From assembly GCA_002205965.3 (NCBI GenBank), contig NADL03000017.1, positions 620,001-684,000 on the forward strand: a stretch of 64,000 nucleotides of DNA, given 5' to 3'. The DNA comes from Kappaphycus alvarezii. Taxonomy: Eukaryota; Rhodophyta; Florideophyceae; Gigartinales; Solieriaceae. The translations under genes were made by a program, and so were the position numbers. The notes under the pieces were generated by a model. That model had not been told where the DNA came from and searched no databases. It saw only the letters and a program-made list of their open reading frames with translations. Below are positions 1 through 64,000 of the stretch, piece by piece (position 1 is the first letter of the stretch; the number at the start of each line of letters is the position of its first letter).

Positions 1-461
1 AATCTATTAGTTGGAAATGACGTTATAAAGTCTTTTCATAAAAAACGTAGGTAAGTAATGAATACTAACTGTTCCAAAATTACTCTATTCAGTGGAAACC
101 GTAGAAATTTCTCACCAAATGACTAGAAATAATAATCTCCTAATTGTTACGTACATTTAATTACGGTAAAAAGTACCGAATCTTACTTTTTTATAGCTCA
201 AAGGAACTCCTTACCAACTGCTCACAAAAATTCGGCCAATCTCAGTCCCCAAATTGTCATGGACTGCCTTGGCAGTAGCTAATTACGTCACCTACTTACA
301 TTGTTTACTCTCCCCAAGTGTGGCCGCCGTTGCAGCTCCTCCGATCGTCGGAACGTACTGTGTAAATAATTTGCTACCGGACGCCGCTTTTAGCGTCCCC
401 GCAAAAATCAAAAAACAGAGGTTTCATTGTTCTAGTTCTTCTAGTAAATTAGCTGGAGCAC

Positions 462-574
462 ACCGATGTTCGTTCAGATCGGATACAGTTTCCTATCCTT
501 TATTATATATTTTCCCCGCTACCTACGACGCGACGCTACCCGACGAACTGATCATGCAGTTCGACCATTGCGTG
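462..574 (+). repeat. Dispersed repeat fragment, copy 1
   Basis: About 110 bp here resemble 2335-2456. Both copies run from a CGTTCAG box through TTTCC and CCGCTACCTA to a shared block reading roughly CTACCCGA-GAACTGATCAT. Read in the plus frame, both copies encode similar peptides (LPDELIMQFDH here, LPEELIIQFNH in the other), so the repeat may derive from a coding part of an old element. I do not recognise the family. Seen directly; the coding origin is inference. Confidence 0.6.
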
Positions 575-2334
575 CGCCCAGAGGAGAAAACGCGCCACTC
601 GGATTCTTTTCATTATTCGGACACCTCACTTTTTATAAAAAGTCTTTCCTCCAAACTCTGAGGTTTTCTCACAGGAATACTTCAAGATGACCAGGTCTCC
701 AATTCGGGCTTTTTGTATAAACTTGGAGAACTCTTTTGGTTTACCAAAGTTCCGTAACATTATATTACTGTAGCCTACATCCTGGCGGGCTGCATGAACG
801 ATAAGTGCTTGCACTCTCACGTGTACATGTGCAATCTTGTAGGCATTAGCAGTGAATTAAGCAAATTGGTCATCTAAAACTTCACAAGACCCATTTTTCC
901 CGTAACCATTCTCCTTTCTCGCTTTTCTTGAGTCTGGATGCTTTATATTCTATTAAATAAGTGAAGTGAGCGCTATTCCTAGCATAATAAACTTTGGTGT
1001 CGAGTTTGACCGAAAGCGGGGTTTATTGGGAAGTTTTATCGAGAAAAACTTCAATGTTGGGAAGGGAAGGAAAAGCTAAATTACAGGAAAGGACTCTTTT
1101 CATGATGCTCGCTACACTAAAGAGAGGATTACAGGGGGACTGGATCGCTCGCCTGTTTGGTAAAAATGGGACAGTCTTTTGAATCGTTTATGAACCGCTC
1201 TGGTTTCCTTGTTTCATATTTTATGCTTGGCGCCGCGGTTACTGCAACTGGAGCGCACTGTTCAACGCAAAATTTAGAATCATACCACACTGTGATCAAG
1301 ACATTTGGTTACCTACGATAAGGTACCGACGTTACTTTCCAGCAATCATTACGACCAAATGGAACTGTCCAGGAAGGAAAGAGATATTTCAGTGGGAAGC
1401 ACAAATTATATGGATAAAAGGTGAACTTTTCCCAATGGTTTGGCTCTAGGGAGTTATATCCACTTTCCTGTCTCAGTTTCGGACTATACTGTGTTTCAAG
1501 AAAATAATGAGTTTGGTGTGCTGGAATTAAATATTGTAGTCAAGATCAGGAGTCTCAGCACGATTGAGAGATACCGTTTGGGCACTCTAACATGTGGGGT
1601 GTTTGATGGATAAAGGAAGTTGAGAGGTCGCTGATATATGCAGGGCTTTCGTGCCTTAGAAGAAGTCGTCGAACGGAAATTTATCCAGAGCGGACCAGTA
1701 TAGATATATCAAAATTTCAATTGATCTAATTATCGTAGAAACATTTTTGGTCGGGTGGGGGTCTTTGGATCGTAATTGAAGATAAACGGCGCTGGTCTGA
1801 GAAGAACTATCACAATTTCTTTCAAGTTAACCTTTCTTGGACATGTTTACATATGAGTTGGCAACCCTTGCGTGCGGGGGACGACAGCAACTTTCAGTGT
1901 ATGCGCAATCCTATACACGAGATTGGCTCAAGCCAGATACTGAAGCGGCGCCGTACTCTAGAAAGGTACAAGTAGCGACGTAAATCACGTATAGACGTGC
2001 AGTTCAGGGCTATTAACGCCAATAAGGGCAGTCTTGTGGCTTTTAATATTTCATTGAGTTATGATACTTTTAATAAAAACTTGTTCTTTAATAATTTTAT
2101 GTCGTTTCTTACAGTGGAACTAAATGTGCAAATATTATGTCATGTATCTTTTTGGAAGCTTGGTTGCTTCTTCTGTTTGTTGGTATCTTGTAATTTTTCT
2201 TACTCGTTCGAAAAACATTTGGTTGTCAGTGATAAAATTAATATTTTGTTTAGAGACCAATTGTTCTTCGTAGTTCTGCGAGTAAAGTGGCTGGAACCTA
2301 TCGTCGTTTGTTCAACTTGGCCCCTTCTGTCATT
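575..2334. other. Intergenic stretch without recognisable gene
   Basis: Only short, unconvincing open frames occur here. The longest, at 1997-2359, has the biased hydrophobic composition expected from T-rich non-coding DNA. I see no RNA gene, no tandem repeat and no element end. Confidence 0.5.
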
Positions 2335-2456
2335 CGCCGATCGTTCAGCTCGGCCATAGTTTCCTGCCCCTCATTATAGACATACTTTTCCCGCTACCTA
2401 TGCTCTGCGGCGCGACGCTACCCGAAGAACTGATCATACAGTTCAACCATCGCGTG
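2335..2456 (+). repeat. Dispersed repeat fragment, copy 2
   Basis: This is the partner of the repeat at 462-574, with scattered substitutions and a few small indels. It opens a clearly GC-rich stretch (about 2400-2720) in which the plus frame stays open for 94 codons, from an ATG at 2400 to about 2684. The peptide after the shared part is rich in Gly, Ala and Arg and matches nothing I know. The GC-rich tail is absent from copy 1, so either copy 1 is truncated or copy 2 lies next to unrelated sequence. Confidence 0.55.
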
Positions 2457-2748
2457 AACGCAAGTCCGCGCCGTGGCGTACCGATCACCTTATCAGGTCC
2501 CCAAGGTGAACAGGCTCTGCTCAGTATGAATAATGCAGGTAAGGGTACTCGGCAAATTAGACCCGTGACTTTGGGAAAGGGGTTGGCTCTAGTGCTGCGT
2601 GGGAGTGGTTGCCAGGTTCTGGCGCGCGCAGCTGCTGAGGCGCTCGGCGCGGGACCCCGCAAGGGACCTGTGCCGTGCCGCTGATTCCCCGCGCCGCCAC
2701 GCCTCTCGACGCCCATGGCATGTAGCAGACTAGAACTGCAACAGGCAA

Positions 2749-3385
2749 AGGGAATCCGACTGTTTACTTAAAACAAATCATTTCAAGGGCCGTGGTCGTT
2801 GTTGACGCAATGTGATTTCTCTAAATGTTAAAGTGAAGAGATTCAATCAAGCGCGTGTAAACAGCAGGAGTAAATATGACTCTCTTAACGTTGCGGTGGA
2901 AAGGCGAGTGCAAGCTCGCATTTATTTAAAGTGCCCTTCCTTACATCCATAAGGCTCAACAGAGGACAATATGAGCATACAGTCCGTTCGGGTAACCGAA
3001 AGAGTTACTAAACATAGGGAGCAATGCTGCAGAGCTAAGAGACTAGCTACGGATGCTTATAGTGCATTCTGTAATTGTCTGGTGCCACATGGGTGTGGTG
3101 TACATCTGCCAGTGATGATATCCATTTCCAGTCGGTTCGTCGGGCTAAATCCTGAAAAAATCTTCTGGTTTTGCCCCAGAACCAAATGTGCGTTTGAACG
3201 CCATTTTGCGGGGCCAAATTCCAGAATATCACCTTCCAGCAAGAGCGAGTCCCAGTTCGATTAGCTCTGAACAAAAAACACAAGAGAGGCGTTTTTTTAT
3301 TGTTGTAGTTGAAGGGCGCCTCTTCTCCTCCAAGTGCCCAACTCCAATCCTTTTTTCCTCTAACCATTTCCGTTGCAAGGTACCA
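2749..3385. other. Spacer upstream of the 3.4 kb gene relic
   Basis: No supported gene. An open frame runs into the downstream gene relic from 3188, but the first ATG that gives plausible protein is at 3386. The stretch could hold the promoter and leader of that gene. I see no clear TATA box in a convincing position. Confidence 0.4.
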
Positions 3386-4612
3386 ATGCGTATCGAGCGA
3401 ATAGCCAAGCAGACCGCCGAGGACTCCCGCAAGAAGGCGGCTGCGGAGAGGGCGGCATCACAGGTTGCAATGTGTCGCGATAATATTGCGTCCAAGTCCA
3501 ATTCGAATCAGCACGCGGAGGTGAGGTCGTTAGAGCAGCGAGGCAGAAAGTCCAGGCTGTCGGTCCATCGTGGCTCGGAGGCCGGGACGTCGAGTGCGAG
3601 GGCTGCCAAGCAGCTGCGCCGGTCGGGAGAGGGACCGTCCGATCAGCGGCCTTCCAAGCAACTACGCAACGCCGGATCAAGCAGTAGAGATGCGGATGTT
3701 GGTCGCGGCGACGGTAGTGGGGCAGGGCTGAGCTCGGGGGAGAACATTACAGAGCTGGAACCACACGAGATCGGGGAAATCGTCCAGCTAAAGATGCAAG
3801 TGCTACCGTCGTTTGTTCGTTCGTATTTGGTGATCGTTCAGCCGGAGCGGATGGTGCAGTCCTGGAAGAGGGTAAGTTGAATGCCTCACTCAACAAGAAT
3901 GGGGTTCACAATACTTTCTTCCCCTTCGATCGGAGGTGTATGAAACTTGACTCGTCCGGCACTGTTGTTCAAGAGCTGTGGAGACCTTCTGTTCTTTCAT
4001 CCAAATTCCGCCCGGAAGATGTTCCACGCTATGAGCCCGATGTTCGGTTTCGGGCCACCGAGCTCAAGGATGAAGACTCTGTCGATAAAAGGCTGATGGA
4101 CCATATGTTCGGCTTCCTCCGTGAGAACCCCGGTTTGCGTCTTGTCGTAGCTAGCCCCGGAGCCCGTCCGGATCCCCAATGTTCAAGCGCCATACGTGAA
4201 GACTTAAGGGCGGGTGAGGCAGGCCCAGCGGAGTGGGAACTGTCTTCTCGCCGCGCTTGCCGACGGCATTGATATTGTTCTCAGGCGAGAAGCGGCTCGA
4301 CGTTTTTTCGCCCAGGCTCAAGGCGTCGCGCTTAACTGTTCCCGTGTGAGCGAAGTGCCTGTAATACTGCGGAGACTTCGGGTGCGATTGGAAGCAAGGA
4401 AGTTGCCGAAAGGAATGAGCTCTAGGATGTCTCGTGACCCTTGCGGAACCCTGACCGCCGCCAAGAAGGGGGTCTTCATCGATTTCCTGGAAGGGCCGTC
4501 GGATCACAGCGTGGTAGTTGATGCCAACCAGCAGCTAGTCTGGGGTAACGTAGATCCCTGGCTGTTGCGTTCCTCCGCTCGGTCGGACTTTGAAACTCCG
4601 TGGAGTGGGTGA
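3386..4612 (+). pseudogene. Decayed gene; C-terminus resembles a Cys/His (OTU- or papain-like) protease
   Basis: The plus strand has three overlapping coding-like frames: 3386-3880, about 3733-4272 and 4214-4612. The ATG at 3386 opens an Ala/Arg/Lys-rich segment that begins MRIERIAKQTAEDSRKKAAA and looks like a charged helix, followed by a Ser/Arg-rich disordered stretch. The last segment has SGNCLLAALADGI followed about 85 residues later by PSDHSVVVDANQQLVW. This Cys-then-His arrangement is what OTU and papain-like proteases show around their catalytic residues. The match is by eye and partial, and no catalytic Asp or Asn was assigned. A GTAAGT at 3872 could be a splice donor, but no acceptor restores all frames, so small indels are the simpler reading. 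It is convergent with the LINE at 4.9-8.9 kb. It could be a host gene or part of an unrecognised element. Confidence 0.45.
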
Positions 4613-4898
4613 TGGGATGAGGCTAGTGGCGGCGGGCGCCCGCGAGCTCGTCCCGAGTTGTTAGAGAGTATTGCTTCCAACTTCTATGTGTCTCCTTGCT
4701 TGAGTCATCCTGTGCTTGCTGGTAAAATTCTGGTAACGAATCCAAGTGTCTAGCATTACAGTGTTACAGGTGCTGACCCTAGTATAGCGCGTGCCAATTT
4801 CCATGGTCAGTGTGGCATCTACCTTCATTGCTGTACATCCCCTGGCGGGCCTTTCCTTCGGGCCAGATTCTTAAAAATTTCAGTCTTCTGTTGACCAA

Positions 4899-6126
4899 TC
4901 ATGTGTAGGTCTTGGCGGGCCTATTGTGGGGCCAAATCCAAAAAATACTGCTTTTTCCCAGATCGTCGCTGAGGCGGACAAGAATCGGGCCAAGACCGCC
5001 GGCGGATTGTCTATATATACCGCGTCCTTTCTCCCTAGCGATCGCAGTCAATCGGAGTGTTTGTTTATCGCGATCGTTTTCTTCTGCATCCGGGCATTTC
5101 GTCCCAGCGTTCCTCAGTCGGAGTTGCGAGACCGTTCTGGGTGGCGTCTCCGTAGGGCGGTAAGCGAAGGGTCTGCCAGCACCCTCCGCAAAGGGTAAGT
5201 GCCGGAGGTGGAGCCCGGTCCCCGCTCTTATCGGAGGCAACGAATTGGGCGGTCGCGTCAGCTTCGGCTGCTGGTCTTGCTGCGGTCCGTGATGTCTTCT
5301 GCCTTGAGCTTTCGTGGCCGATTGGGCGGAATTCTCGTAGTGGAGTAAGCGACCGATCCGGCTACGTCTGTACGCCAGGTGAGGGTCTTCTGCGGGGTAC
5401 TGATTGTACCGGTACATCTGGAGGACTGGGCGCATGCGGCCCAACGATACAATGTCGAGAAGGTTCTGTAGGGTGTCGAAAATCGGATTCGCTGGTTCGA
5501 GCTCCTTATTCAGTCCGGAAAGAAGAGATTGGAACTCCGGGCGAGGAGGCACGCGGTTCAAGTATCACAGGGTCGCCGTTTGTTTGCACAGTTTGAGGAG
5601 GGCCCCGGAAGACTAGCTGGCCCTTTCCGTGTGTTGGTATCTTGCGGGTGTGACCAGCATTGGCTTCTTTGGAAATTCTCAATCGGATCCAATCTTGGAA
5701 AGCCGTGAGGAGTTCCATTGTATCTCCGGTTTGACCGTTCAGCTCAGCTGTGATGTGCTCTAGGGCGAGTGCCTCAAGAAGTGTGACCCAATTGCTTCAA
5801 TTCCTAGCGAAAGTGTTGGATTTATCTGCTCTGGCTTGTAACTTGGCCAGTTGCCGGGCGCCGAGCAAGTCTGTTCTCGTCATGAAAGGAGTGAGCCCGG
5901 CGAGCAGGAGGCCCCTCGCGAGATCCCTGGGTTCCGCAGTCGTGCGCAAGATCCACGAAGCGCCGGCTCGCATCAGTTTGTCTGCCCGAAGGAGGGCGGA
6001 AAGAGTTCTGAGCTGAACATAGAGAGCGTACTCGGCTTGAGACAAGACGAAATTTTTGAAGAGAGCCCGTCTCGCAGCATATTTGGAGTTCCAGCTGCTG
6101 CTGGTGCGGGAGATCGGCGATAGCAT
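4899..6126 (-). pseudogene. LINE ORF2, C-terminal region and 3' end
   Basis: The frame at 5797-6126 encodes an Arg/Leu/Ala-rich helical segment (AARRALFKNFVLSQAEYAL and TLSALLRADKLMRAGASWIL), as expected for the thumb and connector after a LINE reverse transcriptase. A further frame at 4899-5561 is open for 220 codons, but its composition is proline- and arginine-rich and it may be only partly coding. A possible Cys-rich tail (LCGGCW near 5190) lies in another frame. The assignment rests mainly on continuity with the reverse transcriptase. Confidence 0.5.
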
Positions 6127-6239
6127 ATTCCCCGCCTTGGTAATGCGCTAGATGAGCCCATGGTCGGAGACAACGAACGGAGTGATAGTGACTCCCAAGT
6201 ACACTGCCTGTCGGCGGAATCTGGGTAGCTGGCCATCTA

Positions 6240-7306
6240 TCTTGTAGTTATCTCTATCGATGGTGAGCACCACAAATTTCCCGGCATTCCACTCTATTCC
6301 TCCGAGTGAACCTACTCGCTGGCTTTTAGTAGTATCTGCTGCAGTGTTGCCGATGTGTCGGAGAGAACCATGACATTTTCCGCGAAGCAGATAGCTTCTC
6401 CATCGCCAGTAATGTTCATAGTTTCCAAGAAGGAATCCATGAAAATGTCGAAGAGGAGGGGGCTGAGTGGGTCTGCTTGTAGGACTCCGTATGTAGCTGT
6501 GTACGATCTGTCATTTTTTCTGCACCGAAGGAGAAGCGGGACTAGAAAACAGGCAATCTGACGTAAAAAACGCCGGAAAGGCGATTCCTGATCAATTCCA
6601 AAAGTTTCCGCCAGGGAACTCGATCGTAAGCTTGCCGGAGGTCCAGGGCCGCCGAAGGGCCCTGCTGCGCTCGATGCAGAAAGCTATCCACCTTTGCGAT
6701 GTTTATTTCCGTGCTAGGGCCTTGTATGAACCCAAATTGATTCGGTTGGACGGTGTCTCCGGCGCTGAACGCTCGATTTAGAGCTGCTGAGATGACGCGG
6801 CGGAGGACCATGAGCAACACAATTGGGCGGTAGTCCTTGAGGTCACCTGATGATTTACCCTTGGGGACTGGTACCAGTGTGCCCGACCGGAGCAGATACG
6901 GTACAAAACGAGTGCGTCCCACTGCTGCCCATAGGGCGGAAGTAGCTTGCACAAAAAGCGCAGGATCCAACTGCAACATCTCTCAACGAATGTGATCCGG
7001 TCCCGGTGCCTTGTCCTTCTTGCCGCTAGCGAGCGCGCTCTGGAGCTGACCAGTGAAAGCTGGCTGTAAAGTGAACGTCTCTAGGGCGATCGTATTGCCT
7101 GCTGTCGGCCAACTATTTGCCAAGAAATCCAGGTATGAGTCTGCGCCTGGGCTAATTTGGGGGCCTTTCGCTCGACTATCCAGCGCTAGAAGGCATTTTA
7201 CAGTTTGGTTTAGCACTGGGAGGTGGTTTGTGCCCAAGTCAAGATTTAATCTCTGCTGAAGATATTGAAGGTTTCGACGGAGCTCCTTCTTGATTTCACG
7301 GTCCAA
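6240..7306 (-). pseudogene. LINE ORF2, reverse transcriptase part
   Basis: Successive motifs on the minus strand are KKDKAPGPDHIR, TLVPVPKGKSSGDLKDYRPI, QFGFIQGPSTEINI, AALDLRQAYDRVPW (first catalytic Asp), GVLQADPLSPLLFDIF and AICFAENVMVLSDT. The last aligns with the catalytic F/Y-A-D-D box, but both Asp positions are altered (FAEN). GVLQADPLSPLLF would normally read GxPQGSPLSPLLF. The segment contains at least two frame changes. Order and spacing are typical of LINE reverse transcriptases. Enzymatic activity is excluded by the lost Asp residues. Confidence 0.85.
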
Positions 7307-7504
7307 GACGCGGGCCTTTCGGCGTTTTTCGGTGTGGGGACCGCAGTAGCTTCGATCGTGTCCTGTCCTTGCGGTCCAGAGCAGCTGACCAGCCCGGACG
7401 GAACCTTGATGGGCGGTGTTTGAGAAAGCCTGTCCAAGGGCGGAGAATTATCTCGGCCAGGAATCGAGAGACAGCTGCCAGCTCTTCCGAGTTGCTCGCT
7501 CGGT

Positions 7505-8252
7505 TCAACTGATCCACAACAGGTGGGATAAGTTAAAGTAGTCAGCGTATACACTTTTGCGACAGGTGCGGTTTTCGAGAAGTGATTTGGGGACATAGTC
7601 CAGCGAGGCGAGAGAAGAAAGCAGTATCTCCTTGCGGACTGTCGTATGGTCCGAAAGCCCTTCATTGTCCGATGTCCTCAGTGAACTCACTTGGAGGTTG
7701 CGTAGAAAGAGCAGATCGACAGTGCTAGTACCCTGTTGAGACGAGAATGTCGGGAAGGCTGGCGCCGGGATGGAGAAACCGTGTCGATGGGTGCGGTCGG
7801 AAGAAAAGCGCCTAGACTTGTTCGAAGAGCGGTCCCTGTTCTTGTGCATGGCATTCAAGTCCCTAAAGACGACTGCAGGGCCCTGAGCCAGGCGCAGAAT
7901 GTGATACCAGAAGTTCCGGAGGTCTTCGAGTGAGGGGTTCGGTCGCAGGGTATGCGCCGATCATGGGAATGGAGAAGGGGGAGAGCGTGATGAATTGAAA
8001 GACTGGTGTTTCCACCTGCACTAAAAGTCGTGCGGGGTTAAGGGGTACGAGGAAAGTGATGCCTCCGCCTCTACGGTGTCGGCCGGGGGTCAAGAGGGGC
8101 AGCCCGAAATCTTTGTGAAGTTGCGTAGCGACTCCGGAAATGGGCAGTCGTTCCAAGTCTCCATTAATAGGGGGGTGTCTGCCGTTGTTCCCAATTTGGC
8201 AACCTTGGGGGACTTGAACTGTGTCCAGCCCCTAATGTTCCATGTTGTGAGT
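7505..8252 (-). pseudogene. LINE ORF2, endonuclease part (APE type)
   Basis: The minus strand starts with LTTWNIRGW, the usual N-terminal strand of APE-type LINE endonucleases. It is followed by LLMETW, where the Glu matches the metal-binding catalytic residue. A glycine-rich RRGGGITFLV and then IPMIGAYPAT follow in a second frame. Near the end lie SSQQGTSTVDLLFLRN and EGLSDHTTVRKE, which match the conserved Ser-Gly-Asp box and the Ser-Asp-His box of this nuclease family. The enzyme nicks target DNA to prime reverse transcription. The motifs are well kept, but they fall in at least three frames, so this copy is not functional. Confidence 0.8.
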
Positions 8253-8253
8253 G

Positions 8254-8931
8254 TCAGTGAGAGACAACCTCTGCTTCACCCACAGGCTCTTCCAGGTAGT
8301 CTGCTCCAGATGGGGTGTCCGGAGCGGACTGGCTTCCCAAGTTGATAGCTCCTGTCGGGGTGTCGACTTGTGCAGCTTCGGACTTGCGCGAGCTAGATAC
8401 TTCCGTAGCGGTCACGGAACCGCTGTCGTCGGTAGAGGCTTTCTCCGAGTCGGCAGTGGAGGGCCCGGCTGCGGTGTCTTCTTGCGCGATCTTGCGCTGG
8501 GGCTTGATCGCGTTAGCGTGTGAAGGCTCTCCTGCCTGTAAGGCTTCTGCCTTCCCCTCGTACCAGGCCTTTGACACGGGCGAGGTTGTCTGTGCGGCAG
8601 CTCTGCTCTAGCGGCGGTAGCAGGCCTGAAGTTGGACCCTTTCGGAGTCCGTGTAGCTCCCAGACGGATTTAGCTCCGCTGGGTTGAACTTTGGAAGATG
8701 GCGGAAGCCGAGGAGCTTCATGCCAGGGACGAGACGGTCAGTGAGGTCCTCATGACACAGGATCTCAAGGGCCGCCGACCCCACAAAGGAGAGGTTCAGC
8801 ATCGCCCATTTGGGGGTGCTGACTTGGAGGGCCCTGCGAAGGGCGCCGATGAGACCTCTCCGGATTCCCTCAAAGTACATGGGGTCGGGCGCGGGCGGGC
8901 AAACGTTAAGGTGAAAAGAGGACATTGACAT
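8254..8931 (-). pseudogene. LINE ORF1-like protein, interrupted by an in-frame stop
   Basis: One frame from an ATG at 8931 reads 107 codons to a TAG near 8608, then continues in the same frame to 8254. The first part contains YFEGIRRGLIGALRRAL and a following WAMLNLSFVGSAALEIL segment, a compact folded-looking domain. The second part is Ser/Thr/Ala-rich and disordered-looking (residues such as TADSEKASTDDSGS). Its position directly before the endonuclease is where LINEs place ORF1, which usually encodes an RNA-binding protein. No zinc knuckle is visible, so the assignment rests on position. At about 226 codons it is short for ORF1, so the 5' end may be truncated. Upstream of the ATG the frame closes with a TGA. 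Confidence 0.6.
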
Positions 8932-8989
8932 TCAACCAGGCGATTTACTGCATGGGAGGTACCAATAAACCGAAGAGAAACCCTACTCA

Positions 8990-11190
8990 AGAAATCCCCC
9001 CATTTTTACTCTGAATGCAGATAGGAACATGAACAAGCGTCTGTTGCGTTGTTCACACCATCAATGTTGTAATTAACGTGGTAGAGCTGAAAATTGCAGA
9101 AACCCCGTTGCGCAAGATTCGTTACTGTGCAATATACATATTGCACTATAGCGTAAAAGGGAAAATGTTTTTTGTTTGTGTGAAACCGTCAAGTAAGTGG
9201 ATTCGAAGTACTTTTCTATATTGCTGACGTAGCGCCTCCGCTTTCATTCGCAAAGAAACCTAGAACACAGAACATCCTCCTCGATCAGCAAGGGGAGCAT
9301 GGAATAAGCCATGATGAAGAATGTGCTTCAAAGAAGACACCTGAAATAGTACAGAGTAAATGTTTTTCGCAAGTCCAAAATCGTGACCTTGATGTCAAAG
9401 GCAGTTGCCTTGTCCGTTCCTGTTGCGCAATGACTAGAGGAGGCTCTTACAAAGAGGGGCTCTCTTTCAAAAATGAAAAGCAATCTACATGCCGGATAAG
9501 CGAGCATACAGCCATAGCGATAGACGACCAGATAATGCAATAGCAGCGTCGCTCTACAAGAAGTTTGACAGACCAAAAACGCAGTTCTGCCTAGCTAACC
9601 AGAGAAAAATGTATTCGTGGCATAAATGTTATAAACTGCACAGCAACCCAGACGACACTTGTTACCTGCGGGACAGTTGAGCCAATGCCGAGCACATGCT
9701 GGTACGGGACCAACATAATACTTTAGCTCAAAGGGTACCTTTCTACCGGATCATCCCTCAAGGACAAATTATTTTCAGTGGCAAGTAATACTAAGGATGA
9801 AGCTATCCTCGAACTACCCGAGCCAGGACAAGTGTCATTCAAGTCATCAGAGTCGAGAAGACGCTACTAATTCTTCGTGCGAAAAAATGCGCTGCTGTCG
9901 ATGCTATCATTCAGCTGTAGAGAGGACGCGAGATTTTTGCCACAAGCTCGAAAGAGTGGCCCAGGTCGCGTTGGGAACACTTCCAAGTGGTTATTGACCT
10001 GGGGTGCCAGTCTGTGGAGCAGTGACAGTTCTGTAAATAGCGATTTCTGTGGAAACATATGCGTTGTGAAGCCTGTTTCGATGACTATTACTGCTTGAAG
10101 GGCAGAAGATTTGCGGTTGGAAACCGAACTCTTGTACTGGTGCACAATCTCTAGTAATGACGAAGAAGTGTAATGCATTCAGTATCTACTGAGTAAATAC
10201 ATACATACGTGGTGTACACTACAATATTTTACTGCGTCGATTAACAGTCATACTTGGCTTCATGGTTTCCAGCATACTAATTCGCGCTCATGCAATAGAG
10301 ACTTTACTGCATTAGTATCGGGGTCCAGTGCAGGAACCGATCGGTATGTTGCTAGCTAAGTGCTAACCGGGTGGTCCTCGTACCTTCTTGCTCCACCAAG
10401 GTTAAATATTGAATAATCCTTGCTCAAATATCTTGCATCATAGATGGAACCACTGTACAGAACAGTACATTATCAACATACAGTACAGTACTACATTACC
10501 AGTTAATGGTCACCAGTACCCACATCTTTGCCGGCCAGTTCCGTTGGGTTTACTGGCGAATTAGAGTGAATTCTTGAAGAGAGGAAACAACGATTACTCA
10601 GACATTCGAGGCCCAGCAATGATAAGCCGTGGTGCATTCAGAAACCAGATCCTATACACTTGCGTATATACCGTACATATATGAACTTCACGCCAGTTTC
10701 TACGGTAGTCTGAAATCAAAAACTAACTGGTAACCGACGAGTTTCCCTCGAAGAATACGCCAGTCAACCGTCCTATCTGTGAATGTTCGCAGAAGCGACT
10801 GCAGCTCGTCAGAGTAACACGCCTCTGATTCGTGAAGCGGCTGATCAATTTTTTGGAAAACAAACAAAAGAGAGCAATTGCATCGCTTGACAATCGCAGT
10901 AATTCAATTTACAATTCCTTTTAAGTGATTGTTGCTGGAAGGCGTATCGCGCAGCACTCCTAAGCATTCTGAAATCACTTCGCCCGTAGAGGTTTCACCA
11001 ACGCTCGCCCAAACTGCAAGATCATGTCTCATTGCTGGTTAACTAACACACGCCGCCTAGGGCTGCTTATAGAGCAGTGAACCATAACCAGACCGTAAAA
11101 ACAACAGCCTAGTTCTCATCTTTTTCCGCTATTCTCCGCTATGGACCTGCCTTTCTAACGTTCATTTCCACGCAGATCCTAGAAAATACC
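8990..11190. other. Gene-free spacer
   Basis: Several short open frames (for example 9489-9680 and 9867-10178) do not resemble proteins I know and have unremarkable composition. A cluster of GTAC palindromes lies at 10451-10492. I see nothing else. Confidence 0.45.
10451..10492. repeat. GTAC-palindrome cluster
   Basis: Four near-copies of the half-palindrome CTGTACAG or CAGTACAG fall within about 40 bp, ending in ACAGTACAGTACTAC. The same motif recurs in several spacers of this window. Confidence 0.6.
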
Positions 11191-11278
11191 GAACAAGGGT
11201 GGACGCCGATGTGTTCCGTTTCTGGACGCCGGTTTTGCGCTTGATTTCGATTGCCTTGAGGACGGCGCATCTGCCTTG

Positions 11279-14200
11279 CTACGCTGGCCATGCCAGAAGT
11301 TCCAGATTTTCGACTAGACTGGTGTCCGCCCTCGGCCTCCGACGTCTGTTGACATCCACATCTTCCCTTGCAGTAACCACTCCAGACCTCTGAGCCAGCG
11401 TTCTCTCTCTGGTTCGTGAATTGTTGATCCTGTACACATCCGGGCTGCTCATTCTTCTCGTGTCATGTTCCAGCTCAACCTTTGGCCTAGAGCCATAAGT
11501 TTCCGGTGATATCACGTGATGGCGTCCGGACTGAGTATCCTTTCCTCTCCTCCTAGTTGCCTCTCTCGGTCTTCCTTCACCCTCGCCGTGAGTAATCCAG
11601 TTTCTCGAATCCTCAGTGGTGTTATACGGCTGCGTATTCGCCTGGCTAAAGGGAGGTGGTCCGTTTCTCCGAACAACAAAGCTGTTACCCATCTGCTGCG
11701 CCCCGCCGTATTTTGGCTCGGAGTTCCCACTCACTCTTTTTCATCATCGCGCCGCGTTCTCCTCTCTCTAATGAGAGCCTCGTGGTGTGATTCCCTGTTG
11801 CCATTGCCATGTCCGGGATAACCCCCGTCATTCTCCCTCTGGAGGCCAGATGAATGGTGGCTAGAGTTCGTGGTACGTGAGGATGACCTACTGCTTTGCT
11901 TTCTCGTGCTAGTCCGCCCCTCGTGTGATGACTGGTTCTATAAGGGCCTCCCATCTCATGTATTCTAACCGGCTTTCCGTTTTCGCCTTCACGTGCCGCG
12001 AGATCGAGAGGCGTACATTTGTTTCCCAGATTGCCTGTAGGTTGAAGATGAGGAGGTCTTCGGTCGATGTTGGTTTTCATGATCAACCCTGCGTCGATCA
12101 ACAAACTGCTGGTGCGACTAAGCCTTCAGTTTGCCCTCCTCTTCATGCTTTTGTTGGAGTTTCGCTGAGTACGGCTGGTAGCTGAAAGGGTCAGGGCTGT
12201 ATGCCGATGAGGTCGAGTGTCCGCGATACGGTCGTGGTCTTGATGCCGTCCGAACCCGATGTTCTCGCGTGTTTTTGCTCTCCTGGCATTCGGGTTCTTT
12301 CAGTGCCTCCGTTATCTGAATTCGACTTCCTGCATAACCGCATGCCTCATCTCCACTCCGACTATCCTCTGACGGTCCACGATTCTTGGGCTCAGACGAA
12401 CTACCACTGGGAGGAAGGACTGGAAACCGCTCCGACGCGAACAGGATCGTGTGGACGACACCGACGGGCTGCGACCGTAGACAAGGTCACAAGATCGCCT
12501 GCACTCTTCCTCGTAGACACAACTGCAATTGCATTGACAGAAAACGTCAATATCTGTTGCATGAGGATCACTCCAGTCGCTGTGGAATCGGCGAGGGCTC
12601 GCACTGCTCAGACGAGAAGGAGACATGGGCTTATTGCGACTGAACAACGCTGAGTTTTTGAAAATGTGCGGCTGCTGTTGAGCGCTCTCGGAGCTGTCCG
12701 ACAAGTCGTCACGCTGTTCTTGCATTTGCCGTGCACTAATCTTGGATCCCTGTTCTGATACCTTGGAGCACCATTCGTGGAGGAATTATTCTGAAGTCAT
12801 CGGGGACCCCGCTTACGGTCTTGTGAGTGCTCACGCTTTCATCTGCAAGCGATGTCAGACCAGTGGACTGAGTGTCGGCATCTATATCTCGATCTTTCGA
12901 TATAAGATACGATAGTGCGTCTCCCGTAGATGACGTTAGATTCTGTCCTGTGGCGCCAGTGGCCGAGTTGGTCACCCCCAAGTAATTATCGACCCGTGCG
13001 GAACTCGCAATGTTAGTACCGAATGGTTTGGAGCTCCCTCCCATGATCGTCCACTATTCTGACCAGGATACCGCTGCTCTCAGTTGAAGAACTGGGAAAT
13101 GCGAATAGTCCAGACCGCAGCTGGGGGCTCCTCGAGGCACGTGCGGCATTGATAGTGCTGAAATCAATCCCTCCCAGCATAGCAGGGGGCTCTGTTTCAT
13201 CAGCAATGAGGATCTGGGGATCTGGGGAATGCTTGCCGTGGACACCCGAGGTATGCGAAGAGACATCACTGGATACTCCGTTCGCAGCCGGGTCTAAACC
13301 ATGTGCGGCAGGATCTGGCCCTTTTACTCTCCCTTGAGGTTTTTTCAAGTCCATCGGCGTAGAACTTCCTGATCTTGATCCCAGTGACCTCTCAAGCGTG
13401 CTGGAAAGATCCGAGCTAATTCTGCTGGTAACCGGATCAGAACTATCAGCACTCCTCATTCTCTGCATTACTGGTTGAAATGTACCGCTTCCATCTGTTT
13501 CCCTCAAGCTTGGTACAACACTTTTCTTCACTGGAGCTACGGATGAAGAATCAATTACATGCGACTTCCCGCTTTGCCGTGGTCGATCCTCCCTCGGTCG
13601 ATCTTGTCTGGACTTGTCTAGGGGCCTTCTCCACCCTTCCTCCTCGCTCCGCGTCGCTTCTCTTCTGCGAGGTGATTCTGATCGACCACCCGTGGCTTTC
13701 GCAAAGCCAATCTTATTCCCACGCCTTTCATCCTGTTCTACGTAGGCCCTTGGCCGATCCTTCTTCTCCGTTCTCGTAATCTTTTCTTCCTTCATTACAT
13801 TCTTCCTAGCTACCGGCTTGGTCGACGGAGGTTTCCGTCTTCTCTGATCCCTTCCAAGTAATGCTTTCGGCACAAAACTCCAAGATACAGTGCGTCGAGG
13901 TGCTTCCCGCTGTGGCCGTCCTCTTCGAATTTCAAAACTTGGAGCACGTGACGTAGACTTTGGATTGTCCCTTCCTTTCGAGTTACTACTGAAAAATTCC
14001 TTATCTCCACCCAACACTCGATCACCGGCCCTCCCTCTATTTTTCGGCGGGGGTGGCGGAGCGGTAACAGAGGCCACGGTAGACGCTGCGACCTGGTCCG
14101 AGCAAAACAGCCATTGCCACAAATTCCTTCGTTTGCGAGTAAGAGCAGGTAACAAACCTGAGCGAGGTAGGCACGACTAGCATTGCGTGGGGCACGGGAA

Positions 14201-14806
14201 TGGTGGTCATTGAAGGACGCGTGTGAAGGCGGTGGGCAGGGTTTGAGCTAGAAATATGAGGAACCGAGAGTTTCGAGCGCCAAGTAGATCATCTACAACT
14301 GCATCTTCGGAGATACTCTCTGAAAGTGCCGGAGGGTAACGAAAGGCAGGACGATTATTGACATCTGATGATCGATTGGAAGTAGAGCGCATGGTGTTGG
14401 TCGGGCCTGAATAATCCTTGGTAAAAAATGCGGCGGCAGATACTTTACCCGGAGAGGCTGAGTGCAGAAGAGGTTGACGCTGGTCACTCTGGGCAGTCCG
14501 AAGCGAAGACAAAGAGACCCACGAGGAGGTGTCCGACCAAAAGGAGGATTCGGAGCCCAGAGAACCGGCATATTCGAATGAACGAGGTACTTGGAGGAGT
14601 GAGTTGGGTGGAGCGTTGGAATCGTTGGCCCAGACACGGGCGAAGCGGTAGTTTGCAGGAGAAAAGGCGGGGGCATGGGTGTTTGGGACGAAACGGGGGA
14701 TGACGGCGGTACCACGCTGTGAAGGTTTGCGGAGCTGGTATATGACATATGGATCTGAAGCGGCGGCCGTTGAGGCATTTGAGGCTGTGGTGGCAGCTTC
14801 CGCCAT
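11279..14806 (-). pseudogene. Long arginine/serine-rich disordered protein gene, frame-broken (possible host gene)
   Basis: The minus strand starts at an ATG (MAEAATTASNASTAAASDPY) and stays open for 199 codons to 14207. After two in-frame stops the same frame continues for 380 codons (13013-14155). Coding-like sequence then goes on in other frames: 12736-13044, 12312-12760, about 12120-12330 (AYSPDPFSYQPYSAKLQQKH), about 11730-11960 (NQSSHEGRTSTRKQSSRSSS) and 11279-11734. The predicted protein is very rich in Arg, Ser, Asp and Glu, with Pro-Pro and RRR/RE runs and no transmembrane segment, so it should be disordered and perhaps RNA- or chromatin-associated. I recognise no domain. A CAG at about 14163 just before the second block could be a splice acceptor, so some breaks may be short introns. 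The in-frame stops and several frame changes otherwise point to a decaying gene. No transposon motif is visible. Confidence 0.5.
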
Positions 14807-15200
14807 GTTGACGAGGGGGAGTGACTTGGACGTTGCTTGGGTTGAGGGAGAGGGTGGCGGGGTGAGTTGTTGGCCCTAACGGAGGGGTACTAGTAGTAAA
14901 GAATGGCGGTAAGGATGGGCAGCAGAAGGTAGCGATGGGTTGTTCTTGTGATGCGGCAGAAAGTAGTGAGACTGGTGAACGACGGAAAGCGGGTGTCGGG
15001 GCAACGGCGAGGCTGGATTTGTAAGCGAAGGGAGGCATGAGAAGGAACGCAAGGGAAACTAGTTATTCCACTGATGGTGTAGGCAAAAACCGTATTGGAA
15101 TGTTTTCGGGAAGTTGGACTGGGCGATTTGTGGGCTGTCCGACGAGACAATCACAAACAAATAAACTGACAGAGCCACTGTGGCATGAAATAACAAAAAA
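14807..15200 (-). promoter_or_regulatory. Putative upstream region of the 11.3-14.8 kb gene
   Basis: This is the sequence just upstream of the candidate ATG at 14806. Open frames on the minus strand here (14484-15038, 14890-15150) are Pro/Ser/Thr-rich and read as non-coding C-rich DNA. No TATA box or other promoter element is clear; the call rests on position only. Confidence 0.2.
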
Positions 15201-16971
15201 ATGAACCAATCAGCCCACCCGTATAATTTGATCGCTAGGGAACGTCACTCGCCGAACGTGGCAGAAGGAAATTCCATTCAACAACTGGACAGAAAAAGTC
15301 CAGCTCAGTACTGTCCTGTACAGTACTGTGCTGTACGCCGCACTACACTCCTCTTACATAGTCTTTGTACAGAATTAGTTCATTTTACAAAATTCATGAT
15401 ATGAAGTACAGTATGTCAGCCCTTCTCAAATACCTGGATTATTTCATGAACAATTTGCTTCTCTGCACTGTAGTTTCCTGGGAAACGTCTACCTCCCAAG
15501 TAAATTTAAAATTTTAAAATACTGCTTAAATTTTAAAAAATTTTAAGGCTTTAAAATCCCATCAATGTTAAACATACATATTCATGTTAGAGCGAAACGG
15601 AACAAGAGCTAAAGGATCTGAGAATTAGACAAAAAGTTTTGCTGGGCGGGCCTTGTCTACACGTGCAAGCTCTTTGTTAACTTTTGTATGCCTCTGTGTA
15701 CAGTATTCACTTACAAAGATTGATAAAGCATTACAATAACGGTCCGCAGCCAAAGAACCCCAAGTGATGATTTGAGGGAAATATTTCAAATATTAGACCA
15801 ACTTGAGACTTTATGCAGCTCCATCCCACCAACTTGCAAACATCTTGATGCTTTTGACAAACTCTTTTAAACTGTACAGTGTAATGCTCATGTGACTACT
15901 GTAAAAAGTAGTACATTAATACTGTAAGGCCTACTTGACAACTCTATCTAATGCATCCTTATGATACTGAAGCACAATTTTGGTGAAAACAGATGACCGA
16001 TGCTTCCTGCGGAGGCGAGGCGACAGTTGCTTCATTACACTTTTACTCTCCGTGCATTTCATTGTTTCGATGTGCTGTGTTCATTGCTCATGGGTCGAAC
16101 ATTTTACTTTCACCTGACAAGGGGCCTACGGGAGCCACAAGTGCCGGGGGAATGAGCAGTGCCGTGATGCAAGATGGAACCCAAGAAGCAACCACGTTTG
16201 TCTGTACTGCGACGTTGATTTGCAGGCGATGGCATCAACGCTGTCAGTAATGGAAACTTCACAGCTCTACCTAGCAGTAACCGTAGCTACGATAAGAGTC
16301 CACATTGCTTCTCTCTGACACAATCCTCAAGAAAAATGGTCACTAACAGGACTGGAATATCAAAGTACTGACTTGATGATGCCAAACTGTAAGGTTCAAA
16401 ATCTGGAACCTGCAAGTTTGCTTCCCGCCTAACCAGTCCAGAAGTTTTGGATCTCGGCTTCTCAAGAGATCCGCCCGCGCGACATTTGCGGCGGACTGCT
16501 TGCTGTATCAATGCATTCAATTCAATTTGCCCTTCGCATGTTGCAATCCATAGCCCTTCGCTACTTCCGGCCTCACTGTCCAGCACTGCTGCTGATACTA
16601 CAGCTCTATAAAGAGTATCGTATGTAGTACAGTACAGTACTGCGCTTCCTAGCTAGTGTCGGAGAGAACTAGTATTAGGTCGACGGCTTACGTTAGCACG
16701 TACTTCACGTACTGTACAGTACAGCATACCAAAAAGAGTCGGCGTGCGTCCTCTCATTGGAGTTACGGACATCGAAAAATAGGAGCATTTCTTTTGCAAG
16801 AGGCTCTTATCGGGCCAAGCATGCTTAAACCCCAAAGGCGTGAAAGAGAAGGGAGCGGCATGCTTCTGGAGCAAGTTCACCTTTGCTATTTCAGCCAACC
16901 ACGATACAATGAGGAGCCGCGCAAAGGAAGTTGCCTCGTATTTTCAAGTCAATCTGTTGACACGCTTTATC

Positions 16972-16997
16972 GGAGTAGACATGTTCAGGTCTACTCC
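16972..16997. repeat. Perfect 9-bp inverted repeat (hairpin)
   Basis: GGAGTAGAC, an 8-base loop, then GTCTACTCC. There is no T-run after it and no gene beside it, so I do not call it a terminator. Confidence 0.6.
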
Positions 16998-17109
16998 TTC
17001 CATCGTGGACAGTCATGAAGAGCGTTTGTCGTACCGCACAGTACCCTACATCCATAAAGCAGTAAATATTTTGGATATTGGTTTAAAAATTAGAGCTCAA
17101 GTGCTATAC

Positions 17110-17131
17110 GTACCGTATAAACGTACGGTAC
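17110..17131. repeat. GTACCGTA/TACGGTAC inverted repeat
   Basis: An 8-bp perfect stem (GTACCGTA with TACGGTAC) around six bases. It is the longest of the GTAC-type palindromes in this spacer and is followed by another GTACCGTAC at about 17152. Confidence 0.6.
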
Positions 17132-20100
17132 TTGCGATAGTCCTCGCCAGTACCGTACATTGCCGATGACGGATCCGCTCTCTACTACGGAACCCGTCTA
17201 GTAGATGCTGTGGTTTTCGACCATTTAGAGCTACAACACAGCAGGTACTACTGACCGACTAGCTACTAACCAAATTGGTTGCCCGAAATCACTGATTGCC
17301 TGTCGCACTTTTTTTGAAAACTTATGCCAATATGTTCTAAATCCGCAGACTTCCTAGATTTGAATTGTTTTCTACACTACTCCCGTTTACCATGGAAGCA
17401 TAGTAAGGAGCGTCATTGATGCTCATGGCAGCTTGGGTCTGCTGTTAGTCTATCAATACTTGGTTTGACTTCAAATTTCAAATTCAACATGGATCTGCCA
17501 CCTCGGACCTCCATCGCTTAACCTCAGCACTGCTGATTATCTGCTGCACAGTACTGTATGTGTGAATAACAGCAAAAAAACCTGTCGAGCAATACTGTAC
17601 AGGACTATCTACCTCATGCTTGTGTAACTTTGCATCTGTGGCAACGGTCCCTAAAGCTTGCAAGCCCCAGCTGCAGCAATCTACAGCACTCTCGTCACAA
17701 ACTATACCATACCGTACCATACCGTACTGTAAAGGCAATTGTGCTCATACTGTCGTTTTGATCTGATAGATTTTGGAACAAATGAATAATCCTCATGAGA
17801 AAAGCTGCCCAGGGCCTACTGTAGCTTTGCTTCCAGCCGACACATTTTGTGATTCCTCCGATCACCCTAATCATTAATTATATCAATTATTCAATTTAAA
17901 ACCGTCAAAACAAGAGTTTTGTATTTTCATGCCTTGTACAGTATATATGTACAGTTTATTCGCAAATAATTAGGATTCCTTGCGGAATAATTACAAATAT
18001 TTCAAATCTCCTGCCTTTGCACTTACCGTCTCTTTCTAACTATAAAAAAATTAATATTCCCACACGTCTAAACTTGTAAAAAAACGAATATTTACTGTGT
18101 AACTTGATCCTTGCTTGTAGTACTGAACAGCATTGCAAGATTACGATTTGCAACGGGCCAAAAACATATACTGAACAAACGAGGAATGCATGCGCCTCAA
18201 GTTGGTGCCTTCCACTGGCGCTTGCAAGCCTCTCTGGCCCAATATTTCCCGCCTTTTCAAGATTTCTAAATGTCTTATGAGTTGAGAAACTTAAGATTAT
18301 CATAATCTTGGACTATCTGCGGTACAATACTTCCTTTCAAAGTCACTCCACAACTAGCCTCTCTCTGGCCATGAAGGAACCACAACATCCTGATTCTGCA
18401 CAAAAGATAACAATGAAGCAGTGCAAACGCCGCTTAGCCATCAATTTCAAAAAGATCGAATGTGAGCGCGGGGAACTGCTTTTCAGAAGTTGTTACTCGT
18501 TCTTTTCAATCGGATCTTCTACAAAATTGGCGATGCAATTTACTATCCTTCACCACGGTCAATAGTGGACGTGTAGACTGACAATTATTTAGGGGGCCCG
18601 AGCGCAGTAGAGTTGAGCTGCCATGGCCTGTATTGAGTACCCTCAAGGTAACAAGCATCAATAAGGCTGTTTCTGGGGGCTCATCGTAGACCAAAGATCC
18701 TGCGCTGTGCCACATGCAGCCCATGATAGTCAAAGGACAGTGGATCACGTTCCATAGCACCTGCTGGGGCTTGTAAGCCTGGATAGATTCAAATCGAGAT
18801 TTGAAATTACAATTAGAAAATTCTCACTTTTATTGGAGAAAAATACAATAGGCAGTACCTCATAAAACAGACCATAGTTTGCCATTCGACAACCGCAGAT
18901 CCAGTCAACGCACAACAGCCATTTGGGAATTATGCAAATAATAATATTTTTACTCATAATGTTTCTGGATACCTGCGCAGTAACAGGCTCTCCATTTTCT
19001 GTTAATGCTTAATTTTTTTTTTAAATTCTTCAATTTCGAGTTAATGTTAAGGAAAATTCCAAATCTAATATTCTCTGCCCTATTTGAGCAATGTAATTGA
19101 GCAACGTCTGATTCTGGAATGAAAGATGTTGCGATAAAGAAAATCCACCAATTGCGGCGACCTGCTCGCCATTATTTTATAAACCAATTTCTGGCCATGC
19201 TGACAACAGAATGTTCAGCGGGGAATAACCTTCGTCCAAACTTTGCCACTGGTGGACTCCAAAGACTGCCACTCTCGATACTTGCGTGTGCACAGAAACT
19301 ATCACTTAGTCTCGAATGCTGTTGATATGTGGCTGAACATTTGCTACTCCACTCATTTGTAGAGTGAGAATGACTTTACGGCTTGTTATCAAGGGTCCAG
19401 TGTGCAGAAAGTAGCACTATCGCCGTCACCTGGAGATGTCTTTAGTCTAGCCACTTCCTTCATGGCGCAGGTGTGTGAACACACTGTAAGGTTCTCTCCC
19501 CATAGTACTGCACAGTTTTAAGGGCGACAATCCTATTTATAATATTTAACATATACATTGTGTAGACGTTGGTGCATTTGTGTGTAACATGGGCTTTGCT
19601 GAACAAATCTTTCAAGTTTAGTTCATGAGAAGAACTCGCTGCTTTCAGTTCTTTTCGGGGGCCTATGGCCTAAAATTATTGTTGGACATTTTGTAACAAG
19701 TTTGGCCACAATAGAGCTGACATTGCTTCCATCTCCTTTCTCGGCGCGGCTCCGTATTGCCATTTACATGGCCCTAAGCTGCAAGCCGTATGAACACGTG
19801 CACATGTACTGTAAATCAGACTGAAATTGGCATACCTGCCCTTAGTGCGAATTTCAGATTTTGCTGCAGGAAAATCTTGATTCTGCACTCTCACATACAT
19901 ATTATAAAAAAATAAAAGAAAGTCGTTTGCCCGCCTCGAGAGGCAGTTCTAAATTTTCGAATCTCTAATGTCATGCCACTAACGCGAGTTGCCGGCGAGT
20001 TGCCGGCGGCGCCGGGAATATCCTAGATTAAGGATATTCCCGGAGGATCCAAAAGTTGGAACACGAGCTGTCCAGGCGAATGGTCCCCCTTCCCTGGACC

Positions 20101-20291
20101 ATTCCCGCGATACACGGACCTTGGTTTCCAGTTTCAGCTCCTTGCTTTTGACTCGCTAGGAGCCGCATGATCTGATACCATTCGTTTCCTTGAACGCTTT
20201 TTCGACCAAGCTGCGAAGAAATGTCACGTCTCCCACCATCTTTCGCACCCGCATATATCAACGCTTGAGTTGTATCATATGGTCGTCGGTA

Positions 20292-20391
20292 GCGATGGCC
20301 ATCATTTCGCGCGTTCCACTGCACGTGACCGATGTGGATCATCCAAGTAGATCTTAATCTTAATGGGCGGTCAGGCAGTGTATACTCGAAA
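20292..20391 (-). repeat. Dispersed repeat pair, copy 1 (coding-like)
   Basis: About 100 bp resemble 37098-37201. On the minus strand the two copies encode STWMIHIGHVQWNARNDGHR and SKWMVNIGHVQWGTGNDGHR, preceded by YTLPDR and CTLTDR. An open frame of 168 codons surrounds this copy (20028-20534), and the sequence beyond the repeat is not shared. I do not recognise the protein. Conservation of the reading frame suggests a piece of an unknown element or gene family. Confidence 0.6.
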
Positions 20392-20793
20392 TGACAGATG
20401 AGTAAATTATATACAAAGCAGCACCAGCATTGAGCGATGATATTGAACTGAAAATTTGAGAGCAATACCAAACTAGAAATCAGCGACTGCAAGCACATCT
20501 TGTCGCTGATCGACGGCTTTGAAGACGCTCGCATTTGGTGCCACCTTCACCGGGTGTGTGCCTTGGTTATATGCCCCAACTCGTGGTGAAGCTAACACCG
20601 CGGAATGTGACCACTGGCATAGCACCGAGGTTTGAAAAGAGCAATTTGAATTCTAATCACGCTGTAATAATGTCCCGATGACCGGTGCAGTCTGACAGCA
20701 GATATCCTTACATATCCTTACCTCTCCGCTACGGCGGCCACGGCCTCGCACCAATGGCGACGCTCGATTTCGCAGAAGATACTGGAGAAAAAG

Positions 20794-21850
20794 TTGATAC
20801 CGAGCAGCTGCCAAGCTCTGAGGAGACGAGCGGCTGAACATCGTGCTCATAGATATGTTGGAGTGGATAGGCACTTCCAGGAGTATGTCCGACGGCTCTA
20901 TCCGTCCTTCGCAAACAGATACGGCGGTCTTCCGGAAATACTGACACCAGCTAGCATTGCTGCTAAGCGCGAAAAATTCACACAAAACTCTCTATCAAGC
21001 CTGATGCGAGTCGGCGGCAAATTCCTTCTGGAAAGATGATGAATGGGCGAGGTTGCCCAAGTCCCAACGCATTCGTATACTGATACTCTGCGAAGGGTCC
21101 GCTGCCGCGAATACTTGTAGACCCGTACAGCAACCTTCCTCACTGCGCATCCGTCCGTGGTCAACCGAGCATTCAAAGAGATTTGGAAAGTGATGCTGCA
21201 CCATCACCTGAGAGTTCCCGAGTTTGATGATACCGCTCCGTTGCGGTGCGTGGAGTGCCACAGGGCAATGGATCACTGAGGAGACCATGCGGCCAGACCT
21301 ATGCAACAAAGGCCTCGGATGGACCAACCGGCGCACGGCAGTAGTGAAAGTATTTGGCCGGGAGCGGTTTATGGCAGCGGGAGTTGACGTCCAAAACAAG
21401 GTTAAGTACCTACTCCTTGGATGCAACGCGCAACCAGCGGACATTCTGGTACACTCGCGCTTTGGCGCATCGAACACCCCACCCCCTCTCCAAGTGGCGT
21501 ACGACATCACCGTTCCGTCGCCATTCCAGGAGAGCTACATGCCAATTGGAGCACGGACGTCGCCAATGCAGCAGAAAAACGGAAGGAGAGGACTCAGTTA
21601 CATCAGAAGCGTTGCTACTCGATTTGTCGGCATGTGCGGCGTCTGTAATATGTTGTGCCCGACAACACGCAGAATTTTGTCACCTGAATTCTTCAGGTTA
21701 TGTGAATGCAAGCCCTCACAATGCCAAAGATATCAATCAAATTCTTCCGGCGTGTTAATAGACGAAGTCCTTTCGCAGCATGAATTACATCATATGCGGA
21801 GCTTCCCTTCAGATCACGCAGAAGTAAAGCAGCCAAGGAAGACAACTTGA
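20794..21850 (+). pseudogene. Orphan C-terminal domain of a reverse-transcriptase-type element
   Basis: The plus frame at 21224-21850 (208 codons, no ATG needed) contains AVVKVFGRERFMAAGVDVQ and QPADILVHSRFG, followed by YDITVPSPFQ. This matches a C-terminal block common in retroelement proteins of algae and animals. There a Cys-rich segment leads to R-H-N-x-V, an AAG-x-x-V box, then RPADIL and D-V-T-V-x-P, which may form a nuclease-like fold. An upstream frame (20794-21039) with RRLYPSFANRYGGLPEI may be the preceding linker. The Cys-rich part is weak and no reverse transcriptase core lies upstream, so this is a truncated relic. Family assignment is from memory of the motif, not from a search. 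Confidence 0.55.
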
Positions 21851-22990
21851 GCCAAGGATTCCAACTGCAAATCACTACATTTCTTCTAGATGGTTTCAAG
21901 GATCTTCACGGGGTTCAAACTTCCAAGTACTTAGAAAAGATAATTGGAAACCCTCAGATCAATGGTCAAGCTTCTCGTTAAGGAATGTGTCAAGTATTCA
22001 ATATGCGTCACACGTGTAAATTGAATGAAGACAACGGGTGTAGCCCAAACTGATTGGGGTGTCGTACCTGTGCGCAGTTGTTCTCCTCTAGGTACAGAAT
22101 CCAGCCAGGCAATGAGAAATCCAACACTCACTACCAGGTACTCACAGGGTGTTTGTTGTCCGTCTTTCTCTCTGGGCACCTGCGATGTAGTACGAAAGTC
22201 CGCCAATGGCGAGGAGAAATTGGGGAGGAGCTGAGGTGTGATCCTTTGGACGGTTGGACGGTAACTGTCCTTTGGTTTGTAAGGCCGGACCGGGATCTGC
22301 GGAATTTTCGAACCAAGAAAACCTAAGTCAAAGGAACTGAAGACACCAGGGGTAAGAGACTGGACAAAAAGATATGTAGCAGTGGGTCAGACGTTCTGAG
22401 TATCTCCTTTGGATTTCCAAAGTTAACGCTGGCAAAATTTCCGCGAAGGCGAAAGTTGGGAGTCAATTTCAGAGCCAACACCGGGGTGGCTATTTTTTAG
22501 GCTTAGTGGCCAGGCAGATAAATAATAGTTAGCCATGTTGGGACTATCGATGGCGGTGCGGTAAGTCAAGTCAATTTCAACCAAGCAATAAATATGAACG
22601 TTAGACATAAGTTACATCGATATTGGGCCCAATAAGTTCCTTTCTCCTGCAAAAATATTAGGTCCAAGTTGGGATCCAGTGGTCCAGACCACAAGCCCTC
22701 GGGCCCAGTCCGGGGGTACAAAGTATCAAGAACGATGATGGTCGGCAGTCGAAAGATACATATTTTCCTATTGCACAGTGCAGTACCTGCTGATAACAGA
22801 GGGCTGACATGTCAAAAAAAATTAGATCAAAAAAGATCACCAAAGCAGCTCTGCCCATAGCAGGACAGCACGAGTGCCAATTGCACTACAATGATATCTA
22901 CTGGATGGGAATAGGTCTATGAAATAGGCGTAAGATTATCGAAGCACCTTACCATTGCGGCAAAGAATTTAAGTACTTCGAATCGAGGAA
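21851..22990. other. Spacer without recognisable gene
   Basis: The open frames at 22025-22326 (plus) and 21931-22206 (minus) overlap one another and lack any known motif. I see no repeats or element ends. Confidence 0.4.
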
Positions 22991-23320
22991 GATTGTCCGC
23001 GAAAATCGAAAAATATGATCGGGCTGCAAAAAATAAAGAAAACGCCAGAATAAAAAAACAGAGAGAACCTGTACCCGTTTTGATAGAGACGAAACAACTG
23101 CAGGCCGACTCAGTGCAGGTGGTAACAACTTCATACGTCATATTGGGAAGCGGAAAGAAAAAGAACAGTCGAGGGAAAATGCTGCATCTCAGAAAAAATT
23201 GAAGATAACTACAAGCGCTGTCAAACTGCAGCAAGCGCGAATCGAGGCATTACTGTTTCATAATGAGACGATGTTGTTTGGCTATTCACAACTCAACGAG
23301 ATATATTCTAAACTATAGAG
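22990..23320 (+). pseudogene. Coiled-coil protein fragment of unknown family
   Basis: A Lys/Glu/Arg-rich frame starting at 22993 (KIEKYDRAAKNKENARIKKQ) appears to continue after a frame change near 23150 as KRKEKEQSRENAASQKKLKI and then ARIEALLFHNETMLFGYSQL, ending in a TAG near 23319. The charged heptad-like pattern suggests a helical N-terminal domain such as those that precede transposase cores, but no core follows. The family is unknown. Confidence 0.35.
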
Positions 23321-23778
23321 TACTTCAACTTGCTTCAGGTGGAAGATCTGCAAGAAAGTCAGAGCCCGTGTAGCATCTCATTTGACTGATGACGTATATT
23401 CCTCACCTGACCAACTTACTTCTTCATACTAAAGTGCTTCTTCTAACGCTGATTGTTCAATAAAAGTAGGTTTCAATAGTATAGAAAACAGTGGGGAGGA
23501 ACAGTTCTGTGCATTAATTACATATGGACTGGTAAAATAGTCTTACTTTGGGTGACTTCACAACAACTCATTAACATAGGTCTCTGTAAAAATCTATTAC
23601 CCTTTGCATCCTGAAAGGGTAAAAAATGGAGTCAAAGGAAAAGGAAACAGACAACTATGCGAGATGGAAGTTTTTTCGACCGACCAAAGTGCTGCAGTAG
23701 ACGTTAACGTACAAGGGAGGGGAATAGTAGCGAAAGAAGAGTTATTGCTCTAGTAAAAAAATTCTAAAGGGGCAGATT

Positions 23779-23988
23779 TTGTCACATGGCTTAGAAAGTA
23801 TAGACCTAATCGAAGGTTTTTGGTTCGAACTTTACTCCGAACATGCCCTTCCTTTCCTAAAGGAAGCAATTTATTCAGCATATGGAGAATTTAATCCAAA
23901 CTTAATCCTACATAAAAGCAATAAAAGCGCCAGAAGGCACAGGAAAAGACTTCATGTGGAAGCAGGTAATTTGGCAAAAAATAATTGA
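23779..23988 (+). pseudogene. Short open frame, possible protein relic
   Basis: The frame (no ATG start within it) contains IEGFWFELYSEHALPFLKEA and then a basic tail. The composition is protein-like and differs from the neighbouring low-complexity frames, but I cannot assign it. It may belong with the fragment at 22990-23320 as pieces of one decayed element. Confidence 0.25.
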
Positions 23989-26900
23989 CAGAAAACAAAC
24001 AAATCGACTCCTTACAATCTTTATCGTCTAGATCAGAACCAAGCACTTCCCTAAAGTTATCGTAAGTACCCGTGTATCCCCCACAATATCTGTAAAATGG
24101 CTCACCGATTTCCTACCCCTTCCTGCAGCGAACAAAGCTCACCTAACGCTTTTCCATCCGGGTTTATGGCCGGAACAGCCTGAACCATCCAATTGATTCC
24201 TTTCGATCGCATCTGGTCTGGTTCGATATCCCGGCTTCATCCCTGGACTCCTAGAACTCCTCTTCTTCATCCTTAGGCTAATCCTAGCCCTCCACTTGTT
24301 TATCTCGTTCTAGAACTTTTCGAGAAAACTTTTAACTTAGTCTTCCTTTTCCAAGGCCAAGCCGTGTTCTGTGCTTCGATTTCTACCATATGACGGGCTA
24401 CAAGATCAGCCAGGTGCTTTCTTGTTTGGCCCTCTTCGGTTTGGCCTGAAGGGAATAGAGGGGAGGCGGTGATGGGGCGAGGATGGCGGGATCTGGAAAA
24501 GTGGCAAGAAGGGGGAATTACTTGTATTTTGGCTGTCAAAGGGTGAAATGTCATTTTGAAAATGTCTTTTTTTGTTGTTAGAGGGCTTTGGATAATTTAG
24601 CACGCACGTGACGGATTTAAATAGCTTCAATAGGCTCAAATTGGCGGGGCATCTGGATAGAAAAAGTCGGACACTATTCTTGCAATGAGAATCAGTGAGA
24701 ATAGCCTTTAAAAGGATAATTACTGGCGAAAAATACCCGTCAAAATCTTGGTTATGGAAAAAGATTTTTAAAGTCGAAGAAAACCAAATGAAACGAAAAG
24801 AAAACAGAATTACAGTCGAAGAGGGAGATGTAAAAAAAGAGAAAAAGAAAGAGGAAAGCGTATAGTGAAACGGGAATTGTGCAGGGAGAAACAATAGAAG
24901 AAAGAATTTTTGCTCGTATAGAGAATAACTTCAGTTTCTCCCTTGACACCTCCCATAATTGGCCTCTTACAAGATTTTTCAGTCCCCAAATATTGTGCTC
25001 CGTTGACAATGAGAGAATTAAGCACACAGAGAGCTTCCAGAGATCCTGGGTTGGGTTTTCCGTTGCATCAGCGGGTTGTAATATGCTCCACATTGTAACT
25101 GCATCCTTGAAAATCATGATATATCTGTTTGGCTTCATCACGATTACTATGTGAATTATTATATTTGTAGAAGAAGTAATACCAGTATAATGCCTACTCC
25201 GGTAGTGGTATCCTGAAAAATGGAGACCACAGGTCATATTGAATCGATATTCATGAATTTCAAGGAAAAGGAAGAAGCTAAAAGTTGACATAAGAAATAA
25301 TTACATGCTAAATCGTGCATTTTTCGGCCTTGTGACACCCCCAATTACTTTTATCTCTTAGCTTAAAATGAGACCACAGATCACGTCAATAGTACGTCAT
25401 GATAACTTCCGATGCTATATTTTGATTAGAAGTGTCACACTGCGCATATCTAATGATCTCTTCATACGAACGGAATATTTTATTCCAATCTCAAAGCGTT
25501 CCTCGTGGGCACTTTACCGACTTGAAGATTTTTTAGTTCCCGGAACTTAATTTCACTAACCTTCACGCTCGTCTATTTCTTCCACATATACTTGAAGTTA
25601 TAATTAGGGGAAGCTCTCTACGCTCTATACCAGATATCTCTGGTCAAAATGTGTCTACTAATGGTCTTTTGAGCTTCATTCACGAAATTTGAGAATTTTT
25701 CACAGCTTTTTGTGCTAAAGCTCCTCACTAATCTTCTCAAGATATCCAAGGACAGAATGGGAAAAGAGGAAAAAATTCTAGGAATGGTGCGGAACCTAAC
25801 TATGTATAGATAGGTCTAACTAAGATCCAATAGAACTATTCATCACAGTCTCTAATAGTTTCTTCTAGGATCAATTATGAAACAGAGCCTGTTTAAGACA
25901 ATTTTGAATCAAATGAATCAGTGTAGGCTCGAGACAAAATATTGATAGAATAATTTGGAAAGATAGAATTATTACGCAAATGATCTCAAGCTCCGATCAT
26001 GATGTCGGTAATGCGCTCGGATATTTGATATTTGAGAACTCCATATTTCCGTAAATCTTGGAATAAAGTTGGAAATTACATGCGCACTGACACTTGTGAG
26101 CTGCATTTGCTTTAAACGCACAAAAAACATGAACAAATACGGTGATTTAAATACAGAAGAACTCACAAAATCGGAATAATGATCAAATTTTATCGCATTA
26201 AGTGCTTGCCAAAGTCAGGTGAAGAACAAACGTACAGGGTAACATTTTTTGTTCGGGGTTTGATTTACCTCTTTTGACCTTGATTATGTCTATTCAATCC
26301 GGATTTAGAAATTTAACCCTATTTAAGAGTCTGAAATCAATACTGGGTTTGCCTAGAGCAAGTTTTTTGCAGAAAAAAATCAGACATCTCCTTTAATACT
26401 AATTAATTTCTAAGGACTCACAGAAAAGTTTTTCGAGTTTCTCGTATATTGATATTATCATTCAATGAATTAGAACATGATTTAAAGATGTTAAAATATC
26501 GCTCGAGAATGGGTTAAATTATTTAGATTGCCGAAAATAGAGACTTTTGATCATTTTCTGAGCCCTTTTGGGTAAATATGCTTTCAGTATTAATAGTAGA
26601 TCTGAAACTTGCGCCTATTGCTTGGATCGTTCTGGTATAATTTATCCATAAGAAATTTAATAATGAATTGCGAGGGGTTTCTCCTCATCATTTCTGATTT
26701 TGAACTATATAAGTAGTCGGAGAAATTTGTTTTACGGTCCTTTACTTATTGATCGATAATATTAATATTCCACTCAAGATGTTGACGTTATCCGTCATTT
26801 TTATCCTCAAGAATACTTTCCAGGTTCCCTTGCTGAATTTTTGTTTTATCCCATTTTTCTTCATCCCGGATTCCGTTTTGGATGAGATTTTAGTTCGGAA

Positions 26901-27253
26901 AACGAAGAATTCAATAATTCTAAAGGTTATTATTTTAATGGTCCGAAATTTTACTTTTTAAAGTGAGTACAATAATGCGCCTGAATCTTTACATATTGAT
27001 TTGGATAGGGAGATTGAACTAGAAATCTAAAGTGCTGGGATTATTAACCATTAAAATCAGAAAGAACTAGACATGGTTCAATTACTTTTATTCTTTGATG
27101 CTCTTTCCATCACAAAGTTTCTCTCTCATGAAAGAAAATGACTTGCTTCCAAATTTTCTTTTCAGTTCTTGCGACTAGAGCAAGTTCAGAGCTCAATTTT
27201 ATCATACTATTTCATTACATTAACAGCTTAATTTATCTTTGTCCTCAAATTGT

Positions 27254-27490
27254 GACTTAATCTCTCATTTGGGTTGTATTTATCATTTTATACATTGATA
27301 GCTTCTATTGTAGCCCCATCCTCCTATCGCGAATCAATTCTCTCAGTTTGTTTGTATTGATCACTGTACACATTGATAGCCTCTATTGCAGCCCTATCCA
27401 GTTATAGTGACTTAATTCTCTCAGTGTGGTTGTATTGATCATTTTTACGGATGGAAACCTAGTCCTAGTAGCCTCATCTAATGTATCATT
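27254..27490. repeat. Three-copy tandem repeat, unit about 77-82 bp
   Basis: Three diverged units begin at 27254, 27331 and 27409. Each starts GA-T-AATTCTCTC or close to it, continues with a TTGTATTGATCA-like box and, in the first two, an ACATTGATAGC box. The first two also share CTCTATTG-AGCCC-ATCC. The third unit diverges in its second half. The array ends where a new GACTTAA begins at 27491. Confidence 0.7.
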
Positions 27491-28509
27491 GACTTAAAGT
27501 AAATATTTAATACGATTTACGCTTCTAAATCAGTCTTCGATGAAAATTATCAGGTGGACGCGACAGTGAGTATCATAATATCTTTGAACGGCGTCAAGTA
27601 AATTATGACCTTCGATCTTATCTATGTAAAGAAATACACCATTATGTCATTTAAGTATTGTATTGACATTTACATGAAAGCAAAATCACTGCCCAATTGA
27701 ATTTAGTTGGAGAGTGTGAGATAAAATAGTAGCCAATACTCAAAAAAATAAGAACAGGTAGAGGTCACTATTTGAATGGTAAAAAGTTCATTTATATTAT
27801 CTATAAATAACTTACGCTTGTTCATAATTTCAAATGGGGCGAAAAGTCTACAAAATGCCCAAGCCTGGATCGTATCGATCAATGATTTCTCCGGAACATT
27901 TTCCAAGCCACTTGACTGAAACTCAGTTCTATCTATGAAATGAGAATTTAGTAAAATTAATCGAATGTTTCGTAGACGGTTTTTTTATCCCAGAATATGT
28001 GATCATGATATACTTTGAATTCCTCTGGAGGTAAAGGGGCATTTTTATGACGTTATGGATTGTATTTTATTTAGTTCAATTTAGCTATTGAATATGTTCA
28101 GGAGCACCAAAAAGTTATACATTAATTTGCCGTAAAATTTCATAGAGATGCGATGTGCAGGGCAGTAAGCGTACATTATAAAAATCATGGGAATAAATTT
28201 CTCACGAATTTTACTTTCAGTAGTGCAATTATCCATGAAGATTGGTACGTGGTAATATTTGCAGATGGAAAGAAAAAAGAGGGGAAATGAAAGAATGGAT
28301 TGAGTGAGCGAGCTACACAAATAGAAAACGGGCAAAGAAAGAGGTTGAGGGAAGATGGGAGCAGTAACGATTTTATGATATCGTAAGATGAAGGGGGCCA
28401 GAGAATAAAAACATATTTCAGGGTAAGTATTAAAATTTATGCAGGTGTTGAGAAGCAGTTCAAAAGAAAAGAGGAAGAAAATTGTGAAATAAAACTGTAA
28501 AACGCCCTA

Positions 28510-28532
28510 AGCTGATCTGTAATAGATCAGCT
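28510..28532. repeat. Perfect 9-bp inverted repeat (hairpin)
   Basis: AGCTGATCT, loop GTAAT, then AGATCAGCT. No gene lies nearby, so the function is unknown. Confidence 0.6.
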
Positions 28533-31500
28533 CTGGTAGCGAAATGGTCTAATTATAGGTGTAACAGGAGACTAATTCGGATTGCAACGCGAATAAATAT
28601 GTAATAATTTATCTATTACTGCGTAATTAATGCATTAGTTCTCGATTGAAGGTTTCTAGAGCATCGAAGCAAGTAAATAGAAACTATTCAGCAGATGTGA
28701 GAACTATTGAGCCGTTGCAACTCTTTGTCCATATGTTTTGGCAGAATAGACTCGCAATTGTCTCAACTATGTTATTCCGCAACTGCTTGTGTTAATCTTT
28801 TCTCATGGACCTGGATTTCTTATTTCCTTTCGGAAATTTTACCAAAGGATCTAGACTACTGTTTTCTGTGACCAAAATCACTTCAGTACCCAAGATATGG
28901 CATTTTAGGTATATTTTACTCCACCAATTACCCTTTAAGAATTTCCCATAAAGATTTTGGTTCTTTTCGAAGAATTTTAATCTAGCCGACGGATTTTTGG
29001 GTACCGTTTCTGAATTTTTGATACTGTGGCGAAAATATATTTCATGCAGGTTTGAGAGAAGTTTTTAAGTTCTCTCCTTAGAAAAGCCGAATGTGTTGAA
29101 TATTGAGCAATGCCCGGACCGATTATTTTTGTTTCAAATCTGATTGTTCAAAAAAATGAAAGTCGTAGAAGTGTGTCTGCGCTTTTATGAAAATAAAAGT
29201 TCGCAAACGTTACGGAGTCTCTTCTATTCTGTGTTCAGAATGAGTTTAGTAGACACGACATTTATTCCTCCTGAATCAATTGATTATTGAGGTTAGAAAA
29301 AGGTGCCTGAGCATGAAACTGTTTACATACACGGCTCTTATCTGCATCATAAAGTTAACACAGTTCTGAGCAAACTTAACTTAACAAGAGATGAATAATT
29401 ATTCGGCAGCATTATAAATACTTAAACTGTCATATGACTTAAAGAAACGCATTTTTACGGAGCTGACGCTGAAGTCGGAGCCCATAATTTTTCGTTCAAT
29501 GTCTGGAATTTGATATTAAGTTGGAGAGAGGATCTCCATGAATTGAAGAAATTAGTGGGAAAAAGGCGTTATGGGACAGAAATATTTACTCGAAAGGTAA
29601 ATCGAGGCTGTGATGTTTCGCTGAGAAGTTGTCAGCTTCCCTTTCGAACGCATTAGTAAATTCTCTATTTGGCTCATTTTTGTCCTATGTACAATTGCGG
29701 GCTATATTTAACCGAATCAGCAACTATACTATTTTCTTTCTTATAAACATTAGACTTCAGTTAGTTCCATTTTCGTACTGCTGCCCACTCTGTATCCTTA
29801 TTACAGTGTTACGAGGTTGATACCTCCATGAAAAAAAGGCGAGAAATGGTCGCATCTGAAGTCCATTTAGGTCGATCTACGAAATCAAAAAAGAGATCTT
29901 GTAGCCTTTTTCTTCTCTTCCTTTCTTAAATATGTCCTGAATTAGTATTATGTCTGTTTTTGTAATAGAATACCAAATTGGTAAGCTTTGTGGATCCTAA
30001 GAAAAATTTTCGAGCTTCTCGATTTCATTAGAGCAAATTCGTCATATATAAATTCCATGATGAAATGCTTAGATGTTCCGAAAACGTTGAGAATGTTATC
30101 CAAAAGTTTTTGAAACCCTTTAAAGATATATACTGTTCTTCTGAACTCAAAAAAGTAGAATTCCATAGCTGCTAACGCCAATAGGAAGCTATCTCAATTT
30201 ACTGCCTTTTAATGTTTCGAAGTCATTCCTCTTCTGCATTTGCCAAATTTTTTCAGGAATCATTTTATGCCAACTTCCAATTCTTGAGGTATTGTGTTTT
30301 CCAGTCTCAATTATTAGACAGAACGCTGGAGAAAAATTGTAGTCGACTACTCTGTAGTCATCAGCATTTTGCTACGGAGTTTTCTAATGAGAAAAAAACG
30401 TGGAACAGTCGAAATAGTTAAAAATAAAACTCTTTCCCTACTTAATCCATAAAGACGCTTTCCTAGAGGCGGAGGAGTTACCCCACGTATCTTTTTCCGT
30501 TTTAGCCAGTAGTGCACGCCACGGATGATATGTCCTCGCATATGATCATCGTAGTTCTGGTCACAAAAGAACACTTCTCGTAATAATCATGTTATGATTT
30601 CGTATCGTTGTCCATAGAAGACATTTAGAGAGAGATTGGATACTTGAAAAACTTATGTTGGGATATTAAGCGGTTGATTCGTGACTATTTTGTTTGTTAG
30701 CCAAGCGTTTAGGGAAGTGACCTGAACGATTACTTTGATCACCTGCAAGAGCCTATATTGTGTGCAGTACTCTACTCAGCTTTTGAGAGGCCCTATGGCG
30801 CGATATTTATGAAAATAGACTAAAATTTAGGCAACAACGGTACCACAAAAGAAAATAAAAATGCGACTTACCTTCTCAGGAAGATAGTCTGTCTGGGTTC
30901 TCTTTTTTTCGTACGTTATTAAAATTTCTCAAAAGCGAAGCTCGTTATTTCCCCAGTACGAAATCACAGTAAAATACACGTTATTCAATTTCTCCGTGAT
31001 TTACCGGAACAGGCTATAAAGAAAAAAATCACCTCCTTCAATGCATTAAAAGTCATGTTGATATCATTTTTACTTCTCAATACCCGATAAAAAACCTGCT
31101 AGATACAGAACGTTCAACATCCTATCCTAATTTTACGAATTAACTTTCCTCAAAACTCACACTTGCCTGATGGATTTTCAATAAAACAATCCTACTGCGG
31201 TGAAATTTCTGGAACTTGTTGCGTGCGTGCTTTTTTGTTCCACAGCTTGAAATTTTACAGCTCTAAATATAAGAATTGATGAGTTTATCGCTGAGCGAAG
31301 CGGAGATGGTGACCAATTCGGACATAACGATCATAGATAGTTGCCTGATTGTTTGTGATGTAAAAAGGCTTGCGCTGGTTGATGATAAGTTACAGATCAA
31401 GAGTGGGTAATATGGAAACGAATTACGTAAGTGGTGCGGCGTTGCAAACTTAAACATCAAACAAACATTCAGCCGATGCTGATATTTATATTTACAGTGC

Positions 31501-32051
31501 TTCGGCTTTGTAGATGCGGTAGATTCTTAAACTCCATCTACACATACAGTTTAAACCTTACAGTCACAACTGGTAAGCTCGCCGTTGACTCTGAAGGAAT
31601 ATTTACAGGGAATCAACATATTTTTGGTGCGAGTTTTCCAACATCTACTTGATGTTCCGTGATTACGGTGGAAGGACTTGTGGTTTTTATAGTTTGATTG
31701 TTTACTCGCTGTAATTTTTCTGGTAGATTCGTTTATTTCTTCCAGTAGAAAGGATACTCACGGGTCGAGCTCTTTAATCTCCCTGTAAGTAATACCAATA
31801 TAGTACACTATCATATTTAATTTTTGTTCGATATAATTGTAATATCATCGCACAGTTCGTAATGAAAACCTTCAGCAGACTACAGCAGAAATAACATGTA
31901 ATACGATAATAAGAAATATTGTGTGGCCAATACTGCAGTTTTGTCTGGCTGATATTGCTTGTAATACTTGATACTTGGCCACATTTTTGAATTTTCGGAG
32001 ATACTCAATAATTTGTTTAGACCTGAACCATTAATCAGGGAGACCACACTA

Positions 32052-32071
32052 CAGTAGTCTCGCGATAATTG
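32052..32071 (+). repeat. Left terminal inverted repeat of the pogo element
   Basis: Reads CAGTAGTCTCGCGATAATTG and is preceded by TA at 32050-32051. Confidence 0.9.
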
Positions 32072-32480
32072 AAACACCTCCGTTACACGCCTTGTTTCAA
32101 TTATAGTGCGGTTTCAATAACCACGATACACGTGTGCAACTTGTATGCCTTTTCCACAAGAGCATAAACGGCCAATTTGACCGAGGTTTACATGAAGAAG
32201 TCAGTGATCCTCCTCTGCTGCTTAGAGCTGAGCCGCTTAAGTCTAAGGGAATGTTGGGCATCCCTTAAAGCCTTCAAAGATTGACTACCCATCTCAGAGC
32301 AGTGCTCCTCACAAATACGTTTTTGCGAGGGAACACACGCAATTGCTCACAGACAGACGGCAGCCCAATGTCATCATTACTAATGGCATTACAGTCCAAA
32401 TCTGATAAATCATCCTTATCATCCTTGGCCAGCTCATTAGATCAACAACATCAGACAATAAGACATCATCTGTAGCAAAT

Positions 32481-33830
32481 TCAATGCAGTCGTTCTCGCC
32501 ACTGGTTAAGTAGCTCCGATATACCCATACGGCAGCGTACAGGCACAAGCAGTGCGATGCTTTCTTCTACTTCCAGCCGAATTTTCTCATCTGTAGGATT
32601 GCAAATATTGGAAAGAACCATCAGATCACTCCTACACTGGGGATACTCGAGAAGCCCTGTATGCCTCCAGCAATTAGTAATGATGCTGTCTGGTAGCTCC
32701 CTCCAAATTTGCTTCAACCATTTCATAGCAGTGAGACATCAATTTTGTATAAGTCTTTGGCATTCTCATCAACTAAATCAACAGCTCTTTCCATTTGCAG
32801 AGATCGGAACCGCAGTTTCATTGCTGCAATAATGCCGGCATCCATTGGCTGTAGCTTTGACGTGGTATTCGGTGGAAGATAAAACACAGTAGTGTACTTC
32901 AATTGCGGTAGGGTTTGACGCACACCATGCGCACTGCAGTTGTCCATTATTAGAGCCGTTTTTGAATTCGACGTAGAACCAATCCACTGGTCGAACCTAG
33001 ATAACCATTCTCGGAAAAGACTTGCGGTCATCCACGCTTTCTTATTCGCGTGGTAGTCGAATCCCAGTTTTTCCCTGTATTCCCTCCAAAACATCTCGGT
33101 TTGCACGACTTTCCTATCAGCATCAGCTCAAAGCGCCGGGAACCGTCCGCATTGCAACATGGCATGAAGGTTATTCTGTCCTTTGCTTTTTTCCGTCCTG
33201 GCAAACGTTCTGTGGCAAGTTACATCCGGTGCCATCCGATAGAAAAGTCAGATTCATCACAATTAAAAACGTCCTTTGGATCATATTTAGACAAGGCCTC
33301 TTTCAACTTTGGTAGTTCCCGTTCCAGTGCTGTAACGTCTGCATCCCCACTCTCGCCATGGGACTTGAAAACCCGTAGTCCCACCGTTTTTTAAAGTTTG
33401 CGAGCCAACCTCGGAGAACTTCAGATGTGATTCTTGTCATCTGTCAAACGGCAATTAGTTTTATCCTGAAGGTTGCGTGCTTTTGCACATATCATTGAGC
33501 CGTTTATGTTCCGGCGATTAGATTGCTGGTCAATAACCCGCGGAATACGGCTTCCTCTAGGGATGATTAGCCCCTTTCTTATCCCGAGTGCGCCTTGAAA
33601 TAGCACTCTTTGGTTTAGCGACCAATTCCGTTGCGTTGAGAAGTATGCGGGAAATTGTTGCTTTGCTTGGGGTTGGCTAGTTTGAACCTTGCCTTGGCCC
33701 ATTCAGCGAGCTGCGAAAGTGAGGGTTTATTTCCCTTGTCCTTTTCAGTTGAGTGGTGGATGCATATCTGTTGCTTTTGCAACATGGTCAATGCCGTGTA
33801 CTTCTGTTTGCTGGATGTCATGATTTGCAC
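32481..33830 (-). pseudogene. pogo/Tigger-type transposase, frame-broken
   Basis: The N-terminal part (33615-33830) reads TSSKQKYTALTMLQKQQICI and then SLSQLAEWAKARFKLANP, the helix-turn-helix of pogo and CENP-B proteins. Next is the DDE_1 nuclease. Its first catalytic Asp lies in VFNCDESDFS at about 33265. The second is in ALIMDNCSAHG and the third in LQPMDAGIIAAMK, both in the frame 32723-33106. The C-terminal helices end in ITNCWRHTGLL (about 32680). The pieces lie in at least four frames, and a stop follows WHRM about seven residues after the first catalytic motif. All three acidic residues are still present. Total length fits the family (about 450-500 residues). Confidence 0.85.
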
Positions 33831-34067
33831 ACTGGAATGCGTAGAACGACAGTCTCTGCGGTGTTTTTCGCCTTTGTTCTACTGGGTTTGTATGCTTCAT
33901 AGATAAAGTATTATTTAACAAGGCCTGGTGCCCTGGCCAGGGAAAATATCCGATTCAATTATCGTTTATTGAAACGATGTTTAATTTTAGTTATTTTTTT
34001 GGCGTTTCCCGAGTCGGGAAACGGGGGTCTGTTTCAAATAAAGTGCCGTTACGCTTATCGTGTATTA

Positions 34068-34087
34068 CAATTATCGCGAGACTACTG
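34068..34087 (-). repeat. Right terminal inverted repeat of the pogo element
   Basis: Exact complement of the left repeat, followed by TA at 34088-34089. Confidence 0.9.
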
Positions 34088-34089
34088 TA

Positions 34090-36200
34090 CTAGGGAGTGT
34101 GACAGGCAACATAAGCGGAATCTATGTTATCATTTGGGCTAATTTTGATTCATTTCTAGGATTATATCACTTCTTGGTGAGCTTTTGATTTCTGCACTAT
34201 TATTTACAAATCATGGTCGTGGAATCATCCTGGCCTAGTCTCTCTCCATCAGCTAGATTATTGAGAAAGAGCACCAGCGAATCCAAACGTAAAACTACCA
34301 ACTGAAACCCCAACTACAGTCGACCAAAACATATCTAACTCCAGTTTGCTGATCTCCAATGTAGTGAATTCCCTTTTTTCTCTTGACTGGAGGTGTCCAT
34401 ATCGAAATTCAGGGGGAAGTACCCATTATACTGCAGTTCTTGCCTGCCTTTTCGGACTTAAGGTGTATAAATCGAATCTTGGAGATAGAATGCTCTGTGT
34501 GATTGTCTATTTTACACTTTCTGTGGTCATAAATTAGAATAAAAGGTGGTATACGGAATCCTCTGAAAACGTCGAGAGGTCATCGCGCTGCAGACAGTTG
34601 CGACTTAGAGATGAGGCAACGCGGAGCCGTATCATCCTCCCAGACGCGGTAGGGGGTCAATGGGATCTGTAACTACCTTATAGGTACCTATGGACCAGAA
34701 GTGGTTGAAGAGGAACAGAAAGAAAGGAAAACCAAATTTACATCCAGGTTTGCCAAACCGAGTTCCTTGGTATGGTTAGAAGCAGACCTACAAGGGCTAC
34801 CGGAAGGCATAAACGGACAGAGGTGATGATACAAGAGAAAAGAAGCCCATTCCACAAGGTATCTGCGATATAATCTTCCCCTAGTTGGTAGATTTGAACA
34901 CACATGTCCTTAAAAGCAAACAATGTACAAAGGTTTTATTCCTTGATGCGAGAAGAAAATATTAGCTTGTTGAACTGCTGCAGTCGGTAGGTAGAAAAGA
35001 GAAAATAAATTAAAAGTTGGAAAAGGAAATAAAAAAGGAAATAAAATAAAGAACGAACGCTTTGTACCTAGCTTTTACAGAAATCTATGAAACAAAAAAA
35101 AGGTCCGCTATCGTTATGGCATTTATTTGACTGGTGTCCGCTGCAGGATCCGACTATTTTGCTAGGTAAGAGCTAACTGGGTCGGCCAAGTCGGCCACGT
35201 GCAGCGACATGCGCGAAAATATAGATTATGCAATAGACGACCAGATTGTACAATTAATGCACCTATACATGTGTGTGTGTGGATGACTCCAACAGATGTG
35301 TTGAACTTCTCCGAGATGCGCAGTAAGAGACCCTCTATGAAGAGGATGGTTGCAGAGGAAGGCGAACACAGGGAATCGAAGGCCAGCGGTTGGGACTCGA
35401 AATCGGGGGCCGTGTGGGGTTGTCTGAGGGCGAGGGAGTCGACGCGGCAGTTTTCGCTCGAGGTCGGTCAGTTAATGCAGTATACTTGGTATAAAGAAAT
35501 ATTTCAATTAAAAATCTCAATCAGATCACGGCTTTTTTGACAATAACACACATGAGATATACGAGACATGAACTAAGTCAGCAATTAGGTTGAACGTAAA
35601 AGTACCCTCAATGAGAAGCCGACATCCGGCTCTGCAGTCAAGAGGCCATTGACCGATGACACTGCCAGAGAGCGTAAACCCTTGGTGGCCTTTATTGATA
35701 AATTATTTAGGACCGCATATGCAATCAGCAAGAAACAATGTCTCCAAAGTTGAGCTTGTATTCGAGCGAACACGCATACGACTTAGAACGGCGGCTGCAA
35801 GATTAGACTAGATGGCGTAGCTGAGGCTCTGTCTAATGTGATCGATAGCGGTCGCTAAGGAACAAATATGCGAAGGAACACCACGAACTACATTTTGATA
35901 CTGTCCCAAAAGATGTAAACTGTTTGCGCACACATGGGGTACTGTGTGATCGAATCCACACAGGTGCCTACTGTGCCAGCAACGCCTTCCATGGGATTCA
36001 TATTTACACAAGACGATATCCTCGTTCAACTAATCCATACGCATCACTATAAAATGTTGAAGGGGCTACAGATACTTTCTAGACGGCAAAAATGCTCCGT
36101 TATTCGTCCGATACTGCAGATCCTTAAGGTTTAAATAAAATTCAAAGGACTCTCAGCTTTTACACCTCTTGCAGTAACCAGCCCTACTTACCAACCCCGT
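34090..36200. other. Spacer without recognisable gene
   Basis: Frames such as 35199-35540 (plus, 113 codons, beginning at a TTG-, GTG- or CTG-like codon rather than a strong ATG) show no known motif. No repeat structure is seen. Confidence 0.4.
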
Positions 36201-36740
36201 TCAGAACCGAACGCATCCCAACCGCTGCGAGGCCTCATCAACACTTCGCCGCTCTCGCACCCGCCCCGTGCGAAATGTAGTCGCGTGCCGGCACTTCCAC
36301 CCGTTTAGCCCGTTTCCCCTGCAGATCGACATGCCGCGACCGCTGCGCTGTCGTTGCCCCATCTCGTCGATGTCCTTGTCGACAGTACCGCCACCTCTCG
36401 CCCCCGAGCATGTTGGACCAACTGGGAATGGGCGATCAAAGATGCGTTGCTTTTCGAACGGCGCCGTAAAGCGGCGCTGCATGGCTTTCGTGAAGGTCAC
36501 CCACCCGCGGTGCAGCTTGTCGCCGTCGCATCCTTCTGCAAGGTTCTTAATGGCAGGCAAAGGAGACGGGTTTGAAGCCGCGGGAGCCCTGTTCTGCGGA
36601 GTATTTTCGGTGGAATTTTTCTGACTTTCTTTCCTGTGCTTCACTTGCCCTCCCCACTCCTTCCAGTACCCAAGACTACGGTAACAGGTCTGTTGTGAAC
36701 CCTCCGTGTCTACCGAAATCCTCCCACACGTCACCAATCG
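36183..36740. other. GC-rich island with overlapping open frames
   Basis: A sharp GC-rich stretch lies between A+T-richer flanks and is open in several frames on both strands. The longest is 178 codons on the minus strand at 36201-36737. The most protein-like is the plus frame 36354-36575, which reads WTNWEWAIKDALLFERRRKA and then HGFREGHPPAVQLVAVASFC, a mixed amphipathic composition. I recognise neither. It may be a relic exon or element fragment, and I cannot fix the strand. Confidence 0.3.
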
Positions 36741-37097
36741 GTGATACGCAGCCCCTATCTTCTACGGAAGCATCCCTTACTATATTCAACCCCGAAGGCG
36801 TCATGGGCAGGCGTCAAATGGGCGCTCGGGTGAGGTTATTACGAGCACGGGGATAGCCACGGATTTGTACGTACAGGGTCTATACTTCACCTTGCTGGTG
36901 ATGTACTGGAAAGGTACGCAATAGTGGTGGACGAGTCCTTTTTCTTTAGACCAACCCATCTCTAACCCAGCTCAACAATAAAGACCCCACTCACCCCCGA
37001 AATAAGATAAAACGTTTACTAATGTCCTTGAGGAAAACGAGCTGGCATCTTCAACAATAGGAGGGCTGTTGCAATTCATAAATTTCTTATCCAAGTG

Positions 37098-37201
37098 GCG
37101 ATGGCCATCATTTCCCGTGCCCCACTGCACGTGACCGATGTTCACCATCCACTTACTGTAGTTCTTAACCAATAGTCGGTCAGTGAGTGTACACTCCAGA
37201 A
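37098..37201 (-). repeat. Dispersed repeat pair, copy 2 (coding-like)
   Basis: Partner of 20292-20391. The most conserved part is ATGGCCATCATTTC, followed shortly by CCACTGCACGTGACCGATG. The minus-strand frame at 36972-37205 carries the matching peptide around IGHVQW. Confidence 0.6.
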
Positions 37202-38517
37202 ACATTAGGAGTAAAAATTACAGTATGTATATATGTATAAGTTGGCTCGCCCGTACGCAAATGACATGTTTTTCACTGTTCAACATGAAATGCAAAGTTG
37301 GGGAAATCCGCCACAATTTTTTACATTGCAAATCGATATTCCATGGCTCCTAATTTGGCGGGATGAAGTTGCATAAAATGTATCCATTTAGTCCTCCGAG
37401 GTAGCGGCAAAAGTTGGTGGCTCAATTGCTTCGAAGTGACCAGCAGGCGCAACAGGTTTGTTAGGCAAAGAAGATGTGCTATTTTGACTCGGGCAAAAGA
37501 CAACCACGAACGGCCGTGTCACGAGGGGAGTGGTGGCAACTAAAAACTCACCGCCTTCATAAGAAATGGCCTCACACTATTTCGGATATTTCAAGGGATG
37601 GCATCAACTTTTTCGGCGGTGCACACTCTACATGAGTAATGACTAAATATCTCTAATATCGCAGTGGCAAGCTTGCAAAGGCATTAGTTGAACGAAGCGG
37701 CTGGTTGGTTAGAAACATACGTGATGCAATTTTCTGGCAGTCTGTCTACTTACTCGCCACGCACAAGTTTTCGTTTTCATAGCTCGCCGGGATTTCATTG
37801 GGGGAATTTTGTTCCGTCCCCTTTGCTGGAATAGGCATTGGTGAAGCCCTTGCCTGGATGTATCTGTTTAGCAGGCTCACTTTAATCTTAAATTAAAGAT
37901 CCCAGTTTCTCGCGCTTCTCTCAAGTTTTTTTTAGCGCAGTCCTGATAGTGACCGTAGTGCGTCGAGAATGTTCGAAGGTGGTAGCGAGAGTTATTCGAG
38001 TCCATGTAACCAAACGTAAGTGCGTATTCCGCAGTAGAAAGCTGCTACTTGCTGTTGAAAGCTACAGCACTTTCATGCGGCGTAGAGATTTCTTTGAAAT
38101 GACTTACAATACAGTTGATCCAGCTCTACTGTACTGTACTATACAATTTCTGTAAGGTATCGTCCAGGGGAAGAATGTTTTTTTGTCAAGGATCAGTAGT
38201 ACTGTACAGAAGAATTGATTTGGTTCTTTAATTCTTGAAAAGTCCGGTTCGGGTATCTCCCGGTGTATGCTAGACATGTTCAGGATAATGGGTAATGTAA
38301 CTCATGTGCCTACTGTAAATGGCTGGCTCGAATCCTGTCAGCAGGCGTGATGCATTGGACATCACTGCTGCTGCCGCATGCCTCTGGGTTAAACCCGCTC
38401 GAACCGTCCCGTGTGTCTCCATTGCCCTAACAGCCACGTTCCGCGCCACGTCGGTTAGCACTGCGTAGGCGTCTGGGTGCCAGCCGCCGAGGGTGGATAT
38501 AGGGATGGGCGTGAGCC
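37202..38517. other. Spacer to the left of the copia element
   Basis: No supported gene. GTAC motifs recur at about 38120-38140 and 38195-38207. The last 250 bp (38270-38517) are GC-richer and open on both strands. They may be part of an older element into which the copia element inserted. Confidence 0.4.
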
Positions 38518-38521
38518 TGCT

Positions 38522-38906
38522 TGTCGGAGTGGGTGCTCACTAAGCATAACGTGAAGAGGATGGAATGGTGCCTTCATTAGATTACTTGAATTATGAGAAT
38601 ATGTGCGTTGGAAATTGGAACTACTTACATGTCATTGGTGTACTGTAATTAGGACATCCGCAGTCACTGGAAGTAATTTCTGATGCTGCGGATGAACTGT
38701 GATCAGGACGTCCGCAGTCACAAAAGAACTTTGTGACGTTGCGGACGTCCGTGGTGGACGTATGTAATAGGTTCATCATGTAGAACTCATAGAAGACCAA
38801 ATTGCCGATCATGAAAGTAGAATAGAAGTGCTTATAAACTGCTTGGGAGACTGCTGAAGATGGAACTTTCTCAACCAGTTTTGTCGTCTCAACTCCTTTT
38901 TTGAAA
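38522..38906 (+). repeat. Left LTR of the copia element
   Basis: Begins TGTCGGAGT and ends near CTCCTTTTTTGAAA; the end is not the canonical CA. It contains a long near-perfect hairpin at 38706-38750. It matches 43307-43685 with about a dozen to fifteen substitutions and a few short gaps. Confidence 0.85.
38706..38750. repeat. Long hairpin inside the copia LTR
   Basis: GGACGTCCGCA-GTCACAAA pairs with TTTGTGAC-TGCGGACGTCC around a loop of about five bases. That makes 19 pairs interrupted by a small bulge. The same structure is present in the right LTR at 43496-43540. Confidence 0.75.
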
Positions 38907-39044
38907 GTATGGGCTTGCAGCTACCGCTTGTACTACAGAAGTAACAAACATTCCTTTCATCTCTGTACTTGTTTGGCTCTTGAACCCTCTGACGCTTATA
39001 CGCATTGCGCTAATCAAATTCTTCTGACACTATCTGGCAATCCC

Positions 39045-39930
39045 ATGTCAGAGTCTGAGAAGACGCGCATTGACCCTCTCAAGGACGGGTCAAGACTTCT
39101 CAATATGGAAGATTCGCGTTGAAGCCGCATGTAACGCGAAAGGACTGAAGAATGCCTTGGAACATGAAGTTTGTCCGTTTGAGGATGAACATCATAGGAC
39201 GCAATTTATTGCGGCACAAAGAAAGTTTCTGGAATCACTGTGTTCGCATTATCCAATGAGGCCTATGAGTTGTTCTCAATGATATAAAAAACCGTGTGTG
39301 ATGCTCAAGAAGCTTGGAGAGCGCTATGACTCAAAGACTGTCGCCTCCAGAATAGCAAAAATGACGGAGCTGATTGCATGGATATACAACAGTATCAAAC
39401 TATACATGGGGAAACACATCGACAATATGAAAGGGATTCTCGAGAAGCTGGAATAATGGACACAAATATTCCAAGAGAACTAGAAATTGCAATTCCATTG
39501 CATCAATTGACGCCAGCGAGCTGATCCCAATAACAGCGACTTTGAAAAATTAACAGACAAGCTGCTACCTGGGTAAAGTATCTGCCCGATGATTGAGGAA
39601 CAAAAATCCGTGAAGGTGAAATATAAACGCCTCGAACGTGTGCACACAGCCAAGTTCTGCTACATATGCAGTCGAAAACGGCCATAAACAGAAAAATGTT
39701 GGCTGAATCCAAAGATCCTGAGAACAGGCTCCATTCCGTAGATGAGAAGAGTAAAACCGGTGCAAAAGGCAGCAGTGGAAACGATACAAAGGGAACCTCT
39801 CATAAACCAATCCACAATAGGAAGAAGGAACCCAAGGTTCGCGCGGCTATTGCCCGTGTTATGTCAGCAAAGGTCGATGATCCAGAACGTATGATGCTCG
39901 ATTCTGAACTACCTCGCATATGACACCTTT
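39045..39930 (+). pseudogene. copia Gag region (fossil)
   Basis: The segment contains FSIWKIRVEAACNAKGL, a typical start of the copia Gag capsid-like domain (a small-molecule-sized W-x-x-x-x box preceding a helical core). It is followed by a Lys-rich stretch with a Cys-containing motif near 39655 that may be the zinc knuckle. Gag would package the element RNA. The region is broken. Confidence 0.6.
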
Positions 39931-40559
39931 CGAAGAAACCCTACATGACGTCAAAGATTGCTTTCCCATTGCTTTAGGTGACGACTCTGTTGTTCATGCC
40001 ACCTGAAGAGGAACCAAAAGGTGGAATGGATGGCGAATGGTGAGAAAACCGAAGTTCTACTCAGCGACACGTTGAGTGCGGAAAGTCTAGCGATGAACTT
40101 GCTCTCAGTCCCAGCATTAACCGAGAAAGAATTTTGTGTTCTATTCACGAAGGAAAAAGCAGTAATATTCGATGAAGCAGATAACTAAGGCCGGTTGCAA
40201 TCGCACCTAAGAACTCGGATGGTCTTTATTATACTGGAACAAAACACGACCAGCTTCTGCAGTTAAGAAGACAGGATCACGATGGCTAAGATCAATGAAT
40301 TCCTCGGCCAAAGCAGCGATAGCAGCAGTAGTGATTCGAGCTCCTCTTCGCATTCAGACACAGGTACGGATATCTCTGATTTAGAATCAGAGGCGCTGTA
40401 AAACGAAGAGAGTTCTGCATCACATAGTCCTGAAGATGATGCGGAAGACACGGAAGATCTCTCTGAAGAAGGTGACTTTGACAACACAATCGACTTACCA
40501 GTGGTTCTGACAAAGGACTCACTACAGAGCTACAAACAGTCAGCAATGATAAGAAAACG

Positions 40560-41330
40560 ATATGGAACCCCACTGAGATTTGGCACAAACGACTAGGACA
40601 CTTGTGTTCCAAGAAAGGAGTCAAGCAGCTTATCGTCGAAGGAACTCTTCCAAACCCCACACTCAATCGCAGTGACTGTGATCCTTGTGAAAAGTCCAAG
40701 TTCAAGCGATCGTATTCTGGAAAGCTCTAAAGCTAAGCGCCAGGAGCATTGCATGCCGATGTAGTGGGAAAGATTCAGCCATTGTCTACCCAGATTCAAA
40801 TACTTCTGTACAGTCATAGACGAGTACACTAGATTTGTGTTTGCAAAGTGCCTCAAGACCAAAAGAGAAGCTTTTGCGGTCCAGGAATGCATGATTTGGA
40901 TAGAACGGCAAACGTGACACAGAGTAACGTCTCTACAAACCGATGAGGAAACAGCAATCGCATTCGCTCAAGAATGAAGGAACTAGGGATCGAGATTTAC
41001 ACAACAACATCCTACACGCCTTCCTCTAATGAACTGATCGAGAGGACGCAATATGTACTCATACCTGCTATTTCGTGTGTGCCTGAAACAATCAAAGCTT
41101 CCCGTGAAGTACTGGGATTACGCCTTGCAGCACATTGTTGATTGCAAAAATATTGTACCACATTCAGTAACTAAGCGTCACCATACGCAGCTTTAAAGGG
41201 TGTATCTCCATCTCATGCCAAGCATATAAGGCCTTTCGGATGCTTGGTCTCCTTGGAATTTCCAAAGACCATACGGAAACAGAATGGAAAGATGTTCCCA
41301 AAATGCAAAATGGATTGAATTTAGACATGT
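40560..41330 (+). pseudogene. copia integrase region (fossil)
   Basis: IWHKRLGHLCSKKGVKQL followed by CDPCEKSKFKR gives the His-His-Cys-Cys pattern of the copia pre-integrase and integrase N-terminal domain. Downstream sequence resembles the catalytic core. The enzyme would join element DNA to the genome. The region is broken. Confidence 0.7.
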
Positions 41331-41939
41331 AGCTGGAGGTATCTACACAATATTAACCTCTGCCGGAATTCAAAAGTCCAAACACGTCAAGTTCCATGAG
41401 AATTCATTCTACATGGGCACTCAAATCCTTTCATCTAACAGCGCCTGTGACTCACAAGGTATAGAAGACAAGTTTCTGGTCATTTCTGAAGATCATTCCG
41501 ATGAAGAACATGAAGTGGAAAAAATTACCAACGGTTTAATTGAAACAGAAGAAGATCTTGAAGGAATTTGTGGACGCAACTGGAAATGTTGAAGAAACCG
41601 ATGGACAGACGGATAACTGGAGCTCTACGACGCATTACCCGGATCATCCATCCACATATGATGGAACACAGTATCACAATGAGCAATTTTATGCAAAACA
41701 CCTTTTTTGGTAGAACCCCACCACAGAACAATCTACGTTCTCGTTCAAAAGCAACTGTATGCCTTCCGAAGTCAATATCAACGTTGATAAGCCGAACTAG
41801 CAACCGCTCTGCGATCGAAAGAGTGGGAACACTGGAAAAAGGCAATTCACGAAGAACAAAACTATCGTGCAGGCACAAACTTATGAACGAGCAACAAAGC
41901 TGACCAGCAGACCACTTCCACGGGAATAATACTACGAAT

Positions 41940-43190
41940 GAAGCGCGATGAACACGGCAAACCTCAACGATTCAAGGTCAGACTTGTTGCTCGCGGAAAT
42001 TTGCAGCACCTATCCAGTCTCGAAGCAAGGCAATGCTATTCCCTGTGGCAGATTCGAGTTTTTAAGGTTTTACTTTGCTTGGCAGCATCTTTGGATGGAA
42101 AGGCAGCAAATTGACATTAAGGGTGCATTTCTCTACGCTCTCTCCCAGAAGATGCCAACTTGTTCATTCGTCTCCCAAACATCCGGAATATCAGAAGCAG
42201 ATGGTGGTACAGCGAAGCTTGCAAATCATTGTATGGCTTAGGGAAGCTCCAAACTGTGGCACAAGACTTTGAGAACATTCCTGACGAGTCATGGATTCTC
42301 AACTGTATCTGTATCCGACTGCTTATTTCTCAGGCGCAAAAGTAATCTTGTTGCATAGTACTGGCATATGTGGACGACATTGTTATCCTTGGAAATCCAG
42401 CACTCGTTCGGAAACCAAAAGGGACTTAGAAAATTCCTTTTCTCTGAAGGACCTTGGAAGGGAACACATTTCTTGGCGTTTGCATCGAAGAACGATACAG
42501 AAATAATTCTCTCACAAAAGCGCTAATACGGAAAATATTTATTGAGGCCAAAACGGAAACATGCAAACCCGTTAGGACCCCTTACCTATATTTCATTCCC
42601 TGTATGAAGCTTGCGTACTCGAATGAGATGAATCGTGAAACTGTACCGTACCGAGGGATCTTAGGAAAATTACTTTTCTCGCGACGCGTACAAGGCCAGA
42701 CATCTCAACCGCGGTATCAATGCTTGGGAAATTTCATGCATGTCCCTTGCCTATGTACTGGAAAGCCATGAAACATGTCATCCGGTATTTGCAGGGCTCT
42801 TCACACTACGGTCTGTCGATTCCAAAGCTAAAGGGACGGTCATTCAGGTGTGGTCAAATGCAGACTGGGTCGAGAAAGGCAGTAGACGTTCACGGACAGG
42901 AATAATATGTGTTGCCGGAACACCAGTGGTTTGGATGTCGAAACTGCAGCAGTCTGTAGCTTTCTCAACTTGCGAAGCATATTTTATGCTCTCTCGAATG
43001 CGTCAAGAACGTGAAGTGATTTGCAGCTTTATGAATAACTTGGGATTCCCATGGATATGCTGTTACAATTTTCCAGGACAATCTTGGCAGCATCACATGG
43101 ACGAACGATGTTCAGGGTCTACGAAATGTGAAAATGTTGAATTCGATACAGCTTTGTCAAGGATTCTGTCCAAAGTGGGAAGGTAACTGT
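41940..43190 (+). pseudogene. copia reverse transcriptase and RNase H region (fossil)
   Basis: The reverse transcriptase part opens with MKRDEHGKPQRFKVRLVARG, continues with an IKGAFLYA-like box, and carries the YVDDIVILG catalytic motif near 42370. The RNase H part has SNADWVEKGSRRSRTGII and then KLQQSVAFSTCEAYFML near 42850-42990, both characteristic of copia RNase H. The region is broken. Confidence 0.8.
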
Positions 43191-43306
43191 TGAGTAACTC
43201 CGTCAGAACTCAACTACGTTGATCACTGACCAAGATACTACCTGGAACCTTCATGAACTCCCACCTAATAATCTTACGCATCTTACATCATCTTCGCGAA
43301 GGGGCT

Positions 43307-43685
43307 GTCGGAGTAGGTGCTCACCAAGCAAACGTAGAGGATGGAATGGTGCCTTCATTAGATTACTTGAATTATGAGATACGTGCGTTGGAAATTGGAA
43401 CTACTTACATGTCATTGGTGTACTGTGATTAGGACATCCGCAGTCACTGGAAGTAATTTTTGATGCTGCAGATCAACTGTGATCAGGACGTCCGCAGTCA
43501 CAAAAGAACTTTGTGATGTTGCGGACGTCCGTGGTGGACATATGTAATAGGTTCATCATGTAGAACTCAAAGAAGACCAAATTGCCGATCATGAAAGTAG
43601 AATAGAAGTGCTTATAAACTGCTTGGGAGACTGCTGAAGATGGAACTTTCTCACCAGTTTTGTCGTCTCAACTCCTTTTGTGAAA
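43307..43685 (+). repeat. Right LTR of the copia element
   Basis: Begins TGTCGGAGT directly after a purine run and ends at TGTGAAA before the TGCTT duplication. It contains the LTR hairpin at 43496-43540. Confidence 0.85.
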
Positions 43686-43690
43686 TGCTT

Positions 43691-44765
43691 CGGGCGGCGG
43701 TCGCGATAAAGACTCAAATCTTCTATGCTTTGCAGCCTTTGCCGTGTTGAGGGATGTAAGCGGGTTAAAACTGCGCTCTCTCCTGTTGGATGGCGCGAGT
43801 GGGTTGACAAAGTGACATCGAATAAATCCGTGCCTCCAGTGCTTCCCGTTGCCCTGTTGTCTGGCCGTGTACGATGAAGACCATCCTGGGCTCGATGGCG
43901 GGGTGACGAGCATCTTTCTGCAGGTCCTGGGCAAGCAAGTGAACTTAGCGGTCATGTCTCCGAATTCTTTGCTTACCTAGAAACTTTACTTCATTGAGTA
44001 CCCGGGTGGTCTACTTCGGCCACGTGCACAGGTGTACGGGACACGTACCGAACACAAGGTGGCCACTACCCGGTAATCACTCTTCCCGGAGGGGAACTGG
44101 GACCTTTATTTAAAGATTTAATTGGGCTTGCTAACAGACACAACATGGCAAGGGCTTGACCAATGCCTACTCCAGCGAAGGGGACAGAAGAAAATCCCCC
44201 ATTGAAATTTCGGCAAGCCGAGAAATCAACGGGTTGAAAAAACTCCGGTGTAAGCGATGTGCTTACAGAAAGCGACGATGACAGCGATGAATTCTCGAAG
44301 TGAGCGATCTTGAGGATTCCACGGTATTGTAGAAACAGTAAAGGGGAAAAATGCTGGGTTCTTTAATATCCCATGCTCCTAAAGTGACTTTTTTTGATCA
44401 TTTACCAATGAAGTGACAAAGTGAATATTTCGGGGTCGCAAGTGACTCTCGCAGTATATCGTTATTTTACCCTGCATGTGTTCGTGCATCACCACGCTCT
44501 GTGTGAAACAACTTACATCTAGCCCTCATCACCCCCACAGCAGAAGTCTCCACTCTTGCACTGAGCGTAAATCACGCATTTTCGGAAGTGCAGGGGTGAT
44601 CCACGGGATAGCGACCGGAATCACGATCAAGGGTGAACAAAGGGCTAAGGGAGCTCAAATTGCTTTAATTCGCGCCCATAGTCACGAGGGAGGACGTGAA
44701 TGACAAACAACCAAATATACCACAACAGAAAACTACTCTTCATCCATATCCCTAGTGCCGGATTT
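43691..44765. other. Flank and spacer between two elements
   Basis: The first 280 bp (43691-43970) are GC-rich and open on the minus strand (43668-43955). They match the GC-rich character of the left flank of the copia element, so both flanks may be one older sequence. The remaining 800 bp hold no recognisable gene. Confidence 0.4.
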
Positions 44766-44790
44766 TTATGTGCGATAAAACGCACATTAA
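44766..44790. repeat. Hairpin-like left end of element 1
   Basis: TTATGTGCG, then six bases, then CGCACATTA. It forms a hairpin and also matches, inverted, the right end of the element at 48756-48769. Confidence 0.65.
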
Positions 44791-44969
44791 GTTTGACTGG
44801 CTGCATTTAGGGAGTAAGACGTCCAAAGTAGAAACAAAACACATCAAAGCATAGAACAGGACTATGTGCATGTTTCTTTTGATTTTCAGCCAAAACTGAT
44901 GAATATTGACGGAATGGCGAGGTGGCGAAGTCAGGGCGATAGAGGGGTTCCATGAGGCCGAAATGGCTT

Positions 44970-44993
44970 TTATGTGCGAAAAAGCGCACATAA
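44970..44993. repeat. Second TTATGTGCG/CGCACATAA hairpin
   Basis: A 9-bp perfect stem with a six-base loop, 204 bp from the first. It may be a subterminal transposase-binding site or the end of a nested copy. Confidence 0.6.
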
Positions 44994-45717
44994 CAGGTAC
45001 ATTTTTACTTCGATATTGGGGGCTACAAGTTTTCTTTTGGCTAGAATGAGAGCGTTTCAACGCGGGCCCGGCGTTGTTACCATCATCTTGGGATCTACGT
45101 CTACTCGACCTACTCGAAGCTGTACTCAGTCTTGCATTTTCCACAACTTTTCCCACCACCAGAATGTCGTAACCTGTTATGCGCTCCCCGATTCTCACAT
45201 TCTTGTTCCGCTGCGGAGCTCGTCCCATTACCAGAGCTGGGTTCCGCGTCCACCTCTCCAGTTTCCGAACCACCCTCCTCTACTGTACTCGTCTCATTCC
45301 AGATTCCACTCGATCCGCTTCTGGCCGAGATTCGTCGCGCTTCTAAGGGCTTCGTACTATGGAAGATGTACGCGCAACTTTTCCGGTAACCTGAAGGAAC
45401 CTTGACACAAAGATGTACAGAGCAAAGTCTGTACTTGTATGTTGATCTGGCCCCCCCTATACCCTTGCGTGTGTTGTCCGCAAAGTGCGTAGTGGGTAAG
45501 AGGGCCCTGCGTCGTATGATGACCGCGTACGCTAAGACGCAAGGAAACACCTTATGTGGAGCCAAAAAGCGTTAGCCTGTTGCAATTTTTGGTGTGCGCG
45601 AGCCTGATGAGACGTTTGGCTTCAACGCTACTTGTTTCGGCCATGTTCTCTGTCCTTTCCTCCCTCTCGTGCTGAAGCTGAATATTAGACGCAAAGCTAA
45701 GCAGCTCTTGTGCGACG

Positions 45718-48380
45718 TCAAACATAAAAATCGGCCGTTGCTTGAACTTTGTTTAAGCACTTCCTATAGTTATCAAAAGATTTGAAAGAGTCTTCAGACT
45801 CGAGAAGATCTTGCCTTTCAAACATTCGCCACGCCAGGAAGGCGTTCACAGCCAGAGTCTTGAGAGTCTGTGATACTATCTCTTGTTCCCATTTCAGATG
45901 GGCCGTGTAAGTCCTCAAAGTAGCACGCTGCTGCGTGGCCCCGTCAACTCCAGCCTTGGTCTTTGAGTAGAAGCTCTGTGCCGCATGCTTAAACAGCTTC
46001 AGCGGAAAGAAGCAACCGTTGGTCTTCACGTGCTTCTCTACAATCTTCCAAAACTTATGTCTCGTCTCCAGTTGTTGGGGTTATCCACACCAACTAAACA
46101 CGGGAACGGCTTCTCGGCATACGCCCACCCCACCAGCGGTTTTTGTCAGGGAAATAAGTGAGGACTCAAACAATGACAGTATGTCCGGCGCTATCCTGAT
46201 AAGTTCCGTGTACAGCAAACCTTTCTCTCCAGCCATGACATAAAGACAAAACTTCAGCTTCAAAACCAAAGCCTGATGGACGATCTGTCCCATGTGCTCG
46301 CACCGGACGTATTTCTTGAGCTTCTCATCACCAATACGGCAAAAAATGACGTCGAATGATGCGAGCTGAGCGAAATCTCCTAGAAGGAAGCCGCTACCCG
46401 CGTCTTGATCTCAACACAAGCATCACAACTTTGCATCCACAAATCCCGGTAGAGCTTCAACAGTAGTGCACTCAGAAAAAATGCCAATGTCTACAAATGC
46501 CACGGCGTCTGGAGAGCAGGCCAGATAACTCGCATTCTTCATCGACAACATGCCAACGTAAACACCGCCTTGATGATTTCTTGAGATTCCAGAGCACTAA
46601 GTACTGCAAATTCGTTAGCAGTTCCCATCATCGCCTCAGTGGACACCTTGGAACTAAAACAGCTCCTGTGCAGCAATGAGAACCACTCGTTCTCTGTCAT
46701 GATGTTCCTCTCCCCAGGGGATAGCCCCAGTAGACATCACCAGCCGACGACATGAGAAGAAGCCCGCATTTGTCCCTGTTACACGAACTGCCGCAACACA
46801 AACCAATCCGCACACCTTTGTCCCAGCGTTAACACCTCACAGGCATTTCCAATCCTTTCCTCAGCTACAGTTCTAGTACCTGCAGGTCACTATCCTGATT
46901 GTGGCGCCACTGAACAGGGTTTTCTCGAGCGTAACATTAGACTTAGGTACCGCGATCCAGGTGTTAAGATTCTGCTGCATCTCAGGCGGCACCGTGTACA
47001 ATGAAACGCAAAACCTTCGCAAACTTATTCGTCCCGTGCTCTCTCACTGGCAACCGCAGTGATCGCATTTTTGCCTCCTCTCCGTCCACTCTTCTTCTTA
47101 ACGCGAAAAAACACTTCAGGTCCCATGTCTGGCGTCATCGATCACAAATTCGCTGCGTCGATCGTACCACTCGCGCTACCCGTCCTCAATCCGCTGTGTC
47201 ATCCACAATTTTGACCACCCTCACCGTCTGGATGACGGGAAACCTCCCCAGAACCTCCTGCTGTTGTATTATTTTGTTGGTCAGGTGCAGGTTGCTGGGC
47301 ACGGAATCGTGTTGTCCCTCCAGATCGCCACGAAAGGGGTTGAAGTACGACTTGGCCGCAAACGGATGGCATCGCAGAATGTGACCGGCATGAAAAAAAC
47401 AGAACAAAGGCCAAACTTCCATAAAAGCTCCATAAAAGCCTCCTTCCCGTAACCTCTGTCCGCCGTGACAATTAAAACTCAAAGATTCCTCCCCGCCCTT
47501 CTAACAACGTCTCGAGCAGCTTCCTAACTGAGACAACCTGAACCTCCCTCTCTCCTGAAGCGCAGCGCAAAGATAGCTCTGAACAGAGCATCCGCCACTG
47601 CATCCGCAGAATGACCTTCTTTGTCAGCCTTGCGGCTACTCAACATCTTCACCTGGTTGTCCGCCGCTCGGTTCCGAAGAGGTCATCATCTAAGGCAGCC
47701 ATCATGTGCAGCGGTACGAAGAATATCTTCCGGGTCTCCCTGAAAGCAAGGGACTCAAAGTCGGTCAGCTGGCGTGTTTGATCTCGTTGTGCAGACCAAT
47801 TTGCTGCCCGTCGTTTCCCCTTCCGTTGGAGGGTAGGCTAAAATATTTGTAGCAATAAAAGCATCCGATTTAACGACGGAGGAACGCTTCCAGCCCTACG
47901 AAGCACTGATACGGCCTTGTCAAAACCGAAGCCAGTCGTATGGGAGCGTAACAGAACTGCGACGTAGAGATACGTGTGCGAGAGTGTGAACGGCGATTGA
48001 GAAATTCTTCGAAGCTTAACATACTCGTTTAGCCAATCCAGTGACTGGCACAAGATTTCGTTTGTGATAAGCACTATGAAGCCACATTATGTCTGAGAAG
48101 ACCTTTTACGCTTGTTTACAGCTTCATGTTCATGACCGCAGACTTGCCAAAAAGCTTTTCTCTATGTTGCAGTACATTGTCGAATAACTCCGTTTCAATC
48201 ATGAAACTATTGCATTGTGTCAGACTCATTGTCCACCCCTCACTTGCGTCATCTCCCGAACGAGTTGAACGTCCACGCCCACGCCCACGACCTCGAACAA
48301 GCCTCATTCGCCTACTTCTAGGCGATCGCGACCTCTTCCTCTTCCCTCGAGACCTTTTCCTGCGTCATTTTCTGAATTGA
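45718..48380 (-). pseudogene. DDE (PiggyBac-like) transposase fused to a YqaJ-like nuclease, decayed
   Basis: Reading leftwards, the relic begins with a basic RGRGRGR region (about 48.3 kb) and GWTMSLTQCNSFMIETELF. LSHTYLYVAVLLRSHTTGF follows, then the first catalytic Asp in AALDDDLFGTE (about 47.69 kb). A DRG-Y-type box comes next at about 47.45 kb, followed by LRCHPFAAKSYFNPFRGD. A PD-(D/E)XK-type segment is next: YLACSPDAVAFVD near 46.5 kb, then CVEIKTRVA near 46.4 kb and MGQIVHQALVLKLKFCLYV near 46.27 kb. The C-terminal block is SKTKAGVDGATQQRATL with KTLAVNAFLAWRMFER (45.8-45.95 kb). The DDE parts resemble the PiggyBac (DDE_Tnp_1_7) family, and the S-P-D-x-V ... V-E-I-K pattern is that of YqaJ-type exonucleases. 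Pieces lie in many frames with several stops, so it is dead. Confidence 0.7.
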
Positions 48381-48733
48381 AGCCCCCATTACCAATTCCA
48401 CTGCCTAGAACCACCGCTCCAGCCGACTATTGCTCGGATACATCGGCACGACTGGCAGTTTGCTCGCTGCTTGCAGGCTTTAGGGGGTTGCGTTGCGCAC
48501 AAAAGACTCTTCGGTAGAGTCGGCCATGTTTTGTGTCCTCGTTGTCACAATACTGTTCGCTATTGAGGCCCTGAGCACGGCACACACTCAACAGGCTATA
48601 ACTTCGCCGTTTTTTTTTTGAATCCAGGATCTGGAAAGCCGGATCGGCTCTCAACTGACTCAGAAAGTTAAATGTAAGCTCCAAATGGATCAAAGGTTCT
48701 TGGAAGCGAAGTAGTCTGCCATGCAGTTAGCCT

Positions 48734-51725
48734 CTATAACTGCTCTAAAGTCCACTTTATCGCACATAACGGACAAATGGGGTTGGGGTCGTTTTTTCGA
48801 ACCAACGTGCGAACCTTGGAATGTGTCGCACTGATGAAGTGGCGCCGATATGCGTAGCCGCTCTTATCCTCAACCAATTCTGCGTACTCTTCGCAGTATG
48901 AATTACGTTGGAAAAGCATTAGCCTGTACACTACGGCCATGTTAGCTACTTGGAGAGCAGAGTACCTCCCCACTACGCTCAAAATTGAGTTGTCGCTTGA
49001 ATTGGTATAGCTGAGTGATCGCGAGGCGCGGCTCATCTCATCGACGGCACCTCTCACAAAACTTCAAAACACAAGCGCGGTGGGCCTGATCAATTTAGCA
49101 GGCGGGAGTAATCTCCCTTTTCAGCATTTTTTTTGTAGGCCTGACTCAGATTATAGTAGGACGTTAAAGGTACGAGATCAGATGCGAAGGAAGCCTTAAG
49201 CATCGTTTCATATTCTTTTGGAATATGCTTAGTTTCCTCGCCAATCCACGAGAGAGTAGAATGTCGTATGTAATCCATTGCAAAGAGATATGTGGTCATA
49301 AAATGGCGAGAGGAGCTGAGCAAAGTTGCATAGATAATTTTTCAGCGGCTAGTAGTATTAACTTCAGCTACAACAAACATAACAAACGGAGTGTTAAGAA
49401 CCACCGCGTGGTGTAAACATTGCGCCAGGTACTTATTTGTCGGCACCAGCTTTTTGAATATCTCAGTTGCGTCATCTGTTCTATCCACATGCTCCAAGTA
49501 ATGAAAGAAGCCCACCGTTATGAATACCTCCAGGGCCTTGGCCGCAGTTGATATTGCCGTCATGATTTTCAATTCTACGCCAGCCACAGTACAGGAACCT
49601 CCCTCATCCCGCAAGGCAACGATGGCATCTGGACTGTCCGCGATTAGAGTAGCCGTCTTCGAACCGATGAGTCCGGTGGTCCTGATATACTCGATGCTGT
49701 AATTTCTGAGCGCCGATGTAGCCCTCTACAGCACCCTCTAACCCTCGTGCTCCGAAACAAAGCTTGAAAGGGCTCGGAGCACTTGAAGCTCGTTCTACGA
49801 GACCTTTTCATGCCACATTCGCACCCGTCTCCCAGAGGGTACCTTCTGTGCGCTATAAATTGCCCTGCACCCTCATTCTTTCACAACCATTCCTTTTTGT
49901 TTCTTGCGTATTGGTCCGCCGCCAAACAGAAAGGGGTACTCAGAGAACGCTTGTGTGCCCCGATGGCAGTACAACCCAGGTGTTCGTTAATAAACGAGAT
50001 CGTTTCCTTGGAGTTATGAACGAGATCGGTTTTTTGGAGTTATAACAACGGTCAGCGGCGAATACGGCATCGAACATCGGCATGAATGCGCCGACGGTAG
50101 GGACACCCTGCAAAATTTTCACCAACCGTTGCCAAACGTGTGTGACTTTTTCTCCAGTTCGTGAATAGTGGCAGGCGAGGAAAACATTTGTCAGGGATGA
50201 ACAAATGGCGCTATCAACAGGCCCAAGGACTTTCTTTGGGTTATTTAAATGCGACAGGTTCGTGATTGCGGCAGCCCCATGTGATGTCAAGCGCTAGTGG
50301 TCATCTTCTAGCGCGATTGTCGTAGCAACCCTCACGTACAGCAGTGACCGGTTCACAGCTGCAAGGCTGCTCTCCATATCAGTGATGAGAGCGTTGCCTC
50401 GTAGAGGCTTGTCAGACCACCCCTTTGCAATCTGCTACGTTCTCTGGCGGAGCTCCGCGGTTGCAGAAAATGCGCTCCAGATCTGCAGGTATCTTGGTGG
50501 CTCGATGCAACCTGAAAGAAGAATTCAGAGTTCGCAGGTGCTGAGATGGTCGATACAGAGCATCAATATGATGCTGCGAGTGTGTGGAGCACGAGGACTC
50601 CTTTGAGTTCTTCCATATTAGTCTGTTTCCTGCTCCGTGAGTGAAGGACTCGATTAACGACACTGAAAACCATGTTGAGCACAATGGGTGGGAGAAAAAC
50701 GCCAAAGAGCTTTAAATGGGATATAAGTCACTGATATGATGCTTGGCGCCCCGTGGTTAGACATAAACTCCTCCAAAAGTTCTTCAGAATGCCGTTTACT
50801 TCTTCGAGATACCTTGACTCAGGCTAGTGTCAACATCATCCACAGCGATCTTGAACTTTTCAAAAGGCGATGCATAGCGCCATCCGTCCATCCCCCCTAC
50901 TTTCTGACTCGCCAGACGCTCCGATATCTCTTCCTCCGTCATTCAGTCGTCGGCTTCTTCTCCCTCTTCAACCTGCGACTCCATGCAGAATCTTCAAAGT
51001 TCAAAAATAAGCCAGACTCGACATCCGAGACGATGTCTTGGTAACGGTCTACACTTGATATCTGCGCGAAGCGTGCATTATTTGAAAATAAATCATTGCG
51101 TAGGTCCTCTAGCTCTCCTCCTCAACCTCTTCGTTCTGCTGAGATGGAGCAGAGATGGAGTCTGAACACCGAGAGTTCATGTTCTTAAACTCTTGGGAGA
51201 AAGTGTGATCCTCTTCGCTCATTTCGTCTGATGATGGAGAAGGATGTAAGTCAAATTCTTCACACAGGTTTCGGCGTACAAAGTTGGGACGGGCGGCACA
51301 GAGCACTCGGTATCTGGTACCGTCGTCCCTCTCTTTGTTGGAAAACTTAAACTTTGAGGGAATCGCACCTCACGTCTCACTGGACTGAGATCGCCTGAGT
51401 CGTTTTCAGCTCCCAAATGTTTCAAAGTGTAGAGCACAGATGTTGCCGGGTGTCTCTGCTCAGACAGAGACTTTAAGCACAGTTCGGATTGGCCTGAAGC
51501 CACGTTGGGACTGAGGAGGTGAAGATTTGTGGTACGATCGTGACTAGCTGGGGAATTAGCGAGGGTAGAAGTTTCCAACCTCCTCGGGGAAGGTAAGAAT
51601 GTGCTTATCTCGCGCTGAGAGCTGCCGTTGGGAGAAATGGCATTAGTTAGATTTCGGATAGGCGATTGGCTTTTCATTACGCAGCTGGTTCTTGTGATAT
51701 TTACCCACACTAGACCGTGATTCAC
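48734..51725 (-). pseudogene. DDE transposase with YqaJ-like nuclease segment (element 2), decayed
   Basis: The N-terminal part is Ser-rich and disordered (51219-51725), then acidic (DEMSEEDHTFSQEF, about 51.2 kb). A helical start follows, ISERLASQKVGGMDGWRYAS (about 50.9 kb). The catalytic part has GVPTVGAFMPMFDAVFAADR (about 50.05 kb) followed by CYNSKKPISF, i.e. the A-D-R-G-Y-N box with Gly changed to Cys. Next come IGAHKRSL, PFLFGGGPIRKKQKGMVV and GCRAIYSAQK in shifted frames. A nuclease-like segment follows: LIADSPDAIVALRDEG and VAGVELKIMTA (49.55-49.65 kb), then YLAQCLHHAVVLNTPFVMFV. The C-terminus carries RGAVDEMSRASRSLSYTNSS. This matches the domain order of element 1, so the two are relatives. 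There are many frame changes. It lies immediately next to element 1 on the same strand. Confidence 0.65.
48756..48769 (-). repeat. Inverted right end of element 1
   Basis: Its complement reads TTATGTGCGATAAA, identical over 14 bp to the left end at 44766. Confidence 0.65.
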
Positions 51726-51998
51726 CCTCTCTTTAGGTGAAGATCTGAAATGAGGTGAGTCTACGTCATTAATAGGTGATTGTGCGCGTTTTACGGTGAC
51801 TCAACATTATTCAAATGCACTCTGTATAGCAATAAGCCTTAAGAGAATCACCCATGGAGGCCAAGAGATCTTCCTGTCACTTCTTGGCAAGTGACGGAAA
51901 AACGTCTCCTAAGGAGCATGGAGATATTTGAAAGATGTGAGCGGCAGTGTCCCAGGATATTCCGGAAGGTAGCTGATGTTACTGTGCGTGGTGATGTC
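51726..51998. other. Spacer at the presumed right end of element 2
   Basis: No gene. A sequence at about 51777-51797 (ATTGTGCGCGTTTTACGGTG) resembles the hairpin ends of element 1 (complement of the left end: AATGTGCGTTTTATCGCACA) and may be the decayed end of element 2. Confidence 0.35.
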
Positions 51999-52080
51999 TA
52001 CAGTACAGTAATGGACACTACAGTACTGTACAGTAGTACAGTACGGTAGTACAGTACGAATAAACAATATTGTACTGTTG
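51999..52080. repeat. Dense GTAC-palindrome cluster
   Basis: Eight or more overlapping CAGTAC/GTACTG units in 80 bp, including ACAGTACTGTACAGTAG. It is the densest cluster in the window and lies just outside the gypsy element and its tandem array. Confidence 0.7.
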
Positions 52081-52104
52081 CCAATTACTCTTGGCACGGC
52101 CTCT

Positions 52105-52464
52105 GGTACCACCTGTAGTTTCGAAAGACCCTAGAACAGGTCAGATACCGCTGATGCTTCACTCAAAAGCACCACGTGCAGTCTCTCTCTGGACCTCGGT
52201 ACAGGGTCGGATACCCGTGTCGTTGAATCTCCTTACACTCACATCCATCACCTCCAGTCCCTATCTGAACCTCGGTTCAGGGTCGGATACCTGTTTCGTT
52301 GCCTCTCCTTACACTCAAATCCATCACCTCCCGTCCCTATCTGGACCTCGATTCAGGGTCGGATACCCGTTTCGTTGCCTCTTCTGACACTCACAGGCAC
52401 CACCTGCAGTCCATTTCTGGACCTCGGTACAGAGTCGGATACCCGTTTCGTTACCTCTTCTTAC
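52105..52464. repeat. 76-bp tandem array, four units plus a diverged partial one
   Basis: The box GGACCTCGG-ACAGGGTCGGATACC starts at 52191, 52267, 52343 and 52419, exactly 76 bp apart, with only a few differences between units. A more diverged partial unit precedes at 52105-52160. Units are directly adjacent without unique spacers. The last unit is also part of the terminal repeat of the gypsy element and recurs once at 57521-57600. Confidence 0.85.
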
Positions 52465-52978
52465 ACTGTCGGCAATACCTAGGCCTTGAGCCAGTACTTT
52501 TAGGCTCTTTTGCCGTTTACTTAACGCAAACACGGTTACCCACTCAGGATTAATACTATCACGATTACTCTTGCTTATTAACGAGAACCCGGAAGCGCGG
52601 CTGAATCTCCAAAACACGAATAAGCTGACAAACAGTTTGCTTCGCTTGATCGTGCTAGATCACTGCTTCCCTCTTAGACTCCATCGCTTGCCTCTCTCTT
52701 CCTACCATCTGCGTCCTCTACTAGCACTATTTATACCCACAGTCTGCCCACACATTCGTCTTCCTACTCTCCGTCATGACCTATCGAGTCCAGCGTCATC
52801 ATTAATTGGTCCCTTTTCCCTACATCCCCCTCCTGTTACTAATTGGTCTCAAGGTCTCAAGTTCAATTAGATGTTGATGCATTGCTATACCCGGAAACTG
52901 TTGCCTTGCTGTGCCTGACGAAAAGATGTAACAATGATAGCTGTCCACATATTACAAGATCCGGTTCGCCTGGTCACA
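52386..52978 (-). repeat. 3' LTR of the gypsy element (left copy)
   Basis: The right border at GGTCACA is firm because a polypurine tract abuts it. The left border is uncertain and may lie further left, inside the 76-bp array. Confidence 0.75.
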
Positions 52979-53349
52979 TTCTTCCCTTTCAAGCGCGCCC
53001 ACTGCTCCGAATGCGTCACCACCAGTTCTATCAGTGGTTTGTCGTTGACTGTTTCTTATTTTTCTATTGTTCGCTTTGCAACTCATTCCGCTGGCTTTCA
53101 TCGAACATCTTCACGGCAACTTCAGTTAAATCATTCTCCTTGGTTTATGTCGGAGACTTCCGTCCTCCTACTTTAACCTTACACATCGGCTCTACTTCCT
53201 TTGTCTTCTGGTCTTTCACTTCTTTTACTCCTGCAATCTTTTGCACCATCCTTCGGGCTCCCTGTCTGCACAGTTTCATAGTCTATTATTCTCAATCTGT
53301 TGGCATAAACTCTTTAAACATGTCCTCCGACTTCCAATTGTAGTTCGAA

Positions 53350-54260
53350 GCCAACTATCCCCATCTTTTCTTTTATCCTGTATGGGCCTATCCATAGCTT
53401 CCAGTGCTTGTTCTCCTCGAGTTTTGCCAACTCTAGGCTCCAAACCATTAAAAGATCCCTTAGTTCATATTAGGTCTACTTTATTGCCTTGACGCGTATT
53501 AACCAAAGCTTTGAGTAACCCCGAAAGCTTCTTTGCCAGGCAAGCTGGCTCATCTTCATCGTTGTCAATGTATAGCTCGGCCTATGCATTAAACCCATTG
53601 ATACCAAACACTGCCTTGAAAGGGGCTATCCCTGTAGTCTCGAACACTGTAGTGCACACTGTAGTGTTTTAGTGTTGTAGCGGAAACGAGCCAAAGTAAC
53701 ATGAGAATCCAAGTCTTCCATCCCTGTACTTAAAATAGTTAAAAAACTGGTCAAATCTCTCAAAAGTGTTCTGTTCCAACGCTCCACAGCACCATTAGCT
53801 TGCGGGTGCAGTGGGTAGGTTGTGAGCTGCTTGATACCTAACATCTGTGTCAGACTTGTTATAACCTCACCAATCAAACTCGGCTCTCGATCTAACGAGA
53901 ACCTTTCCATGGGTCCGAAGAGTGAAATCCATTCATCAATCATTACTCTCGAAATAATTTCTGCGTTCTCATCAGGCATGGGTAATACCCTCACATAACG
54001 TGTGTACAAATCAACCGTAGCAATAAACTTCCGATTTCCGTCTTTAGTTTTCGGTGTGATCGATTGTATGTCAAGTTACACATATGAGAACGAGCACTTG
54101 GATGTGTCACCTCCATACGAACTTGTTTCTGCGGCTTGACATTCTCCGACACAATGCATGGCTCGAATTTATTTATATATCTCCTTACGTCGTTTCTGTA
54201 GCTCTTCACCCCTAGATTCCCTCCAACCTCCGCAAGGTACGCCGCAACCTGTAATGTCCC
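53350..54260 (-). pseudogene. gypsy integrase region (fossil)
   Basis: Contains DEWISLFGPMERFSLDREPS and TYPLHPQANGAVERWNRTLL, the second Asp and the Glu regions of the Ty3/gypsy integrase core. YNTKT lies downstream. It would insert element DNA. The region is broken. Confidence 0.8.
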
Positions 54261-54599
54261 GTCAACTTGGATCCATGCACATGGCTTAGGGCCTCATCTA
54301 CCATCCTATTAGCGACCCACAACTGGGAGCTATCCGCCATGGTATTTCCTCAGCACGCCATCCTCGTCTATAACAATCCCATGCATTCGTGCATAGCTAC
54401 CCAACTCCCCGAATCCCCCTGCTGTGCCTTCTTTATTTCAGTTACAGATAAAAAAATCTTGCCCGATGATTTGCGTCTCCCTCATGGTGCACACATATTA
54501 TTCACCTTTCTTCAGCGGCTCATATCATCTCTGACACAATAGTTTAGAGATTGAGTCCCTGCTGAGTGTATCAGGCAAGACACGCTGTGTCCCAGGCGC

Positions 54600-55940
54600 A
54601 TGTACAATGTGAAATTCGTAATCTTGGACATCCATGACCTACCTAGCCAAACAATAACGCGGCTCCTTCAAGTTGAGCAGCCACTTGAGCCACAACTGAT
54701 CTGCCACTACTGTAAACTTTTCTCCATGTCAGAAGTGTGGCCACTTCTTTAAGGCATATTCCACTGCCAAACATTCCGTTTGATGCACAGGATACGATAA
54801 TCATGCTCCCTTGATTTGCCTGCTGGTGAATGAAAATGTTCTTCACTCCTCTCCATCTAGTTGAAGTAAAAATCCTCCAACTCCATACGCACTGACGTTT
54901 GTCATCAGCTTTTTTGGTTTACTCACCTTGGCAGACACCAATATCTGAGTTTCATTCAATGCTTCCTTTGGACTTTTCCATTTCTCAGTTTGTTCTTGCT
55001 TCCACCTGCCAATCCTTTATGATAAACCGCTGCCCCCTTCCTCGCTTTTAGCGAAGCCAGTCCCCTTAAGTACTGCGTAGAGTGGCCTGGCCATGTCTGC
55101 AAAATGTTCTATAAACCGTGAAAAATAATTGGAGGGCCCCAACAAGCGCATTAGTTCCTCACTTGAAGCTGGTTCTTGTAACCACTGGATGGCTTGCATG
55201 TTATCTACTGCTCGCCTCAATGCTTCTGGTCCCACATAAGGCCCTAGTACCTAAACTCGTCGTACACCCAAACGAAATTTTGAGAACTTCAACCTTACAC
55301 CTATATCGTATAATATACCCACTATTTCATCGAGAGATTTAAAGTGTTCTGCTTCGGTCGCGGTTCCAATATTCGCATCGTCCAAGAAAGATAATACGTC
55401 TTGCCCCTTACGGCTGATCTACTATCCTTTGAAACGTGCTCGGAGCGTTCCTGATGCCTTTTGGTAACCGTGTATACTGTAGCAATCCTATGAATGTACA
55501 AACAGCGGTGAGAGGTCTTGACTCCTTTGCCATTTCCACATGATAATACCATCGTTGAGATCAAGCGAACTGAATATTTTCTCTCTTTCCAACCATTCTA
55601 TCACTTCCCTGCAATCTCCCATAGGGTAGACATATGTCATTGTAAGATTATTCAGTGCTCTGATGTCCGTTTTGACCCTCACTCCCGCATCCTTTTTGGG
55701 AACAAAGACGTTTAATGCTGCCCACGGAGAAGTGGACGGTTCTAGCACTCCTAATTTCAACAGCCGTGTCATGGATTCCTTCCCGGTCTGCTCTTCTTGT
55801 GGCAAGCGTCTTCGCAACGGGCTACATACCGGAGTTTCCCCTGGCTTGAGCTTTATCGTGTCGTTCACGCCCTTGATCTTCGCAAACCCCTTGAATATTC
55901 CCCTATGCTTCCAAAGTAGCTTCTTCAAGGCCTCCTGCAT
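54600..55940 (-). pseudogene. gypsy reverse transcriptase and RNase H region (fossil)
   Basis: The reverse transcriptase has LLKLGVLEPSTSPWAALNVF, VPKKDAGVRVKTDIRALNNL and IFSSLDLNDG, the early motifs of the gypsy enzyme. The connection reads LLGPSNYFSRFIEHFADMAR and PLYAVLKG. The RNase H part is weaker (LKEVATLLTWRKVYSS). The region is broken. Confidence 0.8.
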
Positions 55941-55999
55941 AGCTAGATTGTCCGAGAATCCCGATACATCTATCTCATTCCTTAAGTCTCGTCAACTTC

Positions 56000-57490
56000 C
56001 GAGTACTCAATAACACTTCGTACCTCCTCTCTCTCCAATGTTGGCTGCCTACTGACCGGAACCGTACAGAATTCTTCTCGATGTACAATAGTTCCTGTGT
56101 TCCTGTCCAGATCCAGAACTAGACCTTACTTCTTCCAGAACCGTGAGCCAATTAGCAATTTTGATGGTAACATGTCTAGCACACTTACCTCTTCCGTAAA
56201 CAGGCCACCCCAAACACTGAATGTTAATATGTCGATTTCTAATACTTCTAGTGCTCTTACATCCACAGTGACTGCCGTTGTCATGTTATTAACAATCTTC
56301 CAACCTTGGCGAATAAACCATGTTTTATTCGCCAGATTGGTCTCACGGCAATGTCAATCGGTGTCCACAGCGTCAAGTCGCGGCATTTCACCTGAACAAG
56401 CAAAGTCCTCCTCCCCCTACACCCGGAGATTCTTCAAAAGTACATACTCTCTCCTTCCCGAGCTGCCTTTCCCATGGTCCTGATCTTTTTTCTTTTTTCA
56501 ATTTTTTGAACGTAATCATACTTAACATTTGATACTTGTTTTCTCTGCTTATTCTTTTCTTGTGACAAAATATTATTCCTTGAAGTTAAGGGCCTTTGTT
56601 ACTTTCCTCCCGGCCATCACATGCTGATCCCGATCTTGGTTTTTTGTGGCTATTGCTTCACTTGTACACTTTCCTCCACGCGCGATATGCACTTTCTCAC
56701 CACACTTGTAGCATATGTAATTGGCGTATTTGTCCTTACCCTGGTCGCTCTCGTTGATCTCCCGAACGTACTCCCTGGTTATTTGTGTGCCTGCCACCCG
56801 GCTCAATCGTGCAACCACTTCGTCGAATGATCCTGTGATTAACTGCGCCTGGTCCCGAGGCTAGGTGGGTATTCCTTCCTTTAGACGATTAAGCAGCGTG
56901 TCTTCCTCGACTGTGCTCGGCAGCCCTAACGCAGCAGTCCGCAATCTCTGCGCAAATGCGACGAAGCTCTCGCGCTTCTAGTTTCATCGCATTTCGAAGA
57001 ACCGCTCTTAGAGTGCTGCCTGGTGTACACTATTGCAGAGCCGCTATTATAGAACAACCCGCAGAGCTGTGTAATTGAGATACCTACGATTCAAAACCCT
57101 TTTGTACACCGTTCTAGCACCATTGTCAAATGCTAACGGCAATAACCTTTTTTGTGTTGACTCCGTAGCTGGGAAATCCTTCGTGAGGCTTGCCCACGCC
57201 CTTTTGGCGTTGGAGAACGACCCATCTCCCACGCGTTTGCATCTAAAATGCTCCAGGCCATTCTGCTATATTCGATATGCTACATACGCGACGTATACTC
57301 CAATTGATCCAATTTGACCACTCTTCGCATCTTCGTCCACTTGCGTTTCCATCTGCTCCCTTTTCTTCGTTAGTGTAAGTTCTTTTCTCAACTCAGAAAT
57401 TTTCTCTGATTGGAACTTAATCTTTCTGAGTAGCTGCTGCACTATGCCTTCAAGCGTGACCTGCCCACCCTTACTCCACAAGACTTAGCT
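56000..57490 (-). pseudogene. gypsy Gag and protease region (fossil)
   Basis: The start (57266-57481) is a charged coiled-coil-like segment (QSEKISELRKELTLTKKREQ). Further on lies YICYKCGEKVHIARGGKC near 56.7 kb, a zinc-knuckle-like motif of Gag. The protease is expected at about 56.0-56.5 kb but is not clear. The region is broken. Confidence 0.6.
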
Positions 57491-57520
57491 GTAGCGACAT
57501 CAGTTTCAACAGATGCGTCA

Positions 57521-58113
57521 GACACTCACAGGCACCACCTGCAGTCCATTTCTGGACCTCGGTACAGAGTCGGATACCCGTTTCGTTACCTCTTCTTACA
57601 CTGTCGGCAATACCTAGGCCTTGAGCCAGTACTTTTAGGCTCTTTTGCCGTTTACTTAACGCAAACACGGTTACCCACTCAGGATTAATACTATCACGAT
57701 TACTCTTGCTTATTAACGAGAACCCGGAAGCGCGGCTGAATCTCCAAAACACGAATAAGCTGACAAACAGTTTGCTTCGCTTGATCGTGCTAGATCACTG
57801 CTTCCCTCTTAGACTCCATCGCTTGCCTCTCTCTTCCTACCATCTGCGTCCTCTACTAGCACTATTTATACCCACAGTCTGCCCACACATTCGTCTTCCT
57901 ACTCTCCGTCATGACCTATCGAGTCCAGCGTCATCATTAATTGGTCCCTTTTCCCTACATCCCCCTCCTGTTACTAATTGGTCTCAAGGTCTCAAGTTCA
58001 ATTAGATGTTGATGCATTGCTATACCCGGAAACTGTTGCCTTGCTGTGCCTGACGAAAAGATGTAACAATGATAGCTGTCCACTTATCACACGATCCGGT
58101 TCGCCTGGTCACA
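57521..58113 (-). repeat. 5' LTR of the gypsy element (right copy)
   Basis: Same length as the left copy and nearly identical. It carries a single 76-bp unit where the left side has four or more. Confidence 0.8.
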
Positions 58114-59300
58114 TTAATGTAACATTACTCGGTACCCTATATTTTCCGAAGGATACTGTAGTACTGTACTGTACAGTTGTGAGATGACGCATGCATTTGG
58201 AAAGCAATCCAGAAATCAAAAGTGCTGATCAGCATTAAAAGGACAACTTCCAAATGTAATCATTCGGACACGTACTGTACGAATTCGGAGGAAAAGGATA
58301 TATACAGCCAAAAGATGGCGAACACAATGCGATCGGACACAACGGAACATAACCAGGATCAGAACAACAATAACGAGCGAACATAAGCGAAAGAGCGGAA
58401 CGCGAATGCAGAATGAGGACACGGACTACAACAAAATGCAGAGAAAAGAAGAGCACAGTTTATACGGCATGAAAAAAATGATTCCTAGCGTGGTTAGCTT
58501 CAACTTGAGGATCAAACGTGTATATGTAATTTAGAATAGCAGCTGACCAAAGCGGAAACGTAGACAGCACACCGGCATCTGGTGCCAAACTTCCTTGCCA
58601 TTGCCTGGAACCCTTTATCCGTCGTGACTTACGCTCTGCAGCCAAAATACAGTATGCAGCATTACCTCATACACCTCTCTGTAGCTTAATCTATAGTTAT
58701 ACACTCAGACGGCAAAGATTTTCTGTAAAGCCTTCCTCTTCAGGCAACACGTCGATCTCCGAATAAGGAAAAGTTTTATTACCAAAGCGACGTCAGGATG
58801 TGGGTGAGAAGGGTCTGCGTCTTCGGTTACGGGGGTGATACCAAGGCTAAATGAGTCGATAATGGAATTAGAAATGTTATTTATTCAGTTATAGACCTAT
58901 GCTACTGTCGTGTCCTGGATGCTGATATCCAGGACAGTGACGTCAAAGAGGATGAACACGACGATGATAATTTAGTAACGTTCACTAAGCAGCGGGACAT
59001 AGTCGAACGATACTGGTTTCGGTCACCAATTATTTTCCTACCGATGCAGGTAAGCAGAGTATAAAGCCCGGTCTTCGAGTATTCATTTGACGGCGCTTCA
59101 AGAATGAGGATTTTGGCATGTTAACCGAGAATTTTCCTGGTGTTGTCCAGGAAATCTAAACTGCTCTCGTCACGTGCCGACGGAGCAACAAAAACAACCA
59201 ACCGCCTTGATCATGACCGACAATGCGCGTCTGCCCGATACAGTTCACAATAATCTCTCAGCCTACTCGTCTCCGAGCAGAGAGCAAAAACCAGTTGGTT
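58114..59300. other. Spacer between two retroelements
   Basis: GTAC motifs recur at about 58148-58170. An open frame on the minus strand at 58460-58645 is unassigned. A perfect 10-bp hairpin lies at 58911-58936. The right part (from about 58.9 kb) may already be the leader or LTR of the next element, but I found no second copy of it in the window. Confidence 0.35.
58911..58936. repeat. Perfect 10-bp inverted repeat (hairpin)
   Basis: TGTCCTGGAT, six bases, ATCCAGGACA. Confidence 0.6.
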
Positions 59301-59932
59301 AACAAAAGGAATGCTGTCATCGGGGGCCAGTATTTTGAGAGTTAAAAGATACCATCAGTGAGCTCGTCAAGTACGGACAAGATAGTTCCAATGAAGATTT
59401 TATGAAGCACGCAGACAACGCCAATGAGATAGCGATAGAATCAGACAACAGAATTAACAAGAGTGTCTCGGTCGATGGGAAAATACTCACTTTCAATCAG
59501 GAAGCTGCGATAGCAGCTCTCAAAAACATCAGAGCATCAGACACAGACAGTATCAAAGGAAACAATAACCATAAGAAGATCCGCAGTACACCAATCGTCG
59601 GCTCTATGATTGCGAGTGGCCGTCAGGAATAACTTGATTAAATCACACCCGGAACGAGCGTGAAGCTGGTCACGCGCTGCCGTGCCATATAGCGGAATTT
59701 ATCATTGGGCAGGCGACCTACAGTGTCCCATGTATAGGAAGGATGGGAAAGAGGGCTGTGTGTCGAAACCTGACAATTGAACGGACCTTCCCAACAAGAT
59801 AAATAGTGAGCGTACAATGCATGGGCCGCCTCATGAACGAAGGGTACGTTTCTCGGAGCCTCCCTATTCCCCAACTAGGCAAGATCAGCACGAATGTAAC
59901 CGGACGTCTCCAAATCAGTACTTTAGCAACTA

Positions 59933-60169
59933 ATGAAGGACTTGAATTCCGTTTACGACCCAGGTGCAACCCGATGTATAGTTGGAGTCAATTACGCGGT
60001 GAGACTTTGCGAACTCCTGCAGGTAGACTTGAAAATTAATCGACCGAACGAATTGCAATTGCACGGGTGGGGAAAAGCATGTCACGACCCGAAGCCAGTG
60101 GTAGGTGTTTGGGAAGTTACTCTATTCGACATACGGAAATCCATGCACAATACGATTCGATATCATTGA
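59933..60169 (+). pseudogene. Retropepsin-like protease segment (fossil)
   Basis: DPGATRCIVGVNYAVRL resembles the D-x-G-A active-site loop of retroelement aspartic proteases, followed by ELQLHGWGKA, a plausible flap region. Confidence 0.5.
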
Positions 60170-60295
60170 CGGCGACTCAATTTTTGTGACAGTCTTTTTC
60201 GTTAATAATTATCGCAACAGGATAAAATCTCAAGACCGCCGATCCTGAGGAGCAGACGCTCACTGGAAAACTCCGGTCGCATATTTGCAACTTTC

Positions 60296-61033
60296 ATGTC
60301 AACAGATGACGATATCCCGATGATCGAACGCACAAGAATTGAGCTCTTACCACGCCCAATCACATGCATTACGAACCTCTTATTAGCACCGCTAGCAGAT
60401 TATGCCCAGCGCGAACCAAGAATATTTGCGAAGCACATACATAGAGCTACTCACACCCCAGCGGCGCAAGTAAGCATCATCTGCAGGCAAGCAGGTACTG
60501 TGAATCTTACCCTTCAGCGAGCAATAGACAAGGTTGACTCTGCTTGTGATATGTGCTCTGGGTCAGGAAGGTCAAAACCGACCAACTAGGTCTCCCTTAC
60601 TCATGTGAATGAAGAATTCAACATCGGGGTTCAAGTGGACTTTTGATTTGAACACATCAGAAATCAAAACTGTACAATATTTTTCATAACGGAAACCGGC
60701 ACAGGCTTCTCCGAGGGAGTCATAACGCTCACTAAATACGTGGACAGCATGTGTAAGCTTTTGGAACACGTGTGTGTATCCCGTCATGGTGCGCCAACTG
60801 CACTCCCAGCGGACTATGAGTATTAAAGAGGTCGTTTTTGTTCATTATTGGAGGCCCACGACATCAAGTTCAAGCCAAGGCCAACACGCCGCCACAATAA
60901 GACTAGGATCGTTGAGCGAACCTTACAAACATTGAAGTCATCTGTGGGAACCTGGCCTTTTATTTTTTTTTGCGCGCGCATGCTGTTCTTACTACAGTAC
61001 AAACAGGCTTTCCTGTCCAGGGCACACGTGTAG
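60296..61033 (+). pseudogene. Integrase segment (fossil)
   Basis: The spaced His residues in AKHIHRATHTPA and the Cys pair in DSACDMCSGSGRSKP give an HHCC-like zinc-binding domain. THVNEEFNIGVQVDF carries the first core Asp. FKPRPTRRHNKTRIVERTLQ carries the catalytic Glu. The R-R-H-N-K box differs from the usual copia integrase sequence at that point. Confidence 0.6.
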
Positions 61034-61039
61034 TTCCAC

Positions 61040-61740
61040 GTGTGATTGCCACGATTACGGCAAAAGGCGGTTACAATGATTCCCTTAATTATCCCTTTAT
61101 TTTAGTAATTACTATAGGACTAATTAGCTAAGAGTCCCACATTAGGTGGAACCGTTACTACTTAGGCTCGCCAACCCTTGGCATCCCTACCAGTAAAACA
61201 AAAAGAGCAAGAACCAACGAACTCCCTGACCAGCACCACTGAGACCGGAGTAGTCGGGTGTGGTTTGTCTAGGTTTTGCCTAGCTGAGTGCCCGGCAAGC
61301 CTAGCGCTGCAGGGGACCACTACAGCTAGACCCTCTAGCGTGCGTCCAGAGTAAGAGGCGCTACTCGTTTCCGTAGTAGACACAGTGACTGGAGTAGTCA
61401 CACTTCACTTACCCTTTCGGGCGCTTCCCGAAGTAAGATCGCCTACACTACTAACCATCTCCCTCCTCCTTTTCCTTCTACAATCATCACTCATGGAACC
61501 ACCTGGAGGATCCAAAGGCGTCCTCCTAGTCCTTTTCGAGCGCGACTTACGGTCGGTCTGCCCTGCTACTTTCGTAGCTGTCTAGCTCCGCTAGACTGGT
61601 CTCCCGAAGAAGCTTCGCTTGTAAAACTCCCCACCTGATGCGTGGACCTACGAGTCGTTCTACTACATCATCATCTATAAGCTGTAAAAGGAGACTTGTA
61701 GCTGCTCCACTGAAGATATCATGACAAGATATGTGTTCCT
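61040..61740. mobile_element. GC-rich block between the integrase and reverse transcriptase parts
   Basis: About 700 bp of distinct, GC-richer sequence without coding similarity separate the integrase and reverse transcriptase parts of the copia relic. It contains GTGACT-GGAGT-AGTCAC (61385-61401) and other short inverted repeats such as CTAGCTCCGCTAG. It could be an inserted solo LTR or small non-autonomous element; I found no terminal repeats or duplications that prove this. Confidence 0.3.
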
Positions 61741-62579
61741 TTCTAACCTATTCCCTGATTCTCGAGTTTTAGGCTCGTTTTAGTTGGTGCGAGACTACCA
61801 GCCAGCTATTCTCGGAACATCAGCGGCCAAATTACAGCAATAACTCTTGGATTCACACATTAAGTAGTCAGCGACGAGAGAGTTACAGCGAGAACTGAAA
61901 GGAAAGCAAAATCACGCTGCATGAGCAGCCGCATACAAAAAAGAGACACTTTCTGGATATGATATTCATCAATAGAGGATAATTAATGAGAAGAATGGAC
62001 TAAAACCGTTATTGTCCAACTTCATGTGCATTATATGGAGTTTTGTAGACTGAGGGATGGCAAAAAAATCACGGGGCCAATTATGAAACCTGCCTATGAA
62101 GATGTGCACCTCGCTCCGAGATCTGAATTAAACAGGAGCTTATGGAATGTTCGCTTGAAGCACTGATGAGTAATTCGATGGACGGGAGGGGCAGTAACAA
62201 ATACAATGCAGGTGCATAGAACATATCCACCGAATGTTAACGCTCTCCACTCTGCTCAGATACCACTAAGGCGCAACCGCAACATACTTTATATTGGGAT
62301 AGCAGATCCCAAAGTTAGCTAGGGTGCAGGCGAGGAACTACTTCGCATTACGCTCCGTGATATCAGAAAGCAGCTTTATGAGCTAGTAGCACCTACGCAA
62401 AAATTCCAGGCACTTGAATCAGAAATTGCACGCGTACTTGAGAACATAAACGAACAAGTTGGATCTCGTCATGTGACGAAGCTCGAGATAGAATTTTCCC
62501 AAGCATGGATCATCCAGCAAGTATTTACTGAGGAATAAGACGAAAATTGGGCAGATGATTTCCAAGAAATCAGTAAGTG

Positions 62580-63042
62580 CGACATCATAGACGACGCTAA
62601 TTTCATACGGTCACATGTTGTATATAAGGTGAGAACAGATGAGTTCGGGACAAGTAAGTTAAGAAGCTTTGCCCATATGTAAATGAAGACGATGATAAGG
62701 AGCTCATTAGGAAGGATTGTGCCAATGCAAACTAAGCATCGTATGATTATTTTTCCAATGGTAACCTTCCTGAACTCTGAGATCAGAACTGCCGAAATTA
62801 AAGGGACCTTACTCCAATGTGTTCCAGTTAAAAGAGATGAATATGAAAGGCCTCCCAGAGAAATACAACACGTGAGTAAGTACAAAAAAGGAGTTCTCGG
62901 GAAACTACTGAAGCTACTAGATGGAATCGTCGGGGCCGGCAGACAGTGTATGTTGAAGGTCCAGAACTGGATGCATACCGAAGGAGGGTTGAAGCGTGTA
63001 TTGATTGTCGGTTTGTCGATTTTTTGTCAAGCGCAACTGTAA
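62580..63042 (+). pseudogene. Reverse transcriptase segment (fossil)
   Basis: IRSHVVYKVRTDEFGTSKLR resembles the start of the copia reverse transcriptase. YERPPREIQHVSKYKKGVLG followed by KLLKLLDGIVGAGRQ matches the later fingers/palm segment. The catalytic Y-x-D-D box was not found. Confidence 0.6.
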
Positions 63043-63561
63043 GGTTAGCATAGTCTTATTAGTAGCGAAACTAACACATGAATTTCTCATGACCGGCAAC
63101 AACTTCGATCTGGACGAGTATTTAATTGGATACAGAAGCGATTTGGAGTTGGAATAGTCAACAATAGACCTTTACTCGTGTTTTGCGGTACCTAGATTAA
63201 GATTCAATCTAATGGTGACATAGTTTTATCGATGGGTCAGTAATGGAATCAACCGCAACCGATAGAGCTCTCAAAAATAACACTCAAAGAAAGAGATTCA
63301 TTAGAAACAGCTGGAGAAATCACCAGAACAGGGCGTTAGAAGACACCTTTTCATACCTTGAGAACAAGGTTTTACGGTAAGCGTCATACGTTGTTTCGTT
63401 ATTGAAACAAAGTGTACCAAGACTGAAATTTGAACACCTCATGGGCGAAAAAAGTATGATGAGCGAGCACCTCAAATTGGATTCAACCATCATCTATCAA
63501 AACGCCGATGGTTCTGAATAAAATTTACAAAATTTTGAATTAATACTACTTACTTCTGGTC

Positions 63562-64000
63562 TCAATACACCCAAACAGCCACCTTCAAACGATTTAAGGC
63601 CAGGAGGCGTTCTGAGACCCAAATTACTTCAGAATTGAACTTTAGACTCAAGTTTACATGCAAGAGCGAAGTATGAAGGACTAAAACAAATTTATTGACT
63701 ACTTTCAGGGTCCTATCTTGTTCCAGACCACTACTATGGAATTCCAAGAAGCAGTTCCGGTTGTGTTCCAAACAAAGGAATAAACCGCAACTGCAGCACC
63801 TAAAGGAATACTTTCGCTTCCCCCGTAAGATGTTCCATTGCGACGACAAAAAAAAGCACCCACCTCTTTTGCTACTTGGAACACGGATTGGAATGTATTC
63901 ATCTGAGGAAATCAGGTCAATGGCCCTGTTACAATTACTTTTCGTCACATAACCTCCGGCATTAACCTTCCTCTTGGAAGTAAAGAATTCATCGGCATTT
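63562..64000 (-). pseudogene. C-terminal zinc-ribbon tail of a transposase, cut by the window edge
   Basis: The minus frame is open from the window edge to 63562. It reads NADEFFTSKRKVNAGGYVTK and IPIRVPSSKRGGCFFL, then KRKYSFRCCSCGLFLCLEHN and RNCFLEFH. The Cys pairs followed by LC and CF-x-x-FH resemble the C-terminal zinc ribbon of PiggyBac-type transposases. The core would lie to the right, outside the window. One expected Cys of the first pair seems replaced (CFFL). The frame itself is intact as far as it can be seen, so it may be a live or recently dead copy. Confidence 0.45.

Follow-up and report, generated by a model that had tools for sequence, protein, structure and literature searches.

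Two nested transposon relics in Kappaphycus alvarezii represent related DNA transposon families whose single large transposase probably carries a YqaJ/lambda-exonuclease-type nuclease within a distantly piggyBac-like core

The analysed window, a stretch of 64,000 bp (C17:620001-684000; the genome searched comprises 336 Mb in 884 contigs), contains two degenerate transposon copies on the minus strand, here called relics A and B (Table 1). Both contain the motifs that the earlier note had quoted, in the order described there and at the places given in Table 1, broken up by stop codons and frame changes. The motifs are not due to chance, as both relics match other copies in the genome: relic A is 91.7 % identical to copy L039 over 2747 bp, and relic B is 81-85 % identical to L015 and L028 in the larger matches. 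A family A frame used as query recovered at least 101 matches in the genome, and the relic B nuclease piece at least 79 in a first search. Pfam searches on the window pieces themselves gave nothing useful and no YqaJ match, so sister copies were used instead. The span originally assigned to the pair (45718..51725) proved too narrow at both ends, leaving out the start and the finger of A and the outer edges of B.

Elsewhere in the window we noted an isolated fragment of eukaryotic large-subunit rRNA (2530-2950, plus strand; Rfam RF02543, 154 bits, model positions 1895-2354 of 3401), an ORF that by eye resembles a Copia-type RNase H (42665-43183, plus strand) and short tandem units of about 76 bp (52237-52391), recognised from repeated offsets against L028. 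A further family A copy, L042, lies on the same contig about 46 kb beyond the window end (G000 C17:729715-731088) and is 97.5 % identical to copy L031.

Table 1. Features of the two relics, in window coordinates.
Feature	Position	Strand	Basis and details
Relic B, whole element	44371..51921	-	Interrupted by relic A; TIR CCATGCTCC.../...GGAGCATGG; inverted repeat 44371-44408 / 51884-51921; homology to L015 and L003 ends at 44370
Relic B, left target-site duplication ATAT	44366..44369	.	Sequence at element edge
Relic B, right target-site duplication ATAT	51924..51927	.	Sequence at element edge; two bases past the TIR match
ATAT target of relic A within B	44746..44749	.	Comparison with uninterrupted B copies
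Relic A	44750..48793 (end is an upper bound)	-	3' TIR CCCTAGTGC at 44750-44758 (one mismatch; chance gives about one such match per 64 kb, so the position is what makes it count); family B similarity breaks off at 44750 and starts again at 48794
Relic A, basic AT-hook-like N-terminal stretch	48116..48364	-	ORF; RGRGRGRS at 48266-48289; AT_hook sub-threshold in sister copy L009
Relic A, transposase core, first part	47347..47984	-	blastp/tblastn to L031 8-229
Relic A, D1 motif ALDDDLFGT	47670-47696	-	In core first part
Relic A, D2 motif TADRGYGK	47443-47466	-	In core first part
Relic A, YqaJ-like nuclease segment	46195..46862	-	Matches to L031 367-593
Relic A, nuclease motif CSPDAVAF	46495-46518	-	
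Relic A, nuclease motif CVEIKTRVA	46392-46418	-	
Relic A, nuclease motif HMGQIVHQ	46273-46296	-	
Relic A, putative third-acid helix block	45727..46071	-	70 % identity to L031 636-750; GVDGATQ at 45931-45951
Relic A, C-terminal Cys-rich finger	45203..45454	-	77 % identity to L039; outside the span first assigned
Relic B, core	50012..50491	-	48 % to L016 267-426, E 1e-52; D1 ALEDDH 50297-50314; D2 within FAADRCYNSKK 50030-50062
Relic B, YqaJ-like nuclease segment	49288..49818	-	tblastn with L018, L024 and L010
Relic B, nuclease motifs	SPDAIVAL 49612-49635; GVELK 49567-49581; LAQCLHH 49408-49428	-	
Relic B, putative third-acid block	48803..49108	-	45 % to L024; GAVDEMSR at 49028-49051

Described as neighbouring in the earlier note, the relics are in fact nested, with A sitting inside B at an ATAT target. 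Family B homology breaks off at 44750; it is picked up again at 48794 when the window is compared with L028, and at 48820 when it is compared with L015. At that point the uninterrupted B copies L028, L015 and L003 (L002 and L005 overlap with L028 and L015 and add no independent copies) read TTCATCCATAT and then CATC or CGTC, whereas the window reads TTCATCCATATCCCTAGTGC; as these copies read through the ATAT where the window departs, A was inserted there. A later loss took away the 5' end of relic A and about 440-460 bp of B. Judged by eye, the lost part of B includes its C-terminal finger, which is missing past the third-acid block in the window and present in L028, L015 and L003. L028 shares sequence with the window beyond the edges of B as well (44002-52976, in pieces), so it probably arose by duplication of this very locus before A arrived.

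The edges of family A are sharp in both copy pairs, L029/L009 (98.3 % identity over 4752 bp) and L030/L031 (96.7 % over 4208 bp), and read ATAT/CCCTA...GGG/ATAT, with the slashes at the element boundaries. Both ends are known in five copies. For four of them we joined the flanks and searched for empty sites; the fifth, L013, was left out for its altered left edge and internal deletion. Each of the four searched copies led to at least one unoccupied paralogue. A single ATAT stands at the junction in L049, L051, L054 and L050, and the junctions of L052 (CTAT) and L053 (CATA) carry changes that may be those expected of diverged paralogues. In family B, copy L015 is a 5031-bp element with ATAG on both sides, and the empty paralogue L066 has a single ATAG. 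Families A and B are real transposition units with 4-bp duplications, ATAT in A and ATAG in one B copy. The option that ATAT is part of the terminal inverted repeat (TIR) was rejected, as the empty sites hold it.

The left flank of L015 (G000 C635) is about 190 bp of a high-copy repeat adjoining the B insertion, present at no fewer than 37 other places at 91-94 % identity among the best 40 of 1472 candidates. In relic A, related inverted repeats around TTATGTGCG at window 44766-44789, 44969-44996 and 48743-48769 are possibly sub-terminal transposase-binding repeats.

The sister copies share one protein design: a basic, AT-hook-like N-terminus is followed by two Asp motifs, then by a YqaJ/lambda-exonuclease domain, a GVD block and, at the C-terminus, a Cys-rich finger. 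Uninterrupted frames occur in L031 (958 aa), L030 (975 aa) and L029 (867 aa), in support of the proposal that a transposase and a YqaJ-like nuclease share one polypeptide. In the L031 frame LDDDL lies at 106, TAERGY at 184, the nuclease motifs at 381-567, GVDGATQ at 676, KWEQK at 695 and Cys motifs at 826 and 845, so that both Asp blocks, the nuclease and the finger stand in one frame, with about 79 residues between D1 and D2 and about 492 between D2 and D3. The pieces in the window are in different frames, as they would be if two separate genes, one for a transposase and one for a YqaJ protein, simply adjoined, but this reading is extremely improbable, contradicted as it is by the three single frames and by L031, where the core resumes in-frame past the nuclease. 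Judged by its residues, L031, the sole frame with all parts, is degenerate, because it has a Glu at D2 and SLN (CSLN) replacing SPD. L029 keeps both the D2 and SPD motifs and its frame ends before the third-acid block, and none of the fetched copies is shown by its sequence to be fully functional. Between recent copies, dN/dS is 0.53-0.93 for the nuclease (three pairs), 0.66 for the first part of the core (one pair) and 0.51-0.88 for the C part (four pairs), on the eight pairs that span 60 codons or more and have dS below 1.6 (the L035 row was dropped for stops in the frame used). The similar values suggest that the nuclease is under no stronger constraint than the core, as in mostly dead copies.

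The earlier note had placed the core first, the nuclease behind it and the VDGATQ/AVDEMSR block at the end. The motif order stands, and the block is probably the third catalytic-acid segment, which would put the nuclease inside the transposase core and not behind it. We also looked for relatives lacking the nuclease, which would speak against the fusion. The best 150 matches each to the N part and the C part of the core were paired where C lay downstream of N on the same strand within 8 kb (the order N part to C part is by construction of the pairing), giving 71 pairs at 69 N loci; scoring covered the best 150 of 1264 (N part), 1255 (C part) and 880 (nuclease) first-look candidates, so all match counts are lower bounds. 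After correction for unaligned ends, 68 of the 71 pairs have 1.05-2.2 kb between the core halves; the median gap over all 71 is 1369 bp, and the three short gaps (606, 828 and -185 bp) are probably deletions. The halves flank a family A nuclease match at no fewer than 48 of the 69 loci (30 and 18 from two sets of matches listed); at the other 21, including the three short-gap loci, the nuclease is not among the matches listed, which means unseen and not shown absent. The fusion withstood this search.

Over the whole genome, Pfam YqaJ (PF09588) gave 12 places at E<=1, of which 8 exceed the curated cut-off and 11 coincide with family A nuclease matches (the exception is C746:1302231). Eight of the ten members of alignment A5 match YqaJ (best 4.5e-9), and L048 reaches 36-37 bits against a cut-off of 22; the match runs nearly the full profile length. 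Most single frames remain below the YqaJ cut-off. We compared the family A nuclease profile by hhalign with an alignment of lambda exonuclease and eight phage exonucleases and obtained a probability of 97.5, an E-value of 6.7e-12 and a score of 84, against a maximum of 17.4 in 20 column shuffles and 15.4 and 9.9 for the transposase parts. The lambda exonuclease invariants R28, T33, G81, E85, SPD119, E129, K131 and Q157 superpose on family A, which bears out the reading of S-P-D ... E-x-K as a YqaJ-type pattern; the invariant G30 is not kept. The family B nuclease matches that of family A at E 6.4e-11 (a value without shuffle control) and lambda exonuclease directly only weakly (E 0.0065; score 27.2, with shuffles reaching 15.9 at most), so that its assignment appears to run through family A and is weak by itself.

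Of ten aligned copies, some of them not independent of each other, nine retain the SPD Asp and all ten retain ExK. Across A5, where identity to the first row is 31-45 %, the NE, SPD and ExK positions vary little or not at all. By profile and motif the nuclease belongs to the YqaJ/lambda-exonuclease family with its catalytic motifs retained, and it is predicted to be active. The fold could instead be kept merely as a DNA-binding or architectural insertion domain that no longer cuts, as altered SPD motifs in L031 and L042 (CSLD) and the non-nuclease insertion domains in the cores of piggyBac and piggyBat (PMC9499001, PMC11707139) might suggest; the retention of catalytic residues at such low identity speaks against this, and we consider it unlikely. 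Neither the core profile nor the nuclease profile found a relative among the viral contigs scanned; the nuclease profile found none in the prokaryotic genomes, and tblastn with the L048 nuclease none in phages. These scans thus point to no recent donor of viral or bacterial origin. Against PDB, phmmer with L031 gave just two weak matches, to ATP synthase epsilon, and the core and nuclease profiles no relevant chain.

Regarding the transposase core, the signals were fainter. The earlier note had expected Pfam matches to both YqaJ and DDE_Tnp_1_7; YqaJ exceeds its cut-off in other copies, and the single L029 frame has sub-threshold matches to YqaJ (0.0034) and DDE_Tnp_1 (0.026), but DDE_Tnp_1_7 was above cut-off in none of the family A frames scanned and appeared in one of ten C-part members at 0.069. 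DDE_Tnp_1 is the top Pfam match of the first half (two of eight N-part members, best 0.0051). For the finger in ten C-part members we obtained C1_2 in six (best 0.00096), zf-Tnp_2 in five (0.011) and DUF7830 in three (0.00059); zf-Tnp_2 and C1_2 are below cut-off where one is shown, and the unrelated models C1_2 and DUF7830 outscore zf-Tnp_2. The only transposase in PDB matched by the C-part profile is piggyBac 6x67 (E 0.82, ranking below three ClpX zinc-finger chains), over 50 ungapped residues, 437-486, which presumably include the third Asp, D447.

The same genome holds at least 119 piggyBac matches. Five were fetched; the two checked in Pfam (L045 and L047) have no YqaJ and match DDE_Tnp_1_7 along the length of the model. 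Against the five, the C part aligns on the same third-acid block (score 30.3, maximum of 25 shuffles 19.4), and the best alignment of the N part falls on their second-Asp motif (21.1 against 16.8). In a comparison with three of them the C part gave E 0.0073 and the N part nothing, and the hhalign probabilities for the piggyBac similarity are 8-12 % and 0.8 %. With the first and last core parts joined, the local alignment to the same-genome piggyBacs covered the third-acid block alone and the global one failed. An equally conserved KWEQK offers its Glu as an alternative third acid. These alignments are no more than suggestive of a distantly piggyBac-like, probably Asp-Asp-Asp core. The duplications are ATAT in family A and ATAG in one B copy, not TTAA, and for this reason we do not file the element as piggyBac.

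A different lineage, IS4/IS5-like or Harbinger/ISL2EU-like, could also be considered, for instance an ISL2EU-type element with its separate YqaJ ORF built into the transposase. ISL2EU does have a YqaJ ORF (PMC4482050), DDE_Tnp_1 is the best Pfam match of the first half, and KWEQK could supply a Glu. However, 4-bp duplications and CC ends stand here against AT and usually GG in ISL2EU, the nuclease is internal, and the third-acid block aligns with piggyBac; we consider this lineage unlikely.

Taken as a whole, the locus is probably best explained as two dead, nested copies of two related multicopy, TIR-bounded DNA transposon families, each with one large transposase in which a lambda-exonuclease/YqaJ nuclease splits a distantly piggyBac-like core, and working as follows. 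The N-terminus and the C-terminal finger would bind the CCCT/CCCC inverted repeats, and the core would cut and join at 4-bp AT-rich targets. Excision would leave free 5' ends in the donor, on which the nuclease could act. As first choice, it would resect the donor break 5'->3', and repair would then copy the sister or homologue, so that the donor copy is restored and the element gains copies; we hold donor-break resection as the role of the nuclease at somewhat less than even confidence. That the elements are a eukaryotic DNA transposon lineage of their own, distinct at superfamily level, with an active lambda-type exonuclease nested in an RNase H core and excision coupled to donor-break resection so that copy-repair multiplies the element, is possible but on the doubtful side.

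Alternatively, the nuclease might process the non-transferred strand or replace the hairpin step, cutting the 5' strand at the transposon ends as TnsA does and allowing excision without the piggyBac hairpin route. TnsA has a restriction-enzyme-like fold; the family matched here is that of lambda exonuclease, which needs a free end. In Tn7 the 5' cut is the work of TnsA and the 3' cut that of TnsB; the two also occur naturally as TnsAB fusions, and mutation of TnsA results in cointegrates (PMC8188705). Here, the nuclease lies inside the core and not at one end, and we regard a TnsA-like role as conceivable though somewhat unlikely.

In the literature searched, a scope outside which Repbase and most subscription papers fall, we found no description of a YqaJ-type nuclease inside a transposase polypeptide. 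The TnsAB fusions of Tn7-like elements also join an endonuclease and a DDE transposase in one protein (PMC8188705), but the nuclease is of another family, the domains are joined end to end, and the described cases are bacterial and RNA-guided. KolobokP is a eukaryotic DDD/E transposon with an extra nuclease, a downstream His-Me finger homing endonuclease (PMC9587614); the Kolobok superfamily has TTAA duplications and RR termini, which the ATAT and CC termini here do not match. With the lambda exonuclease/YqaJ family our domain shares nearly the full profile length and the catalytic motifs, while the phage members are free-standing recombination exonucleases.

ISL2EU (PHIS/Harbinger-like) is, like the elements here, a DDE transposon encoding a YqaJ exonuclease-domain protein (PMC4482050, PMC9179366), whose role is stated as unknown (PMC4482050). 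There YqaJ stands on a second ORF, HTH/THAP domains are present and the elements are reported from animals, whereas here single frames carry the nuclease inside the core. Having the same kind of nuclease within one polypeptide means that core and nuclease could be mutated separately and their division of labour measured.

The piggyBac superfamily has TTAA duplications where ours are ATAT/ATAG; its ends start with CC, as here, and its insertion domain is not known to hold a nuclease. It resembles the present elements in a core with an insertion domain and in a 4-bp AT-rich duplication, and its C-terminal Cys-rich DNA-binding domain may correspond to the finger here (PMC9499001, PMC11707139). 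In piggyBat the triad D237/D309/D413 gives 72 residues from D1 to D2 and 104 from D2 to D3, and the insertion subdomain lies just before residue 382 and so between the second and third Asp (PMC11707139). The D2-D3 distance here is about 390 residues longer, and the added span holds the nuclease, roughly at the place of the small piggyBac insertion domain. If this placement holds, an RNase H transposase can accommodate an entire second nuclease at its insertion site.
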